Source: Fischerella sp. CENA71 (GTDB lineage Bacteria; Cyanobacteriota; Cyanobacteriia; Cyanobacteriales; Nostocaceae). From it: a stretch of 63,269 nucleotides of DNA. Of this stretch, positions 1 through 63,269 are shown piece by piece. How positions within the stretch are numbered: the first letter of the stretch is position 1; every line of letters starts with the position of its first letter. The position numbers were made by a program, and so were the translations under genes. The stretch covers positions 1 through 63,269 of the forward strand of contig JANBVI010000045.1 of assembly GCA_024239075.1 (NCBI GenBank), given 5' to 3'. The notes under the pieces were generated by a model, which ran no database searches, was not told the origin of the DNA, and saw only the letters and a list, made by a program, of their open reading frames with translations.

Positions 1-125
1 TACAGAGTTCGTGACCGAGCTAATGAAACTAAATCGCAATAAGCAGAAGTATTATCAACGAGGTCTGAGCGCTATGAAGCTTATCATGTCTGTATCCTAG
101 CTATTTTTGTCGCCCCGTCAGGGGA

Positions 126-716
126 TTGAAGTATTTCCGGAAAACAATTTTAACTGAACCAGCACAAGAGCGATTATCATTAGCACTTAGCGAAGCCAGC
201 CGATTAGAAAATCTGTTGAGTGAAATTTTGCTTTATGCCAAGCCCCAAGTGTTGCAATTGTGTGAATTGGATGTAAATGAATTCATTCGTGAGATGCTAA
301 GTTTCATTAGTCAGATGCAAGAAGCAGTTTCACGACAAATCGAATTTATGCCTGCGTCAGTTGCAGTCAAAATTTTGGCAGACAAAGATAAGCTCAAACA
401 AGTTTTTATTAATATTGTTCGCAATGCTTGTGAAGCAGTTTCCCCAGGAGATATTATTAAATGCGAAATAAACATTTCATCTCAAGATCAAATTTGTATC
501 AATGTTTGCAATGGTGGTGAACCAATTCCTCCAGAAGTTTTGTCAAAACTAACTCAGCCATTCTTTTCTACAAAATCTAGTGGTACAGGGCTAGGACTTG
601 CCATTACCAAACGCATAGTCAAGGCTCATGGTGGGGAATTATCTATTCAATCTGATACATCAACAGGTACTATAGTCAGTGTTCAATTGCCTATGATTTA
701 TCTTCAGAGCCTTTGA
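126..716 (+). pseudogene. N-terminally truncated sensor histidine kinase
   Basis: This is the C-terminal half of a two-component sensor kinase. The second helix of the dimerisation domain is present (residues ~15-40, ending LLSEILLYAKP), followed by a full HATPase_c domain with N box (NIVRNACEA), G1-like box (NGGEPIPPE) and G2 box (GTGLGLAI). The phospho-accepting His (H box) and all sensory domains are missing. Reading in frame upstream of the TTG at 126 gives unrelated residues and a stop at 75-77, so the gene is broken rather than simply misannotated. The break point coincides with a CRISPR-repeat-like string at 111-130. Another frame (2-100) carries the 32-residue tail of an unrecognised ORF, so two fragments may be joined here. 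A free-standing ATPase domain is possible but less likely. Confidence 0.7.
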
Positions 717-914
717 GATTTTTTAGATTCAACAATTTTGGTCACTTGTTGTAAAGCGATCGTCACTCCAGTTTCAGCAATTGGTGATCAGCGATCGCCT
801 AATTGAAAGTTTACTCCTAGTAGTCCACCACACAAACTTGGCTAGGTAAAACAATTTGGACAAATCGGTAAAACCTCTTTCTTTGCGTTCTTTGTGTTCT
901 TAGTGGTTCGTTCT

Positions 915-1874
915 TTACCCTTCAAGCGTTCCAGATTTTGTGGGGTTCCAGTTTGTTCGTCTACCTACAAAAATGCCTATTTTTCTGCCAACTTCTTTGC
1001 CTTTTGGCCCCAGCACCGTACCTCCAATTACTCCACCGATAACAGCTGTACCAGTTTCACCTAAAAAATTGCAGGTAGTATCACCTAACCAACTTCCTTT
1101 ATGCTGTTGAGAAGACGATGGTTTTAGATGAGAAACTGTTTCAAAATTTTTTTGAGTGATTTGATTGACTTGCCGCACTGCACCTTCGCCAAGCTGCGCT
1201 CCAATGGTAAAACCGACAACACTGCCTACTTGAGTACCAACGATCACACCTGCTGGTCCCATTGTCATCCCAACTACAACTGCTCCAACTGTTCCCCCTA
1301 CTGTTTCTCCGACAGTAGCTCCAATTAAGCTACCTCCAAATTCTTGAATCGTGGCTTTGGATGTCGGAGAAGGAATATTTTCTATGGCTTCAGATATTTT
1401 ATGAGCAACAGCTTGCCCTGCTTGGGAGGTAGCATTCCCGATGACTTCGCCAAAACCAGCAGTTGTTCCTGCTACCATTTTTCCAGTGAAGAAAGCAGCA
1501 CTTCCAATCACTTCACCCATATTGTTGGCTGTTACAGACAAATATGCTAAACCAGGAGGTGTAACACTATCAAGAACTTCTCCAACATTAGCAGCTGTTT
1601 CCAGCACTGTTTTTCCTGCTTGGTATGCCATGCCATTGATTACTTCTGCCATACCTGTGGTAGTGTCAGTCATAAGTTTTCCCGCTTGGGATGCTGCATC
1701 AGTGATTGCTTGTCCTATTTCATTCGCAACTGTGGCAAAAAATCCTAAACGAGGAGCTTTTTGAGTCGAAATTCTAGCTATTTCAATACTGGAAGATTGG
1801 GAATAAACTTCGATTACCTCTGCTTTGACTTCAATATCTGAGGATTGAGCTTTGATTGTTGCTTCACTTGACAT
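915..1874 (-). CDS. Glycine-rich protein with 22-residue repeats
   Basis: A 319-residue protein of unknown function. Residues 42-151 consist of five contiguous 22-residue units without insertions (starting at 42, 64, 86, 108 and 130), followed by a partial sixth. Each follows a pattern of Gly near position 2-3, Thr in the middle, then G/A-E-V-I, and usually Gln at the end. A 22-residue period suits amphipathic helices that lie on a membrane, as in apolipoprotein- or LEA-like repeats. Residues ~175-300 hold glycine-zipper-like runs (GETVGGTVGAVVVG, GGVIGGTVLGP) typical of membrane-embedding helices. GAGG lies 8 bases before the ATG. It follows the CAX gene by 42 bases on the same strand and is probably its operon partner. 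I do not recognise a characterised family; a membrane-stabilising role is inference. Confidence 0.75.
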   Translation of the reverse strand: MSSEATIKAQSSDIEVKAEVIEVYSQSSSIEIARISTQKAPRLGFFATVANEIGQAITDAASQAGKLMTDTTTGMAEVINGMAYQAGKTVLETAANVGEVLDSVTPPGLAYLSVTANNMGEVIGSAAFFTGKMVAGTTAGFGEVIGNATSQAGQAVAHKISEAIENIPSPTSKATIQEFGGSLIGATVGETVGGTVGAVVVGMTMGPAGVIVGTQVGSVVGFTIGAQLGEGAVRQVNQITQKNFETVSHLKPSSSQQHKGSWLGDTTCNFLGETGTAVIGGVIGGTVLGPKGKEVGRKIGIFVGRRTNWNPTKSGTLEG

Positions 1875-1916
1875 GCAGATAACCTCAATAAAATTAGTAT
1901 GGGAGATTTAACAATA

Positions 1917-2999
1917 TTAAGGGTGAAAGTAAAATGCTGTTCCAACAACAGCATAGGTAATGAGAAGCAAAGCTCCTTCTAACCAATTGGATTGACCATC
2001 GGTACTAATAGAATTGGTAATTAAGACTGCGATCGCCACTGCCAGTACTTCAAAGGGGTTGAAGTCTAGATTCATTGATTGTCCCATTAACTGACCTGCC
2101 AAGACCAAAACAGGAGCAACAAACATAGCTATTTGCAAGCTCGATCCCATCGCCACTGCTACGGCTAAATCCATTTTGTTCTTCATCGCAAAGGTGGCAG
2201 CAGTGATATACTCGACTGCTCCTCCAAAAATGGGAATTAAAATGACACCTGTAAAAAGACTAGATAAACCTAAGGTAGAAATCGCTTCTTGTAGACTTGC
2301 TACTAGAGTATCAGATACAAAGACCAGAACAATAGTGCAAATGAGCAGAATTCCAACTGACTTCCATAAACTGGTCTTATGTGTCTCAGATGCAAGTGTA
2401 TCTTGGTTAGTCTCTTCTAGCTCTCTGAGTTGATAGATGGATTTGTGGGTTTTCATCGAAAAAACCAAGGTCAATCCATAGAAAAGTAGCAACAAGAAAG
2501 CAGCAACAATCGAAAAATGATTAATTGTTGCAGGTTGCAAGCCTTTAGATGTGAAATCAATGGCAGTCGGAGAAAGCAGTACTACTAATGCTAAATTCAA
2601 CGAAGAGGCGTTAATCCGGGCAACTGTTGGTTGAAAGCTTTGCTCTTTGAACCGTAATCCTCCTAACAGAATTGCAGCTCCGAGTGCTAAGAGAAGATTG
2701 GCAACGATTGTACCTGTAATACTAGCTTTGACTACATCTACCAACCCGGCTCGAAGTGCAACAATCGCGATGATTAACTCTGTAGCGTTGCCGAAGGTAG
2801 AGTTAAGCAAACCTCCCAAAGATGGGCCAATAACTTCCGCGATCGCTTCTGTAGAGTCAGCAATAAATGCTGCTAAGGGAATAATTGCCAACCCGGAAGC
2901 AATAAAAACTATTATGGAGGGAAAATCTAACCATTCTGCTATGAATGCAATTGGTAAAAAAACCAACATACGTAGCAGAATTACTTCTTTTTGAGTCAT
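1917..2999 (-). CDS. Ca2+(cation)/H+ antiporter, CAX family
   Basis: A 360-residue inner-membrane cation/proton exchanger of the CaCA superfamily, expected to expel Ca2+ or related cations using the proton gradient. It has the usual two inverted halves: the c-1 motif at 63-76 (NSTFGNATELI) and the c-2 motif near 255-290 (GGAVEYITA then SSLQIAMF). Both motif glutamates are present, so it looks active. About ten or eleven hydrophobic segments are visible with an acidic loop between the halves. AGGAG stands 9 bases before the ATG. It is first in a two-gene unit with the downstream 22-residue-repeat protein. A close paralog lies at 23956 and a diverged one at 25481. Ion specificity cannot be read from sequence. 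Confidence 0.9.
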   Translation of the reverse strand: MTQKEVILLRMLVFLPIAFIAEWLDFPSIIVFIASGLAIIPLAAFIADSTEAIAEVIGPSLGGLLNSTFGNATELIIAIVALRAGLVDVVKASITGTIVANLLLALGAAILLGGLRFKEQSFQPTVARINASSLNLALVVLLSPTAIDFTSKGLQPATINHFSIVAAFLLLLFYGLTLVFSMKTHKSIYQLRELEETNQDTLASETHKTSLWKSVGILLICTIVLVFVSDTLVASLQEAISTLGLSSLFTGVILIPIFGGAVEYITAATFAMKNKMDLAVAVAMGSSLQIAMFVAPVLVLAGQLMGQSMNLDFNPFEVLAVAIAVLITNSISTDGQSNWLEGALLLITYAVVGTAFYFHP

Positions 3000-3620
3000 T
3001 TTTGCGACTCCTAAATAAAAAAGTTCTCTCTTATTAATTACTTTTATCTCAATACGATTGGGTTAAGGGAAGATCGCATTTCGCCTTTTGAAAAAACAAA
3101 CTATGTGAAGTAATCTAAGATTATTAGAATCTAGCTCGTAGACGGACGAAGTCCGCCTTCTCGCAGAGTACTGGCTTCTGTTCCCCGAAGGGGTTCCCAA
3201 AGGGCAAGTAGACGCTCGTAAGAGCGGCTACACTACAAACCTTTAATTATTTACGCTGTTCTACTTACACGACAATTTATCACATTTAAAATTATCTCAT
3301 TAAAAAATTCATTATCTTTAACATACATAAATAGTAAAGTCAAAAATAAAAATTAAAACGAAAGATTATATTAATTGTCAAAAAATCAACAAAAGAACTA
3401 ATATCACCACATACAGCAAGAGGTAGGCAACTCTTAACAGACAACAGAAAATACTTGGGACTGTTCCCTATCCCCTATTCCGTAATACTTATAAACTATC
3501 TTGATTTAAATCCATTAATTATACCTTTTGGATAGTAATTATTATCCAAATAGAAAGAGAAAATATAACTATTTTTTATATATTCTATCAAAGTAGAGAG
3601 TGAATTGACGGGTAAGTTTT
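3000..3620. other. Intergenic region with a stem-loop-rich block
   Basis: No convincing gene. Bases 3135-3232 hold a compact series of small inverted repeats (GGACGAAGTCC, CCCCGAAGGGG, GCTCGTAAGAGCGGC) of the kind scattered through Nostocales genomes. The rest is AT-rich and should contain the promoter of the leftward CAX gene. Confidence 0.5.
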
Positions 3621-3749
3621 ATGGATGAGATTTTATTAGTTTCTATTCTTGGTTTTGTAATTTTGTTTGGAATGACATTGTTGATAGTTGAGGAGTTTAC
3701 TATCGAACGAAGGATGATTTTGGCTGAATATCGCAGGAAAAGGAAATAA
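3621..3749 (+). CDS. Small single-pass membrane protein (42 aa)
   Basis: A 42-residue ORF, too short for most gene finders. Residues 4-24 form one hydrophobic helix (LLVSILGFVILFGMTLLIV), followed by a charged tail rich in Glu, Arg and Lys ending RRKRK. The topology is that of a one-helix membrane protein with a cationic cytoplasmic tail, a type that often accompanies transporters. It lies 176 bases before a degenerate P-type ATPase on the same strand. There is no strong ribosome binding site, which lowers confidence. A longer minus-strand ORF across the same bases is judged its shadow. Confidence 0.35.
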   Translation: MDEILLVSILGFVILFGMTLLIVEEFTIERRMILAEYRRKRK

Positions 3750-3925
3750 TTTGAGAATATATGTAGAGGTTGTTTGAAAGGGTTTTTGATGGGCAGTAGA
3801 GATTCAATACACTGAGCAATTCTCACATAATTTTATAACAAAAGCTTTTTCCTTACTTTAGTTGTAGCTTATGATGTTGATTAATACGAAAGTCAAAACC
3901 CTTTCATTAAAATTCTCTCGATGTA

Positions 3926-5917
3926 ATGAGCTATCAGATCGTTCACTCTACTTTTGGACGTTATCGTATTCGTATCCCTCAGCTTGCCTATGATTCAGAG
4001 TTTGCTAGCAAACTTAAGGTACTAGTTGAATCGTTGGCATTTGTTACTGAGGTTCGTATTAATGCACAAGCAAGTTCACTAATTGTGAGCTATCAAGATG
4101 ATTTTTGCAGCACAACAGCACTGGAAAAGTTTGTCGCCTGTATTCAGGCGGTAGACGGTAGTGAAATTCCCTTGACACAATCTCTACCTGAAGGAGAAGA
4201 CCTAAAACCGGAAGTTAATCAATGGAAGGATTTAGGATTTCCTACCCTCAGCCTTACTTTGGCTTTGCTAGCAGCTCCTTTGGAGTTACCACCTTTGATT
4301 CTATTTTTAGCAATTGCTGGAGCTGCAACACCTTGGTTAAACCGTGCTGCTGATAATCTGCTTAATCAACGTCAGCCTAATATTGATTTGCTAGATTCAG
4401 CATGGATGACTATGCAGGCTGTGCAAGGTCAATTTATCGCACCTTCACTCAAGACAGTTTTGGTAGAAGTGAGGAGAACTCTCAGGGGGAATACAACCCA
4501 CACCAGAGAAGAACTCTCTTTAAATTTGTTAAAGGAATTAGATCAGTATGTTTGGGTAGAGTTGGATGGAGAGGAACAACATGTCCATATAAGCAATTTA
4601 CAGGAAGGCGATCGCATCATCGTTAAATCAGGTGAAATGATTTTGGTAGATGGGATCGTTCTTTATGGTTATGGTTTAATCGATTCCCAGAATTTGACAG
4701 GTAGCTCTAAACCTGTTGTTTGCTCCCAAGGACACGATATCTACGCCTCTACAATCTTGCTTGAAGGTGAGTTATGTGTTTTGGTGAAAGGAATTGGACT
4801 AAATACCCGCGCTGGTTTAGCTGCTCTGCTGGCTGAATTAGCACCTGTTCATGATACAAAAATTGGTGCTTTGCAAGCAGAATTCGTGAAAAATGCAATT
4901 TTACCAACTCTGGCTTTAGGTGGCACAATCTATCTAATGACAGGTAATATTGGTGCTGCTATTTCACCCTACCAATTTGATTTTGGCAGTGGTATTCCGA
5001 TTTCGATTTCGACAACAGTTTTGCAAGCACTGATTTATGCTGTGCGTCATGGAATCTACATTCGCAGTGGTGGCATTTTAGAAGCATTAGCCCATGTCAA
5101 TGCTGTTGTCTTTGATACAAAAGTATTGGTTCTAGATTCCCCTGATACTTTGGAAGCTATTACCATTCTCCAGAGTCAAAACATAGATATTTACTTAGTC
5201 TCTGATGCTCCTGAATCAATAACTCTTGATGTTGCGGCTTTGTTGGGTATCCACCCCCATCATGTCTGTGCAGAAGCTCCTTCAAGCCAAAAAATTAATC
5301 TGGTTCGTGGGTTGCAGCACCAAGGTAAGACAGTGGCTTTTGTAGGAGATGAGAAAGATGATGCAATACGGCTTGCCCATGCTCATGTCTCGATTGCATT
5401 TGCCAAAACGAGTGAGATTCCCCACACCACAACTGATGTTGTCATTTTAGAAGATGACTTACGCGGAGTCACCCATGCCATTGCGATCGCAAAACGAGCA
5501 ATGGAAATAATCTACGAAAACACTGCAACTATTGTCATTCCTAACCTATTTATGCAAATAGGTGGTGGAATGGTGTTGGGTGTAAATCCTGTGTACAATG
5601 TGATTGTAAATAATGGTACTGCTTTTGTAGCTGAATTCTTAAATGGTTCGCGCCCACTTTTTGAGACAAACTTCTTACCTCCTCTGAGAAGCAGTTCTCA
5701 AAGAATCAGTTTGGGAAATATTGAAGAATACAGTTCATCAAATGGTAAAGCACTCAAACAGAGCGAATTGGCAAAGCGGTTGGGAGTTTCACCTCAATCT
5801 CTTACCTACAAAAGATTAAAGCCTGAGTTTCCTATATGGACTCAGGCTAGAGATCCAGAAGGAATAGCATGGGATTTTGATCCAGTAGCCAAGCGCTATC
5901 GACATTCACCCGCTTGA
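3926..5917 (+). CDS. Degenerate P1-type ATPase lacking catalytic Asp and N domain, with C-terminal HTH-like tail
   Basis: A 663-residue relative of the P-type ATPases at 13783 and 19334, with the catalytic core removed. N-terminal residues ~1-75 form an HMA-like fold without CxxC. Membrane helices and the actuator region follow, but the TGES loop reads LTGSS. At D397 the phosphorylation motif DKTGT is DTKVL. The sequence then goes straight into the distal P domain, so the ~130-residue nucleotide-binding domain is missing. TGD is replaced by VSD and GDGIND by GDEKDD. It should not hydrolyse ATP by the P-type mechanism. The frame is open throughout, so it appears kept as a protein. The last ~55 residues carry a helix-turn-helix-like segment (ELAKRLGVSPQSL) shared with the 19334 protein. 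A binding, scaffold or regulatory role is inference. Confidence 0.85.
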   Translation: MSYQIVHSTFGRYRIRIPQLAYDSEFASKLKVLVESLAFVTEVRINAQASSLIVSYQDDFCSTTALEKFVACIQAVDGSEIPLTQSLPEGEDLKPEVNQWKDLGFPTLSLTLALLAAPLELPPLILFLAIAGAATPWLNRAADNLLNQRQPNIDLLDSAWMTMQAVQGQFIAPSLKTVLVEVRRTLRGNTTHTREELSLNLLKELDQYVWVELDGEEQHVHISNLQEGDRIIVKSGEMILVDGIVLYGYGLIDSQNLTGSSKPVVCSQGHDIYASTILLEGELCVLVKGIGLNTRAGLAALLAELAPVHDTKIGALQAEFVKNAILPTLALGGTIYLMTGNIGAAISPYQFDFGSGIPISISTTVLQALIYAVRHGIYIRSGGILEALAHVNAVVFDTKVLVLDSPDTLEAITILQSQNIDIYLVSDAPESITLDVAALLGIHPHHVCAEAPSSQKINLVRGLQHQGKTVAFVGDEKDDAIRLAHAHVSIAFAKTSEIPHTTTDVVILEDDLRGVTHAIAIAKRAMEIIYENTATIVIPNLFMQIGGGMVLGVNPVYNVIVNNGTAFVAEFLNGSRPLFETNFLPPLRSSSQRISLGNIEEYSSSNGKALKQSELAKRLGVSPQSLTYKRLKPEFPIWTQARDPEGIAWDFDPVAKRYRHSPA

Positions 5918-6096
5918 AGCTTTGTTGGATTCTCATGAAGATATGCATTTGCACATCGAGCATCTGCTGTTTGTTGAGTCACGAATAGATGGGCTGAGAA
6001 ATCAGTGAGAATGACTAGCAAAAGAAAAGCAAATGGGCCAACAGCAAGGGTAATCGCTAACTTGCGTAATTTAAAGAACTCTGGATATTCAAGCAT
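5896..6096 (-). CDS. Small membrane protein (66 aa)
   Basis: A 66-residue protein with a short charged N terminus, one long hydrophobic segment at about residues 13-36 and a polar C-terminal tail with two Cys. GGAG is placed 9 bases before the ATG. The gene is convergent with the degenerate P-type ATPase and overlaps its last 22 bases. No family is recognised. Together with the other one-helix proteins of this island it may be a small transporter-associated subunit, which is inference from context only. Confidence 0.55.
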   Translation of the reverse strand: MLEYPEFFKLRKLAITLAVGPFAFLLLVILTDFSAHLFVTQQTADARCANAYLHENPTKLQAGECR

Positions 6097-6199
6097 GGTA
6101 AAAAATCTCCAATAGAGGGAACTGTTTTTTCTTGATTTCTAATCAGGAGAAGTAATATCAAGTTTGCAGATTACTTATAATCCCTGTTAAACTTCACCC

Positions 6200-6376
6200 C
6201 TCTCCTTACTAAGGAACTACGGTGTACACACAAGTCTTATAAAGTTGCTAAACAGCGTTTCGATCCCCCCTAACCCCCCTGCTTTTCAAGGGGGGAAGTT
6301 TTCTTCAAGTCCCCCTTTTTAAGGGGGATTTAGGGGGATCAGATGATTTATGTGTACACCGTAGTTACTAAGGAGA
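6200..6376. mobile_element. MITE-like nested inverted repeat
   Basis: About 177 bp bounded by inverted arms. The core AACTACGGTGTACACA at 6215-6230 is matched by its complement at 6351-6366, and homology extends outward as CTCTCCTTA with a 4-base slip. Inside is a second, GC-rich inverted pair (GATCCCCCCTAACCCCCC against a complementary copy near 6320-6342). No ORF is present. This architecture suits a non-autonomous miniature element. Confidence 0.6.
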
Positions 6377-7012
6377 GGGATTAATACGGTTAGGTTAAAG
6401 ATTTTCAGCATGATTTTGTCATGTAGAGATGCGAAATTATCCTATACCAAGCAAGTTACATGTCTCTACACAAGATTTTTGACCTTATCCGAATCGTATT
6501 AGAAAAGAGATACTGAAGGCGGGGTGAGGTTTTTTAACCAATGAAATTTGCTGTAATCTTTGCGATATTTAGCAAGTTACTTGATACTACCCGCTCACAC
6601 AAAAGTCTGCAACTTTGACATGACGAACTAGCTTCACCTTTCTTTGATAATGCAGAGATAAGCAAGTATTAAGTGGTGAAAGTTAAGGTTATTGGTAAAG
6701 CCTTCAGGTTAATAGATATTGGAAAATCGCCTAATAATGCGATTCTTGACAAAATTTGCCATTAGATTACTAGTAGACTGGTGAATCGATTTTGGATTTG
6801 AGACTTCGTCGTGAGCGCTACTTCGACAAGGCTCAGTACAAGTCAGTCGAACGATTTTGGATTGACCCATACACAGCCCCATTCCCCCTAATTGGGGTTA
6901 GGGGAAGAAGCTCTGTACCCTGCTCAGAATAATTGGTCAATAAAGACTGACAACCGAGAGGCTATCAGTCTCTGGCAAGATGTTAGCTATTCACTTCCAT
7001 GCTTTACAGAGG

Positions 7013-7321
7013 TTAACCGATAGTTACCTCACGGGGAGTACTTTCGCTTGTTCCATTTTTGGAAGATGAACGTTCTGCTTTTGCTTCGGCAACTAAATCC
7101 TTGAAGGATTCACTTGCTTCGGCGAAAGTAGATTGAGCCTTATCAATGGCCTCAAAAGTCCAAATTAATCCAGTCTTTGCTGCACCCCTTGCAGATTCAG
7201 AAACATTGTGGCCAGTTGCAGAATCAAGAGCGCTGACAACAGGAACTAACACCAATGCTCCAACTCCTATTATGGCAGCAGTCATTGGTTCAAGGCCTAG
7301 CAAAAGAGCCTCTAATTCCAT
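7013..7321 (-). CDS. DUF5132-like small protein
   Basis: A 102-residue protein. The N-terminal 35 residues form a glycine-rich hydrophobic helix (MTAAIIGVGALVLVPVV). A helical, acidic and Lys-rich segment follows (EASESFKDLVAEAKAE) and then a disordered Ser-rich tail. The pattern fits the DUF5132 type of small membrane-anchored protein. GGAGG is optimally placed before the ATG, so translation is well supported. It is a single leftward gene between the degenerate P-type ATPase and the DUF1345 pair. Family assignment is from memory of the pattern, not a search; function unknown. Confidence 0.65.
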   Translation of the reverse strand: MELEALLLGLEPMTAAIIGVGALVLVPVVSALDSATGHNVSESARGAAKTGLIWTFEAIDKAQSTFAEASESFKDLVAEAKAERSSSKNGTSESTPREVTIG

Positions 7322-8338
7322 ATTTACTTTACCTCCAAATTGATAGAAAAACCTGCTTGTTTCAAGTTGCAGCTATTTAGACAACTCGAATCTTAAGTTA
7401 TGAAGGTATATCACCTCAAATACTGAATGAAAAAAGTAGATACGAATCTTTCAATAGCTACATTGAGGAATTACAAGAAGGCTAGGTAGTGAGAGTAAAA
7501 ACTGTAGGAAAACAGGTAGCGAAACTTTCTAAAAGTTTCCACCTAGTTGAGTCCACATTACATATTATCAGGAAAATAAAGTACTAGAAAGAACATTAAG
7601 TTTTTGTTACAAAAGTAGATATGATGAAATATATTTTTAAATTTTAGCAAATTATTGTATATTTTATAGCTTTAGTATCTTAATTGCTGATCAAACTCAC
7701 TCATAATAAATCACAAAGAAGTATGCAGGCAAATCAGGAAAAACATTGATTAAAGCTATTAGTAGCTAATTGCTAGTAGCTAACTTGGTCAAACAGTTAA
7801 CTATTAGCCATCAGCTATTAGTTAATTCTAGAAGGCGTTTGATGTGAGTTATTTGCTCAAATTTATACTTTCAGTGTAAAGGCTTGATATTTCGTGCCTT
7901 TATAAACTGAATGATCAGTTATTAGCTCTATTTGCAAAGACTATATATTGCAGCTTGTTGCGAAACTTGTTACTCGTTACAAGCAAATAGTCATAGCAAA
8001 TATTCTTTTCAGTAGACTCAAGCAGGCAGTAGGATAGTATTTATTTACCCTAACTCATTAAGATGAGAGGGCTGAAATTCTTTACACTGACTACTGTTGT
8101 GTATATACTACTAGAGTATCTCCAAAAGATTTTTTGAAATTTATAGATAAATGACCTAGCGGCGTTGAGTATTTTTGCAGACTGCTAATACACAAAATAC
8201 TTTGCTGTGTTCTAGTTCATTCAGATTGGTTACTCAATAAAGCTGATTTCAACAAGCAAGTAGAAATTTTGGATTGCGAGCTTGTTCAGGTTGGGTTGAA
8301 GCCCGCGATTGCTACTAACCTTGAACCTCTAAAAAACT
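7322..8338. other. Long intergenic region, no gene seen
   Basis: About 1 kb without a supported ORF. Bases ~7745-7835 contain several close copies and inversions of GCTATTAGT/AGTAGCTAA-type words, a degenerate short-repeat patch. The remainder is AT-rich and probably holds promoters for the leftward DUF5132-like gene and the rightward DUF1345 pair. No terminator or structured RNA stands out. Confidence 0.4.
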
Positions 8339-9091
8339 ATGAAATTCTTATCAGGAAATAAGCCTCATACTGGCAAAATTAAAACTCTCCAGTTTCTGTT
8401 TGTAGAGCAAGCCAGATTAGCAGTTTTACTCAGTCTACTCAAGAACTTAGATTCACGCAGCCGTTTGGGAGTCTCAATTATGGTGGGCATGGCAGCTTTT
8501 ATCATCATGCCAGACTTTATGCACCTTGATATCCAAATTCTTGCTGCTTGGATCTCTGGTGTGCTTTGTTTCTTAATGTTGTTTGTGTTGATGGCAAACA
8601 GCGCAACTCCCCAAAAAACTTATTATCTTGCCCAAGGTAAAGAAGCACAACATTCAGTAACTTTTTTCTTGGTTATGATTACTGCTTGCACTAGTATCTT
8701 TGCGATTGGGTTGATGGAGACAAACAATCAAGACATAGCAACTTTTGCTCTTGTTATTGAAGTCAGTTTGTCTTTGATCGCAGTCCTTTGTTCTTGGTGT
8801 TTAACTCATACTGTATTTGCACTCCACTACACTACCTGCTACTACCGTCAAGAACAAATAACTCAGGGGGAAGGATATGCGAAGGGATTAGACTTTCCTG
8901 GTGAGGAAGAGCCTGATTTTTGGGATTTTATGTATTTTTCTTTCACTCTTGGGATGACAGCTCAAACCTCTGATGTCTCAATTACATCCTTACCAATGCG
9001 GCAATTGGTATTAGGACATGCAATTGTGTCTTTTCTTTTCTATATGGTAATACTGGCTTCTAGCGTTAATGCTGTTTCTGGATTGATTTAG
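8339..9091 (+). CDS. DUF1345 membrane protein, copy 1
   Basis: A 250-residue integral membrane protein with about five hydrophobic helices. The C-terminal half carries the signature of the DUF1345 family: HYTTCYYR, then FWDFMYFSFTLGMTAQTSDV, then a final helix pair. Substrate and role are unknown; members are often found near cation transporters. It is first of a tandem pair, 38 bases before copy 2, and its N terminus is about 35 residues longer than that of copy 2. Confidence 0.8.
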   Translation: MKFLSGNKPHTGKIKTLQFLFVEQARLAVLLSLLKNLDSRSRLGVSIMVGMAAFIIMPDFMHLDIQILAAWISGVLCFLMLFVLMANSATPQKTYYLAQGKEAQHSVTFFLVMITACTSIFAIGLMETNNQDIATFALVIEVSLSLIAVLCSWCLTHTVFALHYTTCYYRQEQITQGEGYAKGLDFPGEEEPDFWDFMYFSFTLGMTAQTSDVSITSLPMRQLVLGHAIVSFLFYMVILASSVNAVSGLI

Positions 9092-9129
9092 GTATTTAGT
9101 GAATCACAACATTTGTGGAAAAGTAAGTT

Positions 9130-9795
9130 ATGAATTTTAGTTCTTTACTCATCACTTGCAAAAGCCTAAGTCCAAAATACCGCACCATTATATCTTTGTG
9201 GTTAGCTACTTTGGTTTTCTTGCTAATGCCCTCTTTCACGATAGAAATACGCATTCTTGCAGCTTGGAGTGCTGGAGTTCTCTGCTTTGTAGCTCTAGCC
9301 TGGTTGATGATGTTTGATGCTAATCTTAGTAAAACTCGCTACCGCGCCCAGTGCCAAGAAGCTGATCACCTTGCTGTTTTTCTACTAGTTGTATTTATTG
9401 CTTTTAGTAGTCTCTTTGCGATCGCAGTCGTGTTAGCGAAACATAAAGATTCTTTCAATCTCCCAGTTGCATTGTCTATTGTGGCAATTTTTAGCTCCTG
9501 GGTTCTGATGCACACAATGTTTACATTGCATTATGCAACATTTTATTACCGGAACAATGACTTAAATTCTGAGGGCGAAGCAATGGGAGGCTTAGAATTT
9601 TCTCATGTAGAATTTCCCTGCTACTTAGACTTTCTCTATTTCACGTTCACTCTTGGAATGACATCCCAGACGTCTGACACACAAATAACCTCGTCTGCTA
9701 TGCGGCGGTTATCACTAGGACATGCAATTATGTCATTTTTTTTCTACAGCGTAGTTATCACCTTAACAGTGAGTATAATTTCCGGGTTATTTTGA
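9130..9795 (+). CDS. DUF1345 membrane protein, copy 2
   Basis: A 221-residue paralog of the preceding gene, collinear with it from the first membrane helix on, and sharing HYATFYYR and FTLGMTSQTSDTQIT. It clearly arose by tandem duplication. The two probably form one transcription unit with the MntP/YtaF-like gene 61 bases downstream. Retention of both copies hints at a hetero-oligomer or distinct specificities, but nothing in the sequence settles this. Confidence 0.8.
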   Translation: MNFSSLLITCKSLSPKYRTIISLWLATLVFLLMPSFTIEIRILAAWSAGVLCFVALAWLMMFDANLSKTRYRAQCQEADHLAVFLLVVFIAFSSLFAIAVVLAKHKDSFNLPVALSIVAIFSSWVLMHTMFTLHYATFYYRNNDLNSEGEAMGGLEFSHVEFPCYLDFLYFTFTLGMTSQTSDTQITSSAMRRLSLGHAIMSFFFYSVVITLTVSIISGLF

Positions 9796-9856
9796 ACCAT
9801 GCGAAATTTTCGTAAAACGGTTATTTTGTTCCCTAGAATGTATCGGAGAATTTAAT

Positions 9857-10582
9857 ATGTATTTGATATCAGCTTTTCTGCTAGCATTTTCAGCAAATAT
9901 AGATAACTTAGCAGTAGGAATTGCTTACGGCTTCAAAAAAATCAAAATTGGTTTAGCCACAAATCTATTCATTGCCTTCATTTCGGGTTTAGGTACTTAT
10001 CTTGCCACATCGGTTGGGGAAGACATTAGTAAAAGTTTAAATATAAGTGTTGCCAATTTTATTGGTAGTGCGGTTCTCGTAGGTATGGGAATTTGGGTAA
10101 TTAGAGAAACATTAAAACGAGAGCGAAAAAGGACGAAGATGCTCTTGAGAATGCAACAGATGCAAATCCCTGTGACAACAAGATTTTCTTCGCCTTCCTC
10201 AAGAGCTGTGATGGAACAATCTCCAGCAATTATGACAGAGGAATTTTCTCAAGAAATTATTCGTGAGTTTTCTTATGAAACATATATAGAAAATCCTGCA
10301 AAAGCAGATATAGATAAATCAGGTTATATTGATGTTCGAGAGTCAATAGCCCTTGCATTTGGTTTAACATTCAATAATCTAGGCAGTGGTATCGGTGCTG
10401 GGATTTCCGAAGTTAATTTGATGGTCATAACAGTTCTTACCTTTATATTTAGTGTTTTGGCAATTATGGGAGGATATGTTTTAGGCGATCGCTTCACTAC
10501 AAGACTACCTGGTTTGTGGGCTGGAACTATTTCTGGATTCCTAATCATTGCCACAGGAATATACGAATACTTTGTGATTTGA
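9857..10582 (+). CDS. MntP/YtaF-like membrane protein with EF-hand loop
   Basis: A 241-residue membrane protein of the YtaF/MntP (LysE-related) type. It has two three-helix halves: residues 1-85 (FSANIDNLAVGIAYG) and ~160-241 (TFNNLGSGIGAG, then YVLGDRF). MntP proteins export Mn2+; YtaF members are uncharacterised. The long cytoplasmic connector contains DIDKSGYIDVRE, a textbook 12-residue EF-hand loop with acidic or polar ligands at positions 1, 3, 5, 9 and 12. This suggests Ca2+ sensing or gating. Membership in an island with three CAX exchangers and a Ca2+-type ATPase fits that idea. It follows the DUF1345 pair closely on the same strand. Confidence 0.8.
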   Translation: MYLISAFLLAFSANIDNLAVGIAYGFKKIKIGLATNLFIAFISGLGTYLATSVGEDISKSLNISVANFIGSAVLVGMGIWVIRETLKRERKRTKMLLRMQQMQIPVTTRFSSPSSRAVMEQSPAIMTEEFSQEIIREFSYETYIENPAKADIDKSGYIDVRESIALAFGLTFNNLGSGIGAGISEVNLMVITVLTFIFSVLAIMGGYVLGDRFTTRLPGLWAGTISGFLIIATGIYEYFVI

Positions 10583-10647
10583 GTTAGGTAGGGTAGTAAC
10601 TAGTTAACTATCAACTTTACAAGTCAATCATGTTAGATTACTGTTAG

Positions 10648-10908
10648 CTAATGACATAACGGAAGTAAATCAATGACATTATTGAAACTTGTGAAATAGT
10701 CTCGTAGTGCCCTAGCAGAATCACCCGTAAACTCTATCCATTCATAATGATAGAGATTGGATGAGATACTATCTTCCTGAAGTAAAGAAGCGCTGGGAAT
10801 TGCGATCAGCAAACAAACACATTCTTCGCCAGAACGGGTTCGACCTTGTAATCGAATAGCGGCAATATAGTTTGTGTTAACTACAATATTGTCAATTTTT
10901 ATGAATGC
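10648..10908 (-). CDS. Conserved hypothetical protein (86 aa)
   Basis: A small soluble protein starting MAFIKIDNIVVNTNYIAAIRL. The internal ATG at 10908 is preferred over the one at 10932 because the conserved-looking part begins there; neither has a strong ribosome binding site. It has beta-strand-like alternation in the first half and an amphipathic helix near the end (SARALRDYFTSF). It resembles short conserved cyanobacterial proteins of unknown function. It is convergent with the MntP/YtaF-like gene. Confidence 0.6.
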   Translation of the reverse strand, partial: AFIKIDNIVVNTNYIAAIRLQGRTRSGEECVCLLIAIPSASLLQEDSISSNLYHYEWIEFTGDSARALRDYFTSFNNVIDLLPLCH

Positions 10909-11599
10909 CATGATTTTTGTAGTCCGAAACAACTTAATCTAAAAACCATGTAAAAATGAGGGTTTGAGTATATTAAATCCAATACCATTAATTCTTGATG
11001 TATATTTATAGAGATTGTAGTCTATATAAATTGCCATCTTAAACAAATAACAGTTCAGTAATTTCTAACTGACTGCTAACAGATACTAATGAGACTTTAG
11101 GATAATTATGATAAAAATGGGTCTAAAATGTGTGTAGCAATCCTGTTTGCATTCTGAAAACTTTTTCACAGGAGTTAGCAGAAGCACAAAACATTGCATT
11201 CATTACAAGGTTACAAACCTATCCGGACTTTGTAAGAAAATGCAAATATTAAGTTTGCATATGCTCTAAGCTACTTTTACAAGAGGTTTACGGTTTGCTG
11301 AGGATTGCTTTACTACCATCTATAACAGAAGCAGCGTTTTACAAGTGTGGGGATGTAAAGGTGTAAATCCATTGTTGTTTGTTATTGGTTAGTTAGAACT
11401 CACCAATACTTAGCAGACAACTGGCTACGGCTGTATATTAACCTGCACCTTTACATTCCATTTTTTTCAAAGGGAACGGGGAACACAACAGTGATCTACT
11501 TCTTATGCCTTGGAACTGAAATAATACGAAATAGCACTCATACAGCCTCAGCTTTTTCCTTGTCTCTTAGGCAAGTAATATTTTTGAACGCAACTTGTG
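10909..11599. other. Intergenic region, inverted copies of an 11-base word
   Basis: No gene seen. GATGTAAAGGTG near 11350 recurs inverted as CACCTTTACAT near 11445-11457, bracketing about 100 bp that could be a decayed miniature element. The rest is AT-rich and unremarkable. Confidence 0.35.
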
Positions 11600-12916
11600 T
11601 CAAGCTCTCATCGCTTGTTTTTTTGTCCATCGTTGCCAACGAAGGATTGCTTCACTGACTCGCTTAGGATCTTCATCTCCAGCAAAACAAATTCGTCTTA
11701 AACGTTCACAAGCAATTAGTGCTTCACCATGTCCTATTGAAGGGATAATGACGAAACTACCGGGTTTAGTGAAAAAGCTTACTAAGTAAGAAACTATACC
11801 TTCAATACCCTCAATATCGGGATGATGATTTGGTTTGAGCAAAGGTTCTGGCGAGAAAATAGCAGTGTATATATTTCCTATAACTAATTCAAATCTAAAG
11901 GGCATTTGACTGCATCTGCAAAGATTGTAAATAAATCCCTCACGACACATCACAGCTACAACACGAGCTTCGTTTATTAAATAGTCATGCTTCCAAGAAC
12001 AAGAGGGAGGAGCGATCGCTAATGCAGCATTGGATGGTAGTAGTTGAATAAAGTCTTCATTGGTGGTATCACCGCAATAAACCATGTGTCGGTCTAGAAT
12101 CCAGACTTCATCAGTGTGTATCTGAATTTCATCGGTTTTAATATTTTTTGATACCTGTTGAGTTGACTTGCCAGACTCTTTAGCTTCCTTGTGGGCTATA
12201 GCATTTTGAACAGCAATTAACTGAAGCTGTTTTTGTTTCTCTCTTGCCTGTGCTGCTAGCTTTTTTTGCTTCTCTAGTTCAGCTTTTTTTTGTTGTGCTT
12301 TAGCTTCTTCTGCTGCTTGTTCTGCTTGTTCTGCCTCTTGCCGTTCTTTACTACCCGCCCTGGCTACTTTCAGTAACGCTGAGGTACTTTTAGCAATAGG
12401 CGTGTTTTTAATTACCTCTTTTACTTCTGGGGCAATGTTTTTAGCAATTTGTTTACCATACTGTAAGGTGCGCTCTGTGTAGCCTATTTCTTGTGCCAAC
12501 TCCAATGTAGTTTTTGGGGGTGGTGAAATATTTTCACCACCTCTTTGAGTAAACTGATTGTCTCCTACCCTTGCCCTCAGCCCCATCCGTTCTAGAAGCC
12601 GATCACGTTCTAACCATAATTCAGATCGTTCCAGAGCATCTAATTCGCTACGAATCAAATTTTCATCGATTTCTGCTAGACGAGCATGATCTTTGTCTTC
12701 GCAAGTAATCACATGACACTCAATCTCTTGAAAACCAATGAGCTTACAGGCGGTAAGACGGTGCAAGCCTGCAACTAGATTGAGATTTTGGTCTAAAGTA
12801 ATAGGGTTTAAAAGCCCATTAGCTTTGATGGACTCCATCAACTCAGCGACTTTATGGTCATTGAGAGGACGCCTGTTAGGGAGAATATTGACACGATTAA
12901 TGTCAATGAAGGACAT
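11600..12916 (-). CDS. ParB-domain protein fused to a degenerate DNA methyltransferase-like domain
   Basis: A 438-residue protein in three parts. Residues 1-105 form a ParB/Srx-like nuclease fold (NDHKVAELMESIKANG, VAGLHRLTACKLIG). Residues ~105-270 include a possible HTH (LAQEIGYTERTLQYGKQI) and a long Gln/Glu/Lys-rich coiled coil. Residues ~275-438 resemble N4/N6 adenine or cytosine methyltransferases, with an opening block like YCGDTTNEDFIQLLP and a final block ending KRVSEAILRWQRWTKKQA. The catalytic DPPY is APPS (residues ~302-305), and the SAM motif, normally FxGxG, reads SIGHGE. Methylation activity is therefore unlikely. ParB-methylase fusions occur on phages and plasmids, so this may be a domesticated remnant used as a DNA-binding regulator, which is inference. 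Confidence 0.75.
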   Translation of the reverse strand: MSFIDINRVNILPNRRPLNDHKVAELMESIKANGLLNPITLDQNLNLVAGLHRLTACKLIGFQEIECHVITCEDKDHARLAEIDENLIRSELDALERSELWLERDRLLERMGLRARVGDNQFTQRGGENISPPPKTTLELAQEIGYTERTLQYGKQIAKNIAPEVKEVIKNTPIAKSTSALLKVARAGSKERQEAEQAEQAAEEAKAQQKKAELEKQKKLAAQAREKQKQLQLIAVQNAIAHKEAKESGKSTQQVSKNIKTDEIQIHTDEVWILDRHMVYCGDTTNEDFIQLLPSNAALAIAPPSCSWKHDYLINEARVVAVMCREGFIYNLCRCSQMPFRFELVIGNIYTAIFSPEPLLKPNHHPDIEGIEGIVSYLVSFFTKPGSFVIIPSIGHGEALIACERLRRICFAGDEDPKRVSEAILRWQRWTKKQAMRA

Positions 12917-13782
12917 AACATTCTTTCTCTATGTAATCCAAAATTTAATCGAAGTGTCATAATCGAAAATTGAAAAGACACTATTACAGGTTTTATAAGT
13001 ATTTAAATTTGTTTTGCACATATTTTGCAATCTTTACTACATGTTCAATTAGGAATTCAATGGTTATACACCTCCAAGTACGAAATACACATTTAACAAC
13101 TATACTTGATTATTAGTATAAGTTATTGTACTGGTATTTTGCTATGAAACACTGTTATTGCAGAGTTTGTTAGTAGATGAGGCTAGAATTGTATCATTAA
13201 AAAAAATGCCAATAAGTTGTATAATTAGTCACTACGACTACTTAAAAAATTAAGAAAAAGTTAAAAATCTAACTGGACGTCAGAAATATGTCATTTTTGT
13301 AGCTAAGTTTAGTTCAGACGGTAAACCCCTGCTTTCACCAAATACTGAATGCATTGCAAGTAAAGTGGAAGTTTCTTCCAACTAATGCAGCAGAGGAAAA
13401 GTAATTATTTACCTGAAAAAGCTTAAAAAGCCTCATTTACAATCAATATTCTTCAATACCAACTCCATAGCTGTCGCTGACATTAGCTTGATTGGAGCAT
13501 TTTGATACCTTCAGTTTTTCTCCTATAATCTATATAAATCTAAATCATTTCAAAATGATATACCCTGATTGACAGATATTCTTGATACTGGTATCTCTCT
13601 TAAGGTATAGATGATATGAAAAGAATTTAGTAAAAGTTATATATTTAATCAGTAATTTTACACTCTGTTCGGAAGCAATCGTTCTTGAGATAGTTGTAAC
13701 AAAAGGCTATTTCTGTCAAGATGTTTGTCAATTTCTTCTGAAAATTATTTTTTTAAACCCAATTGATAAAGGGTAGAACAAT
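12917..13782. other. Long AT-rich intergenic region
   Basis: Divergent spacer between the ParB-like gene and the second P-type ATPase. No ORF with a credible start was seen. It must contain promoters in both directions, but no motif is strong enough to name. Confidence 0.4.
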
Positions 13783-16080
13783 ATGAAATTAGTTGCGGAA
13801 ACAGAATCTCTTTCTTTAGATAAGCATATTGGAGAAATAGATTATCAAATCATTCACACTACTAGCGGTCGCTTCCGGATTAAAATTCCTCGATTATCTA
13901 GAGACCTAGAGTATACTAATCAACTGATTTGGTTAATTGAATCTTTCGACTTCATCATTAGTGTTCGCATCAATCCAGCAGCAGAGTCACTCATTATCCA
14001 TTATCAAGAAAACCTTGTTTCAAGTACTACAGTTAAAGAAAGCTTACTGATGATTATTCAGCAAGCAGCGATCGCCGAAATTTCGACGGAAATTGTCGGA
14101 ACTCAAACAGAATTTCAACCAACGATCGACTGGGTGATAGAGAGAGTTGGGATGCCAGTTTTTAGTTTAGGATTAGCACTCCTAGCTCAACAATTATTAC
14201 CGATTCCGCCTTTACTGCTAGCAGGGGTGGTAGCTGTTGCAGCAATTCCATTTATTCAACGCACACTCGATCTCATGTTGACGGAGCGTCGTTTGGATGC
14301 GGATATTTTGGATATACTCTGGATGAGTTTTTATACAATCAAAGGCGACTTTGTTGGCCCAGCATTAATGGTCAGTCTCATAGAATCAGGAGATGTACTA
14401 AGGGATGCTACCGCCCGTGCTAATGAACAACAAATGTTAGATTTGCTGCAAGGAGTAGACAAGTACGTCAGGATAGAGCGCGATGGACAAGAAGAGCGTA
14501 TTCAATTAAGTGAGGTGAAAAAAGGCGATCGCATCGTTGTCTATGCAGGTGAGACAATTCCAGTTAGCGGTCGAGTATTAAGGGGTACTGCCCTAATCGA
14601 CGAACATAAGCTAACAGGAGAATCTAAACTCGTTTCTCGCTCAGAGGGACAAGTCGTCCACGCTTCTACTTTAGTATTACAAGGTAAAATTTGTGTCCTC
14701 ACAAAACGAACTGGCAAGAATACTCGCCTCGGTTTAGCAGTACAACTGATGCAATCTGCGCCAGTACATGATACTCGCGTGGAAGATTACGCCTCTAAAA
14801 TCGCTAATGCCCTAATTGCACCGACATTGTTATTAAGTGGAGTTATTTTTGCCCTAACGCGAGATGTATCGAGGGCGCTTGCTCCCCTACACCTTGATTT
14901 TGGACACGCAATTCGGATTGCTGTTCCCACCACTGCGCTTGCAGCAGTCACCTATGCTGCTCGTCAGGGAATTTACATCCGCAGCGGTCGAGCTTTAGAA
15001 ATGCTAGCACGTCTAGATACCGTCGTCTTTGACAAAACTGGAACACTAACTCAAGGAAATGCAGCAGTCGTGGCGATTGAAACCGCACACGAGCAAATTT
15101 CGCCTCAGGAAATCCTAGCGCTTGCTGCTTCTGCCGAACAAGGTAATTCCCACCCCGTTGCTGATGCCATTATTCGCCGCGCTGAAGAACATGGAGTTGA
15201 AATCAAACCTTCTACAACCAAAGACTATCGTATTGGTTTAGGAATTGTTGCCCTAATTGAGGATACAAAAGTTTTAGTGGGTAGCGAATTGCTCCTGCAA
15301 CAAGAGGGTATTAATTTAGATGTCATTCACAAAAAATATCCAAACTTGAAAACAAGCACTTACTCCCTTGTTTATGTGGCTAAGAATAATCAATTACTGG
15401 GAGTTATTTTGTTTACTGATCCTCTGCGTCCAGAAAGTACAAAAGTTGTTGAATCTTTACAATGTCAGGGTATGACAACTTACATGTTAACAGGAGATAA
15501 TCAACGTGTTGCCAATCATGTCGGGACTCAATTAGGTATCAGCCAGGATCACACTTATGCTCAAGTATTCCCTGACAAAAAAGTTGAAGTTATTTGTAGT
15601 TTAAAAGACAAAGGGCAGACGGTTGCATTTGTTGGTGAAGGTATTAACGATGCTGCTGCCCTTGCTCATGCCGATGTCTCAATATCTTTTCTGGAAGGCA
15701 GCGATATTGCCCGAGAAACGGCTGATGTCGTACTTTTGGAAAACGATCTGCGAGGCATTACCCATGCCATTGCCATTGCGAAACGGGCAATGGAAATTAT
15801 TTATCAAAATACAGCGATCGCTGCAATTCCCAATATTAGCGTTGTCCTAGCAGGAGTTTTATTCGCTCTAGATCCAGTACTAGGAGTCATTATCAGCAAT
15901 GGTTCAGCTTTACTAGCAGAACTAAACAGCTTCCGACCTCTATTTGAACCTGACACAGACCCCAACTCGTATGTAGTAGACGAATCTTTAATCTCTACGT
16001 TCGCTAATTCTCAGGAAGCCCATAATTCCAGCTACACCAAAAATAAGAAAACTATTATTTCTGATTTATTGCCTACTTAA
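13783..16080 (+). CDS. P1-type ATPase with variant GEGIND hinge
   Basis: A 765-residue heavy-metal-ATPase-like pump. Residues ~20-95 form an HMA-like domain without CxxC. The actuator has TGES, the phosphorylation site is DKTGTLT at D417, and the N domain has the HP motif (SHPVADAI). The hinge, however, reads GEGIND with E619 where the Mg2+-binding Asp of GDGIND is expected; activity may be reduced. In the helix that normally holds CPC the sequence is IRIAVPTTALAA, with no Cys, so it does not match the usual Cu, Zn/Cd or Co classes I know. Unlike its relatives at 3926 and 19334 it lacks the C-terminal HTH-like tail. Substrate unknown. A preceding 866-bp spacer suggests its own promoter. Confidence 0.85.
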   Translation: MKLVAETESLSLDKHIGEIDYQIIHTTSGRFRIKIPRLSRDLEYTNQLIWLIESFDFIISVRINPAAESLIIHYQENLVSSTTVKESLLMIIQQAAIAEISTEIVGTQTEFQPTIDWVIERVGMPVFSLGLALLAQQLLPIPPLLLAGVVAVAAIPFIQRTLDLMLTERRLDADILDILWMSFYTIKGDFVGPALMVSLIESGDVLRDATARANEQQMLDLLQGVDKYVRIERDGQEERIQLSEVKKGDRIVVYAGETIPVSGRVLRGTALIDEHKLTGESKLVSRSEGQVVHASTLVLQGKICVLTKRTGKNTRLGLAVQLMQSAPVHDTRVEDYASKIANALIAPTLLLSGVIFALTRDVSRALAPLHLDFGHAIRIAVPTTALAAVTYAARQGIYIRSGRALEMLARLDTVVFDKTGTLTQGNAAVVAIETAHEQISPQEILALAASAEQGNSHPVADAIIRRAEEHGVEIKPSTTKDYRIGLGIVALIEDTKVLVGSELLLQQEGINLDVIHKKYPNLKTSTYSLVYVAKNNQLLGVILFTDPLRPESTKVVESLQCQGMTTYMLTGDNQRVANHVGTQLGISQDHTYAQVFPDKKVEVICSLKDKGQTVAFVGEGINDAAALAHADVSISFLEGSDIARETADVVLLENDLRGITHAIAIAKRAMEIIYQNTAIAAIPNISVVLAGVLFALDPVLGVIISNGSALLAELNSFRPLFEPDTDPNSYVVDESLISTFANSQEAHNSSYTKNKKTIISDLLPT

Positions 16081-16332
16081 AACATAAAATATGTGAGAAT
16101 TATAGAGATGGTACAAGCAAGTCAATCAATATTGGATTTTAGATTCGCGATTATTAGATAGACTGTACGCCATTTATAGGATGCAGCTTGGAGATTTTAG
16201 AGCCAGCGATTTTAGATTTGTGCCGCCTTTCTTCCGGTGGGACATAAACCAAAAACCTCAATCTAAAATCCGCAATCCAAAATCTAAAATTGGCACGATC
16301 AAAGATTTAACTTAGGTAAAGAGGTTATCATC

Positions 16333-17634
16333 ATGCCTCGCTGCCCCGTCTGTCAAAGTAAGTACGTTCACAACAAAGACGATTATTGTCCTTGCTGTAA
16401 TTGGAATTTGCCACCTTACCCATTTCCTATGGGGTGGATTCCCGAAATTGTTCAAAAAGAAAACATCAGATTGGCTTGGGCGAAACAAATATGGACAGCC
16501 TTTAAGTTAGCCCAAGAACGATTCAAGCAAGCACAGATGCAGCTTGAGGAAGCAAAGCAACGTGCATCACAAATTAGTTTGCAGTTTGAACAAAGCTATC
16601 AAGAACGATCTGCTCTTACCGAAACTTTACACAAACAAGAAGCTAAACTTACACTCTTACAGGAGCAGTTGCAGCAATCGGCTCGACAGATGGCGCAACT
16701 GCGAACTGAACTAGATGACATTAAACAAGAGCGCAAGCACAAGCACACAATAGTGCCCCACTTCCAATTACAGAAAGTTTCTTCATCAGTCAAATTACAA
16801 GAGTTTAGCTTTGAAGTTGTCACCTTAAACCAGTTGGGACAACCAATCAACTGTTCTATCAACAAGGCACAATATTTTCAAGACCATCTGGGAAATAGTG
16901 TCTTTCTGGATATGGTTTACATCCCAGGAGGAACATTTTTGATGGGATCTCCTGAAGATGAATTAAATCGAGAGAGTAATGAAGGACCCCAACATCCAAT
17001 CGCCCTCCAACCTTTCTATCTCAGCAGATATCCCATTACTCAAGCCCAGTGGAGGGAAATTGCCCAACTTCCCCAAATCAACAGATACCTCAACCCAGAT
17101 CCCTCCAATTTCAAACATCCAGATATTCCGGTCGAAAAAGTTTGCTGGTATGATGCTGTTGAGTTTTGTGCAAGACTTTCCCAACTCACAGCCCATAGTT
17201 ATCGACTACCAAGTGAAGCAGAGTGGGAATTTGCCTGTCGCGCTGGAACTACAACTCCTTTCCACTTTGGTGAAACCATAACCTCTAACCTCGCTAATTA
17301 TGACGGTAGCTATATTTACGCTTCTGGAGCAGAAGGACCATATCGCCAACAAACTACTCCTGTTGGGTGTTTCCAAATAGCCAATGCTTTTGGACTATCT
17401 GACTTACACGGCAATGTCTGGGAATGGTGTGCTGATTCTTGGCATGAAAACTATCAAGATGCTCCCTCTGATGGCAGTATTTGGCAGTTGGATAAGTCTA
17501 ATAACTGTCGTGTATTGCGAGGTGGAGCGTGGTATTGCCTCCCTGCCCTCTGCCGTTCAGCCCAACGGCACTGGGATCAGGCAGATCATGCAGGTAGTGG
17601 TACGGGTTTTCGAGTAGCTTGTTTTGCAAGCTAA
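16333..17634 (+). CDS. Zinc-ribbon, coiled-coil, FGE/SUMF1-domain protein
   Basis: A 433-residue protein. The N terminus is a zinc ribbon with C4, C7, C19 and C22 (MPRCPVC, then YCPCC). Residues ~50-135 form a Gln/Glu-rich coiled coil. Residues ~185-433 are a formylglycine-generating-enzyme/SUMF1 domain with MVYIPGGTFLMGSP, YRLPSEAEWEFACRAG, GNVWEWCADSW and CRVLRGGAW. True FGE oxidises sulfatase Cys; many cyanobacterial members instead act in signalling or binding, often beside Ser/Thr kinases. No sulfatase or kinase is nearby. A short spacer with CCAAAATCTAAAAT-type repeats separates it from the ATPase upstream. Domain assignment is firm; function is open. Confidence 0.85.
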   Translation: MPRCPVCQSKYVHNKDDYCPCCNWNLPPYPFPMGWIPEIVQKENIRLAWAKQIWTAFKLAQERFKQAQMQLEEAKQRASQISLQFEQSYQERSALTETLHKQEAKLTLLQEQLQQSARQMAQLRTELDDIKQERKHKHTIVPHFQLQKVSSSVKLQEFSFEVVTLNQLGQPINCSINKAQYFQDHLGNSVFLDMVYIPGGTFLMGSPEDELNRESNEGPQHPIALQPFYLSRYPITQAQWREIAQLPQINRYLNPDPSNFKHPDIPVEKVCWYDAVEFCARLSQLTAHSYRLPSEAEWEFACRAGTTTPFHFGETITSNLANYDGSYIYASGAEGPYRQQTTPVGCFQIANAFGLSDLHGNVWEWCADSWHENYQDAPSDGSIWQLDKSNNCRVLRGGAWYCLPALCRSAQRHWDQADHAGSGTGFRVACFAS

Positions 17635-17938
17635 ATAATCATGATTGAATAGTTATTTATCCTTAATTTATGATATAAAAAAATTGAGAGTAAAACTGTA
17701 GAAGCCAAATTTTTTAAAAATCACTTTCAAAAGCAACTACTTAGCTGCTTTTCCTTGTAGATTTTCTAGTTTTGTCCAACAATTACCTATTTAGCTTGTA
17801 TCTTGTCGTCAGCAATATCTAAGTTTCATAGATATATATTTATGCAACTTGATATTGACTGACTAAAATTTGTCATCTTTTTACCTAACTCTAAGCTGGG
17901 ATAAAGATGATAAGCTTCTATTTTCTACTTTTCAATAG
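17635..17938. other. Short AT-rich intergenic region
   Basis: No gene or clear structured element seen; probably the promoter of the Nif11-like gene. Confidence 0.4.
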
Positions 17939-18184
17939 ATGAAAGTGAGGATAAACGTGTCGCCACAACAAGTACAACAATTGCATCAACTCAAGCAATT
18001 TCATCAACTAATTCTTCAAGATTCCTCTTTAAAAGAGCGTTTAAAAGTAGCGACAGATCAAGCCAGTCTCGTAAGAATAGCTGTACAGTTAGGAACCGAA
18101 CTCGGTTATAGTTTTACCTACCAAGAAGTCGAGGTATATATCGACCAAAATATATTAACTTTGATGAGACAATTTTTATTCTAA
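17939..18184 (+). CDS. Nif11-like domain protein
   Basis: An 81-residue protein matching the Nif11 pattern: a helical LKQFHQLILQDSSLKERL, then a spacer, then LGYSFTYQEVEVYI. Nif11 domains occur as nitrogen-fixation-associated proteins and as leader peptides of ribosomally made natural products. No double-Gly leader cleavage site is followed by a Cys-rich core, so this looks like a free-standing domain and not a precursor. A GTG at 17957 preceded by AGTGAGG is a good alternative start. A strong terminator follows at 18230-18258, showing a monocistronic unit. Confidence 0.65.
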   Translation: MKVRINVSPQQVQQLHQLKQFHQLILQDSSLKERLKVATDQASLVRIAVQLGTELGYSFTYQEVEVYIDQNILTLMRQFLF

Positions 18185-18229
18185 TATCATCCATTGATAA
18201 ATTTTCGCCATCAAAAACTTAATTTATCT

Positions 18230-18258
18230 AAAGCCTGCTGATGCAGGCTTTGTTTTTA
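18230..18258 (+). terminator. Rho-independent terminator of the Nif11-like gene
   Basis: A perfect 9-bp stem (AAAGCCTGC with GCAGGCTTT), a 4-base loop and then TGTTTTTA. It starts 46 bases after the Nif11-like stop codon. Confidence 0.75.
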
Positions 18259-19034
18259 TAGTCACCATTTTGATTTGTAAAAGTCTACTCTCCTAATCTG
18301 GCTCTGAATTTAAAATAACTATAGAGATTCTTGATAGTTTTCATTAGAACTATTGCCAAATTTATTCCCACACTCCTTTATTTCACACTTGGAACATAAG
18401 AAAAAATAATATTTATGCAAGAGGAATCTCATACTGTATGATCGCAGAAACTTTTACTATTTCTACTATATGTGAATAAAACCAAGTAAAAGCATTATTT
18501 TTTCAAAAAATTGGTATATTTATCTTTAAATAATCGATGTTCGGTATTTATTTGCTCATCCTATCCTAGTGAAAAGTTTCCCATGCTGTTCATTACTACT
18601 CTAAGCAATAAAAATTTTCCTGCTCAAAAAATTATAATCATTGATAATTTCATATGCTGAATTTAAAATTTCTTCTAAAATCGATGACTTCCTTAAAATA
18701 AACTTAATAAAACTTTCTATCTTTTATGTGATTTTTTATGTAAACTCTTTTGTAATTAGAGATATAGAGATAGCCTCAAAGTATAAACACACATCACACT
18801 TCTACGCATAAATCATTGCTTGTGGAATGGTTATCTCACTTGTATTCATTTTTGGGATGACTGTTTAACTCGTCTCAAAAAATAAGATTGCCAAAGCTTT
18901 TATATTGCTTAGGTTTTGGTAATTCGATGATTGTCTAACTATAAGAGTCATCAACTTCTTTTATAGTACCACAAAAACGTCAATTAAATTAGAAAAATGA
19001 CTTGATTTATTCAATACTTAAGGGATCTCCAGAA

Positions 19035-19131
19035 AATAAAATGTGCCGCCCTATCAAATATATTTTGGGTTCACCCAAGGACTGGTGAGCGTTCCGCCCC
19101 CAGGCGGAACGCGAGGGCGGCACATTTTATT
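19035..19131. repeat. 97-bp element with 18-bp perfect terminal inverted repeat and two internal hairpins
   Basis: Bases 19035-19052 are perfectly complementary to 19114-19131 (18 bp). Enclosed are a 5-bp hairpin at 19065-19078 (TTGGG, loop TTCA, CCCAA) and a GC-rich 10-bp hairpin at 19089-19112 with a 4-base loop. Folded, this is a three-way junction. It could be a MITE or a structured RNA. It lies about 200 bases before the intact P-type ATPase; the rest of the 18259-19333 spacer is AT-rich with no gene seen. Confidence 0.7.
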
Positions 19132-19333
19132 AATTGGAAAGGCCTAATAGTTCAAAGCTTGGCAAAAAAATCCTACCAATCTTTGATGTATGCATGATTA
19201 TTCAGGAGATTAATTAAAAGCTTCTGGAATACACACTTAGAGTTATCAGTGTGTAAAGACTTGCAAAAATGTACAGCAAGTTATTGCCTTAAAACTTTGT
19301 ACCTTGGACAACAATTCAATTTAGGAGTGCCTT

Positions 19334-22063
19334 ATGACGATTACAGCAGTTGCAGATAAATTGGTTATATCAGTAGAGGCTCACTCCAGTCAGGCAGAAA
19401 ATATCCATTATCAGGTTGTGCATTGGATACCAGGACGTTTTCGCATCCGAATTCCTCGACTGCATGAAGATGAAGAGTACAACAACAAACTTAAGTATGT
19501 TCTTGACACAATCGAATTTGTGACGGAAGTCGAAATCAACGCTCAAGCTAGTTGCTTAGTAGTTAATTATAAGCATCAACCAACTGCAACTGCCATTGCC
19601 ATAGTTCAAGAAAAGCTATTCACTGCCATTCAGCGAGCATCTGAGGTTGAAGTTCCCCTTGGATGGACAGGAGAAAAAGAAGAGAAAAAAGCTAATAATG
19701 AGATTGACTTTGTCGAACGATTAGGATTTCCGATTGCTGGTTTAGTGTTAAGTGTTGGAGCGCTAGCAGGCTTGCCAATTCCAGGTTTTGTAATTGCAGG
19801 TGTTGTATTTGTCGGCGCGATGCCAGTCTTTAAACGAGCATGGGAAGCAATTCAGCAGGATCGACAACTAACTATTGATTTTCTTGATGGTTTGGCAATC
19901 TCTTTACATACCTTGCAAGGACACTACTTTGCACCTTCCTTTATGTTGGGTTTAGTGGAAAGTGGTGAAGCCGTTCGGGATATGACTGCTCGCGGTAGTG
20001 AGCGGGCAAATCTCGATTTGATGTCTTGTCTGAGCAAAACCACCATCGTCATTCGCGATGGTCAGGAAATAGAAATTGACACGAAAGATGTAGTACCGGG
20101 CGATCATGTCCTAGTCTACCCTGGTGATCAGGTTCCTGTTGACGGCATTATCTTAACGGGTACTGGCATTCTTGACCAGTGCAAGCTGACTGGAGAATCA
20201 GTACCTGTGACTCGGCGAGAAGGCGATGAGGTGTTTGCTTCAACGTTGTTAGTAGATGGTAGCTTAACAATACTGGCAGAGCGAACTGGCAATAACACCC
20301 GTGCTGGTGTGATCGTCAACTTGATGCAGGCGGCTCCGGTGCATGATACTCGCGTAGAAAACTATGCAGCGACGGTGGCAAATCAGTTTGTACTACCTAC
20401 CCTGTTGATTGCTGGTGGTGTTGGGCTTGCTTCGGGCAACATGAATCGAGCAGTTGCGCTGTTGACACTAGACTTTGGTACAGGTATTCGGGTTTCCGTT
20501 CCCACAACAATTCTTTCTGTACTCACCTACGCAGCTCGTAATGGTGTCCTGATCCGCAGTGGTCGTGCGATTGAAATCTTAGCAACCATCGATACCGTTG
20601 TCTTTGACAAGACAGGAACATTGACCATCGGACACGCAGGTGTCAATGACATTGATATTATGGATGGTCGCTTCACAAAGGATGAGGTATTATGTCTAGC
20701 TGCTACGGCTGAACAAGGATTGACCCACCCAATTGCGGAAGCGATCGTTCACAACGCCAGAGATAAGGGACTAGTTCTCAAGGAATGTGAAGAGTGGGAG
20801 TACAAAGTCGGTCTGGGTGCAGCAGCAAAAATCGATGGAATGCAGATTATTGTGGGTAGCCCCCGATTCATGACTCAGGAAAACGTCGATCTAGATGAAT
20901 ACGATCGCCGCTACCCAGATGCCAAGTCTGGAGGACAATCTCTGGTTTATGTGGCAGGTGATGGCAAACTTATAGGTGTGATTCGCTATAGTGATCCACC
21001 ACGCGAAGAAAGTAAGGCAGTGATCAAGGAACTCAAAGAAATGGGCATCAATGCTTATATGTTAAGCGGTGATGTCACACGAGTAGCCAGAGCGATCGCA
21101 GGTAACTTGGGTATGAATCCCGATAATATCTATGCAGAAGCCTTCCCAGAGCGGAAAGTCGAAGTTGTCAAAGGATTACACGATAGTGGTAAAACTGTTG
21201 CCTTCTGCGGAGACGGTATCAACGACTCAGCAGCTTTAGCATATGCCGATGTTTCTATCTCCTTTGCGGGTGCAACAGACATCGCCAGAGAAACCGCTGA
21301 TGTGGTGTTGATGGAAGACGATCTACGCGGCTTAATCATGGCAATTAAATGTGCGCGCCAAGCAATGGATATTATCTGGCAGAATACAGCGATCGTGGCA
21401 ATTCCTAACCTCGGCGCTTTACTTTCAGGTATTTTCTTTGCTCTTGACCCCATTTTGGCAGTCGTGATCAACAATGGTACTGCTATTTTGGCAGAACTAA
21501 ACGGTCTGCGTCCGCTGATGGGACCAGGTGATGTAACTCCACTAGGACATACACTCACTGCTGCCGAAATAGCCGAAGAAGAGAATCGGCTTCACCAGCA
21601 TCAACCCACATCTACATCTAACGAAGTTCTACTAACCTATGAGGTAGAAGTTGAGGAAGTAATTGTTTCTTCTGAGTTGCAATCTGAGGTGAAAGACAAG
21701 CTAGCTGAGACCAACGGACATAGCAACCATGAAAATGGCAATGGTAATGGTCATAAAGAACATCCTGCCATCACTCCAAATGGAGGAAATACTTCCCAAT
21801 TTAAGACCCAACCAACCACACTTAAAGTTGCAAAACCTTCTGACAATAAAACAGTACAACTAAAGCAAAGTGAATTAGCAAAACGCTTAGGATTATCTCC
21901 ACAAGCACTAACACGTCACCGTTCCAGACCAGGTTTCATTGAGTGGAGTAAAATCCAAGATCCAGAAGGTGTTGCTTGGGTATACGAACCAACAACTAAG
22001 TGTTTCCATGTAGTTGATTCTGTAATCTATGGAACACAATCACCTGCGGAGAGTTTAGTTTAG
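19334..22063 (+). CDS. P1-type cation ATPase, intact, with C-terminal HTH-like tail
   Basis: A 909-residue pump and the only one of the three related copies with all catalytic motifs: [11 protein letters not shown] at D425, the HP motif (THPIAEAI) and GDGIND with its Asp at 627. The N-terminal HMA-like domain (residues ~25-105, VVHWIPGRFRIRIP) lacks CxxC. The transmembrane motif reads IRVSVPTTILSV and not CPC, so its ion is unpredictable. After the last helix comes a ~100-residue low-complexity linker rich in Asn, Gly and His. The tail (residues ~840-900) holds an HTH-like KQSELAKRLGLSPQAL and an aromatic segment, as in the degenerate copy at 3926. RBS AGGAG precedes the ATG. A membrane pump with a DNA-binding-like tail is unusual. 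Confidence 0.9.
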   Translation: MTITAVADKLVISVEAHSSQAENIHYQVVHWIPGRFRIRIPRLHEDEEYNNKLKYVLDTIEFVTEVEINAQASCLVVNYKHQPTATAIAIVQEKLFTAIQRASEVEVPLGWTGEKEEKKANNEIDFVERLGFPIAGLVLSVGALAGLPIPGFVIAGVVFVGAMPVFKRAWEAIQQDRQLTIDFLDGLAISLHTLQGHYFAPSFMLGLVESGEAVRDMTARGSERANLDLMSCLSKTTIVIRDGQEIEIDTKDVVPGDHVLVYPGDQVPVDGIILTGTGILDQCKLTGESVPVTRREGDEVFASTLLVDGSLTILAERTGNNTRAGVIVNLMQAAPVHDTRVENYAATVANQFVLPTLLIAGGVGLASGNMNRAVALLTLDFGTGIRVSVPTTILSVLTYAARNGVLIRSGRAIEILATIDTVVFDKTGTLTIGHAGVNDIDIMDGRFTKDEVLCLAATAEQGLTHPIAEAIVHNARDKGLVLKECEEWEYKVGLGAAAKIDGMQIIVGSPRFMTQENVDLDEYDRRYPDAKSGGQSLVYVAGDGKLIGVIRYSDPPREESKAVIKELKEMGINAYMLSGDVTRVARAIAGNLGMNPDNIYAEAFPERKVEVVKGLHDSGKTVAFCGDGINDSAALAYADVSISFAGATDIARETADVVLMEDDLRGLIMAIKCARQAMDIIWQNTAIVAIPNLGALLSGIFFALDPILAVVINNGTAILAELNGLRPLMGPGDVTPLGHTLTAAEIAEEENRLHQHQPTSTSNEVLLTYEVEVEEVIVSSELQSEVKDKLAETNGHSNHENGNGNGHKEHPAITPNGGNTSQFKTQPTTLKVAKPSDNKTVQLKQSELAKRLGLSPQALTRHRSRPGFIEWSKIQDPEGVAWVYEPTTKCFHVVDSVIYGTQSPAESLV

Positions 22064-22369
22064 CTAAATGTGGAGTATGGGATATCCAGAGGATGTCCCT
22101 TTCTCCTGCGAAACAATTTTGGATTTTAAAATTTAAATTGAACCCACTTATGGAAATTCAAAATGAACTTTCATTCTGAAACCAAGAAGCTTGAACAAGC
22201 TAAATTAGAATTCTACAGTTCTATATTCAAAATGAACTCATATATAACAGATAATGAGTTCAAAAAAATCAACTTACAATCCTGCAATTTCAAACTCGTC
22301 ATGAAGTTATACCTAGAAAACAACGGACTGAATAAAACATTTGTAATTTGAATTACAACAATAATTTGT
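22064..22369. other. Spacer with a doubtful 62-codon ORF
   Basis: Contains an ATG-initiated ORF (22163-22351) rich in Asn, Lys and Phe, without a ribosome binding site or recognisable domain. I regard it as probably chance. Confidence 0.3.
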
Positions 22370-22807
22370 ATGTTCCAAAGAATTTTAGTAGCATTAGATA
22401 ATTCAGAAAAAAGTCAATCTGTTTTCGAGGAAGCACTATCTATTGCTAAACTAAACCATGCACGCTTAATGCTACTACATGTTTTGTCGGATTTAGATAT
22501 TGGCTATCCAAATGTCAAAAATCTAGACGAACATTTAGATAAATGGGAAGAGTACAGTAAAAAGGGACTAGAACTATTACAAATGCGTCAGAATGTTGCC
22601 ACTTACACAGGTGTCAATACTGGCTTCACTCAAATTCCTGGATCTGCTCCCTCCACTATCTGCAAGCTTGCTAAGTGTTGGAAGGCTGACCTAATTGTAG
22701 TTGGACATCAAAAAATATCTCCCTTGCAAAAACTAGCTCGGGGAAGTGTTAGCAACTACGTTATGCACTACGCACCATGTTCAGTATTAACCATACAATC
22801 AACATAG
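22370..22807 (+). CDS. Universal stress protein, UspA family, copy 1
   Basis: A 145-residue single Usp domain: FQRILVALDNSEKSQSVFEE at the N terminus, a central helix and VVGHQK at ~105. The ATP-binding glycine loop is altered: the usual G-x2-G-x9-G-S/T reads GHQKISPLQKLARGSVSNYV, so the first two glycines are not both present. Soluble cytoplasmic stress regulator type. It forms a tandem pair with 22957 and lies between the P-type ATPase and the CAX pair. ATP-free versus ATP-bound state is uncertain. Confidence 0.85.
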   Translation: MFQRILVALDNSEKSQSVFEEALSIAKLNHARLMLLHVLSDLDIGYPNVKNLDEHLDKWEEYSKKGLELLQMRQNVATYTGVNTGFTQIPGSAPSTICKLAKCWKADLIVVGHQKISPLQKLARGSVSNYVMHYAPCSVLTIQST

Positions 22808-22867
22808 CGATCAGCAGTGCTAAGTAGGACAGCACAAATAAAGCTAACTAGTTAGGTCGTCATTGGT

Positions 22868-22893
22868 CATTGGTGTTTATTCTCTCCCTTGTC
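22868..22893. repeat. 26-bp dispersed repeat, copy A
   Basis: Identical over 26 bases to 54747-54772. Each copy lies in a C/T-rich spacer directly upstream of a rightward gene (the second Usp here, DAHP synthase there). Both belong to the Nostocales C/T-rich spacer repeats. Confidence 0.7.
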
Positions 22894-22956
22894 CCCCTTA
22901 TCCCCTTTGTCCCCGTTTTCTGTTCCCTTTTACATTTCATAACCTGGGAGATTAAT

Positions 22957-23457
22957 ATGCTACACAGAATATTGGTTCCAATTGCTAATTCTGACAGCGT
23001 TGGCAAGTTCGTTTATCAAGAAGCACTCGACCTAGCAAAAGCGACTGGAGCAAGCCTGAGACTACTACATGTTCTATCTTTAGATGACAAAGACACTCCT
23101 GGTATATTGGCATTAATGAATACTCCAGAAAGTAAGAAACGTTGGGAAGAGTTTGAAAAGCCAGGTTTGGATCTACTCAAATCTTTTGCAAATCAAGCAA
23201 TTGCAGCAGGCGTATCAACTGAATATTCTCAAATTTTAGGTAGTCCTAGCCGCATTATCTGTGAAATAGCTAAAACTTGGGAAGCCAATTTAATAATCAT
23301 GGGACGTCGGGGCATTTCAGGACTTAGTGAATTAATTTTGGGTAGTGTCAGCAACTATGTCACTCATCATGCACCTTGCTCAGTATTGGTAGTGCAATCT
23401 TCAACTTCAGCTACATCTGAAAATCTCAAAGAAAATCAATTAGCAAATACTATCTAA
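22957..23457 (+). CDS. Universal stress protein, UspA family, copy 2
   Basis: A 166-residue Usp domain. I chose the ATG at 22957 because it follows GGGAG by 6 bases and begins directly with LHRILVPIANSD; the longer frame from 22870 only translates a C/T-rich repeat. It carries the ATP-binding signature GRRGISGLSELILGSVSNYV with all the expected glycines, unlike copy 1. The pair may therefore combine a nucleotide-binding and a non-binding partner. Role: general stress response, probably tied to the ion-transport genes around it, which is inference from location. Confidence 0.88.
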   Translation: MLHRILVPIANSDSVGKFVYQEALDLAKATGASLRLLHVLSLDDKDTPGILALMNTPESKKRWEEFEKPGLDLLKSFANQAIAAGVSTEYSQILGSPSRIICEIAKTWEANLIIMGRRGISGLSELILGSVSNYVTHHAPCSVLVVQSSTSATSENLKENQLANTI

Positions 23458-23692
23458 TGCAAAATAGGAGTTTAGATTTTGAATTGTTTATTTGTACAAT
23501 TGTATTGTTTTAACTTCACTAAACAATACCATGTATTCTAGTTTGTGATTCTTTTTAATAAACGCTGCTTCTACACCTAATAATTTCAAATTATATACCA
23601 ATTCTGTATGAAGATGCGTCTAATTATATAAGGAACAGTCAATAAGATTTAGCGCAGTCTCATCAAGAAATGGTAGTTCAATTATTTTGCTC

Positions 23693-23738
23693 AAGATTAT
23701 GTTTAACACTAAATTTATATAGTGTTAAACATAATCTT
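23693..23738. repeat. Long perfect AT-rich palindrome
   Basis: 19-bp arms (AAGATTATGTTTAACACTA and its exact complement) around an 8-base loop. It lies 236 bases after the Usp stop and 218 before the CAX start. No T-run follows, so a terminator is not obvious. The remainder of this spacer is AT-rich. Confidence 0.65.
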
Positions 23739-23955
23739 AATATGCTGCTCCTGTTAGGAAATTTTTGGTATTAGGAAAAAGTAAATACATTTTTTCTAGT
23801 AAATTAGCAAAAATTTGCTGATTTATAGTGGTTTGAGAACCAATCAAAACAGTACTGAAACATTAGTACTGAGTAGAAAATAGGTGGTTTTGCTTACCAG
23901 ATCAAAGTTGTCACGTTCTTCATTTTCTCCAGTCAAACACTTTAGAGTGATAACG

Positions 23956-25116
23956 ATGTCAGTCACAAAATCTAACAAAGAAACATTAAGCTCAACTAAT
24001 CGCTTCATGTCCCGTAAAGATGCACTGCTTTTACGGATGCTAATTTTTGTACCCATCTGCCTGATTTTGAATAGACTTGACGTTGATCCGTTGATTGTCT
24101 TTATCATGGCGGGTTTGGCAATTATCCCCTTAGCAGCTTGGATCGCCAACTTTACAGAAGCGATCGCTACTCGTATTGGTCCTACTCTTGGCGGTTTGCT
24201 GAACGCAACCTTTGGCAATGCGACTGAAATGATTGTCTCTGTTGTTGCCCTCCAAGCTGGAATGATAGAAGTAGTCAAAGCTAGTTTAATGGGTTCAATG
24301 ATGGCAAACCTATTATTAGGTCTAGGTTTTGCTCTCTTCTTAGGGGGATTGCATGTCCCGAAGCAACCTTTTCAACTGAATGCAGAAAATCTTGGTACTG
24401 TTGCTCGCGTTAATGCGTCTTTACTTAATTTGGTGGTTGTTTTCTTATTAGCACCAACTGCTATTGAGTTGACTTCTATTTCTTTACACCTAGAAACAAC
24501 CAATGATTTTTCCTATATTGCATCAGCACTCATGCTTGTTTGTTATATCTTGATGCTGTTGTTCTCAATGAAAACCCATAGCTATCTTTACGGATTAGAT
24601 GAAGATGCTGAACCTGAAAGTTACGGCAGTGAAGCGAGAGGATTGTATAAATTAAAACTGCATATAGGACTACTTTTGGGAACAACAATAGTTCTGTTAT
24701 TTGTTTCTGAAGTACTTGTAAGTAGTTTAGAAGAAGCGATCACCACCACAGGTTTGACAGAGCTTTTTACTGGAGTCATTCTGATTCCTATGTTTGGAGC
24801 AGCAGTCGAAATTATAACCTGTGGCATTTGCGGCACCAAAAATAAGGTCGAGTTAGCGTCCTCAGTTGCGATCGGCTCTAGCCTACAGATTGCAATGTTT
24901 GTGACTCCGATTTTAGTTTTTACTGGTCTGATTATGGGTAAACCAATGAACTTGGATTTTGACAACTTTACAGTCTTGGGGTTGGGTATCGCAGTTTTAA
25001 TGACAAATTCTGTCAAAACCGACAGACGTGCTAACTGGCTAGAGGGAATATTACTATTGATAACTTATGCTATGTTAGCTACTGCTTTCTTCCTGCATCC
25101 TTCTTTAGCAGGCTAG
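23956..25116 (+). CDS. Ca2+(cation)/H+ antiporter, CAX family, copy 2
   Basis: A 386-residue exchanger, close in sequence and motif order to the 1917 gene. The ATG at 23956 is preferred; the reading frame extends 24 codons further to a GTG, but that extension is polar and not family-like. c-1 is GGLLNATFGNATEMI, and c-2 is GAAVEIITC followed by SSLQIAMFVTP. Both key glutamates are present. It is likely an active inner-membrane exporter of Ca2+ or a related cation, here beside a degenerate relative at 25481. Confidence 0.9.
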   Translation: MSVTKSNKETLSSTNRFMSRKDALLLRMLIFVPICLILNRLDVDPLIVFIMAGLAIIPLAAWIANFTEAIATRIGPTLGGLLNATFGNATEMIVSVVALQAGMIEVVKASLMGSMMANLLLGLGFALFLGGLHVPKQPFQLNAENLGTVARVNASLLNLVVVFLLAPTAIELTSISLHLETTNDFSYIASALMLVCYILMLLFSMKTHSYLYGLDEDAEPESYGSEARGLYKLKLHIGLLLGTTIVLLFVSEVLVSSLEEAITTTGLTELFTGVILIPMFGAAVEIITCGICGTKNKVELASSVAIGSSLQIAMFVTPILVFTGLIMGKPMNLDFDNFTVLGLGIAVLMTNSVKTDRRANWLEGILLLITYAMLATAFFLHPSLAG

Positions 25117-25480
25117 TGGTTTGGCAGTCAAAATTGATAGATGAAGACTAACGCAGGGATGGGGAGATGTGGGGACACGGTAAATATTTCCCCGTCATTG
25201 TATCTGGTGTTCTCTATGTTGCTCCCCCCTAGGCAAAATCAGGGTTAATTGCAAATATTACCCTAATTTTAGGCGTGCAGAAATTTTCTAGTCAGACGGT
25301 CTTGTGATAAATCATACAAGGAGGAAATGAAAACTGTCCCTCCTGCCACGGCGCTCATTGTTCGCCCACAGGTGACAAACCCACCCCTCCTCTTCCTTAT
25401 TTTCAAGATAGACATCATAAATATGGTTTTTACTTGTTCTGAAATTGTAAAAATGACGACCTACAGTAGGAAGTAACAAG
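25117..25480. other. Spacer with a possible 49-codon leader ORF
   Basis: Between two CAX genes. AAGGAGGAA lies immediately before an ATG at 25327 that opens 49 codons, ending 4 bases before the next CAX start. SD-to-ATG spacing is only 2 bases and the product is not recognisable, so it may be a chance frame or a coupled leader. No other gene seen. Confidence 0.3.
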
Positions 25481-26644
25481 ATGTTGAAAAAATCAGATGA
25501 AGCACCGCAAAAAGTAAAGTTAAAAGCTGTATTTACCAGAGCAGCTATTTATCAGCCGAGTATTCACTGGCTAGCTATTTTTCTGCCCATCAGTTTTGCC
25601 GTAGCATTCATACCACTAATTAGAAACGAAATCGGGCTATTTTTTACCTCCTGCCTGGGAATGATCGTAGTTGCTTATTGGATTGGAGAAGCAACAGATC
25701 AATTGGCTGAGAGAGTCGGCGTGATTTGGGGCGGGATGCTGAATGCTGCCTTTAGTAACTTGCCAGAACTGATTTTTGGTTTAATTGCCGTAACTAAAGG
25801 TTTGGGATCGCTAGCAAAAGCCGCTTGGACAGGGGCGATTATCAGTAATATGTTGGTTGTTGTCGGCGCAGCGATTGTTGTTGGCGGCTATCGCTATGGC
25901 ACAGTCACATTTCCTCTAGAACGGGCTAAAGATGCCGCAGCAGGGTTGATGATTGCGGCGGCTGCCATCCTCATGCCGTCCATTTATGCTCATGCGGTTG
26001 ATTTTTCAAGCGAGAAAATCAGCGCTGATGATGTCATCAGTAACGTTTCGCTTTGGTTATGCGTATTCTTACTCATGGCATATGGAGGCAGTTTAGTTTA
26101 TACCTTAGCTAAATCTAGGGCATTCGGTGTATTTGAGAGGAATCCATCAGAACAAACTCCAGCTTTAGAAGCTAAACTACCTTGGAGTATCGGCTTTTCT
26201 GTGGGAGTGCTGGCTGTTTCCAGTTTTTTGATCGCCATGCTGTCTGACTTTGTTGCCGACTGCGTTGATTCAATCACGGCTGGGTTGGGATGGACCGAAA
26301 TTTTTGTAGGTGCAATCATCATTGGAATTATTGGCAACGTAGGCGCGTTAATGAGTGCAGTACTCGTCGCCGTCAGAAACAAAATGGATCTCAGCTTTGA
26401 GATTGGGATGAATGCTGCCTCTCAAATTGCATTGCTAGTGATTCCGATGCTAATAATCAGCTCCAATGTAGTGGGTAAGCCAGTTGATTTCCTATTCAGC
26501 CCGCCTCAAATTGCTGCTTTACTTGGCAGTGTAATTATTGTAGCTCAGATTTCCCAAGATGGGCGCTGTAACTGGTTGAATGGGCTGCAAATGCTGATCT
26601 TTTTTGGAGTAATTGGTGTCTTATTTTACTTTGATCCAACTTAA
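25481..26644 (+). CDS. Diverged CAX-family protein lacking the second motif glutamate
   Basis: A 387-residue membrane protein of the CAX type with about eleven hydrophobic segments. c-1 reads GGMLNAAFSNLPELI, keeping the Glu but with GNAT changed to SNLP. In c-2, aligned on the shared R/KNKMD, the expected G-x-x-x-E is GNVGA, so the second glutamate is Ala. In CAX proteins these acidic residues line the cation site, so transport may be lost or altered. The remaining helices and ASQIALLVIP are well conserved. It follows an apparently intact CAX on the same strand, which suggests a partner or regulatory subunit; this is inference. Confidence 0.82.
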   Translation: MLKKSDEAPQKVKLKAVFTRAAIYQPSIHWLAIFLPISFAVAFIPLIRNEIGLFFTSCLGMIVVAYWIGEATDQLAERVGVIWGGMLNAAFSNLPELIFGLIAVTKGLGSLAKAAWTGAIISNMLVVVGAAIVVGGYRYGTVTFPLERAKDAAAGLMIAAAAILMPSIYAHAVDFSSEKISADDVISNVSLWLCVFLLMAYGGSLVYTLAKSRAFGVFERNPSEQTPALEAKLPWSIGFSVGVLAVSSFLIAMLSDFVADCVDSITAGLGWTEIFVGAIIIGIIGNVGALMSAVLVAVRNKMDLSFEIGMNAASQIALLVIPMLIISSNVVGKPVDFLFSPPQIAALLGSVIIVAQISQDGRCNWLNGLQMLIFFGVIGVLFYFDPT

Positions 26645-26693
26645 TTTGTAATTAATAATAGGTAATGGTTAGGCTTTTAGGCTGGAGAGTCAA

Positions 26694-26718
26694 AGAGACG
26701 TAGCATTGCTACGTCTCT
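26694..26718. repeat. Short palindromic repeat
   Basis: 12-bp arms AGAGACGTAGCA and complement around one base. A related AGAGACG-type palindrome lies inside the 42948-43051 element. A common cyanobacterial dispersed word. Confidence 0.6.
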
Positions 26719-26930
26719 ACATCTATTGGGATGACCAAAAATCTTCATTCAATGAGGGGTGATCAGCTAATGAGCATTTAATTTGCATCAAACCAGGACT
26801 GTACTGCTTTGCCCCGTAGGATAGCCCTTACTACAAGCGAATCAGTCTGAAAAAATGAATGACGATTAGATTACCCCTGAACCGTCAGCTGCATTCTTCA
26901 AGAAGTCGGGGATCTCGTAGCCCATCAAAA

Positions 26931-27692
26931 TTAATGCGGTGAATTATTTGAGTCATTGCCATAATGACAGGCGATCAGATAATGCTGAGGTAGTTCTAAA
27001 GCTACTGTAGGAGCGCAGGTATTAGCAAATTGTCCTGGAATTGGTCCTGTTTCAGAATCATAGTCGCTCAGTTGACTCTGAGGATATACATAGCCATGAC
27101 TTACAGGGTCATATGCTAGTACTTCACCTGTCTCAATGTGATAAATCCAGCCATAAATCTTCAACTTCCCTTGATACAACCTAGAATGAACAATAGGATA
27201 AGTTTTGAGATTTTCAATTTGCGTTAGAACATTTTCAGCGATCGCAATCTCTAATAGTTCTTCAGACTGGAATGTTCTGTAGTTGTCTTTCACTAATCTT
27301 CTAGTTGCTTCTGCATGTTTGAGCCAGTCATAAACCAAGGGCATGTCTTGTCTGAGGCTATCCGGCGTTAGCAATCCTTTCATTGCTCCACAGTGGGTAT
27401 GACCACAAATCACAACCTGTTCAATATCCAATGCTTGAATTGCATATTCTATTGATGCTCCTTCACCACCATTAGCTGCTCCATAAGGTGGAACAATATT
27501 ACCTGCATTACGAATCACAAACAACTCACCTATTTCAGCCTGAGTAATCAAATTCGGGTCCATCCGAGAGTCAGAGCAAGTAATAAATAAAACTCTGGGT
27601 TTTTGAGCGTGAGAGAGTTGCTCAAATAACTCCAGATGGGTAGAGAAATAACTGGTTTTAAACTGTTGCAGACCTCTAATTAGTTTTCTCAT
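26931..27692 (-). CDS. Beta-carbonic anhydrase
   Basis: A 253-residue zinc enzyme that interconverts CO2 and bicarbonate. Visible active-site residues: zinc ligands C39, H98 and C101 (ITCSDSRMD; ICGHTHCGAMKG), and the Asp41-Arg43 dyad. The central fold (FVIRNAGNIVPPYG, GASIEYAIQAL) is typical of plant/CcaA-type beta-CAs. The C-terminal tail runs past the core, ending in a His/Asn-rich stretch. It is not beside carboxysome genes here. A stress island with proton-coupled exchangers suggests pH or bicarbonate balance, which is inference; identification as beta-CA is firm. Confidence 0.93.
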   Translation of the reverse strand: MRKLIRGLQQFKTSYFSTHLELFEQLSHAQKPRVLFITCSDSRMDPNLITQAEIGELFVIRNAGNIVPPYGAANGGEGASIEYAIQALDIEQVVICGHTHCGAMKGLLTPDSLRQDMPLVYDWLKHAEATRRLVKDNYRTFQSEELLEIAIAENVLTQIENLKTYPIVHSRLYQGKLKIYGWIYHIETGEVLAYDPVSHGYVYPQSQLSDYDSETGPIPGQFANTCAPTVALELPQHYLIACHYGNDSNNSPH

Positions 27693-27804
27693 AAGCTAAG
27701 TACTCTTTTGCGTAAAATCACGCAGAGGGATGCTGTAGAGATGTAGACGCGAAGGAAGGCAGAGTTTTTTGAGGAAATTCCCTATGATTTAGATTTACTT
27801 TCAT

Positions 27805-27909
27805 TTAAGGAATTCGGGATCTGCGTTTCCAAAGTCGCCAGAGAGAAAACCCCAGCAACCCTAGCATGAGAATCCAACTGATTATGGTAGAAAAATCTGA
27901 GTTATCCAC
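27805..27909 (-). CDS. Possible one-helix membrane peptide (34 aa)
   Basis: A GTG-initiated 34-codon frame: polar start, hydrophobic helix (IISWILMLGLLGFSLW), then a basic tail (RLWKRRSRIP). The topology matches the other tiny membrane proteins of this island. There is no visible ribosome binding site, so existence is uncertain. Confidence 0.25.
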   Translation of the reverse strand: MDNSDFSTIISWILMLGLLGFSLWRLWKRRSRIP

Positions 27910-27947
27910 TTAGATAATCTAATTCAGTTCAAGTAATAATTTCACAT

Positions 27948-28160
27948 TTAAGAAACAGCCAGGCTCCTCCTGATAAATGGTGCTAGCTCTGTGGCTAATG
28001 CAGTTACTGTTTCTGCAATCCATTCAGCAATCAAGCCTATTACTATTTCTGTAAAGAAGGTGGCGATCGCTTCAACAATTACCGACCTAACCCACTCCGC
28101 CAAGACATTAACAATAAATTCAGTGATGGCTTCCGTCACTAATGTGATTAACCAATTCAT
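27948..28160 (-). CDS. Small amphipathic repeat protein (70 aa)
   Basis: A 70-residue, almost entirely helical and hydrophobic/acidic protein with two similar halves (TEAITEFIVNVLAEWV and VEAIATFFTEIVIGLIAEWI), each ending A-E-W-V/I. It lacks Cys and polar loops. AGGTG precedes the ATG by 5 bases. It lies 53 bases after the Get3d-like gene on the same strand, so probably shares its transcript. Get3 proteins handle hydrophobic helical clients, and a strongly hydrophobic neighbour is suggestive; that link is inference. No family recognised. Confidence 0.6.
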   Translation of the reverse strand: MNWLITLVTEAITEFIVNVLAEWVRSVIVEAIATFFTEIVIGLIAEWIAETVTALATELAPFIRRSLAVS

Positions 28161-28213
28161 ACATTCACCTGTTATGGAATCAATTCAATCTCTCAAATCC
28201 AAAATTGTATGAC

Positions 28214-29338
28214 CTAAGCCTGTTCTTGCTTTTCTTCAAAAGCAACTATTAAATATGGTTCTTCAAATTTGCCTGCTTTAATAGATAACTTTTGCAAATC
28301 TGGAGGTAAAAAGATATTTCGTCGTTGCTCCCCTGCTTCAACAGTAAGTTCTTTACCGTATTGAGTTAACTTAACCTGTTTTTTAGTGAATCCTGGTAAA
28401 AATACAAATAATTGACGGGATTCTAGATCAACTTTGATAGACGAAGGAACTTGATGATTGTCATTAAAATCAGGTAGTGCTTCTAACAAAGGATGCCAAT
28501 TATGCTCCTCCAAGGCGGGAATTGGACTGACATTCAAGGGAGCAAAGACTTGCTGTAAATTGCTTAGATCGTTACTTTCCTGACACTGATAAGCCAGAAC
28601 ACCACTCACGATTAAGTTTACTTGTTGAGCGCTTCCCCAAAGCCATTTAGTCTCAGCGATCGCTCCCGGTTCATTACTAGTCACCAGGTAAGATGTCAGC
28701 TTACCTGCATCTCCCACAACAGCCATACCTTCGGCAATCCAACTGCGGATTTGCTCTAAACCTTGTTGCACTTTTTCAGTATCGACGTTTGCCGAAACAA
28801 TTGCAGAAGCAATTGGTCCACCAATAGAATCAGCAATTTTGTGTAAGCTAAATCCCTCAAACATCCTGCCAAAACGCTGAAAATACCAGTCCAACATCCC
28901 TGGTATGCCTAACATCCGCAGCGTTTCTAAGTCTCCCCGACCATCATAGACCATGACGTCATACTCGCCACTCTGATAGTATTGGCGCATAGCATTAAAA
29001 TAGAGGAGACTGTCAAATCCAGGGAGCAAAATTAACTCTCCTGAGTAGATTTCTTCAGATTCAGGCATTGGAATGTAGAGAGACAATAGTTTCTTAATTT
29101 CTTCCCAGGTTTGATCTAGCATTGTTGTAGCTTGCAACTGCACAGCTTGGAGATTGGGAGCAACAACCTGGGGAATATGGGTCAGAGGAGTCTTCAACAA
29201 AATTTCAGCATTGGGACTAGGGTTATGAGTGGCAAACAGTACTTCTTTCCCCTGTTGAGAAAACCATTTGGCAGTAGCGATCGCTAGTGTTGTATGCCCT
29301 ATCCCTGCTTTACCTATAAATGTAATGATTCTGCTCAT
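28214..29338 (-). CDS. Get3d/ArsA-like ATPase with altered P-loop and alpha-crystallin tail
   Basis: A 374-residue protein of the ArsA/Get3 group. The N-terminal deviant Walker A reads GKAGIGHTT at residues 9-17: the signature Lys10 remains but the P-loop Lys is His15. Switch-like and helical client-binding regions follow. Residues ~300-370 form an alpha-crystallin/HSP20-like domain (SIKVDLESRQLFVFLPGFTK; LIVAFEE), the architecture known for cyanobacterial and plant Get3d. Get3d has no settled client; Get3 inserts tail-anchored proteins. With His in place of the P-loop Lys, ATP hydrolysis is doubtful, so this may be a non-canonical paralog of a housekeeping Get3d elsewhere. It probably cotranscribes with the 70-residue amphipathic protein. 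Confidence 0.85.
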   Translation of the reverse strand: MSRIITFIGKAGIGHTTLAIATAKWFSQQGKEVLFATHNPSPNAEILLKTPLTHIPQVVAPNLQAVQLQATTMLDQTWEEIKKLLSLYIPMPESEEIYSGELILLPGFDSLLYFNAMRQYYQSGEYDVMVYDGRGDLETLRMLGIPGMLDWYFQRFGRMFEGFSLHKIADSIGGPIASAIVSANVDTEKVQQGLEQIRSWIAEGMAVVGDAGKLTSYLVTSNEPGAIAETKWLWGSAQQVNLIVSGVLAYQCQESNDLSNLQQVFAPLNVSPIPALEEHNWHPLLEALPDFNDNHQVPSSIKVDLESRQLFVFLPGFTKKQVKLTQYGKELTVEAGEQRRNIFLPPDLQKLSIKAGKFEEPYLIVAFEEKQEQA

Positions 29339-29543
29339 TGAAATACTAACCTTTCAGTTTAGAATTACTAAAATCCATCTGAAAGTAGGGGTTAAAAAAA
29401 CTCTAGTCAGTATGAGGTAGAGTTAATTAACCCAGACTGTAAATTTTCAAGTCATTTTATATAATCAAGGACGAATTAGTGAAATTGACTAAATTTTAAA
29501 AAATTGGCCAATTTGTCTAAAAATTGGCCAATCAATCCGGAAT

Positions 29544-29690
29544 TTAAGGTTCTAAAGAACTAAAGCAAGCCGCAGCTATCAAAAGAAATGGAGTACCAGG
29601 AATTAGAGGCAGAAGTATCCCAACAACACCTACTACAGCGGATATCGAGCCAACAAAAATTCTTGCGGCATTTCTTATCTGCTTAAACAT
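29544..29690 (-). CDS. Short DUF454/YbaN-like membrane protein (48 aa)
   Basis: A 48-residue frame beginning MFKQIRNAARIFVGSIS. It contains the DUF454 core (GILLPLIPGTPFLLIAA) and then stops at CFSSLEP. Ordinary DUF454 proteins are more than twice as long, continuing after the Ser pair, so this is either a natural short version or a truncation. Weak GGA before the start. It is upstream of the Get3d-like gene on the same strand, and the intervening bases 29347-29543 contain AT-rich direct repeats of AAATTGGCCAAT. Confidence 0.5.
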   Translation of the reverse strand: MFKQIRNAARIFVGSISAVVGVVGILLPLIPGTPFLLIAAACFSSLEP

Positions 29691-29927
29691 AATTCATTTT
29701 TCCAAATACTTGCTGTTTCCTACTAATTGAAATGTAGCAGAAAAATTACCACTTGACTCATAAAATTAATAGTGCGTTACTATACTAATAGTTAATTGCA
29801 ATGATAAGCTAAGATTCATCCCTTTGCCCTAGTTTTAGTAGAAAATTCTATCATCGTTGCATTAAATTGGTGGTAAGGTGATTTTAACGGTTATGTATTC
29901 CTTTGAAAAATAGAATTTGAGGTACTT

Positions 29928-30137
29928 ATGTACTCTTCATTCAGCTTTGCCCCTATAAATAGTGGTTGGACTCAACCATTCAACCGATTTATGAACACAC
30001 TTGCGTTATTGCTTCCTAATATTCTGTTATCACTGGTCGTATCTATTATTGGCTCAATAATACTGACGATTTTTGCTTATGGCTTGAGCGCGATCGCAGG
30101 GTTTCCCATCATGCCGTTTTTCCTAATTATCATTTAA
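29928..30137 (+). CDS. Small membrane protein (69 aa)
   Basis: A 69-residue protein: polar, aromatic N-terminal 20 residues (SFAPINSGWTQPF), then two hydrophobic stretches (residues ~24-50 and 53-69) ending FFLIII. GAGG stands 6 bases before the ATG. Its stop codon overlaps the stop region of the convergent AAA-type gene by 4 bases. No family recognised. It is one more of the tiny hydrophobic proteins that characterise this island. Confidence 0.6.
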   Translation: MYSSFSFAPINSGWTQPFNRFMNTLALLLPNILLSLVVSIIGSIILTIFAYGLSAIAGFPIMPFFLIII

Positions 30138-31333
30138 CCCAAACGGTGCTTGAGCCAAAATGCCAGCAGCGGCATTGCTATTCGATAGCCATATTTAGAG
30201 CCGTAAACAAGTCCTTTTTGTTCTAATCCAGCCAGCGCCCCTTGCAGACCTCCTCCTCTAGAAAGTTGGTGTTTTTCAATATACTCGCGTGAGTGAGGGC
30301 TATCAGTTGGATCAAGAGCTAGACTTTCTAAAACACGAGCCTGAATAGGTGGGAGTAGCAAAAGTAAGGACTCAAAAGTTAGAGATAGGTCTTCTACTAA
30401 ACTTAGAGTGCTACGATGGACATGGTGAGTTTGAATCAATCCATCCTCAAAAGGATAAACTATTGGGGATGAGGGATGAATTAAAGGATGACTAGAAGAT
30501 TGCTGTTTAGAGTTTATGACTTCAGACGCATTTTTGAGGATGCCTTCATCCTTCATCTTTGCAAAAGCTCGACAGTCCAGCCAAATGCGACGGGCAAGAG
30601 CTACAGCATCACCAAGATGACCTTGGACGTAATTGAGAAACATATCAAGTGCTTGACTATCTGCTTCAAACTTGAGTCCTTCTGCTACCATCGCATTGAT
30701 AACCCAGGATTGGAGGTCTTTACGCTCCAGAGGCGCTAAAGTAACAACATGCAAATTGCTTTCATAAACCCAGGGTTCTGGAACTGTAGCAATGAGAACA
30801 TAGCTGACACGGTTTTGCCGTTCAACTTCCTGGCGCAGGTAATCTTCCCACTTACCAGTTCGATCCCAAGAGCGGATGTGGGGAAAATTTTGAAATACTA
30901 ACACAACTCGGCAATCTAGCCATTCTGCCATCACTTGCGGCAGGGTCAAGAGAGCTTGTAGGATCATCCAGTTATCCTTAGCTAGGACATGCCATACTAA
31001 GCGAGTTCGTCGCGTCAAATATTGTTCCAGAATCAACGGATGTTCAGTACTCCATCTTTGGATGAGTTCTAGTTCAGATGCATCTGAGAATACTTCTAGC
31101 AGTCCTTCTGCCAACAATTCCAAAAAGCGAGAAGAATTTGTTGCTCGCAGACAGTCGATTTCTAAAACCCTGGCTTTTATCTGTTTGGCTGCCCAGCGGA
31201 TGAGCGCTCGTCGCCCATTTCCTGGAATACCTGCCACCATTAGGTCGCCATCCTGAGCAAGAATTGTACTGACTTGCTCTAGTTCTGCCTGCCTGCCTAT
31301 TAAATATCGGGGGACAAAAGGATTACTGACCAT
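30134..31333 (-). CDS. AAA-type ATPase-like protein with degenerate P-loop
   Basis: A 399-residue protein starting with a typical STAND/archaeal-ATPase entry (PRYLIGRQAELEQV). The Walker A at 35-42 is GIPGNGRR, so the phosphate-binding Lys is Arg41. The Walker B-like strand reads VVLVFQNF without the usual Asp. The C-terminal ~75 residues form a winged-helix-like region (IQARVLESLALDPTD, GLVYGSKYGYRIA). Such proteins usually act as NTP-driven switches; this one may bind without hydrolysing. It is divergent from the PacL-type pump, and the spacer between them has operator-like repeats, so it could be that pump's regulator, which is inference. Confidence 0.7.
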   Translation of the reverse strand: MVSNPFVPRYLIGRQAELEQVSTILAQDGDLMVAGIPGNGRRALIRWAAKQIKARVLEIDCLRATNSSRFLELLAEGLLEVFSDASELELIQRWSTEHPLILEQYLTRRTRLVWHVLAKDNWMILQALLTLPQVMAEWLDCRVVLVFQNFPHIRSWDRTGKWEDYLRQEVERQNRVSYVLIATVPEPWVYESNLHVVTLAPLERKDLQSWVINAMVAEGLKFEADSQALDMFLNYVQGHLGDAVALARRIWLDCRAFAKMKDEGILKNASEVINSKQQSSSHPLIHPSSPIVYPFEDGLIQTHHVHRSTLSLVEDLSLTFESLLLLLPPIQARVLESLALDPTDSPHSREYIEKHQLSRGGGLQGALAGLEQKGLVYGSKYGYRIAMPLLAFWLKHRLG

Positions 31334-31520
31334 TTTTTCAGGGATTGGATTAAGGATTAGAAAGTACTATAAGCTTAAGGTAAGAGTTATAATTGATAAC
31401 TATAATTTCAGATTATAGTTAATACCATTTAATAGTATTTAAATCTTTTACAAATACTATTATATGTTGTCATAGATATATAACGATCCTATTTGAATGG
31501 TGAACAATTCAGCCCATCAC

Positions 31521-31560
31521 GATCCCCGACTTTTTGTAAAAGTCGGGGATCTTGTTTTTC
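31521..31560. terminator. Strong stem-loop with T-run
   Basis: 14-bp perfect stem GATCCCCGACTTTT / AAAAGTCGGGGATC with a 3-base loop, followed by TTGTTTTTC. It is rightward-reading but no rightward gene ends before it within 1.3 kb, so it may end an unannotated RNA or be a dispersed repeat (a related word lies near 26903). Confidence 0.55.
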
Positions 31561-31646
31561 ACAAATCGGTTCTTTTGCAATGATCTTTGGCAACTTTGGT
31601 AATTACTAATCATTGAAGAGTAATATTAATATATCTTATAGCTAAT

Positions 31647-31687
31647 ACTATTTAATAGTGCTATGTATTAAAATGAGTACTATTAAA
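31647..31687. promoter_or_regulatory. Operator-like ACTATTAAA repeats upstream of pacL
   Basis: ACTATTTAATAGT at 31647-31659 is itself a palindrome. Its half TTTAATAGT recurs inverted as ACTATTAAA at 31679-31687 and directly at 31438-31446. The cluster ends 42 bases before the pump start, in the divergent spacer to the AAA-type gene. This is good placement for a repressor site; the regulator is unknown. Confidence 0.4.
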
Positions 31688-31729
31688 TATTGCAAATAGA
31701 CAGAGTAGCATTATTAGGAATTTCGATCC

Positions 31730-34594
31730 ATGTCTTCTAGTACCATATCAGACTCAGCTTTTGCGAAGCCTGAAGCTCCGGCTTGGCATACCTTAGAGGT
31801 TGATCAAGCACTTCAGAAGCTGACAAGCGATCGCACCTCTGGTTTAACAACCACACAAATTGCAGAAAAACAGCAGCGTTACGGTTCTAATGAGTTGGTA
31901 GAGACGGGGGGACGTACACCCCTAGAAATCTTCTGGGATCAATTCAAAAATATCATGTTGTTGATGCTGATTGCAGTTGCAATCATCTCTGCAATTTTGG
32001 ATGTGCGCGAATCTTTTACAGCTGGGAAGTTTGTTTTTCCAAAAGATGCTGTCGCAATTTTTGTAGTGGTAATCTTGAATGGTGTACTAGGTTATATTCA
32101 GGAAAGTGGTGCCGAAAAAGCTTTAGCAGCACTAAAAAACCTAGCTTCATCAAAAGTGCGAGTCATCCGTGACAGCAAGCCAGTAGAAGTAGAGTCAAAG
32201 GAACTGGTACCAGGAGACATCATGCTCCTAGAAGCCGGAGTCAAAGTAGCAGCAGATGGACGCTTGGTAGAAGCAGCAAATCTGCAAGTACGGGAAGCAG
32301 CCCTGACAGGAGAAGCCCACGCAGTCAATAAACAAGCAGAAGTACTGTTACCGATAGATGCACCTTTGGGCGATCGCATCAACTTAGTTTTTTCAGGAAC
32401 TGAAGTTGTTCAAGGGCGAGCAACAGTGATGGTGACAGAAACCGGAATGCAAACAGAACTGGGCAAGATTGCCACCGCCCTCCAATCAGTGGAATCTGAG
32501 CCTACCCCCTTGCAAAAGCGCATGAGCCAACTAGGAAACACCCTAGTTACAGGTTCCTTAATCCTAGTGGCGATAGTCATAGTGGGTGGCACGATTTTTC
32601 ATCCCTCCCTGTTTGAAGAATTAGTCAAAGTTTCCCTCAGTATGGCAGTCGCCGTTGTTCCAGAAGGCTTACCAGCAGTAATCACCGTCACCTTGGCACT
32701 GGGAACCCAGCGCATGGTAAGGCGCAACGCTCTCATTCGCAAACTTCCTGCTGTAGAAACTCTTGGTTCTGTCACCACCATTTGCTCAGATAAAACCGGA
32801 ACTCTCACCCAAAACAAAATGGTAGTGCAGGCACTACATACACCGAGCAATTCTGTCAGTATTACAGGAGAAGGCTACAGTCCTGAAGGTCAATTTTATG
32901 AGATGGGTATGGTCAACCAACCATCTAAAATGATTTCACCTCAACAGCAGCCAGAACTTTTGACACTCATGCTCGCCTGTGTGCTGTGTAATGATGCAAT
33001 TTTGCAAAAGGAAAGTGGTGAGTGGGTAATTCTGGGAGATCCGACAGAAGGAGCATTACTATCTGTTGCAGGTAAAGCTGGATTCCGCAAGCATGAGCAA
33101 GAGGTTTATTTCCCTCGTGTTGCAGAATTCCCCTTCTCCTCAGAGCGGAAGCGTATGAGTGTAATGGTGGAGACTCACAGAAGTAATGAAATACTTTCTC
33201 CACTCAATAATTTACAGCTTGCACCCTACATCATGTTTACTAAGGGGTCGCCAGAATTAACCCTAGAACGTTGTACTCATATTCAGGTGGAGAATCGTTG
33301 GCAACCGCTCACAGATGCACAGCGTCGAACAATTCTTCAACAAAATAATCAGCTTGCAAGTCGAGGTTTGCGAGTATTAGGATTTGCCACTCGACTCTTA
33401 ACAGAATTACCACCAGAAGCCTCTGAAGATGTCTCCGAAAATGGATTGACATGGCTAGGATTAGTAGGGATGCTGGATGCACCCCGGCCGGAAGTCAGAG
33501 AAGCAGTAGCAAAATGCCGAGCAGCAGGTATTCGCCCTGTGATGATTACTGGAGATCATCAATTAACAGCACAGGCGATCGCAGAAGATTTAGGTATTGC
33601 GAAAGCAGGGGACTTGTGTCTTACCGGACAGGAACTAGAAAAACTCAGCATGGCAGACTTGGAAGCAGAGGTTGATCGAGTCAGCGTTTATGCTCGTGTC
33701 TCACCAGAACATAAACTGCGGATCGTCCAAGCACTGCAACATCGCAACAATGTAGTGGCGATGACAGGAGACGGGGTTAATGATGCGCCAGCATTAAAGC
33801 AGGCAGATATTGGCGTCGCAATGGGAATCACAGGTACAGACGTCAGCAAAGAAGCCAGCGATATGGTGCTATTAGACGACAACTTCACCACCATCGTCTC
33901 AGCTGTAGAGGAAGGGCGTGTTGTTTACATCAACATTCGCCGCTTCATTCGCTATATTTTGGGCAGTAACATTGGGGAAGTGTTAACGATTGCTGCTGCA
34001 CCCTTACTAGGACTAGGTGGTGTGCCGATGTCACCCTTACAAATTCTCTGGATGAACCTAGTAACAGATGGTGTTCCTGCCTTAGCTTTAGCAGTTGAGC
34101 CAGGTAGACCGATTGTCATGCAGCAGCCACCCAAAGACCCCAAAGAAAACATCTTTGCTAGAGGCTTGGGAGCTTATATGATTCGCATTGGCTGTGTCTT
34201 AGCCATAGTCACCATCTTGATGATGATGTGGGCATATAACTTTACTCAGCAGAACACCGCAGGCGGAACACTTGATCCAGATCGTTGGAAGACAATGGTG
34301 TTCACTACCCTCTGTCTAGCTCAAATGGGACATGCCCTTGCTATTCGTTCTAATACTCGCTTATTTGTTCAAGTCAATCCCTTCTCCAACCCCTTTATCC
34401 TTGCTTCTGTGATCTTAACCAGCATCTTGCAACTGTTGCTGATTTATATCGAACCACTCCGAAACTTCTTCGGCACTCACTATATTACTTTCCAAGAGTT
34501 AATGGTTTGTATTGGCTTTAGTGCCATTATCTTTATCTGGATCGAAGCCGAGAAGCTATTTATCCGGTGGTTCTTCCGTCGATCAAGAGGGTAA
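31730..34594 (+). CDS. pacL: P2-type Ca2+ ATPase (PacL-like)
   Basis: A 954-residue cation pump of the SERCA/PMR1/PacL group. All catalytic motifs are intact: actuator LTGEAHAV, phosphorylation [16 protein letters not shown] in the N domain, and [17 protein letters not shown] at the hinge. The ion-binding helix 4 has VVPEGLPAV, the P2A Ca2+ signature. The N-terminal cation_ATPase_N domain ([18 protein letters not shown]) and C-terminal helices with [15 protein letters not shown] are complete. It acts in the inner membrane to expel Ca2+ (Mn2+ possible) at the cost of ATP. Together with the CAX exchangers it makes this island rich in Ca2+ export. Operator-like repeats precede it. Confidence 0.92.
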
Positions 34595-34635
34595 ACTATC
34601 TACACTCCCGCAAGCGGTGAGTGTAGGTAGTTCAC

Positions 34636-35802
34636 CTAAAAAATATCAGCGGGATCAGCAGAGCCTAACTTCCGCATTGCAATTGCTCCCGATGCAATGC
34701 ACATAATAAAAGTCAAAGACAAAATCAAAGTGGCACGCTCCACTGTCATCAGCACGGGAAGAAAGGTTGCTTGTGCAATGAGTCCGTAAAGCCCAAAGGA
34801 AATTGCAAATCCTGGAATAAAGCCCAAAATAGCCAGAATCATAGCCTCTTGAAGTACAAGCCCAATTAAAAAGCGATCGCTATAACCCATGGCTTTGAGG
34901 GTAGCATATTCGGGTAAATGATCAGAAACATCAGAATAAAGAATCTGATAAACAATAACTGTCCCTACTAAAAAACCAACTATAGTTCCGAAGCCAAAAA
35001 TCACACCGATAGGCCTAGTTTGTCCCCAGTAGTTTTTCTCTCGTTGTATAAATTCTTCTTTTGTAAGAATTAGCACATCATTTGATAATTTTGCTCTTAA
35101 ATTTGCTTGCGCTTTTTTAATATCTGCACCAGGTTTCAGCTTGACCAGCCCAACATCAATCTTGTCTGGTTGACGGTCTGGAAACAAACGCAAAAACGTG
35201 GAGTCACTGACAATCAAATTGCCATCAGCCGCGAATGTGCTTCCCATAGTGAAAACACCAACTACTTGAATTTGTACCTCATTTATTTGTGCTGAAAGTG
35301 ACTTTTTTTTCTGAACATTAGTAGTGATATTGCCTAGATTTGGTCGTGCCGCTCGGTCATAAAGTGCATTATTTAACAGCTTGATTTTATTCAATTGGGG
35401 TGTAGCATCTGGTACATCCATTGATGGCTTACTTGGATTGAAACCATAGACTTGTACCTGCCAGAACGTTCGATTGTCAGGATTACGCCAACTCCCTATT
35501 CCGATATATAAAACATTGATAGAAGCCACCCCGTCTTTACCTATGACTTGAAACAGCCTGGAGCGTGAGAAGGGTTTAATGGTTTGTACATTATCAGATA
35601 TGGCATTAATCAGAAACAAATCACCCTGCAATAAGCTGTGCATTGCTGTAGCAGAAGTAAAAGCAGCCTCCATCAGACCAAGCTGAAAAAACATGAGAAT
35701 GTCAGCAAAAGCAATTCCAGCCAAAGCGACAACAAGACGGCTTTTTTCTCGCTTGACTTGTAGCCAGGCTAGAGGTGTTCTGCGAAGTAACTTACGCAAC
35801 AT
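34636..35802 (-). CDS. devC: DevC-type ABC exporter permease
   Basis: A 388-residue FtsX/MacB-like permease: one N-terminal helix (VVALAGIAFADILMFFQLGL), a periplasmic domain of ~200 residues and three C-terminal helices, with EYATLKAMGYSDRFL typical of DevC. In Anabaena DevBCA with a TolC partner exports heterocyst glycolipids; paralogs export other lipids or compounds. It lies 47 bases after devB. The usual third gene, the ATPase devA, is absent: downstream comes the convergent P-type pump. The subunit must borrow an ATPase encoded elsewhere, or the set has decayed. Confidence 0.88.
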   Translation of the reverse strand: MLRKLLRRTPLAWLQVKREKSRLVVALAGIAFADILMFFQLGLMEAAFTSATAMHSLLQGDLFLINAISDNVQTIKPFSRSRLFQVIGKDGVASINVLYIGIGSWRNPDNRTFWQVQVYGFNPSKPSMDVPDATPQLNKIKLLNNALYDRAARPNLGNITTNVQKKKSLSAQINEVQIQVVGVFTMGSTFAADGNLIVSDSTFLRLFPDRQPDKIDVGLVKLKPGADIKKAQANLRAKLSNDVLILTKEEFIQREKNYWGQTRPIGVIFGFGTIVGFLVGTVIVYQILYSDVSDHLPEYATLKAMGYSDRFLIGLVLQEAMILAILGFIPGFAISFGLYGLIAQATFLPVLMTVERATLILSLTFIMCIASGAIAMRKLGSADPADIF

Positions 35803-35849
35803 AAATTTTTAAGAGTATCAAGCGAGACAACGTTACTAAGTTCAAGCAA

Positions 35850-37043
35850 TTATTTTTGCGTTGGCGGTTGAATTGCTACCTGCACCTGCAAGTTGGTCAA
35901 ACTTGCTACTTTTGGGGTGTCCTTGGGATTAATACTAATTCTGACTTCAATCACACGCTGATCAAGATTCTCTCCGGGTTGATTGCTGAAAACTTTTTGT
36001 TGGATAACTTGCAGTCCAACTTGGCGAACCGTTCCACGCACTTCGCCAGAAAATGCTTCACCCGTAATAATTGCTATTTGACCATTACTAATTTTACTGA
36101 TGTCACTCTGATAGACTTCGGCAACGACTTCCATTTGGTCAGTTTTTCCCAAGTCAACAATTCCTTCAGAGGCGATCGCTTCACCTGCATGAGTATGAAT
36201 TTCTAGGACTTGTCCTGTGATCGGTGCATATATATAAGCCTCTTTCAACTCAGCTTCAGCCCGCTTGACTGCTGCATTTGCTTGATCAACCTCTGTTTGT
36301 GCTACTTGGACGTCTACAGGACGAACCTCAGAAATCTGGTTTAGCGTAGCTTTGGCTTGATTGATTTGGGCGCGTAATGTGTCAGCAGTACGATTCCGGT
36401 TGGCGTTAACCTCATTGAGTTGTGCTTGAGCAGTTTCTAGCGTCAGCCGTCTTTGATCGAGATCAGAGACTGCGATCGCGCCTTCGCGATATAACGCTAA
36501 ATAGCGATTATATTCTGCTTGTGCAATATTAACCTCGGATTGCCGCCGAGCTATGGTAGCTGCTTGAGTTGTGATTTCACCTCGCAACTCTTCTTCAAGA
36601 CGAGTAATTTCTGCCCGTTGAGCTGAAATCTCTCCAGACTTTGCTCCCGCTTTAACTTGAGCCAGCTTTGCTTGAGCGACCTTGACTTGCTTTTGTGCTT
36701 CTAGTAAAACTGTTTTAAGGCGGTCATGACTTGCCAAACTAGCAATCACCTGACCCTGATTAACGCGATCGCCTCGTTTTACCAAAAGTTCAGCAACCCG
36801 ATCATTTCTGAGTGTTGTCGGGGTAGATACTTGCACTACCTCAGATACAGGTTCTAACCGTCCTAAAGCCGTGATCGGTTCAGGAGTGGGAGCAGCAACC
36901 ACAGGTTCAGTAGGCTTGCGTCCAAATTTTGAAACACTATAGTAAAATGATCCTCCGGCCAAAGCAGTAGCTATAATTACGAGTGCAATTATCGGCCAAT
37001 TGATAGCCTTTAGCCATTTCAGTTCCATGGTATCCTTTGCCAT
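35850..37043 (-). CDS. devB: DevB-type membrane fusion protein (HlyD family)
   Basis: A 397-residue periplasmic adaptor: N-terminal anchor helix (residues ~14-34), biotinyl-lipoyl half (GRLEPVSEVVQVSTP), a long coiled-coil hairpin (~110-260, rich in Ala/Gln/Glu), second lipoyl half (IYAPITGQVLEIHTHAGE) and beta-barrel domain. It links an inner-membrane DevC-type permease to an outer-membrane TolC. It is cotranscribed with devC (47-base gap) and preceded by a four-helix membrane gene. Which DevBCA paralog this is cannot be told. Confidence 0.9.
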   Translation of the reverse strand: MAKDTMELKWLKAINWPIIALVIIATALAGGSFYYSVSKFGRKPTEPVVAAPTPEPITALGRLEPVSEVVQVSTPTTLRNDRVAELLVKRGDRVNQGQVIASLASHDRLKTVLLEAQKQVKVAQAKLAQVKAGAKSGEISAQRAEITRLEEELRGEITTQAATIARRQSEVNIAQAEYNRYLALYREGAIAVSDLDQRRLTLETAQAQLNEVNANRNRTADTLRAQINQAKATLNQISEVRPVDVQVAQTEVDQANAAVKRAEAELKEAYIYAPITGQVLEIHTHAGEAIASEGIVDLGKTDQMEVVAEVYQSDISKISNGQIAIITGEAFSGEVRGTVRQVGLQVIQQKVFSNQPGENLDQRVIEVRISINPKDTPKVASLTNLQVQVAIQPPTQK

Positions 37044-37121
37044 CTTTGGATCATTACTCAGTTACACAATTTTGGGTTTTGGGTTTTAGATTTTGAATAT
37101 TCAAATTCCATTTTCTAAAAT

Positions 37122-37571
37122 CTAAAATTTGGTCAAATTAACATCGCTTTCATCATCTGGCTTAGGAAATATGAAGCGCTGCGTGCGATGCACTAAAGTT
37201 GTGGAAGCCGAAAACAGGCTGAACCCAATTAATGGGTGTAATACGCTCAAAGGTAAGGGTAAAGGCAGATTTAAGTGAATTGTACTAAACTGTAGTATAA
37301 GAAGTATTGGCATACTTACCGTCAGGCCTCGCACTCGTTTAGGAAATGGACTCAAAAACACCAATCCTAACAGCAGTAGTGCCAATCCACTGTAACCACG
37401 CACCAACCAAACATGAACCTTCCACCATTCAGGATCAGAAAAATATGCTAATCCAACACTTAAGACTTGAAGATTTAAGCAGACATTAAAAAGCACAACT
37501 ACTGAGAAAAAAGCGATCTGAATCCAATAGGTAGAAGTCCGTACAGTGTTAGAGCTAGAACTGATTGCCAT
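37122..37571 (-). CDS. Four-helix membrane protein (DUF6220-like)
   Basis: A 149-residue protein with four hydrophobic segments and motifs FFSVVVLFNVCLNLQVL, WWKVHVWLVRGYSG, LQFSTIHL and HPLIGFSLF. The regular His/Arg positions recall the DUF6220 type. It lies 78 bases upstream of devB on the same strand and is likely the first gene of that unit, so it may serve the same export system. The gap contains a hairpin built from TTTTAGATTTTG/CTAAAATCTAAAA words. Function unknown. Confidence 0.65.
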   Translation of the reverse strand: MAISSSSNTVRTSTYWIQIAFFSVVVLFNVCLNLQVLSVGLAYFSDPEWWKVHVWLVRGYSGLALLLLGLVFLSPFPKRVRGLTVSMPILLILQFSTIHLNLPLPLPLSVLHPLIGFSLFSASTTLVHRTQRFIFPKPDDESDVNLTKF

Positions 37572-38038
37572 ACTAAAGTAGTCCTTTAAGATAAATCAAT
37601 AAAGGATTGCTGATTATGTAAGTAGGTGAATGAAAATAAACCTAACTAACTAATAATTACGAAAAGTAGATACGCCTAAAATCCTTACTAAATGACCAAT
37701 GACCATCCTAACTAGTTAACTTTATTTGTACCGATCTACTTAGTTTGCTTCAGCAATACATGAAATCAACGACTAAAGCTACGATAGTCTGGATTACATA
37801 AATATGCCTAGTCCTCGATCGGGTACAATTTTTAGTTTTATTACAAAAAATGGCGATAGTTTGAGAAAATTGTCAGGACAATTTATCCGAAACCATATAT
37901 GGGAATCCCATAGTTACATTTATTCATGCCTATCTACTTATAAAATTTTGGTCTTGATGCTATGTTAAAAACCAAGCTCTAGATGAGTTGTTGTCTCTAT
38001 CTGCCTGGGGAACTCAGCTAAATTAAAAGGAGACACCC
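37572..38038. other. Intergenic region, divergent promoters
   Basis: No gene seen. AT-rich divergent spacer between the devB unit and pntA, with an AAGGAGA ribosome binding site just before pntA. Confidence 0.4.
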
Positions 38039-39661
38039 ATGAAGATTGGTATCCCTAAAGAAATTTACAGAGGCGAATGTCGTGTAGCTGCTACACCCGA
38101 CACAGCCAAGCATCTAGTAAAACTTGGTTTTGATGTGCTAATTGAGTCTGGTGCGGGCAAAAGTGCAAACTTTACAGATGATGCCTATATAGAGTCCGAA
38201 TGCAAAATTGCTCCGGATGCTCCGACTCTATGGGCAGAGGCGGATATTGTACTCAAGGTTCGTCCACCCCAGATGCATCCAGAACTAGGTAAACATGAAG
38301 CTGAACTGCTGAACGAAGGGAATACACTCATCGGTTTCATCTGGCCAGCCCAAAACCCCGAACTGCTTGAGAAACTGGCAGCACACAAAGCAACAGTGTT
38401 GGCAATGGATGCGGTACCACGAATTACACGCGCCCAAAAGATGGATGCCCTCAGTTCAATGGCCAATCTCGCTGGCTACCGCGCTGTCATTGAGGCTGCT
38501 AATCACTTTGGACGCTTTTTTAACGGGCAGATTACGGCAGCAGGCAAGGTGCCACCCGCGAAGGTGCTAGTTATCGGTGCTGGTGTAGCAGGACTAGCGG
38601 CTATTAGCACTGCTAAGAGTCTGGGTGCAATTGTCCGTGCTTTTGATACACGCCTTGTAGTTAAGGAGCAGATACAGAGTTTAGGCGCAGAGTTTCTAGA
38701 ACTTAATTTTGCAGAGGATGGTACGGGTGAGGGTGGTTACGCCAAGGTGATGAGTGACGAATTTATCTCCGCTGAGATGGAACTGTTTGCTACTCAGGCT
38801 AAAGAGATTGATATTATTATCACAACAGCGCTCATACCAGGTAAAAAAGCACCTGTGTTGGTGACACAAGAAATGGTTGAGAGTATGAAAGCCGGCTCGG
38901 TGATCGTCGATCTAGCCGCAGAACAGGGTGGCAATTGTGCTGTCACTAAGCCTGGTGAAATCTACTGTTACAAAGGGGTGACAATCGTCGGTCTTACTGA
39001 TCTCCCCAGCCGCATGGCCCAGCAAGCAAGTCAACTTTATGGCATCAATCTTTACCATCTTCTCAAAGAAATGGGCGGAGGCGATCGCTTCAAAATTGAT
39101 CTAGAAGATGAAGTGATTCGCAGTGCTTTAGTAGTTCATGATGGAAAAATTACCTGGCCACCACCGAAAAAAGAGGACAAGACAGACAAGGAACAAATGC
39201 CAAATTCCTCAGTCAAACTCTCCCCTTCCCCTTCTCCCCGCGTCCCTGTGTCTTCTTCTCCCAACATCACCGCGTCTGTTTCTCCGCGCATTCTCGCATC
39301 GTCTTCTGTACCTACATCCAAAATCAACAAAGACCTATGGTTAATCCTGATTGGTTTAGCCCTGTTTGGTATCGGTATCAGTGCGCCGAGTGACTTTCTA
39401 TCTCACTTCAGTGTGTTTGTCTTAGCTTGCTTCATTGGCTGGCAAGTGATCTGGAATGTCAAGCCTGCTCTACACACACCGTTGATGAGCGTCACTAATG
39501 CGATTAGCGGCATCATTATTATTGGTGGTATGCTCCAAATCTCTGAGCTATCGAGTTCACCCAGCACAATCCTCGGTGCGATCGCGATTTTGATTGGAAC
39601 AATTAACATTTCCGGTGGTTTCCTAGTCACCCAGCGTATGCTCAGAATGTTCCAAAAGTAG
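38039..39661 (+). CDS. pntA: NAD(P) transhydrogenase subunit alpha, fused (PntAA+PntAB)
   Basis: A 540-residue protein. Residues 1-~375 are the NAD(H)-binding domain I (IPKEIYRGECRVAATP; Rossmann GAGVAGLAAI). Residues ~429-540 are the membrane part with four helices (ILIGLALFGIGISAPSD). Between them is a ~50-residue Ser/Pro/Val linker. Many cyanobacteria encode the two parts separately. Here the DNA of the linker (39216-39310) is C/T-rich and resembles the intergenic repeats at 22870 and 54747, so it looks like a translated spacer. With PntB it couples hydride transfer between NADH and NADP+ to proton movement, in the cytoplasmic or thylakoid membrane. Confidence 0.93.
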   Translation: MKIGIPKEIYRGECRVAATPDTAKHLVKLGFDVLIESGAGKSANFTDDAYIESECKIAPDAPTLWAEADIVLKVRPPQMHPELGKHEAELLNEGNTLIGFIWPAQNPELLEKLAAHKATVLAMDAVPRITRAQKMDALSSMANLAGYRAVIEAANHFGRFFNGQITAAGKVPPAKVLVIGAGVAGLAAISTAKSLGAIVRAFDTRLVVKEQIQSLGAEFLELNFAEDGTGEGGYAKVMSDEFISAEMELFATQAKEIDIIITTALIPGKKAPVLVTQEMVESMKAGSVIVDLAAEQGGNCAVTKPGEIYCYKGVTIVGLTDLPSRMAQQASQLYGINLYHLLKEMGGGDRFKIDLEDEVIRSALVVHDGKITWPPPKKEDKTDKEQMPNSSVKLSPSPSPRVPVSSSPNITASVSPRILASSSVPTSKINKDLWLILIGLALFGIGISAPSDFLSHFSVFVLACFIGWQVIWNVKPALHTPLMSVTNAISGIIIIGGMLQISELSSSPSTILGAIAILIGTINISGGFLVTQRMLRMFQK

Positions 39662-39741
39662 AATGCTAACTACGTCTTATTGAGATAAGGCCTCAAATTT
39701 ATGTATTTTTTGCAAACGTTAGCAAATAAGTATCGGAAACT

Positions 39742-41196
39742 ATGTCTAATAACCTACTGACAGCAGCGTATATTTTGGCTAGTGCCTTATTTATTCTGAG
39801 TCTTGGGGGATTATCTGATCAAGAAACTGCTCGCAAAGGCAACATTTATGGCATCATTGGGATGCTGATCGCCTTTATTGCTACCGCACTCTCACTCGAT
39901 TTGACAGCATATCCGACTTTGGCATCAGTCGTTATCCCAGGAGCTGTCATCGGTACAATCGTAGCTTCTCGTGTGGCTATGACCTCAATGCCTGAATTGG
40001 TAGCCATTTTACATAGCTTTGTTGGTGCAGCAGCAGTCCTAGTAGGAATTGCTAATTATTTGCAACAATCATTGCACATTTCTCCCATTGAGTCTATAAT
40101 CCACCAAATAGAAATTTTTGTAGGTGTATTTATCGGTGCTGTGACTTTCACAGGTTCCCTAATTGCCTTCGGTAAACTGCGGGGTATCATTGGTAGCAAA
40201 CCTCTACTTTTACCAGGACGTCACTTCATCAACTTAGGATTAATAGGGGCTTGTGTATGGTTGGGTGTGCAGTTCTTGGCAACAGAAAACGGGAGTGGGC
40301 TGCAACCTTTGTTAATTATGTCCGCGATCGCATCAGTCTTGGGCATTCATCTAGTCATGGCTATCGGTGGCGCTGATATGCCTGTGGTGATCTCAATGCT
40401 CAACAGCTATTCTGGCTGGGCTGCCGCCGCTGCTGGCTTTATGTTATCAAACGATCTGTTAATTGTTACAGGTGCGTTGGTGGGTAGTAGTGGTGCAATC
40501 CTCAGCTATATCATGTGTAAGGCAATGAACCGTTCATTCATCAGCGTTATCCTGGGGGGCTTTGGCGCAGAAACAGGTGCCGCTACCATCAAAGGAGATG
40601 AACAACATACAGGTGAAGTCAATGCAACGACAGTTGAAGATACTGTCGAACTTCTGCACAACGCTAAGAGTGTGATTATTGTACCTGGCTATGGCATGGC
40701 AGTTGCTCAGGCTCAACATGCTGTGTCACAAATTACTAAGCTGTTACGCGATCGCGGCGTCAATATTCGCTTTGGCATCCATCCGGTAGCTGGCCGAATG
40801 CCCGGACACATGAATGTTCTTTTGGCTGAAGCGAATGTACCCTACGACATTGTACTAGAAATGGATGAGATTAACTCTGACTTTTCCAAAACTGATGTTG
40901 TCTTGGTAATTGGTGCTAACGATACTGTTAACCCTAGTGCCTTAGAAAATCCGAATAGCCCAATTGCTGGGATGCCAGTATTAGAAGTCTGGCAGGCTGG
41001 TACAGTTGTGGTCATGAAGCGTAGTATGGCTAGTGGCTACGCTGGAGTTGAAAACCCTCTATTCTATAAAAACAACACCCGTATGTTATTTGGTGACGCT
41101 AAGAAAAATGTTGATGCGATCGCTAGCAAACTGACACAACTGAGTGAGGAAAGTGTAGACCTACACTTGTCAACAAAAGTAGTATTGTCAACTTAG
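39742..41196 (+). CDS. pntB: NAD(P) transhydrogenase subunit beta
   Basis: A 484-residue partner of PntA. It has about nine hydrophobic helices in the first ~270 residues ([14 protein letters not shown]), followed by the soluble NADP(H)-binding domain III ([52 protein letters not shown]). All expected motifs are present and length is usual. It lies 80 bases after pntA, forming the standard two-gene unit. Provides NADPH, or dissipates it, according to the proton gradient. Confidence 0.95.
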
Positions 41197-41270
41197 TTAA
41201 CAAAATTGACTCAAAACTAAATTACTTGCAGTATATAAAAATGATTACTAGCATTAGCGTAAACTGAAGA

Positions 41271-41441
41271 ATGAGCAAAAAATGGGCAGTCAAGCGACTC
41301 ACTATAAACTTGACATCGAGTGAAATCGAAAAACTGGAAAAATATAGCCAAGAAACCGGAAGGCCACTAACAGACATCATCAGAGAACTAATTCGACGCT
41401 TACCTGAAATTCCAGAAACTAAATTACCACCAACTGCATAA
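41271..41441 (+). CDS. Ribbon-helix-helix (CopG-like) protein (56 aa)
   Basis: A 56-residue ORF starting MSKKWAVKRLTINLTSSE. It has a basic N-terminal beta strand (VKRLTINL), then a helix (SSEIEKLEKYSQETG), a turn, and a second helix (PLTDIIRELIRRL), the classic Arc/MetJ/CopG fold. Such proteins bind DNA as dimers. It lies between pntB and pfkA with no partner toxin visible, and is followed by a good terminator at 41496-41537. Possibly a transcription factor or an orphan antitoxin. Confidence 0.65.
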   Translation: MSKKWAVKRLTINLTSSEIEKLEKYSQETGRPLTDIIRELIRRLPEIPETKLPPTA

Positions 41442-41495
41442 TCCACTGTTAGTGGTACCCACATAATCTTAGACAACATTGGTTAGTATTTAAAC

Positions 41496-41537
41496 TGCTG
41501 ATAACTGCACTGCATGAACAGTTGTCAGCATTTTTTT
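41496..41537 (+). terminator. Rho-independent terminator after the RHH gene
   Basis: 12-bp stem TGCTGATAACTG / CAGTTGTCAGCA with one G-U pair and an 11-base loop, followed directly by seven T. Confidence 0.75.
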
Positions 41538-41716
41538 AGGCAATAGCCGTCATTAATACTATGTAGATAGAGCTATTAGTTGGTAGTGTTGCATCAACTC
41601 TGCAACTTGCCGCTCATCAATTTATGATAAGATCACTCTGAATTTTTGCTACTGAATGCCTCTAATCGTTTAATCTACTACATAAATATATTTCGCATTG
41701 GAAATTTTTAAAACAT

Positions 41717-42796
41717 ATGGAAAAAATTAAGCGCATTGGCATTCTTACTAGTGGAGGGGATTGCTCTGGTTTGAATGCAGTGATCAGAGCTGTTGTCCAT
41801 TGTGCTTCAGGAAAAGGTTGGGAAGTACTGGGAATTCGTCAAGCAACTTTGGGATTAATGGCACGTCCACCAGAATACACAAAATTGGAAATTGATCAAG
41901 TTGACCCATTGTTAACTTCTGGTGGAACAATGTTAGGAACTACCAATAAAGGCGATCCTTTTGCTTTTCCAATGCCTGATGGAAGTTTATGCGATCGCTC
42001 AGACGAAATTATTGCAGGCTATCATCAACTAGGTTTAGATGCTTTGATTGGAATTGGTGGTGATGGTAGTTTGGCAATTCTTCGCCGCTTGGCACAACAA
42101 GGCGGTATAAATTTAGTAGGTATTCCCAAAACGATTGATAATGATATTGGCATTACCGAACATGCCATTGGTTTTGATACAGCAGTTAATATTGCCACAG
42201 AAGCCCTTGATCGCTTACATTTCACCGCAGCTTCTCACAGTCGAGTTATGATTTTAGAAGTGATGGGCCGTGATGCAGGACACATTGCAATTGCTGCGGG
42301 AATTGCTGGGGGAGCAGATGTGATTTTAATTCCAGAAATTCTCTATACAATTGACGACATTTGTTACAAAATTAAACAGCGCCAAGAGAAAGGGAAAAAC
42401 TATTGTTTAATAATTGTTTCCGAGGCAGTTCGTACTCAAGAGGGTGAAACTCTCACAATGACAAATCGTTTAGGTCAATCTCGATATGGTGGTATTGGCC
42501 AGTACCTAGCCGATCAAATTAGCGATCGCATTGGTGCAGAAACCAGAGTTACAGTCTTAGGACACATCCAACGAGGCGGAACTGCTTCACCACTAGATCG
42601 ACTAGTAGCTGCTGCTTTTGGTGTCGCTGCGGTAAATCTCATTGCCGAAGATAAATATGATTACATGGTGACATGGCAAAACCGTCAAGTTATCAGTGTA
42701 CCAATTGCTGAGGCGATCGCTCAGTATAGGGCTGTCAACCCAGACGATACTTTAGTCAAAACTGCTCGTGGTTTGAGCATTTATTTGGGAGATTGA
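41717..42796 (+). CDS. pfkA: 6-phosphofructokinase
   Basis: A 359-residue glycolytic enzyme phosphorylating fructose 6-phosphate. Motifs: ILTSGGDCSGLNAVIRA, GTTNKGDPF, GGDGS and PKTIDNDIG, and later GHIQRGGTASPLDR. GGDGS (Gly where PPi enzymes have Asp) combined with Lys in PKTIDND is the mixed signature of many bacterial ATP-type enzymes outside the E. coli group; donor ATP is therefore likely but not certain. It stands alone after the RHH terminator and belongs to primary metabolism. Confidence 0.92.
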   Translation: MEKIKRIGILTSGGDCSGLNAVIRAVVHCASGKGWEVLGIRQATLGLMARPPEYTKLEIDQVDPLLTSGGTMLGTTNKGDPFAFPMPDGSLCDRSDEIIAGYHQLGLDALIGIGGDGSLAILRRLAQQGGINLVGIPKTIDNDIGITEHAIGFDTAVNIATEALDRLHFTAASHSRVMILEVMGRDAGHIAIAAGIAGGADVILIPEILYTIDDICYKIKQRQEKGKNYCLIIVSEAVRTQEGETLTMTNRLGQSRYGGIGQYLADQISDRIGAETRVTVLGHIQRGGTASPLDRLVAAAFGVAAVNLIAEDKYDYMVTWQNRQVISVPIAEAIAQYRAVNPDDTLVKTARGLSIYLGD

Positions 42797-42947
42797 CATT
42801 GTAATCCAGGCGATGATCCTCCATCAGGGGAAAGTTACCCATTCACCCATTCACACATTTAAAAGTATTAATTAAACCTCCTTCACAACAATTGAAAGAA
42901 GCACATCTTTTTGGAAATTATAAAACTCTTACTAAATAAGAGTTCTA

Positions 42948-43051
42948 ATACCATTTCAGGTTAATCACGATACACATAAATTTTGTAGAGACGCGATATA
43001 TCGCGTCTCTACAGGGTCTGTATTTGTATCAGATTTTTTGTGAAATGGTAT
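42948..43051. mobile_element. MITE-like element with nested palindrome
   Basis: 104 bp bounded by perfect 11-bp inverted repeats (ATACCATTTCA and complement). The centre, 42984-43013, is a perfect 30-bp palindrome (15-bp arm TGTAGAGACGCGATA). It carries no coding capacity. It marks the left flank of the alkaloid cluster; the rest of the 42797-43309 spacer has no gene seen. Confidence 0.7.
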
Positions 43052-43309
43052 AAAGTATGTATTTTATGAGCAAGCAAGGTACTTGTGTAACTATACAAAT
43101 TTTATGATGTTGAGATAGCCTTAACATGTAATGCGATATATTGTTCTCTATTTACTTTCAACTTTACCTCTTGAATAAAGTTGACATCTATATTCTTGAA
43201 ATATAACTTCTCTAACGAACTCTGAGGACAAAATATTTTGGTCAAGCAAAATTGAGCATGATTTTAAAAACTGACACTATGTAAAACAGAGAGGAGCTAA
43301 GTATTAAAT

Positions 43310-44074
43310 ATGTCTGTATTCCCAATATTGATACCCCATACTTCGCTTTTCTCTGCATTCTATGATTATTTTCTAACAATAATATCGTTAGAAAATTCAT
43401 GCAAGGAATTTCAAAAAAGTTTTTTGGAATCGATCCCGTTGCATTCTCGCCTTTTAGGCGTGGGTTGTGTTAGCATTCAGTGTGCTATTAATTTTGTACA
43501 AAATCGACCAGATATCCATGTTACTGCTTTGGATTCATCACCAGAAAAAGTCAAGCAAGCCCAAATAATAATTCGTGAATTAGGGTTGCACAAACAAGTT
43601 AAATTTATCGAAAGAATGACATTAGAGTTACCTGTTGATGAGGAAATTTTTGATTATGTCTACATTATAGACTCTGTAAAATATTGGAATGATAAGGAAA
43701 AAGGAATCACAGAATGTCTGCGCGTGCTAAAGCCAGGAGGCAAAATTTTTGTCATAGAGATTGATCAAAACTTCTACTATCAGGATGCTTTTAACTGGAT
43801 AAATCAAAATCATGTGCTGCTTCCGATAAAGCCTATTCTCGAAATTTACTATCAAGCATACATAGAGAATCGGTCTATTACTTTAGATGATGCTCAAGAA
43901 TTATGGAGTAGTTTGCCTTTGATTAATAAAGATGCTCCCCGCAGAATTTTAGGAACTCCAATTTTAGTTATGAGTGGGACAAAGCAACATTATAATTATC
44001 AAGCAAGTGAAGTACAACTAATGATAGATGATAATATCTCAGACAGCTTTTGGTGCGGCAAGTTACTCGATTGA
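43310..44074 (+). CDS. SAM-dependent methyltransferase, class I-like
   Basis: A 254-residue protein with a Rossmann methyltransferase layout. The motif I region is RLLGVGCVSIQCAI, where the usual D/E-x-G-x-G-x-G is imperfect. Motif II is VTALDSSPEKVKQAQ, the motif IV region FDYVYIIDSVKYW, and the motif VI region LRVLKPGGKIFVIE. The welwitindolinone cluster has an N-methyltransferase (WelM), and this gene stands at the edge of a related cluster, so an alkaloid methyltransferase is plausible. It could equally be an unrelated neighbour. Its Ile/Asn/Tyr-rich, AT-rich coding matches the next gene, not the housekeeping genes to the left. Confidence 0.7.
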   Translation: MSVFPILIPHTSLFSAFYDYFLTIISLENSCKEFQKSFLESIPLHSRLLGVGCVSIQCAINFVQNRPDIHVTALDSSPEKVKQAQIIIRELGLHKQVKFIERMTLELPVDEEIFDYVYIIDSVKYWNDKEKGITECLRVLKPGGKIFVIEIDQNFYYQDAFNWINQNHVLLPIKPILEIYYQAYIENRSITLDDAQELWSSLPLINKDAPRRILGTPILVMSGTKQHYNYQASEVQLMIDDNISDSFWCGKLLD

Positions 44075-44212
44075 TTAAATACAAATCAGGCAATAAAAAA
44101 TAAGTAATTGCCGCATATATAATTTTTTGAAAATTTAACAACAGTTAAAGAACTTATACCAATTTTGGATTTTGGACTAAGAATCTTTACGATTAGACAG
44201 TTTCATAAATTT

Positions 44213-44318
44213 TAAACAATACTACGACCACAATTTAGTACTACACCAATTTAAAAACAATTGTAGCACATCAATCATCTGTAGGACGTTCCTACTAAAA
44301 GACCTGTAGTATTGTTTA
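44213..44318. mobile_element. MITE-like element between methyltransferase and kinase
   Basis: 106 bp with perfect 13-bp terminal inverted repeats (TAAACAATACTAC and complement) and an internal hairpin (GTAGGA..TCCTAC). No ORF. Confidence 0.55.
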
Positions 44319-44456
44319 TTCAAATTGATATGAGTCTGTTTAGGCGGACTTTTTTGCAGTACCAATATTCTCAAATATGCATCTTTATAAGTTAATAAAT
44401 CCTTGATTAGGTGAAAATATAACAAGTAAATTTTAAATGTTTATATAGAAGCATAT

Positions 44457-45035
44457 ATGGTGAAAATTATTGCTATTGTTGGTATGCCTGGTTCAGGTAA
44501 AAGTGTAGTCGCTAGTCACTTTAAAAACCAGGGTCTACCTATAATTTGGCTCGGTGAAATTATTATATCCGAGGTTGAAAAGAAAGGTTTAATGCTCACA
44601 CCACAAAATGAGCAGCTTGTTAGAGAAGAAATTAGAGCCAAACATGGAATGGATGTATGTGTGCAAATGGCTTTACCACTTATTCAAGAAAAACTGTTAA
44701 ATCATTCATTAGTTATTATTGATGGTCTTTATAGCTTTAGTGAATATAAAACTCTCAAAAATTTTTTTAGTCATGAATTGTTAGTGATAGCTATCTTTAC
44801 TCCCAAAGCTCTTAGATACAAACGACTATTTTTTAGAAAAATTAGACCTTTGACAGCAGAAGAAGCTGAGTTAAGAGACTTCATGGAAATTGAGAAAATT
44901 GAAAAGGGAGGGCCAATTGCTATGGCAGATTTAACTATAGTCAATGATGGAACACAAGACCAGTTACATCAAAAAATCGAAATAATTTTAACAGAAATAT
45001 TGCATAATTCTTCTTTGAATATCTGTAGTAATTAA
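44457..45035 (+). CDS. P-loop nucleotide/dephospho-CoA kinase-like protein
   Basis: A 192-residue kinase-fold protein. Walker A is GMPGSGKS at residues 9-16. A middle segment has IIDGLYSFSEYKTL (Walker B-like, IIDG) and a lid-type Arg-rich region (FRKIRPLTAEEAELRD). It ends DLTIVNDGT-, the usual closing strand of adenylate/dephospho-CoA kinase relatives, and most resembles the archaeal UPF0200 group. It lies 68 bases before dxr on the same strand. A phosphate-transfer step feeding the MEP pathway is conceivable, but the substrate is unknown and it could be unrelated. Domain call firm, function open. Confidence 0.75.
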   Translation: MVKIIAIVGMPGSGKSVVASHFKNQGLPIIWLGEIIISEVEKKGLMLTPQNEQLVREEIRAKHGMDVCVQMALPLIQEKLLNHSLVIIDGLYSFSEYKTLKNFFSHELLVIAIFTPKALRYKRLFFRKIRPLTAEEAELRDFMEIEKIEKGGPIAMADLTIVNDGTQDQLHQKIEIILTEILHNSSLNICSN

Positions 45036-45103
45036 TATATATAACAGATTTAACATTTTATTAAATCAGGGCAATCTAGATCATTTGTAGGAATTTTACT
45101 ATC

Positions 45104-46324
45104 GTGAAACCAATTTCAATCCTTGGCTCCACAGGTTCTATTGGTACTCAAACTTTGGATATTGTTACCCAATATCCTAATGAGTTTCAGGTTGTGGGAT
45201 TAGCAGCTCTTAAAAATGTAGAATTACTAGCTCAACAGATCCGCAAATTTCAACCTGCGATCGCAGCTATCGGTGATTCACAAAAATTACCAGAATTACA
45301 AGCTGCGATCGCTGATGTTAAACCCCAACCTATTTTGCTTGCGGGCGAATCAGGAGTTATCGAGGTTGCTCGGTTCAGCAATGCAAAAATTGTAGTTACA
45401 GGTGTTGTCGGTTGTGCAGGTTTATTACCTACAATTGCTGCAATCAAAGCAGGTAAAGATATTGCCTTAGCTAACAAAGAAACTCTCGTTGCTGGGGGAC
45501 CAGTTGTCTTACCTTTAATACATGAATATGGTGTGAAACTGTTACCTGCCGATTCCGAACATTCAGCAATTTTCCAGTGTTTGCAAGGAGTACCCGATCA
45601 AGGACTGCGACGAATTCTACTGACTGCTTCTGGAGGTGCTTTCCGTGATTGGCCAGTTGAGAAATTATCCAGTATTACTGTAGATGATGCTTTAAAGCAC
45701 CCTAACTGGTCAATGGGTCGTAAAATTACCATTGATTCCGCCACTTTGATGAATAAAGGGTTAGAAGTCATTGAGGCTCACTGGCTCTTTGGTATTGACT
45801 ATGACCATATTGATATTGTCATCCACCCTCAAAGCATTATTCATTCATTAATTGAGCTACAAGACACCTCTGTGTTAGCACAATTAGGCTGGCCTGATAT
45901 GCGCCTACCACTGCTGTATGCTTTATCTTGGCCAGAGCGAATTTCTACAGATTGGCAACAGTTAGATTTAGTAAAGCTTAAAGAGTTAACCTTTTACGCT
46001 CCAGATCATCAAAAGTATCCTTGTATGCAACTAGCTTACGCAGCAGGTAGAGCTGGGGGTTGTATGCCAGCAGTGCTGAATGCAGCCAATGAGCAAGCTG
46101 TAGCTTTATTCCTGGAAGAAAAAATTCAATTTCTTGATATTCCTCGTTTGATTGAACAAGTCTGCGATCGCTACGTTATCCATAACTGTTCTAGCCCAAC
46201 TCTTGAAGACATCATTACAGCAGATCAATGGGCTAGACAGGAACTCATGAATGCTAGTCAAGTTTTAGAGCATTCGACTATAACTAAAGTTTCATCCAAA
46301 CAAAAAACTTTAACACTTACCTAA
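45104..46324 (+). CDS. dxr: 1-deoxy-D-xylulose 5-phosphate reductoisomerase
   Basis: A 406-residue second enzyme of the MEP isoprenoid pathway, making MEP from DXP with NADPH. Motifs: [13 protein letters not shown] (NADPH), [26 protein letters not shown] and, in the metal/substrate site, [18 protein letters not shown]. Length usual; GTG start with AGGA upstream. Its position among indole-alkaloid genes together with dxs and ispG marks it as a dedicated copy (D-type gene of hapalindole clusters) that boosts prenyl diphosphate supply. A housekeeping copy is expected elsewhere in the genome. Confidence 0.93.
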
Positions 46325-46718
46325 ATATCTTCTAATCGAGTACTCCACCCCACTAAATTTCAAAGGTTCGTAGTAAGGACTTTAGTCCTTTTTGAGTGCT
46401 GTCTTCGCTCAAAGAGGACTACATCTTTACAGTTACACAACATAATTTATACAAGTTTTATTAGAATTTTCTTCTTAAAATGTTGTTCAAAAAAGTACTT
46501 ATGTAACTATCAGATTTTGTAACAGCAAGTTAAATTGAGTAAAGAAATTACAGTAATTAGTTTTCGATAGAAATTACTCAAAATATGATTTTTTGCTTCA
46601 AGTAATGCAAAAAAAATATTTTTCAAATTCTGAATAAGATCATTGATTTAGGTAACATATTTGGTAATCAAAGTAATTAGTTCATAAAAACTCAAGAATC
46701 TATAATGTAAAATCCAAA
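46325..46718. other. Spacer with stem-loop repeat and possible isonitrile-synthase promoter
   Basis: No gene. Bases ~46363-46432 hold a dispersed repeat (GTAGTAAGGACTTTAGTCC and a related inverted part). A perfect TATAAT at 46701-46706 lies 12 bases before the first isonitrile synthase, but no convincing -35 box is seen at the right distance; if used, the transcript would be almost leaderless. Confidence 0.4.
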
Positions 46719-47678
46719 ATGCTCAGTGAAAAAATTCTCCGACATATATTCCAATATCGCCGTTTATTGTCAGATACAGAACCTTGTACTAAAGAACCCT
46801 GTTCAATGTGTCTGGCTCCTCATATTCCAAAAATACAATCATTTATTGAACATAATGAACCAATTCATTTTATCCTCCCAGCATTTCCTGCAAAATCACC
46901 TAATACTCAAAAAGTTTTAGGACCAATGCCAGATATGGGAGAACGAGTTGCACTCCAATTCCTTCAAAATTTGTGCAATCAAATCTCTAAAATATATACT
47001 CCTGGAGCAAAAATAACTATTTGTTCTGATGGTCGAGTATTTACTGATTTAGTCGCTATTACAGATGAGAATATAAGTCTGTATCGTCAAGGAATTGGAC
47101 AGCTACTTAATGAAATTAATGCAGATGCAATTGATACCTTCTGTCTTGAAAATGTCTTCAATGGAATGAGCTTTGATGAGATGAGAAAAACACTTGTCAA
47201 ACAATATGCTCAACCTATTGAAAGTATCCAAGAGCGGGTAAACAGTGAAGATAAACATCGTCAATTTTTCAATGGTATTTATCAATTGTTATTTGACGAT
47301 TATCTCGTTTTATATCCTGATAAATCTCGTAATCTGGTTGAAACTGAATGTCATATACGAGCTTATGAGGTCATCCAACGAAGTAATGCTTGGACTACAT
47401 TGGTTGGGCAACATTTTCCCCGATCTTTACGTTTGTCCATTCATCCTCAACATTATCACTCAGATAAGATTGGTATTCATATGATTAAAACCTCAGATCA
47501 GTGGGGAACTCCATGGCACAATGCTCCGGTGTTTGATGGTAAAGAGTTTTTCCTAATGAAACGCAAGCATATTGAAGATATAGGTGCTTCACTAGTTTGG
47601 CATGATGGTCATCCTAGTCACTACATCTTATCTAAACAAGTATCCCAACCTTTACTCACTGTTGACAGCAAGAGTTAA
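46719..47678 (+). CDS. isnA: Isonitrile synthase I1 (IsnA/PvcA family)
   Basis: A 319-residue enzyme of the DIT1/PvcA family. Family motifs: IHFILPAFPAKSPN, LGPMPDMGE, ICSDGRVFTDL and LRLSIHPQHYHSDKIG, plus TEPCTKEPCSMC near the N terminus. Known members (IsnA, AmbI1/WelI1) condense L-tryptophan with ribulose 5-phosphate, whose C2 becomes the isonitrile carbon. It is roughly 65-70% identical by eye to the I2 copy downstream. The start ATG aligns with Met13 of I2. Two such synthases in tandem is the hallmark of hapalindole-type clusters. A tRNA-Trp gene follows 98 bases after its stop. Confidence 0.92.
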   Translation: MLSEKILRHIFQYRRLLSDTEPCTKEPCSMCLAPHIPKIQSFIEHNEPIHFILPAFPAKSPNTQKVLGPMPDMGERVALQFLQNLCNQISKIYTPGAKITICSDGRVFTDLVAITDENISLYRQGIGQLLNEINADAIDTFCLENVFNGMSFDEMRKTLVKQYAQPIESIQERVNSEDKHRQFFNGIYQLLFDDYLVLYPDKSRNLVETECHIRAYEVIQRSNAWTTLVGQHFPRSLRLSIHPQHYHSDKIGIHMIKTSDQWGTPWHNAPVFDGKEFFLMKRKHIEDIGASLVWHDGHPSHYILSKQVSQPLLTVDSKS

Positions 47679-47776
47679 ATAGAGCATCAGGTTACGCAAT
47701 TCAATTAGCAGGTACTCTACCTTAATCTCTGTTAAATTCAAATTGAACAGCCTCACACATTGCTAATAAAAAACAT

Positions 47777-47850
47777 GTGGGGATAGTGTAACTGAGTAAC
47801 ATATTGGTCTCCAAAACCAAAGAATCTAGGTTCAAATCCTAGTCCCCACG
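47777..47850 (+). tRNA. tRNA-Trp(CCA), copy 1
   Basis: Folds as a full cloverleaf of 74 nt. The acceptor stem is 7 bp (GTGGGGA/TCCCCAC), then U8 and A9. The D stem is 4 bp with a G-U closing pair. The anticodon stem is 5 bp (TTGGT/ACCAA) with loop CTCCAAA, so the anticodon CCA is at 47811-47813. The T stem is 5 bp (CTAGG/CCTAG) with loop TTCAAAT. Discriminator is G73, as expected for bacterial tRNA-Trp; CCA is not encoded. The D loop reads G18-A19 where G18-G19 is normal, which weakens the elbow contact. It lies between the two isonitrile synthases. It may be functional or a tRNA-like element. Confidence 0.85.
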
Positions 47851-48100
47851 CTAGAGCATGAGGTTGCTCACCAAAACCAGCACTTCTCAATCCTAAATGC
47901 ATACATCTTTAAAATTATTTCAGTATTTCACCAACTAAAAATTGATGAGTGCAGCCACCAGAAAGATTAAAGGGAAAAACAAGGAATAAAATACATGTTT
48001 CCTTTACCCTATTAATGAACTTGGAACTAGTACATAAATATATTTCCAATGCAGAGAATTTTGTTCAATTTAAGTATTAGTCACAAAGCATAGGTTTAAA

Positions 48101-49096
48101 ATGACTCAAATTATAAATGTGACTCAATCAAAGGTGATGAGTGAACAGGTTCTAAGACATGTGTTTCGTCATCGCCGTTTAATCTCAAATACAGAGCCTT
48201 GTGTACGTCAACCCTGTTCAATGTGTCTAGCTCCTCACCTTAAAAAGGTTCAATATTTTATTGAACATAACGAGCCAATTCATTTTATTCTTCCAGCATT
48301 CCCTGCAAAATCACCTAATACTCAAAAAGTTTTAGGTACTTTGCCAGATATGGGAGAACTAGTTTCACTTAAATTTCTTCAATCTCTTTGTGATCAGATC
48401 AGTGAAATATATGCTCCTGGAGCTAAATTAACAATTTGCTCTGATGGTCGGGTATTTAGTGATCTTGTCGCTGTTACAGATGAAAATGTGACTTTATATG
48501 GTCAAAGAATTCAAGCACTGCTAAAGGAAATAAAGGCAGATGCAATCAATGTCTTCAATCTGGAAGACATCTATACTGACCTCAGCTTTGATGAGATGAG
48601 ACAGAAACTTGTCAAACTCTATAGTCAAAGTATCGAAGCTATTAAAGAAGCTGTGAAAAACGATGATCATCAGTGTCAAATGTTCAATGGTATTCACCGT
48701 TTTTTGGTTGAAGATTATCAGGTATTGGAAGCTGATAAAAGTCGTAACAAAATTCGACTTGAATGTAAGGCAAGAGCTTACGAAGTAATTCAACGCAGTA
48801 ATGCTTGGAGTGTACTAATTTCAGAACTTTACCCTAACTCAGTACGCTTATCTATACATCCTCAACATTACCATTCAGAAAAAATTGGTATCCACATGAT
48901 CAAGACATTAGATCAATGGGGGACTCCATGGCACAATGCTACAGTCTTTGATGGAAAAGAATTTATGCTCATGAAGCGAAGCCATCTAGAAAGTATGGGT
49001 GCTACCTTAGTTTGCCAAAATGGTCATCCTAGTCATTTTGCATGGACTGAACAGCCATTAGAAACTCGTCTTAGCGTTCAGGAGGCTATTCAATGA
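48101..49096 (+). CDS. isnA: Isonitrile synthase I2 (IsnA/PvcA family)
   Basis: A 331-residue paralog of I1 with the same motifs: IHFILPAFPAKSPN, LGTLPDMGE, ICSDGRVFSDL, VRLSIHPQHYHSEKIG and WGTPWHNATVFDG. It is 12 residues longer at the N terminus (MTQIINVTQSKV). Hapalindole clusters characteristically carry both I1 and I2; why two are needed is not clear from sequence. The stop codon overlaps the start of the oxygenase gene (ATGA), so translation of the two is coupled. Together they make indolyl vinyl isonitrile from tryptophan. Confidence 0.92.
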   Translation: MTQIINVTQSKVMSEQVLRHVFRHRRLISNTEPCVRQPCSMCLAPHLKKVQYFIEHNEPIHFILPAFPAKSPNTQKVLGTLPDMGELVSLKFLQSLCDQISEIYAPGAKLTICSDGRVFSDLVAVTDENVTLYGQRIQALLKEIKADAINVFNLEDIYTDLSFDEMRQKLVKLYSQSIEAIKEAVKNDDHQCQMFNGIHRFLVEDYQVLEADKSRNKIRLECKARAYEVIQRSNAWSVLISELYPNSVRLSIHPQHYHSEKIGIHMIKTLDQWGTPWHNATVFDGKEFMLMKRSHLESMGATLVCQNGHPSHFAWTEQPLETRLSVQEAIQ

Positions 49097-49914
49097 TGGT
49101 TTCTACTTCTTTTGGGCAATCAACGCAATTTAGCGTCAAACCACTAACTCCTTTTGGTGCATTGCTTGAATCAACTGAATACCACTCAGATATTAAGCAA
49201 CTGTCCATTGAGCAGTTATGTCAATTAACTTGGGAACACCGATTGATTGTCCTGCGTGGTTTTTCACTGTTAGAGCGTGAAGAATTATCAAGCTACTGCC
49301 AACGTTGGGGTGAGCTATTAGTTTGGAATTTTGGTACGGTTCTTGATTTGATTGTTCACCAAAATCCTGAAAACTATTTATTTACCAATGGAAATGTACC
49401 GTTTCATTGGGATGGAGCTTTTGCTGAAGCTGTACCACGCTTTCTATTTTTTCAATGTCTGAAAGCTCCAGAAGCAGGAAGTGGTGGCGAAAGTTTATTT
49501 TGCGATACAGTACGGATTTTGGAAAATGTAAGCCCCCAAAAACGCGAAGTTTGGCAAAAGACTGAGATTAGTTACAAAACTCAAAAAGTTGCTCACTATG
49601 GTGGAGAGATTACCAAACCTCTTGTGAGTAAGCATCCCATAACTGGTCTTTCAACACTTCGTTTTGCAGAACCATTAAACGATGGAAGCGTGCATCTCAA
49701 CCCGTTGTATGTTGAAGTTTGTAATCTATCAGCCGAAGAACAAAACCAATTTCTGAGTGAGCTAATAGAAAATCTTTACTTACCGCAAAATTGTTTTGCA
49801 CACGAATGGCAAGAAGAAGATTTTTTGGTAGCTGACAATCATGCGCTGCTACATGGTCGTAACCCCTTTCTTTCCAATTCCCAGAGACATTTGCAACGAG
49901 TACATATTTTATAA
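49093..49914 (+). CDS. isnB: Fe(II)/2-oxoglutarate oxygenase I3 (IsnB/PvcB family)
   Basis: A 273-residue TauD-like oxygenase. The iron facial triad is visible as H105-x-D107 (PFHWDGAF) and distal H254 (ALLHGR), with Arg265 or Arg269 to bind 2-oxoglutarate. In this pathway the enzyme oxidatively decarboxylates the isocyano acid to an indolyl vinyl isonitrile. Geometry (Z in hapalindoles, E in others) cannot be read here. Start overlaps the I2 stop by 4 bases, with GGAGG upstream. The second tRNA-Trp gene lies 166 bases downstream, before the prenyltransferase. Confidence 0.92.
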   Translation: MMVSTSFGQSTQFSVKPLTPFGALLESTEYHSDIKQLSIEQLCQLTWEHRLIVLRGFSLLEREELSSYCQRWGELLVWNFGTVLDLIVHQNPENYLFTNGNVPFHWDGAFAEAVPRFLFFQCLKAPEAGSGGESLFCDTVRILENVSPQKREVWQKTEISYKTQKVAHYGGEITKPLVSKHPITGLSTLRFAEPLNDGSVHLNPLYVEVCNLSAEEQNQFLSELIENLYLPQNCFAHEWQEEDFLVADNHALLHGRNPFLSNSQRHLQRVHIL

Positions 49915-50080
49915 ATTTTGGCAGCGATCAAGAGCGATCGCGATTATGTGATCTCCATTTAAACACCAGTCATTGAGGCTGACGAGAAGAGAAGTGAGAA
50001 CGCAGACATAGAAAGAGGTACTGGCGGGTAATTTACTGAAATTATCACTTAAGTAATTCCCGCCACTCTCAACCAAAAAT

Positions 50081-50154
50081 GTGGGGATAGTGTAACTGGA
50101 TAACACATTGGTCTCCAAAACCAAAGATTCTAGGTTCAAATCCTAGTCCCCATG
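50081..50154 (+). tRNA. tRNA-Trp(CCA), copy 2
   Basis: 74-nt cloverleaf differing from copy 1 at 5 positions (19, 20, 25, 47 and 72). Acceptor GTGGGGA/TCCCCAT has a G1-U72 wobble. The D stem is fully Watson-Crick, with canonical G18-G19 in the loop. Anticodon stem and loop are identical, with anticodon CCA at 50115-50117. T arm identical; discriminator G73; no encoded CCA. Both differences that fall in stems keep pairing (G-C versus G-U), which argues for selection on structure. It lies between the oxygenase and prenyltransferase on the same strand. Confidence 0.88.
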
Positions 50155-50231
50155 CTAGAGCAACAGTTTGAAATCCGTCTGCTCTCATCACAGTTCATGA
50201 TTATCTAACTTGAAATTGAGGTAAGTAGCAA

Positions 50232-51158
50232 ATGAACGACGTTAACCGTATACGCACTGATATCGTCAATGTTGCTAAAACTTTTGGAGCAGAATATTCT
50301 GAAAAAGTTTTGGACGAAGTATTCCAAGTTTTTGGTGATCAATTTGCCGATAACTCATTCATGATTCGGACAAGCAACAAACAACCAGATAAATTAGGTT
50401 GCTATTTTCGTTATCATGAGGAAGATGAAAGTCATCTTGGGTTTGCATGGAATATTGCTAGAAAATCAGGTCTTTTATCTGATCAAGGTCGTCCAGTAGA
50501 TCGACTGATACCAGAAATTTGTGAAACTTTTCCAATCATGGCAGATGGTGTAGATTTTGATGTTAAACACGGATTAGCAAAAATCTGGCAGAGTCTTAAA
50601 GGAGTTGTCCCTGTACAAGATGCTTTTAAATTATCTCTGCCAGAAAGTGTTACTACTCATGCAGATTTTCTTAAAAATCACCATCTTGATGCTCTTTACG
50701 CTTTTGGAGTTGACTACCACCACAGTTCAGTCAATCTATATTTCGACACTTACCATTCAAAACATCACACATCTGAGTATTACAAAAATCTTTTACAGGA
50801 TCTACAATTTCAATCACCTTCTGATGAACTTCTTGAACTATTAGCAAGTAATCGAGAAATTGCACTAACCTTTAATTTTGCTTCTCCTCGAATTGAGCGG
50901 TTGTGTTTTTACCTTCCCTTTTTAAATCGTGAAGCTGTGCCTCAAAATCTTCTAACTCCATTACTAAAAAAATATATTAACGAGGCTCCAGCATTAGTGG
51001 ATAATCCAGGTTTTATTTTAGGTTGGTCATTCGGTCCACAAGGGGGCAAGGGAACTTACACTAAAGTTGACGTAGACTACCATGGTCGAACTGTACCTTT
51101 ATTTGTAAAAGTACACAGCCAACCATTACCTAAAGCTGCTGATTTTGCTCTTACTTAA
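50232..51158 (+). CDS. ABBA-type aromatic prenyltransferase (AmbP1/WelP1-like)
   Basis: A 308-residue protein of the Orf2/CloQ/NphB type: N-terminal DIVNVAKTFGAEYS, a central DYHHSSVNLYFDTYH and a final barrel strand block (FGPQGGKGTYTKVDVDYHG). It lacks the DDxxD of ordinary prenyl synthases, as expected for the soluble ABBA barrel. AmbP1 and relatives add geranyl diphosphate to C3 of indolyl vinyl isonitrile, giving the precursor that Stig cyclases fold into hapalindoles. Its position right after I1-I3 is as in those clusters. Donor chain length cannot be proved from sequence. Confidence 0.9.
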   Translation: MNDVNRIRTDIVNVAKTFGAEYSEKVLDEVFQVFGDQFADNSFMIRTSNKQPDKLGCYFRYHEEDESHLGFAWNIARKSGLLSDQGRPVDRLIPEICETFPIMADGVDFDVKHGLAKIWQSLKGVVPVQDAFKLSLPESVTTHADFLKNHHLDALYAFGVDYHHSSVNLYFDTYHSKHHTSEYYKNLLQDLQFQSPSDELLELLASNREIALTFNFASPRIERLCFYLPFLNREAVPQNLLTPLLKKYINEAPALVDNPGFILGWSFGPQGGKGTYTKVDVDYHGRTVPLFVKVHSQPLPKAADFALT

Positions 51159-51402
51159 TAAATAAAGTGTGTAAAAACAAGAGTTGAAATTACTCTTTGC
51201 TCTAGGTAAAAAAGAGTGATTCAATACAGTTAATTTCAAGTTAATGGGTGGGTCAAGAAAGCTCACCCTACTACTTTGATTTTTGAAAAAAACTTACTCA
51301 TTTTCTGTTCCTCATTTTCTGTTAAGAGTCTTCACAAATTAAATTCATGAATCAAATTGAATAACTATAGCTAGCTATTTTACTTATAACGTAACTATTC
51401 TT

Positions 51403-53355
51403 ATGAAACTGAGTCAGATTACTCATCCAAATCAATTACACGGACTGTCAATTTCACAATTGGAAGAAATAGCACGTCAGATTCGAGAAAAGCATCTACA
51501 GACAGTATCTGCTAGTGGAGGTCATTTGGGCCCAGGTTTAGGCGTGGTTGAACTGACGTTGGGACTTTACCAGACTTTAGACCTCAATCGAGATAAAGTT
51601 ATTTGGGATGTGGGTCATCAAGCTTATCCACATAAGTTAATAACTGGACGGTGCGATCGCTTTCATACTTTGCGACAAAAGAATGGTATTGCAGGTTATT
51701 TAAAACGTTGCGAAAGCCAGTTTGACCATTTTGGTGCAGGTCATGCTTCTACTAGTATCTCTGCTGCTTTAGGAATGGCTCTTGCCAGAGATATGAAAGG
51801 AGAAAATTTCAAAGTTGTCGCAGTTATCGGTGATGGTGCATTAACAGGAGGTATGGCTCTAGAAGCAATTAACCATGCTGGTTACTTGCCCAAAACTAAA
51901 TTGTTAGTTGTACTCAATGACAATGAGATGTCGATTTCTCCAAATGTCGGGGCGCTTTCTTCTCACCTCAATCAACTACGGTTTAGCTCTCCAGTCCAGT
52001 TACTTAAACAACTGGAAGAACAGTTTGAGCATCTATCACCTGTAAGTAATTTCTTAGCATCAGAATTGAACCGGATTAAGCAAGGTATAAAACGTTTGGC
52101 AGTGCCAAAAGTGGGGGCAGTATTTGAAGAATTAGGCTTTACCTACATGGGTCCAATCGACGGTCATAATTTGCCAGAACTGATAGCTGCTTTTGACCAA
52201 GCACATCACCAAACTGGGCCAGTGTTAGTGCATGTAGCAACGATCAAAGGCAAAGGATATGAATTTGCTGAACAAGAGAGAGTTGGCTATCATGCTCAAT
52301 CCAGATTCAATTTGGCGACAGGCAAAGCAATCACCTCTAGCAAGCCCAAACCACCAAGTTATTCTAAAGTCTTTGGTGAAACTCTTACCAAAATTGCTAA
52401 GGGTAACTCCAAAGTCATCGGCATCACGGCAGCCATGTCCACCGGGACAAAATTGGATATCTTACAGAAAAATCTACCTGAGCAATATATTGATGTGGGG
52501 ATTGCCGAGCAGCATGGAGTGACACTAGCAGCAGGTTTAGCGTGCGAGGGTATGCGTCCTGTTGTTGCCATCTACTCGACCTTTTTACAACGAGCGTATG
52601 ATCAAATCATCCATGATGTCTGCATTCAAAATTTACCTGTTTTCTTCTGCATGGATCGATCTGGTGTGGTTGGAGCAGATGGCCCCACCCATCAAGGAAT
52701 GTACGACATCGCCTATTTGCGTTGCATTCCTAATATGGTATTGATGGCTCCCAAAGATGAAGCCGAACTCCAGCAAATGCTGATCACTGGTATCAACTAC
52801 ACTGATGGCCCTATTGCCATGCGGTATCCACGTGGTGAAGGTCACGGAGTTCCCCTGATGTCAGAAGGCTGGGAAACCTTACCCATTGGCAAAGGAGAAA
52901 TCCTCCGTCAGGGAGAAGATGTGTTGATGGTAGCTTATGGTTCTATGGTATATCCAGCACTGCAAGCTGCTGCCATTTTGAATGAACATGGCATTCAAGC
53001 AACTGTAGTCAATGCTCGCTTTGCCAAGCCTTTAGATATTGAATTAATCATGCCTCTTGCTCAACAAATTGGTAAAGTTTTTACCTTAGAAGAAGGCTGT
53101 TTAATAGGTGGCTTTGGTTCAGCAGTTGCTGAAGCTCTACTTGAACATCGTGTGATTGTTCCGGTTATTCGTCTGGGTATAACAGACAAATTAGTTGAAC
53201 ATGCTACTCCCGAAGAATCTCTATCAGAACTAGGTTTAACTGCTCCGAAGATTGCCGATCGCATTCTCCAAGAATTTCAACAACAATCCAAATTGGATAT
53301 ACAAGTATTGCAAAATGGCTCCTCTGAGCAAAAAACTGATAGCTTTCGCCGTTAA
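51403..53355 (+). CDS. dxs: 1-deoxy-D-xylulose-5-phosphate synthase
   Basis: A 650-residue thiamine-diphosphate enzyme, first step of the MEP pathway (pyruvate plus glyceraldehyde 3-phosphate). Motifs: [25 protein letters not shown], and the ThDP site [18 protein letters not shown] with NDNEMSISP. In the transketolase middle and C-terminal domains, [15 protein letters not shown] and [15 protein letters not shown]. Full length, no gaps. It is a cluster-dedicated copy with dxr and ispG. dxs is usually flux-controlling, so its duplication makes sense for alkaloid supply. A 244-base spacer separates it from the prenyltransferase. Confidence 0.95.
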
Positions 53356-53483
53356 TAGTAATTTATGATTTTTCAAACTTAAAAATTAGTTTTACTGCTT
53401 TTCTATTTTTCTGTTGTAGGCGTCATCCCTACGGATAAATCCGAGGGCTTGTACCATCAAGAAATTATTGGTCAAAGCAACAT

Positions 53484-54710
53484 ATGCAAACTCTTTCAAC
53501 TCCCATCATCTCCAATTCTTCTTCTCAGCAGACATTCACTAATACCATTATCCCCCGCAGGAAAACTCGCCCAGTGCGTGTGGCTAATGTCACTGTTGGT
53601 GGTGGTTTCCCTGTAGTAGTCCAGTCAATGATTAATGAAGATACTTTAGATGTAAAAGCATCTGTAGATGCTATTCGTCGCTTGCATGAAATTGGCTGTG
53701 AAATTGTCCGCGTCACCGTACCTAGTCTGGCTCACGCTAAAGCTGTAGCTGAAATCAAGCAAAAGCTCAAAGAAATTTACCAAGATGTTCCTTTAGTAGC
53801 TGATGTCCACCACAACGGCATGAAGATTGCCTTAGAAGTGGCAAAACATGTTGATAAAGTGCGGATTAATCCTGGATTGTATGTCTTTGAAAAGCCCAAC
53901 ACCAATCGTACCGAATATACCCAAGCTGAATTTGATGAAATTGGCGATAAAATTCGTGAAACTTTAGAGCCTTTAGTCCTCTCTCTGCGCGATCAGGGAA
54001 AAGCCATGCGGATTGGCGTCAATCATGGTTCGCTGGCAGAGAGAATGTTATTTACCTACGGTGATACTCCCGAAGGTATGGTACAGTCGGCTCTGGAATT
54101 TATTCGCATTTGTGAATCTCTGAACTTCCGCAACTTAGTGATTTCTCTGAAAGCTTCCAGAGTTCCTGTAATGATTGCTGCCTATCGTCTAATGGCTCTA
54201 CGGATGGATGAATTGGGTATGGACTACCCCTTACACCTTGGTGTCACCGAAGCAGGCGATGGAGAATATGGTCGCATTAAATCCACTGCTGGAATTGCAA
54301 CTCTTTTAGCTGATGGTATTGGTGATACAATCCGCGTCTCTCTAACAGAAGCACCAGAAAAAGAAATTCCTGTTTGCTACAGTATTTTGCAAGCTCTGGG
54401 ATTACGTAAGACCATGGTAGAGTATGTAGCTTGTCCCTCCTGTGGTCGCACCTTATTTAATTTAGAAGAAGTGTTACACCAAGTGCGAGAAGCTACTAAA
54501 CACCTTACAGGTTTGGACATTGCTGTTATGGGCTGTATAGTCAACGGCCCTGGAGAAATGGCAGATGCAGACTACGGTTATGTAGGTAAGCAACCTGGCT
54601 ATATCTCTTTGTATCGTGGGCGAGAAGAAATCAAAAAAGTACCAGAATCCAAGGGAGTTGAAGAACTGATTAATTTGATTAAAGCTGATGGCCGTTGGGT
54701 CGATCCTTAA
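53484..54710 (+). CDS. ispG: 4-hydroxy-3-methylbut-2-enyl diphosphate synthase
   Basis: A 408-residue iron-sulfur enzyme (GcpE) of the MEP pathway, converting MEcPP to HMBPP. The TIM-barrel part has [20 protein letters not shown] and [10 protein letters not shown]. The cluster-binding C-terminal part has [16 protein letters not shown] and [17 protein letters not shown], providing three Cys ligands. Cyanobacterial enzymes use ferredoxin. Standard length. Third MEP gene in the cluster; ispD, ispE, ispF and ispH are not in the window, so the housekeeping set must fill those steps. Confidence 0.95.
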
Positions 54711-54746
54711 GATTGGGGATCAGGGATCAGGGATTCGGGCATGGGG

Positions 54747-54772
54747 CATTGGTGTTTATTCTCTCCCTTGTC
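54747..54772. repeat. 26-bp dispersed repeat, copy B
   Basis: Identical to 22868-22893. It starts a ~110-bp C/T-rich spacer (TGTCTCCCTTGTCC-type words) between ispG and the DAHP synthase gene. Confidence 0.7.
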
Positions 54773-54887
54773 TCCCTTCCCAATTTTGACTTTTGACTTG
54801 TTTTGTCTCCCTTGTCCTCCTTGTCTGCCTTGTCTTACCAATCTCTCCTGTCTCCTCAATTTCCTTTACTGAGATATTGGGAATATT

Positions 54888-55793
54888 ATGCCGATAAATA
54901 AACCTTTTAAACTTGCTAGTCGGGAATTTCACAATGGAGAGCCAAGTGAAATTTTTGTCTCAACACCTAATGAAATTGTAGCCTTTGGTCAAAACCATCC
55001 GATTGTTCAAATAGCTGGTCCCTGCTCTGTAGAAAATGAAGAAATGATTATCTATACTGCTTTGCAAGTCAAGGCAGTTGGTGCTAAGTTTTTACGAGGT
55101 GGAGCTTATAAGCCTCGTACTTCTCCTTATGCTTTTCAAGGTCATGGTGAAAGTGCTTTGAGTTTGCTGGCGATCGCTCGTCAAGTTACAGGTTTGGGTA
55201 TTGTGACGGAAGTCATGGATACAGCTGACCTTGAGAAAGTTGCTTCTGTCGCAGACATTATCCAAATCGGTGCGCGTAATATGCAAAATTTCTCACTTTT
55301 AAAGCGAGTGGGAGCAATAAATAAACCAGTTTTGCTGAAGCGAGGCATGTCTGCCACTATTGAAGAATGGTTAATGGCAGCCGAGTACATACTGACAGCA
55401 GGAAACCCGAATGTAATTTTGTGCGAACGAGGAATTCGCACGTTTGACCAACAGTATACACGTAACACATTGGATCTGAGTGCTATACCAGTACTGCGAT
55501 CGCTCACTCACTTACCGATTGTAATTGACCCCAGTCATGGCACAGGTAAAGCAGAGTATGTACCTGCAATGGCTATGGCTGCTATAGCAGCTGGCGCTGA
55601 TTCGTTGATGATTGAAGTTCACCCTGATCCAGCCAAAGCGCTTTCTGATGGTCCTCAATCTTTAACGCCAGAGCAATATGGCAAGTTAATTCAGGACGTC
55701 ATTGGAATTAGTAAAATTTTTGGTCGTTGGTCTCAAAAATATCCTATATCTACAGGACATCTTGCTTTACCAATACATGCTACCAACACATGA
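54888..55793 (+). CDS. aroF: DAHP synthase (AroA I-beta type)
   Basis: A 301-residue enzyme making 3-deoxy-D-arabino-heptulosonate 7-phosphate from PEP and erythrose 4-phosphate, the entry to aromatic biosynthesis. Motifs: [48 protein letters not shown] and [17 protein letters not shown]; final [17 protein letters not shown]. There are only ~35 residues before the barrel, so neither an N-terminal ferredoxin-like/ACT domain nor a chorismate mutase domain is attached. Such catalytic-core versions are generally not feedback-inhibited through those domains. That suits a pathway-dedicated copy; regulation is inference. Confidence 0.92.
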
Positions 55794-55875
55794 TATGCAG
55801 ACAAGGGGGACAAAGACGACAAGGAGCTAATGCAAAATTAGGAAATTTGCTTCAAGTTATTGGAGATAATTATTA

Positions 55876-58080
55876 ATGTTTTTGAATAATCATGATTACA
55901 TAACTAAAGCTGGGGTTAAGGTATCTCGCTTCGTTACTGAGACTTTCATAGATACTGCGATCGAACATATTTTATTGTGTATTGATTCTCAACGTGGAGG
56001 ATTGTTCAAAAGCAGCTATGAATATCCAGGAAGATACAAAAGATGGGCAATTGGTTTTGTTAATCCACCCTTAGAACTTGTTACTCGTGAGAACTTTTTT
56101 AAATTCACCGCTCACAATCAACGAGGCAAAGTAATACTTTCGTATTTGGCAGAATTTTTAGATAAGCACCCACAACTGCAAGAAATAGACCAGGATGACC
56201 AGCATATCACTGGTTCTATCAAACCAAAAGAAAGTTTCTTTTCAGAGGAAGAAAGAAGTAAGCAACCATCAGTTTTCAGTATCATTCGCGAAATTTTATA
56301 TGCCTTTGAAAGTCCTGAAGATGAAAATTTAGGACTGTATGGTGCTTTTGGTTATGATTTGGTTTTTCAATTTGAATCTATGGAAAAACTGCTCCCACGT
56401 TCTACAGAGCAGCAAGATTTATTACTTTATTTACCAGATGAATTATTCATCATTGATTATTATTTACAACGTGCATTTTGTTTACAATATGATTTTGAAA
56501 CCAAACATGGTAGTACTAAGGGACTTTTTCGCGGTGGTGAAGTAATTGATTACAGAGGTAAGTGTCTTACTCCTGCTCAATCTTCAGATCATGAACCTGA
56601 TGAATATGCACAGCAAGTTTGTAAAGCACTCTTATATTTCCGTCGTGGTGACTTGTTTGAAGTTGTTCCTAGTCAAAGCTTTTATAGACAATGTCAACAG
56701 TCTCCGGCAGAATTATTTCGCACTTTACAACAAATCAATCCTAGCCCCTATGGATTCATTTTGAATTTAGGTGGAGAGTATTTGATTGGCGCATCTCCAG
56801 AAATGTTTGTGCGAACTGAAGGTAGACGTGTAGAAACTTGCCCAATTAGTGGTACGATACGTCGGGGAGACAATGCAATTGATGATGCTGCTCAAATTCA
56901 GAAGCTTCTCAACTCAGGCAAAGATGAAGCTGAACTGACCATGTGTACTGATGTGGATCGCAATGATAAGTCACGCATATGTGAACCAGGTTCAGTACAA
57001 GTAATTGGTCGTCGTCAAATTGAGATATACAGCCATTTAATCCACACAGTAGATCATGTGGAAGGCTTACTCAGACCTGAGTTTGATGCTTTAGATGCAT
57101 TTCTAACTCATCTGTGGGCTGTTACAGTTACAGGAGCGCCAAAACGGTCAGCAATGCAGTTTATTGAACAGCATGAACGCAGTTCTCGACGTTGGTATGG
57201 TGGAGCGGTTGGTTACTTAACTTTCAAAGGAGATTTGAATACAGGTCTGATTTTGCGAACTATCCAGCTTAAGGACTCAATTGCCGAAGTGCGAGTGGGT
57301 GCGACAGTTCTTTACGATTCAGATCCACAAGCAGAAGCTCAAGAAACTCTCACTAAAGCTGCTGCTCTGTTTCAAACACTTTACCAGACTCAACAAAAGA
57401 CTGATAATGTTGTCAACAACATCGACATCAATCAAAATTTTATCAAATCTAAAGCTGAAAATAGTAAACAAATATTATTGATAGACTATGAAGATTCATT
57501 TGTTCACACTTTAGCAAACTATATTCGTCAAACTGGTGCTGTCGTCAAAACATTACGCCATGGCTTTTCCGAATCAGTCTTTGATACGGAAAAGCCGGAT
57601 CTTGTTGTCTTATCTCCTGGGCCCGGTAGACCTAGCGATTTTCATGTAGTAGAGACAATCGTAGCTTGTATAAAACGACAGATTCCCATCTTTGGTGTTT
57701 GTTTAGGATTGCAGTCCATTGTTGAAGCGTTTGGAGGTAAACTGGGAGTTCTAAATTATCCTCAACATGGTAAAGTATCCCGGATTTCTGTTATGGATTC
57801 AGAATCTGTTACTTTCAAAAACTTACCCAAATCATTTGAAGTTGGTAGATATCACTCATTATTTGCTTTACCTGAGACTCTCCCCACAGAATTAAAAGTG
57901 ACAGCAATCTCAGATGATGGCGTAATTATGGGTATCGAACATCAAACATTACCGATTATCGGCGTTCAATTCCACCCAGAATCAATCATGACTTTAGCTG
58001 GAGGAGTTGGTCTAGGAATTATTAAGAATATAGTTGGTGCATGTACAACTAAAAAACCTTCTTCAGTTGTCGTTGCATAA
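55876..58080 (+). CDS. trpEG: Anthranilate synthase, fused TrpE-TrpG
   Basis: A 734-residue fusion. Residues ~1-515 are the chorismate-binding TrpE part (PLELVTRENF, ADGSPSPYGF-like NPSPYGFILNLGG, CPISGTIRRG, DVDRNDKSRI, YGGAVGYLTFKG). Residues ~533-734 are the glutaminase TrpG part (DYEDSFVHTLANYI; nucleophile in FGVCLGLQSI; FHPESI). The N-terminal Trp-binding segment SSYEYPGRYKRW is that of the Rhizobium/Agrobacterium fused type, with FKSSYEY where Agrobacterium has FSSNYEY. This might ease feedback inhibition, which is inference. It makes anthranilate for tryptophan in this cluster. Confidence 0.95.
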   Translation: MFLNNHDYITKAGVKVSRFVTETFIDTAIEHILLCIDSQRGGLFKSSYEYPGRYKRWAIGFVNPPLELVTRENFFKFTAHNQRGKVILSYLAEFLDKHPQLQEIDQDDQHITGSIKPKESFFSEEERSKQPSVFSIIREILYAFESPEDENLGLYGAFGYDLVFQFESMEKLLPRSTEQQDLLLYLPDELFIIDYYLQRAFCLQYDFETKHGSTKGLFRGGEVIDYRGKCLTPAQSSDHEPDEYAQQVCKALLYFRRGDLFEVVPSQSFYRQCQQSPAELFRTLQQINPSPYGFILNLGGEYLIGASPEMFVRTEGRRVETCPISGTIRRGDNAIDDAAQIQKLLNSGKDEAELTMCTDVDRNDKSRICEPGSVQVIGRRQIEIYSHLIHTVDHVEGLLRPEFDALDAFLTHLWAVTVTGAPKRSAMQFIEQHERSSRRWYGGAVGYLTFKGDLNTGLILRTIQLKDSIAEVRVGATVLYDSDPQAEAQETLTKAAALFQTLYQTQQKTDNVVNNIDINQNFIKSKAENSKQILLIDYEDSFVHTLANYIRQTGAVVKTLRHGFSESVFDTEKPDLVVLSPGPGRPSDFHVVETIVACIKRQIPIFGVCLGLQSIVEAFGGKLGVLNYPQHGKVSRISVMDSESVTFKNLPKSFEVGRYHSLFALPETLPTELKVTAISDDGVIMGIEHQTLPIIGVQFHPESIMTLAGGVGLGIIKNIVGACTTKKPSSVVVA

Positions 58081-58261
58081 ATATCTTTTTAGATATGCCT
58101 CTAGTGTCCCATTAATTTTGATGAGTTACATAAGTAATTAATTTAATAATTAATCATTTTTTCCTCTTTTCTTGGCACACTTGGCGTCTACCCTCCGGGA
58201 ACCCCCTTTGCGTGTATGGCAGTTCATTTTTTACAGTCACTACCAATCATCCCCATCTCAT

Positions 58262-59113
58262 ATGGATGTACGCAAGAGTATCTCCACTATTGAAATAAAC
58301 TTAGCAAAACCGCGTCATATTCTCGAAGAGATTGTATGGCACAAACGAAAAGAGGTTGCATCTATGGATGAGCAACTGTCTTTTGCAGACTTACAAAATC
58401 AGATTAGTACTGCTCCTCCTTTACGAAATTTCCTGGATGCTTTGCGCCAGAATCCGAATAAACCGAGCTTAATTGCTGAAGTTAAGAAAGCTTCACCTAG
58501 TAAGGGAGTGATTCGTGCCGATTTTAATCCAGTTAAGATTGCTCAGGCATATGAACAAGGCGGTGCTACCTGTCTATCAGTACTAACTGAACAAAAATTC
58601 TTTCAAGGCAGTTTTGAGAATCTGCGGTTAATTAGAAAAAGCGTAGGATTACCTCTATTGTGTAAGGAGTTTATTATTGACCCTTACCAAATTTATTTTG
58701 CAAGAGTCAATGGAGCAGATGCAGTGTTACTGATTGCTGCCATCTTATCTAATGAAATTCTTGAGAATTTTCTAGAGATTGTTCAGCATTTGGGCATGAC
58801 TGCTTTAGTAGAGGTGCATACTCTGGCTGAACTTGATCGGGTAATGGCACTATCAAATGTGCAATTAATAGGGATTAATAACCGTAATCTTGAAAATTTT
58901 AGCGTTGAACTAGAAACAACTCAACGTTTATTGAAAAAGCGTCGAGAACAATTAAATAATTCAGGTATCACTGTGGTAAGTGAGTCTGGTTTGTACACAT
59001 CAGCTGACTTAGCTTTTGTTGCAAAAGCAGGAGCCGAAGCAGTCTTGATTGGAGAATCTCTGGTAAAGCAAACAGATTTAGAACAGGCTGTAAAAAAGCT
59101 AATGCATAAATAA
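58262..59113 (+). CDS. trpC: Indole-3-glycerol phosphate synthase
   Basis: A 283-residue TIM-barrel enzyme. I take the ATG at 58262 as start because the protein homology ([16 protein letters not shown]) begins soon after; an upstream TTG at 58172 would add 30 non-homologous residues. Catalytic motifs: [60 protein letters not shown] and VSESGLY. No TrpF is fused; the preceding step (phosphoribosylanthranilate isomerase) must come from elsewhere. Member of the trp block EG-C-A-B-D. Confidence 0.94.
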
Positions 59114-59160
59114 AATCTGTAGAGTCAATCCAAAATCTAAAATCCCAAATCTAAAATCGA

Positions 59161-59985
59161 ATGACCTCTATTTCTCATCACTTTGCATCCTTACGAGCCA
59201 GTAATCAGTGCGCTTTGATTCCCTTTGTAGTAGCTGGTGATCCTAATTTAGAAATCACAGCAGAAGCCTTACGAGTTTTAGATTCTAGCGGTGCTGATTT
59301 GATTGAATTAGGAGTTCCCTACTCAGATCCATTAGCTGATGGGCCAGTAATTCAAGCTGCTGCAACCCGTGCTTTAAAACGGGGAACCCGTTTAGATAAT
59401 ATTTTGCAAATGGCTCAAACAGTTACACCTAAGTTGCGATCGCCTATTATTATTTTTACTTACTACAACCCAATTCTAAATTTAGGCACAGTTTCGTTTC
59501 TAGAAAAAGCCGCAGCATCAGGAATTAAAGGGTTAATAGTACCTGATTTGCCTTTGGATGAGGCAAGCAATTTGTTAGAGGTTGCTGATACTGTGGGAAT
59601 TGAGGTGACTTTGTTAGTGACTCCTACAAGTTCAAAAGAACGCATACAGGCGATCGCTCGTCAATCTCGTGGTTTTATTTACCTCGTTAGTGTCACGGGC
59701 GTAACTGGTATGCGCTCCCAGCTGCAAACTCGTGTTAAAGATGTGCTTCAAGATATTCGTAGTATTACAGACAAACCTATTGGTGTTGGTTTTGGCATAT
59801 CTAAAGCAGAACAGGCTCGTCAAGTGAGAGATTGGGGCGCAGATGCTGCGATCGTCGGTAGTGCGTTTGTAGAGCGTTTAGCTGAAAGTACACAATATCA
59901 AGGACTGGGAGCTATTAAAGATTTCTGTCGTGATTTGAAGACATCAATAGAAGGCAGAAGAGAGGAAGCAGAAAGCAGAAGATAA
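59161..59985 (+). CDS. trpA: Tryptophan synthase alpha subunit
   Basis: A 274-residue TIM-barrel subunit that splits indole-3-glycerol phosphate to indole. Motifs: [19 protein letters not shown] (catalytic Glu), [15 protein letters not shown] (catalytic Asp), [10 protein letters not shown] and GFGISKAEQ. It ends in a charged tail ([11 protein letters not shown]), a little longer than usual. Only 47 bases after trpC; that gap has three CCAAATCTAAAATC-type repeat words. Immediately followed by trpB, so the two subunits are coexpressed. Confidence 0.95.
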
Positions 59986-60041
59986 GAGATTTAATACTTC
60001 AAATTTTAATCATTGTATAACAATATTTTTGTGTGAAGTTT

Positions 60042-61289
60042 ATGTTATTAAATGCACAACAGAATCAAGCTGCAACTCAATTACTCACTCAACAACCTGA
60101 CCCAAATGGTAGGTTTGGTCAATTTGGTGGTAAGTATGTACCTGAAAGTTTAATGTCAGCACTGACTGAATTAGAAACCGCCTTTCAGCAATACCGCGCT
60201 GATCCACTGTTCCAACAAGAGCTTCAAGCACTGCTACAGGACTATGTTGGACGTTCTACTCCCCTTTACTTTGCTCAAAGACTAACTGAACATTATGCTA
60301 AACCTGATGGTACGGGGCCACAAATTTATCTTAAACGTGAAGATTTAAACCACACAGGAGCGCACAAAATTAACAATGCTCTGGCGCAAGTGCTGTTAGC
60401 AAAGCGCATGGATAAACAGCGGATTGTGGCGGAAACGGGAGCAGGTCAACACGGTGTTGCTACTGCTACCGTGTGCGCTCGTTTTGGTTTAGAATGTGTA
60501 ATTTATATGGGCATCCATGACATGGAACGGCAAGCCCTAAATGTGTTCCGGATGCGGCTGATGGGAGCAGAGGTTCGATCTGTTGAAGCAGGAACAGGAA
60601 CCCTCAAAGATGCAACTTCTGAGGCAATTCGGGATTGGGTAACAAACGTCGAAACAACCCACTATATCTTAGGTTCAGTTGCGGGGCCACATCCTTACCC
60701 AATGATGGTGCGGGACTTTCACACGGTGATTGGCAAGGAAACTCGCGCTCAAGCAATTGAGAAATGGGGGGGACTACCAGATATTCTTTTGGCTTGTGTG
60801 GGTGGAGGTTCCAATGCGATTGGGCTGTTTCATGAATTTGTGGATGAACCTTCTGTGCGCCTGATTGGTGTTGAAGCGGCTGGTGAAGGTATTGATACAG
60901 ATAAACACGCAGCAACTTTGACTAAAGGAAGAGTCGGAGTTTTGCACGGTGCAATGAGTTATGTACTACAGGATAAAGATGGTCAAATTGTTGAAGCACA
61001 CTCTATCAGTGCTGGGTTAGATTATCCCGGAGTTGGCCCTGAACATAGTTATTTGAAAGAAATAGGACGTGCTGAATATTACAGTGTGACAGATCAACAA
61101 GCGCTACAAGCATTTAAACGTCTTTCACAACTGGAAGGAATTATTCCAGCGCTGGAAACAGCACATGCGATCGCATATCTAGAAACTCTTTGCCCACAAC
61201 TTACAGGTAACCCGCGAATTGTCATCAACTGTTCCGGACGTGGTGATAAAGATGTACAAACAGCTATCCAATTTTTAAACCCAGCTTAA
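60042..61289 (+). CDS. trpB: Tryptophan synthase beta subunit
   Basis: A 415-residue PLP enzyme joining indole to serine. Motifs: [15 protein letters not shown], the PLP lysine in [39 protein letters not shown] and CSGRGDKD. The ATG at 60042 is taken; a GTG 9 bases earlier is possible. Standard length. It lies 56 bases after trpA and 39 before trpD. Tryptophan from here feeds both isonitrile synthases of the cluster. Confidence 0.95.
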
Positions 61290-61328
61290 ATGAAGACAAA
61301 GTAATTTAGTAAAAATTTTTACTTAAAT

Positions 61329-62426
61329 ATGGTTACAACATCTGTAATTGAAACCAATTCAACATTCCATGATTCCTCCAATTGGAGTGAGTTATTACAA
61401 CAATTGTTAGATCGTCAATCGCTGACAACTGATCAAGCCAGTGAATTAATGTACGGCTGGCTCACAGATGCTATTCCTCCTATATTATCTGGTGCGATTT
61501 TGGCAGCAATTCAGATGAAGGGTGTGTCTGCACAAGAGTTACTGGGTATGGTGAAGGTTTTATACTCTCAATCATTACGACCAACATTACGGGATATGGT
61601 TGTTGGTGATTCCCCACTCATTGATACCTGTGGTACTGGTGGAGATGGAGCATCAACATTTAATATTTCCACGGCTGTCGCTTTTGTGACAGCAGCTGCC
61701 AAGGTAAAAGTTGCAAAACATGGTAATCGTTCTGCATCTGGTAAAACTGGATCAGCAGATGTTTTGGAAGTTTTGGGAGTCAATTTGAAAGCAAGTAGTA
61801 AGAAAGTTCAAGAGGCTGTTGATGCAGTTGGTATAACTTTTCTATTTGCACAAGATTGGCACCCAACTCTGAAAGTTTGTTACCCACTGCGAAAAACACT
61901 AAAAGTACGTACAGTCTTTAACTTGCTTGGTCCTCTGATTAATCCATTGCGACCAACAGGACAGGTTATAGGTGTTAATGATCCAGGATTGATTGAAACC
62001 TTTGCTTTGGTCTTACATCAACTAGGAATTCGTAAAGCGATCGTGCTTCACGGACGAGAAAAATTAGATGAAGCAGGTTTAGCTGATATTACTGACTTAG
62101 CGATCGTATCAAAACAACATTTGCGCTTGCTTGAACTTGCTCCTGAAAAATTAGGAATAAACCCAGCTCCAACTACTGAACTAAGGGGTGGGGATGCTCA
62201 GGAAAATGCCAGAATTCTCAAAGCAGTTCTTCAAGGTAAAGGTACTCAAGCACAGCAAGACATTGTAGCTTTAAATACAGCTTTAGCACTCTTTGTTGGC
62301 GAGGCAATTCCTGAAACAGGAGATGACATGAGTACCTTTGCAAAAGGTTTGACTCTTGCTAAAGACGTTATTGCAAGTGGGGTTGCTTGGACAAAGTTAG
62401 AACAGCTTGTTGAATTTCTGCGCTAA
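61329..62426 (+). CDS. trpD: Anthranilate phosphoribosyltransferase
   Basis: A 365-residue enzyme transferring phosphoribose from PRPP to anthranilate. Motifs: [19 protein letters not shown] (PRPP loop), [40 protein letters not shown] and [10 protein letters not shown]. Normal length and complete. Last of the trp genes; its order after trpB differs from classical operons but matches the T1-T5 blocks of hapalindole clusters as I recall them. Gap to the phosphatase is 24 bases. Confidence 0.94.
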
Positions 62427-62450
62427 AAAGTTTCAAACAAGGACTACTTT

Positions 62451-63095
62451 ATGACTACTGAAAACCGACTAATTTTGGTACGTCACGGTGCTAGTGAATG
62501 GAGTAATCTGGGGCGTTATCAAGGACACCAACCTGTGCCATTGAGTCCTTTGGGACTAGAGCAGGTTTATGCTTTAACAGAGGAACTGCGTCAGTATAGT
62601 CCAGAACGAATTGTCAGTAGTGATCTGCAAAGAGCGCGACAAACTGCGGAAATTATAGCCAAGCATCTAATGCTGGAAATTCATTATGATGCACGGCTGC
62701 GTGAGCTAGACTGTGGAAATTGGGCTGGATTAACCGAGCAGGAGATTGAAGTATTAGATCCAAAAGCAGTCGTAGAGTTGCGTTCTGGCCGCGATATCCC
62801 CAGAGGTTCTGGTGAGAGGATGGCAGATTTAATAGTGCGTACTCGTGCGGCATTGGCTGATTGGGTAAATGATAATTTCTCTGGTATACTTGTATTAGTT
62901 GCACATGCTTATGTGATTCGGGAAATTACGCAAACTCTCTTAGGTGGAAATTTACCTAATAATCAGTTACCAAGTTTAGGCTCTTATACTTTACTCAATT
63001 ACAAAACAAGAGGTAAATGGATATTAGAGGGGTATGGAATTGTTCCCAATAGCAATTCTTCTTTAACTACTGTAAATTGGTTGCCAACATTTTGA
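62451..63095 (+). CDS. Histidine phosphatase family protein (phosphoglycerate mutase-like)
   Basis: A 214-residue protein of the two-His phosphatase superfamily. The catalytic RHG is at residues ~10-12 (LVRHGASEWSN), then SSDLQRARQTAEI, RELDCGNWAGLTEQEIE, and the second His in VLVAHAYVIREI. It closely follows trpD and shares its strand, so it belongs to the cluster transcript. Named a mutase in many genomes, but the signature does not distinguish mutase from phosphatase. A role dephosphorylating a pathway intermediate is possible and unproved. The remaining 174 bases to the window end hold no gene; ACTAATAGTTGATCG occurs twice there (63103 and 63233). Confidence 0.85.
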   Translation: MTTENRLILVRHGASEWSNLGRYQGHQPVPLSPLGLEQVYALTEELRQYSPERIVSSDLQRARQTAEIIAKHLMLEIHYDARLRELDCGNWAGLTEQEIEVLDPKAVVELRSGRDIPRGSGERMADLIVRTRAALADWVNDNFSGILVLVAHAYVIREITQTLLGGNLPNNQLPSLGSYTLLNYKTRGKWILEGYGIVPNSNSSLTTVNWLPTF

Positions 63096-63269
63096 AAGTA
63101 GACTAATAGTTGATCGCATTGATTATGAGGGGTTGAGGAAGGAACCGCGAAGTACGCAAAGTACGCCGAGAAAGAGAAAAAAGAAGAGAAATTTAAAAGT
63201 TAATCCACTCTGCATAATTAATGCGACAAACCACTAATAGTTGATCGAATTAATTTTGCTAGGTAATGC

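Follow-up and report, generated by a model that had tools for sequence, protein, structure and literature searches.

Why does a hapalindole-type gene cluster carry two genes for tRNA-Trp? The question is raised by a stretch of Fischerella sp. CENA71 DNA of 63,269 bases (hereafter, the window), in which ARAGORN found exactly two tRNA genes, both tRNA-Trp(CCA) and both on the + strand, within the spacers of the cluster (Table 1).

Two tRNA-Trp genes in a hapalindole-type cluster

Both genes were also matched by the Rfam tRNA family RF00005 (gathering score 29), tRNA1 with 66.1 bits over 47777-47850 and tRNA2 with 67.4 bits over 50081-50154, in agreement with an earlier note on this DNA that had placed two such genes in the I1-I2 and I3-P1 spacers on the gene strand. 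The ARAGORN spans (47777-47851 and 50081-50155) extend one base beyond G73. No other Rfam family was detected at E<=1 in 43000-63269, even with relaxed filters. The CCA end is encoded in neither gene, nor is it encoded in the housekeeping tRNA-Trp gene of this genome. tRNA1 and tRNA2 differ at five of 74 bases (19, 20, 26, 48 and 73), and both changes in stems preserve pairing, as the earlier note had stated: the D-stem change at base 26 gives G-U versus G-C, and the acceptor change at base 73 gives G-C versus G-U. A CCA anticodon and G73 are identity elements of tRNA-Trp, and both were found in 9/9 cluster copies across the genus, all nine of which were called tRNA-Trp. The D loop of tRNA1 is AACTGAGTA, without GG, and reads GAG in all four species having this gene, whereas tRNA2 has GG in five species, as GGA or AGG. 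GG was present in the same stretch in 36/36 tRNA-Trp genes from the tRNA arrays described below, versus none for tRNA1, and its absence from tRNA1 is expected to result in a weaker tRNA elbow. Judged by sequence and predicted fold, tRNA1 and tRNA2 are both well-formed tRNA-Trp genes that run in the same direction as the operon.

Table 1. Features of the window around the two tRNA-Trp genes.
Feature	Position	Strand	Remarks
tRNA1, tRNA-Trp(CCA)	47777..47850	+	I1-I2 spacer; G73; ARAGORN, RF00005
tRNA2, tRNA-Trp(CCA)	50081..50154	+	I3-P1 spacer; G73; ARAGORN, RF00005
DXR, isoprenoid-pathway gene	45104-46324		upstream of I1; Pfam
I1, isonitrile synthase	46719..47678	+	PF05141 DIT1_PvcA; gene name from PMC4236562
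I2, isonitrile synthase paralogue	48101..49096	+	PF05141
I3, TauD-family oxygenase	49093..49914	+	PF02668
P1, aromatic prenyltransferase	50232..51158	+	PF11468
DXS, isoprenoid-pathway gene	51403-53355		after P1; Pfam
GcpE, isoprenoid-pathway gene	53484-54710		after DXS; Pfam
Tryptophan supply genes	54888..62426	+	Pfam; members given in the text
Short direct repeat TAGAGCATCAGGTT	47680..47693	+	after I1 stop; again at 47852 after tRNA1
Possible hairpin GAGCA-6-TGCTC	47854..47869	+	directly 3' of tRNA1; fold, alignment; weak
Possible hairpin AGAGCA-17-TGCTCT	50157..50185	+	directly 3' of tRNA2, in P1 leader; weak
tRNA2-to-P1 leader	50155..50231	+	77 bases; alignment of five species

Pfam matches identified the surrounding genes as a hapalindole-type cluster, I1-I2-I3-P1 plus genes for tryptophan and isoprenoid supply, and the gene order matches that of the hapalindole-type clusters in the available text of PMC4236562. 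The tryptophan supply genes comprise DAHP synthase, anthranilate synthase, IGPS, TrpA, PALP (TrpB-like) and glycosyl transferase 3 (TrpD-like). The earlier note had described every neighbouring gene as one that makes or consumes tryptophan; this was too strong, because three neighbours, DXR, DXS and GcpE, are isoprenoid genes. Trp-rich cluster proteins were ruled out, with a Trp content of 0.87% in 14 cluster ORFs versus 1.16% in 14 other ORFs of the window. A term search of the main texts of PMC4236562, PMC4849077, PMC4558948 and PMC5009524 found no occurrence of "tRNA", in keeping with the earlier suggestion that such genes are undescribed for hapalindole clusters; they may well be listed in supplements or deposited genome annotations, which lie outside those main texts. 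A literature search likewise returned no paper that links tRNA-Trp with hapalindole.

We observed no terminator-like site on the + strand of either tRNA spacer, and promoter-like sites on both strands of 46300-51400 numbered 9, versus 18.3 in shuffled sequence. The I3-tRNA2 interval has one promoter-like site on the + strand (49918-49947), so tRNA2 and P1 might have a start of their own. The folds of each tRNA plus leader were not unusually stable (z -0.99 and -1.92). Possible hairpins start 2-3 bases past each tRNA, with arms invariant in 4/4 species after tRNA1 and 5/5 after tRNA2; however, comparable stems occurred at 10.6% of window positions and after 9/44 tRNAs, and because stems are this common in the control, the hairpins count for little and were dropped as strong evidence. 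A mini-ORF (ATG-TGG-GGA-TAG) over the tRNA 5' ends was weighed as a possible Trp leader peptide. It was set aside because arrays, too, commonly have AT ahead of a tRNA and, judged by eye, many of them lack the stop. A tandem duplication that copied an I gene together with its tRNA is conceivable; the matches shared by the two spacers are short, at only 14-16 bases.

Conservation of the cluster tRNAs across the genus

We next compared the locus with those of four relatives, Pelatocladus maniniholoensis HA4357-MV3, Fischerella muscicola SAG 1427-1, Fischerella sp. PCC 9431 and Westiellopsis prolifica IICB1; a scan of the genome contigs with P1 gave four loci. The P1-side copy, tRNA2, was found in all five genus genomes, and both copies in four of the five; the tRNAs are therefore shared with other hapalindole-type clusters. 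Across the four species with tRNA1, none of its 74 columns was variable, and 23 of the 24 columns directly after it were invariant. By contrast, 48/228 columns (21%) of the outer 3' spacer were variable; at that rate, and assuming independent columns, 74 unchanged columns would be expected by chance with a probability of about 2.5e-8. The 5' spacer of tRNA1 differed by 22% (three species), and fourfold sites of I1, I2, I3 and P1 by 9-16%. For tRNA2 the mean difference was 3.5%, versus 18% in the spacer upstream. One locus was excluded from each 5' spacer comparison because of insertions (L121 for tRNA1, L124 for tRNA2). The 77-base leader between the end of tRNA2 and the P1 ATG showed no indel in five species, with 69/77 columns invariant. 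These comparisons indicate that tRNA1 and tRNA2 are under strong sequence constraint, as the earlier note had supposed from the paired changes.

Westiellopsis is the genome without tRNA1. Its I1-I2 spacer is 191 bases long, versus 399-565 in the other relatives and 422 in the window, and since the spacer is short yet keeps its outer ends, a deletion of tRNA1 is likely; this loss suggests that tRNA1 is dispensable. In Pelatocladus, extra sequence lies directly 5' of tRNA1, making a conserved promoter at that position unlikely.

Each of the five genus genomes had one TrpRS above the cut-off (176.75 bits), split over two contigs in one of them. The next matches scored about 33 bits, far below it, and no dedicated TrpRS for the cluster tRNAs was found.

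Relation to mobile tRNA arrays

The sequence of the cluster tRNAs matched only two places in its own genome at E<0.01, which shows that it is not an ordinary genomic repeat. Among 150 candidates scored, that genome gave 44 tRNA matches, with a single housekeeping tRNA-Trp gene elsewhere (locus L028). A housekeeping tRNA-Trp was matched in 30 of the 31 genomes searched, this one included, and was identical over its full length in 22 of those 30. The comparison with the genome's other tRNA-Trp that the earlier note had proposed showed the cluster copies to be unlike it: three cluster copies had a median identity of 0.52-0.56 and a best identity of 0.55-0.59 to the 30 housekeeping genes, versus a best identity of 0.80-0.83 to array tRNA-Trp genes. 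A FastTree phylogeny built from the 9 cluster copies, 36 array genes and 30 housekeeping genes placed the cluster copies among the arrays. The 36 array genes are those for which ARAGORN called CCA in 53 array loci, namely L183 and the 52 described below; the tree and the D-loop count exclude loci for which it gave a 2-base anticodon or did not call CCA. We conclude that, by identity and phylogeny, the cluster tRNAs belong to the mobile tRNA-array lineage and not to the housekeeping one.

Matches to tRNA2 were found by BLAST in 81 of the 193 genomes sampled from the family (E<=0.01), and matches to tRNA1 plus flank in 82 of the 388 sampled from the order (E<=1e-4). All 52 match loci examined outside the genus, a part of these family and order matches, were arrays of 3-24 tRNAs within about 1.5 kb. 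For L095 and L098, at least, the matching gene was the array's tRNA-Arg. Of 794 tRNAs counted across the examined array loci, which were sampled through their matches to the cluster tRNA, 35 were for Trp. Within the genus, Fischerella sp. PCC 9431 has an array of 18 tRNAs on contig 3 (L183). The other four of the five genus genomes gave 41-44 tRNA matches (150 candidates scored per genome), suggesting that they have no array, and they keep the cluster tRNAs regardless. The cluster tRNAs themselves lie outside any dense array, as the 63 kb contain no other tRNA. Elsewhere in the CENA71 genome there are two odd, stray tRNAs of array-like type (Arg and Asn), which means that the cluster is not the only place with strays of this kind.

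The cluster tRNAs resemble those of Anabaena PCC 7120-type trn arrays in their tRNA-Trp lineage and in being extra to the housekeeping set, the identities given here being to the array loci examined and not to the Anabaena array itself. They differ in that cyanobacterial arrays have one Trp among 3-24 tRNAs, whereas the cluster has two Trp genes alone in a biosynthetic operon. According to the available text of PMC10272220, the Anabaena array is silent, is induced by translation-inhibiting antibiotics and aids survival. The window showed no match to the published 18-base TrcR motif with up to three mismatches; the form reported at the trn promoter is an 8-base one. Enterococcus phages also carry an extra tRNA-Trp, with 85% identity over 60 query bases, but these matches cover 73% of the query, less than the cyanobacterial array matches. 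Two IUPAC patterns had no exact match in viral contigs, and a viral origin was set aside. No phage family was found among the Pfam matches of 10 neighbouring ORFs. Plasmid matches were mostly from Nostoc and Tolypothrix (9/11 records).

We also examined 14 isonitrile-synthase loci outside hapalindole clusters, nine with flanks of about 6.6-10.5 kb and five (L059-L063) with 1.5 kb. Thirteen had no tRNA. The exception, in another genus (genome G092, locus L185), has a lone tRNA-Trp of the array type, scoring 46.7 bits, which immediately precedes a DAHP synthase gene; the order, on one strand, is isonitrile-synthase fragment, I3 homologue (61%), FAD enzyme, truncated peroxiredoxin, tRNA-Trp and DAHP synthase. 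The FAD enzyme matched the Pfam tryptophan-halogenase family (40.4 bits; cut-off 21) and no NCBIfam family above its cut-off. The tRNA-Trp is the only place there that matched a library of 74 array tRNAs, and it grouped with the arrays, not with the cluster tRNAs (support 0.77-0.88), giving modest phylogenetic support for separate captures of the two. GG is missing from its D loop, and the sequence of its T loop is TGCAAAT, so this tRNA may be decaying like the adjacent synthase. If the captures were separate, two acquisitions of tRNA-Trp next to isonitrile genes are unlikely to be chance, because Trp makes up 35/794 tRNAs in the array sample. The family scan missed this degraded tRNA, and others may therefore have been missed.

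Possible roles of the cluster tRNAs

We put forward, tentatively and as something short of probable, that a captured array tRNA-Trp, expressed with the operon, adds to the tRNA-Trp pool under tryptophan drain or indole stress. An array-lineage tRNA-Trp would have been captured into the hapalindole operon before divergence of the five sampled species, and would now be represented by two copies. tRNA1 and tRNA2 would be transcribed together with I1-I2-I3-P1, excised from the transcript by RNase P and RNase Z, supplied with CCA and charged by the single housekeeping TrpRS. The pool of tRNA-Trp would thereby grow at times of tryptophan drain by the cluster or of translational stress from its indole intermediates, and an EF-Tu-bound reserve of Trp-tRNA could set tryptophan aside for protein synthesis, away from I1 and I2. 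Shielding of translation through added tRNA alone, one of the roles raised in the earlier note, is weak as stated, because extra tRNA gives no more charged tRNA when tryptophan is short; a Trp-tRNA reservoir, or relief when an indole intermediate hinders TrpRS, would avoid this objection, but both are hypothetical. In favour of the proposal are the CCA anticodon and G73 kept in all nine copies, the sequence constraint, the array lineage with its reported response to translation inhibitors, the tRNA-Trp beside a DAHP synthase at the second locus and the single TrpRS. The strongest counter-arguments to a Trp-specific role are the missing D-loop GG of tRNA1, the loss in Westiellopsis and the failure of extra tRNA to raise charging. 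The low Trp content of the cluster proteins, the 13 isonitrile loci that have no tRNA, the stray array-like tRNAs elsewhere in the genome and the modest support for separate captures also count against the proposal.

In some bacterial operons, E. coli thrU-tufB among them, tRNA genes and mRNA share one transcript. The cluster resembles operons of this type in that its tRNA genes occupy spacers and are encoded on the mRNA strand, for release by RNase P and RNase Z, and differs in that its tRNA matches the amino acid that its putative operon makes and uses. Since excision would also cut the operon mRNA, a punctuation effect may accompany tRNA-Trp supply. That the tRNA folds are mainly RNase P/Z cut sites, giving I1, I2-I3 and P1-onward pieces of separate stability, with new 5' ends that the hairpins just 3' of the tRNAs would protect, is a rather unlikely account. 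It would fit the placement of both genes in spacers on the operon strand, the lack of terminator-like and paucity of promoter-like sites, the invariant hairpin arms and the P1 leader of unchanging length. However, punctuation requires neither a Trp identity, nor a kept anticodon, nor a second Trp locus; hairpins of this kind are frequent in the control, a promoter-like site interrupts the I3-tRNA2 interval, and Westiellopsis manages without tRNA1. What speaks most for a Trp-specific role, rather than punctuation alone, is the isotype match in two loci together with the unchanged anticodon, and a Trp-linked role gains from the second locus. Less likely again is that the tRNAs are relics of mobile arrays, recombination leftovers with no role in the pathway, as might be suggested by their lineage, the stray array-like tRNAs of the same genome, the loss of tRNA1 in one species and the degraded D and T loops at the second locus. 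Such leftovers sit poorly with the 74 invariant columns of tRNA1, given that 21% of columns vary in its outer flank, with retention of tRNA2 throughout the genus genomes, and with cluster tRNAs kept in four genomes that seem array-free.

We consider it improbable that tRNA-Trp, while nascent within the leaders of P1 and I2, acts as a sensor that binds TrpRS, EF-Tu or processing enzymes and ties expression to tryptophan charging, like tRNA-like operators. The fixed 77-base distance, the conserved P1 leader and the single TrpRS are consistent with a sensor; the lack of another Rfam family in the region searched and the unexceptional stability of the tRNA-plus-leader folds argue against it. Very improbable, finally, is that Trp-tRNA serves as substrate for a biosynthetic enzyme of the tRNA-dependent type seen in pyrroloiminoquinone clusters. 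For ammosamides, the available text of PMC11117183 describes a tRNA-dependent ligase that attaches Trp to a scaffold peptide, and these PEARLs likewise link Trp-tRNA to a tryptophan-derived product. By contrast, the 20 window proteins scanned had no lantibiotic-dehydratase, Fem or cyclodipeptide-synthase match in Pfam (the cluster may exceed the contig), it is the RNA gene itself that sits in the hapalindole cluster, and isonitrile formation was reconstituted from free L-tryptophan in E. coli lysates, as given in the available text of PMC4236562.

Of the earlier interpretation, real and constrained tRNA-Trp genes that are shared among clusters and are not a repeat have held up, and the all-tryptophan neighbourhood has not; new here are the origin from mobile arrays, a further, degraded case from a different genus and the finding that one species has lost the I1-I2 copy. 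More generally, it is conceivable, though we regard it as doubtful, that clusters can carry RNA self-protection, in which the tRNA of a drained amino acid, captured from arrays more than once and co-expressed, splits that amino acid between translation and product. The loci behind the multiple-capture reading are the hapalindole clusters and, in another genus, one isonitrile locus that is broken and also includes an FAD enzyme and a DAHP synthase. The cluster tRNAs are a known kind of gene in a new setting with a candidate role. If they are made and charged, they would constitute a cluster-borne RNA part matched to the amino acid of the pathway, an element of a different nature from efflux pumps and altered targets. 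For pathway engineering, transfer of the cluster without its tRNAs may then lower growth or yield, and for cyanobacterial stress-tRNA arrays, the proposed role would, if true, provide a concrete use beyond the array itself.

Short repeats and the sequence beside the tRNAs

The 14-base direct repeat TAGAGCATSAGGTT is present in exact copies beside I1 and tRNA1 (Table). The variant beside tRNA2 is within chance expectation (3 matches vs 1.51 expected for a 16-base pattern with 3 mismatches). The repeats are perhaps a trace of the route by which the tRNAs entered. At the Pelatocladus cluster locus (L121) we observed ~150 additional bases, in which several short inverted repeats were noted by eye.

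Table. Locations of repeats, tRNAs and associated genes
Feature	Location	Context
TAGAGCATSAGGTT	window 47680-47693	after I1 stop
TAGAGCATSAGGTT	window 47852-47865	after tRNA1
Repeat variant, 3 mismatches	window 50156-50169	after tRNA2
Region with ~150 additional bases	L121 7298-7543	immediately 5' of tRNA1
tRNA-Arg(ACG), tRNA-Asn(ATT)	L182 7375-7447, 8143-8216	source genome, contig 69
RNA ligase	L185 3970-5103	G092; strand opposite to stray tRNA-Trp
Isonitrile synthase/oxygenase pair	L197 9330-11059	PCC 9431
Isonitrile synthase/oxygenase pair	L198 9791-11520	F. muscicola SAG 1427-1
Isonitrile pair, TrpD homologue (66%)	L192 8573-11542	G426; facing

Stray tRNAs elsewhere

The source genome also carries a stray pair of array-like tRNAs, both odd and low-scoring, each followed by a similar flank with CTTGCGCGG at its end. 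In G092, a genome outside the genus, an RNA ligase gene (Pfam RNA_ligase and T4_Rnl2_C; score below the NCBIfam Rnl2 cut-off) lies ~2 kb from the stray tRNA-Trp.

Other isonitrile loci

Second isonitrile synthase/oxygenase pairs, separate from the hapalindole cluster, have no tRNA in PCC 9431 or F. muscicola SAG 1427-1. No tRNA was found at L192, where an isonitrile pair adjoins a TrpD homologue in a genome of a different family; this is a further tryptophan-linked isonitrile locus.
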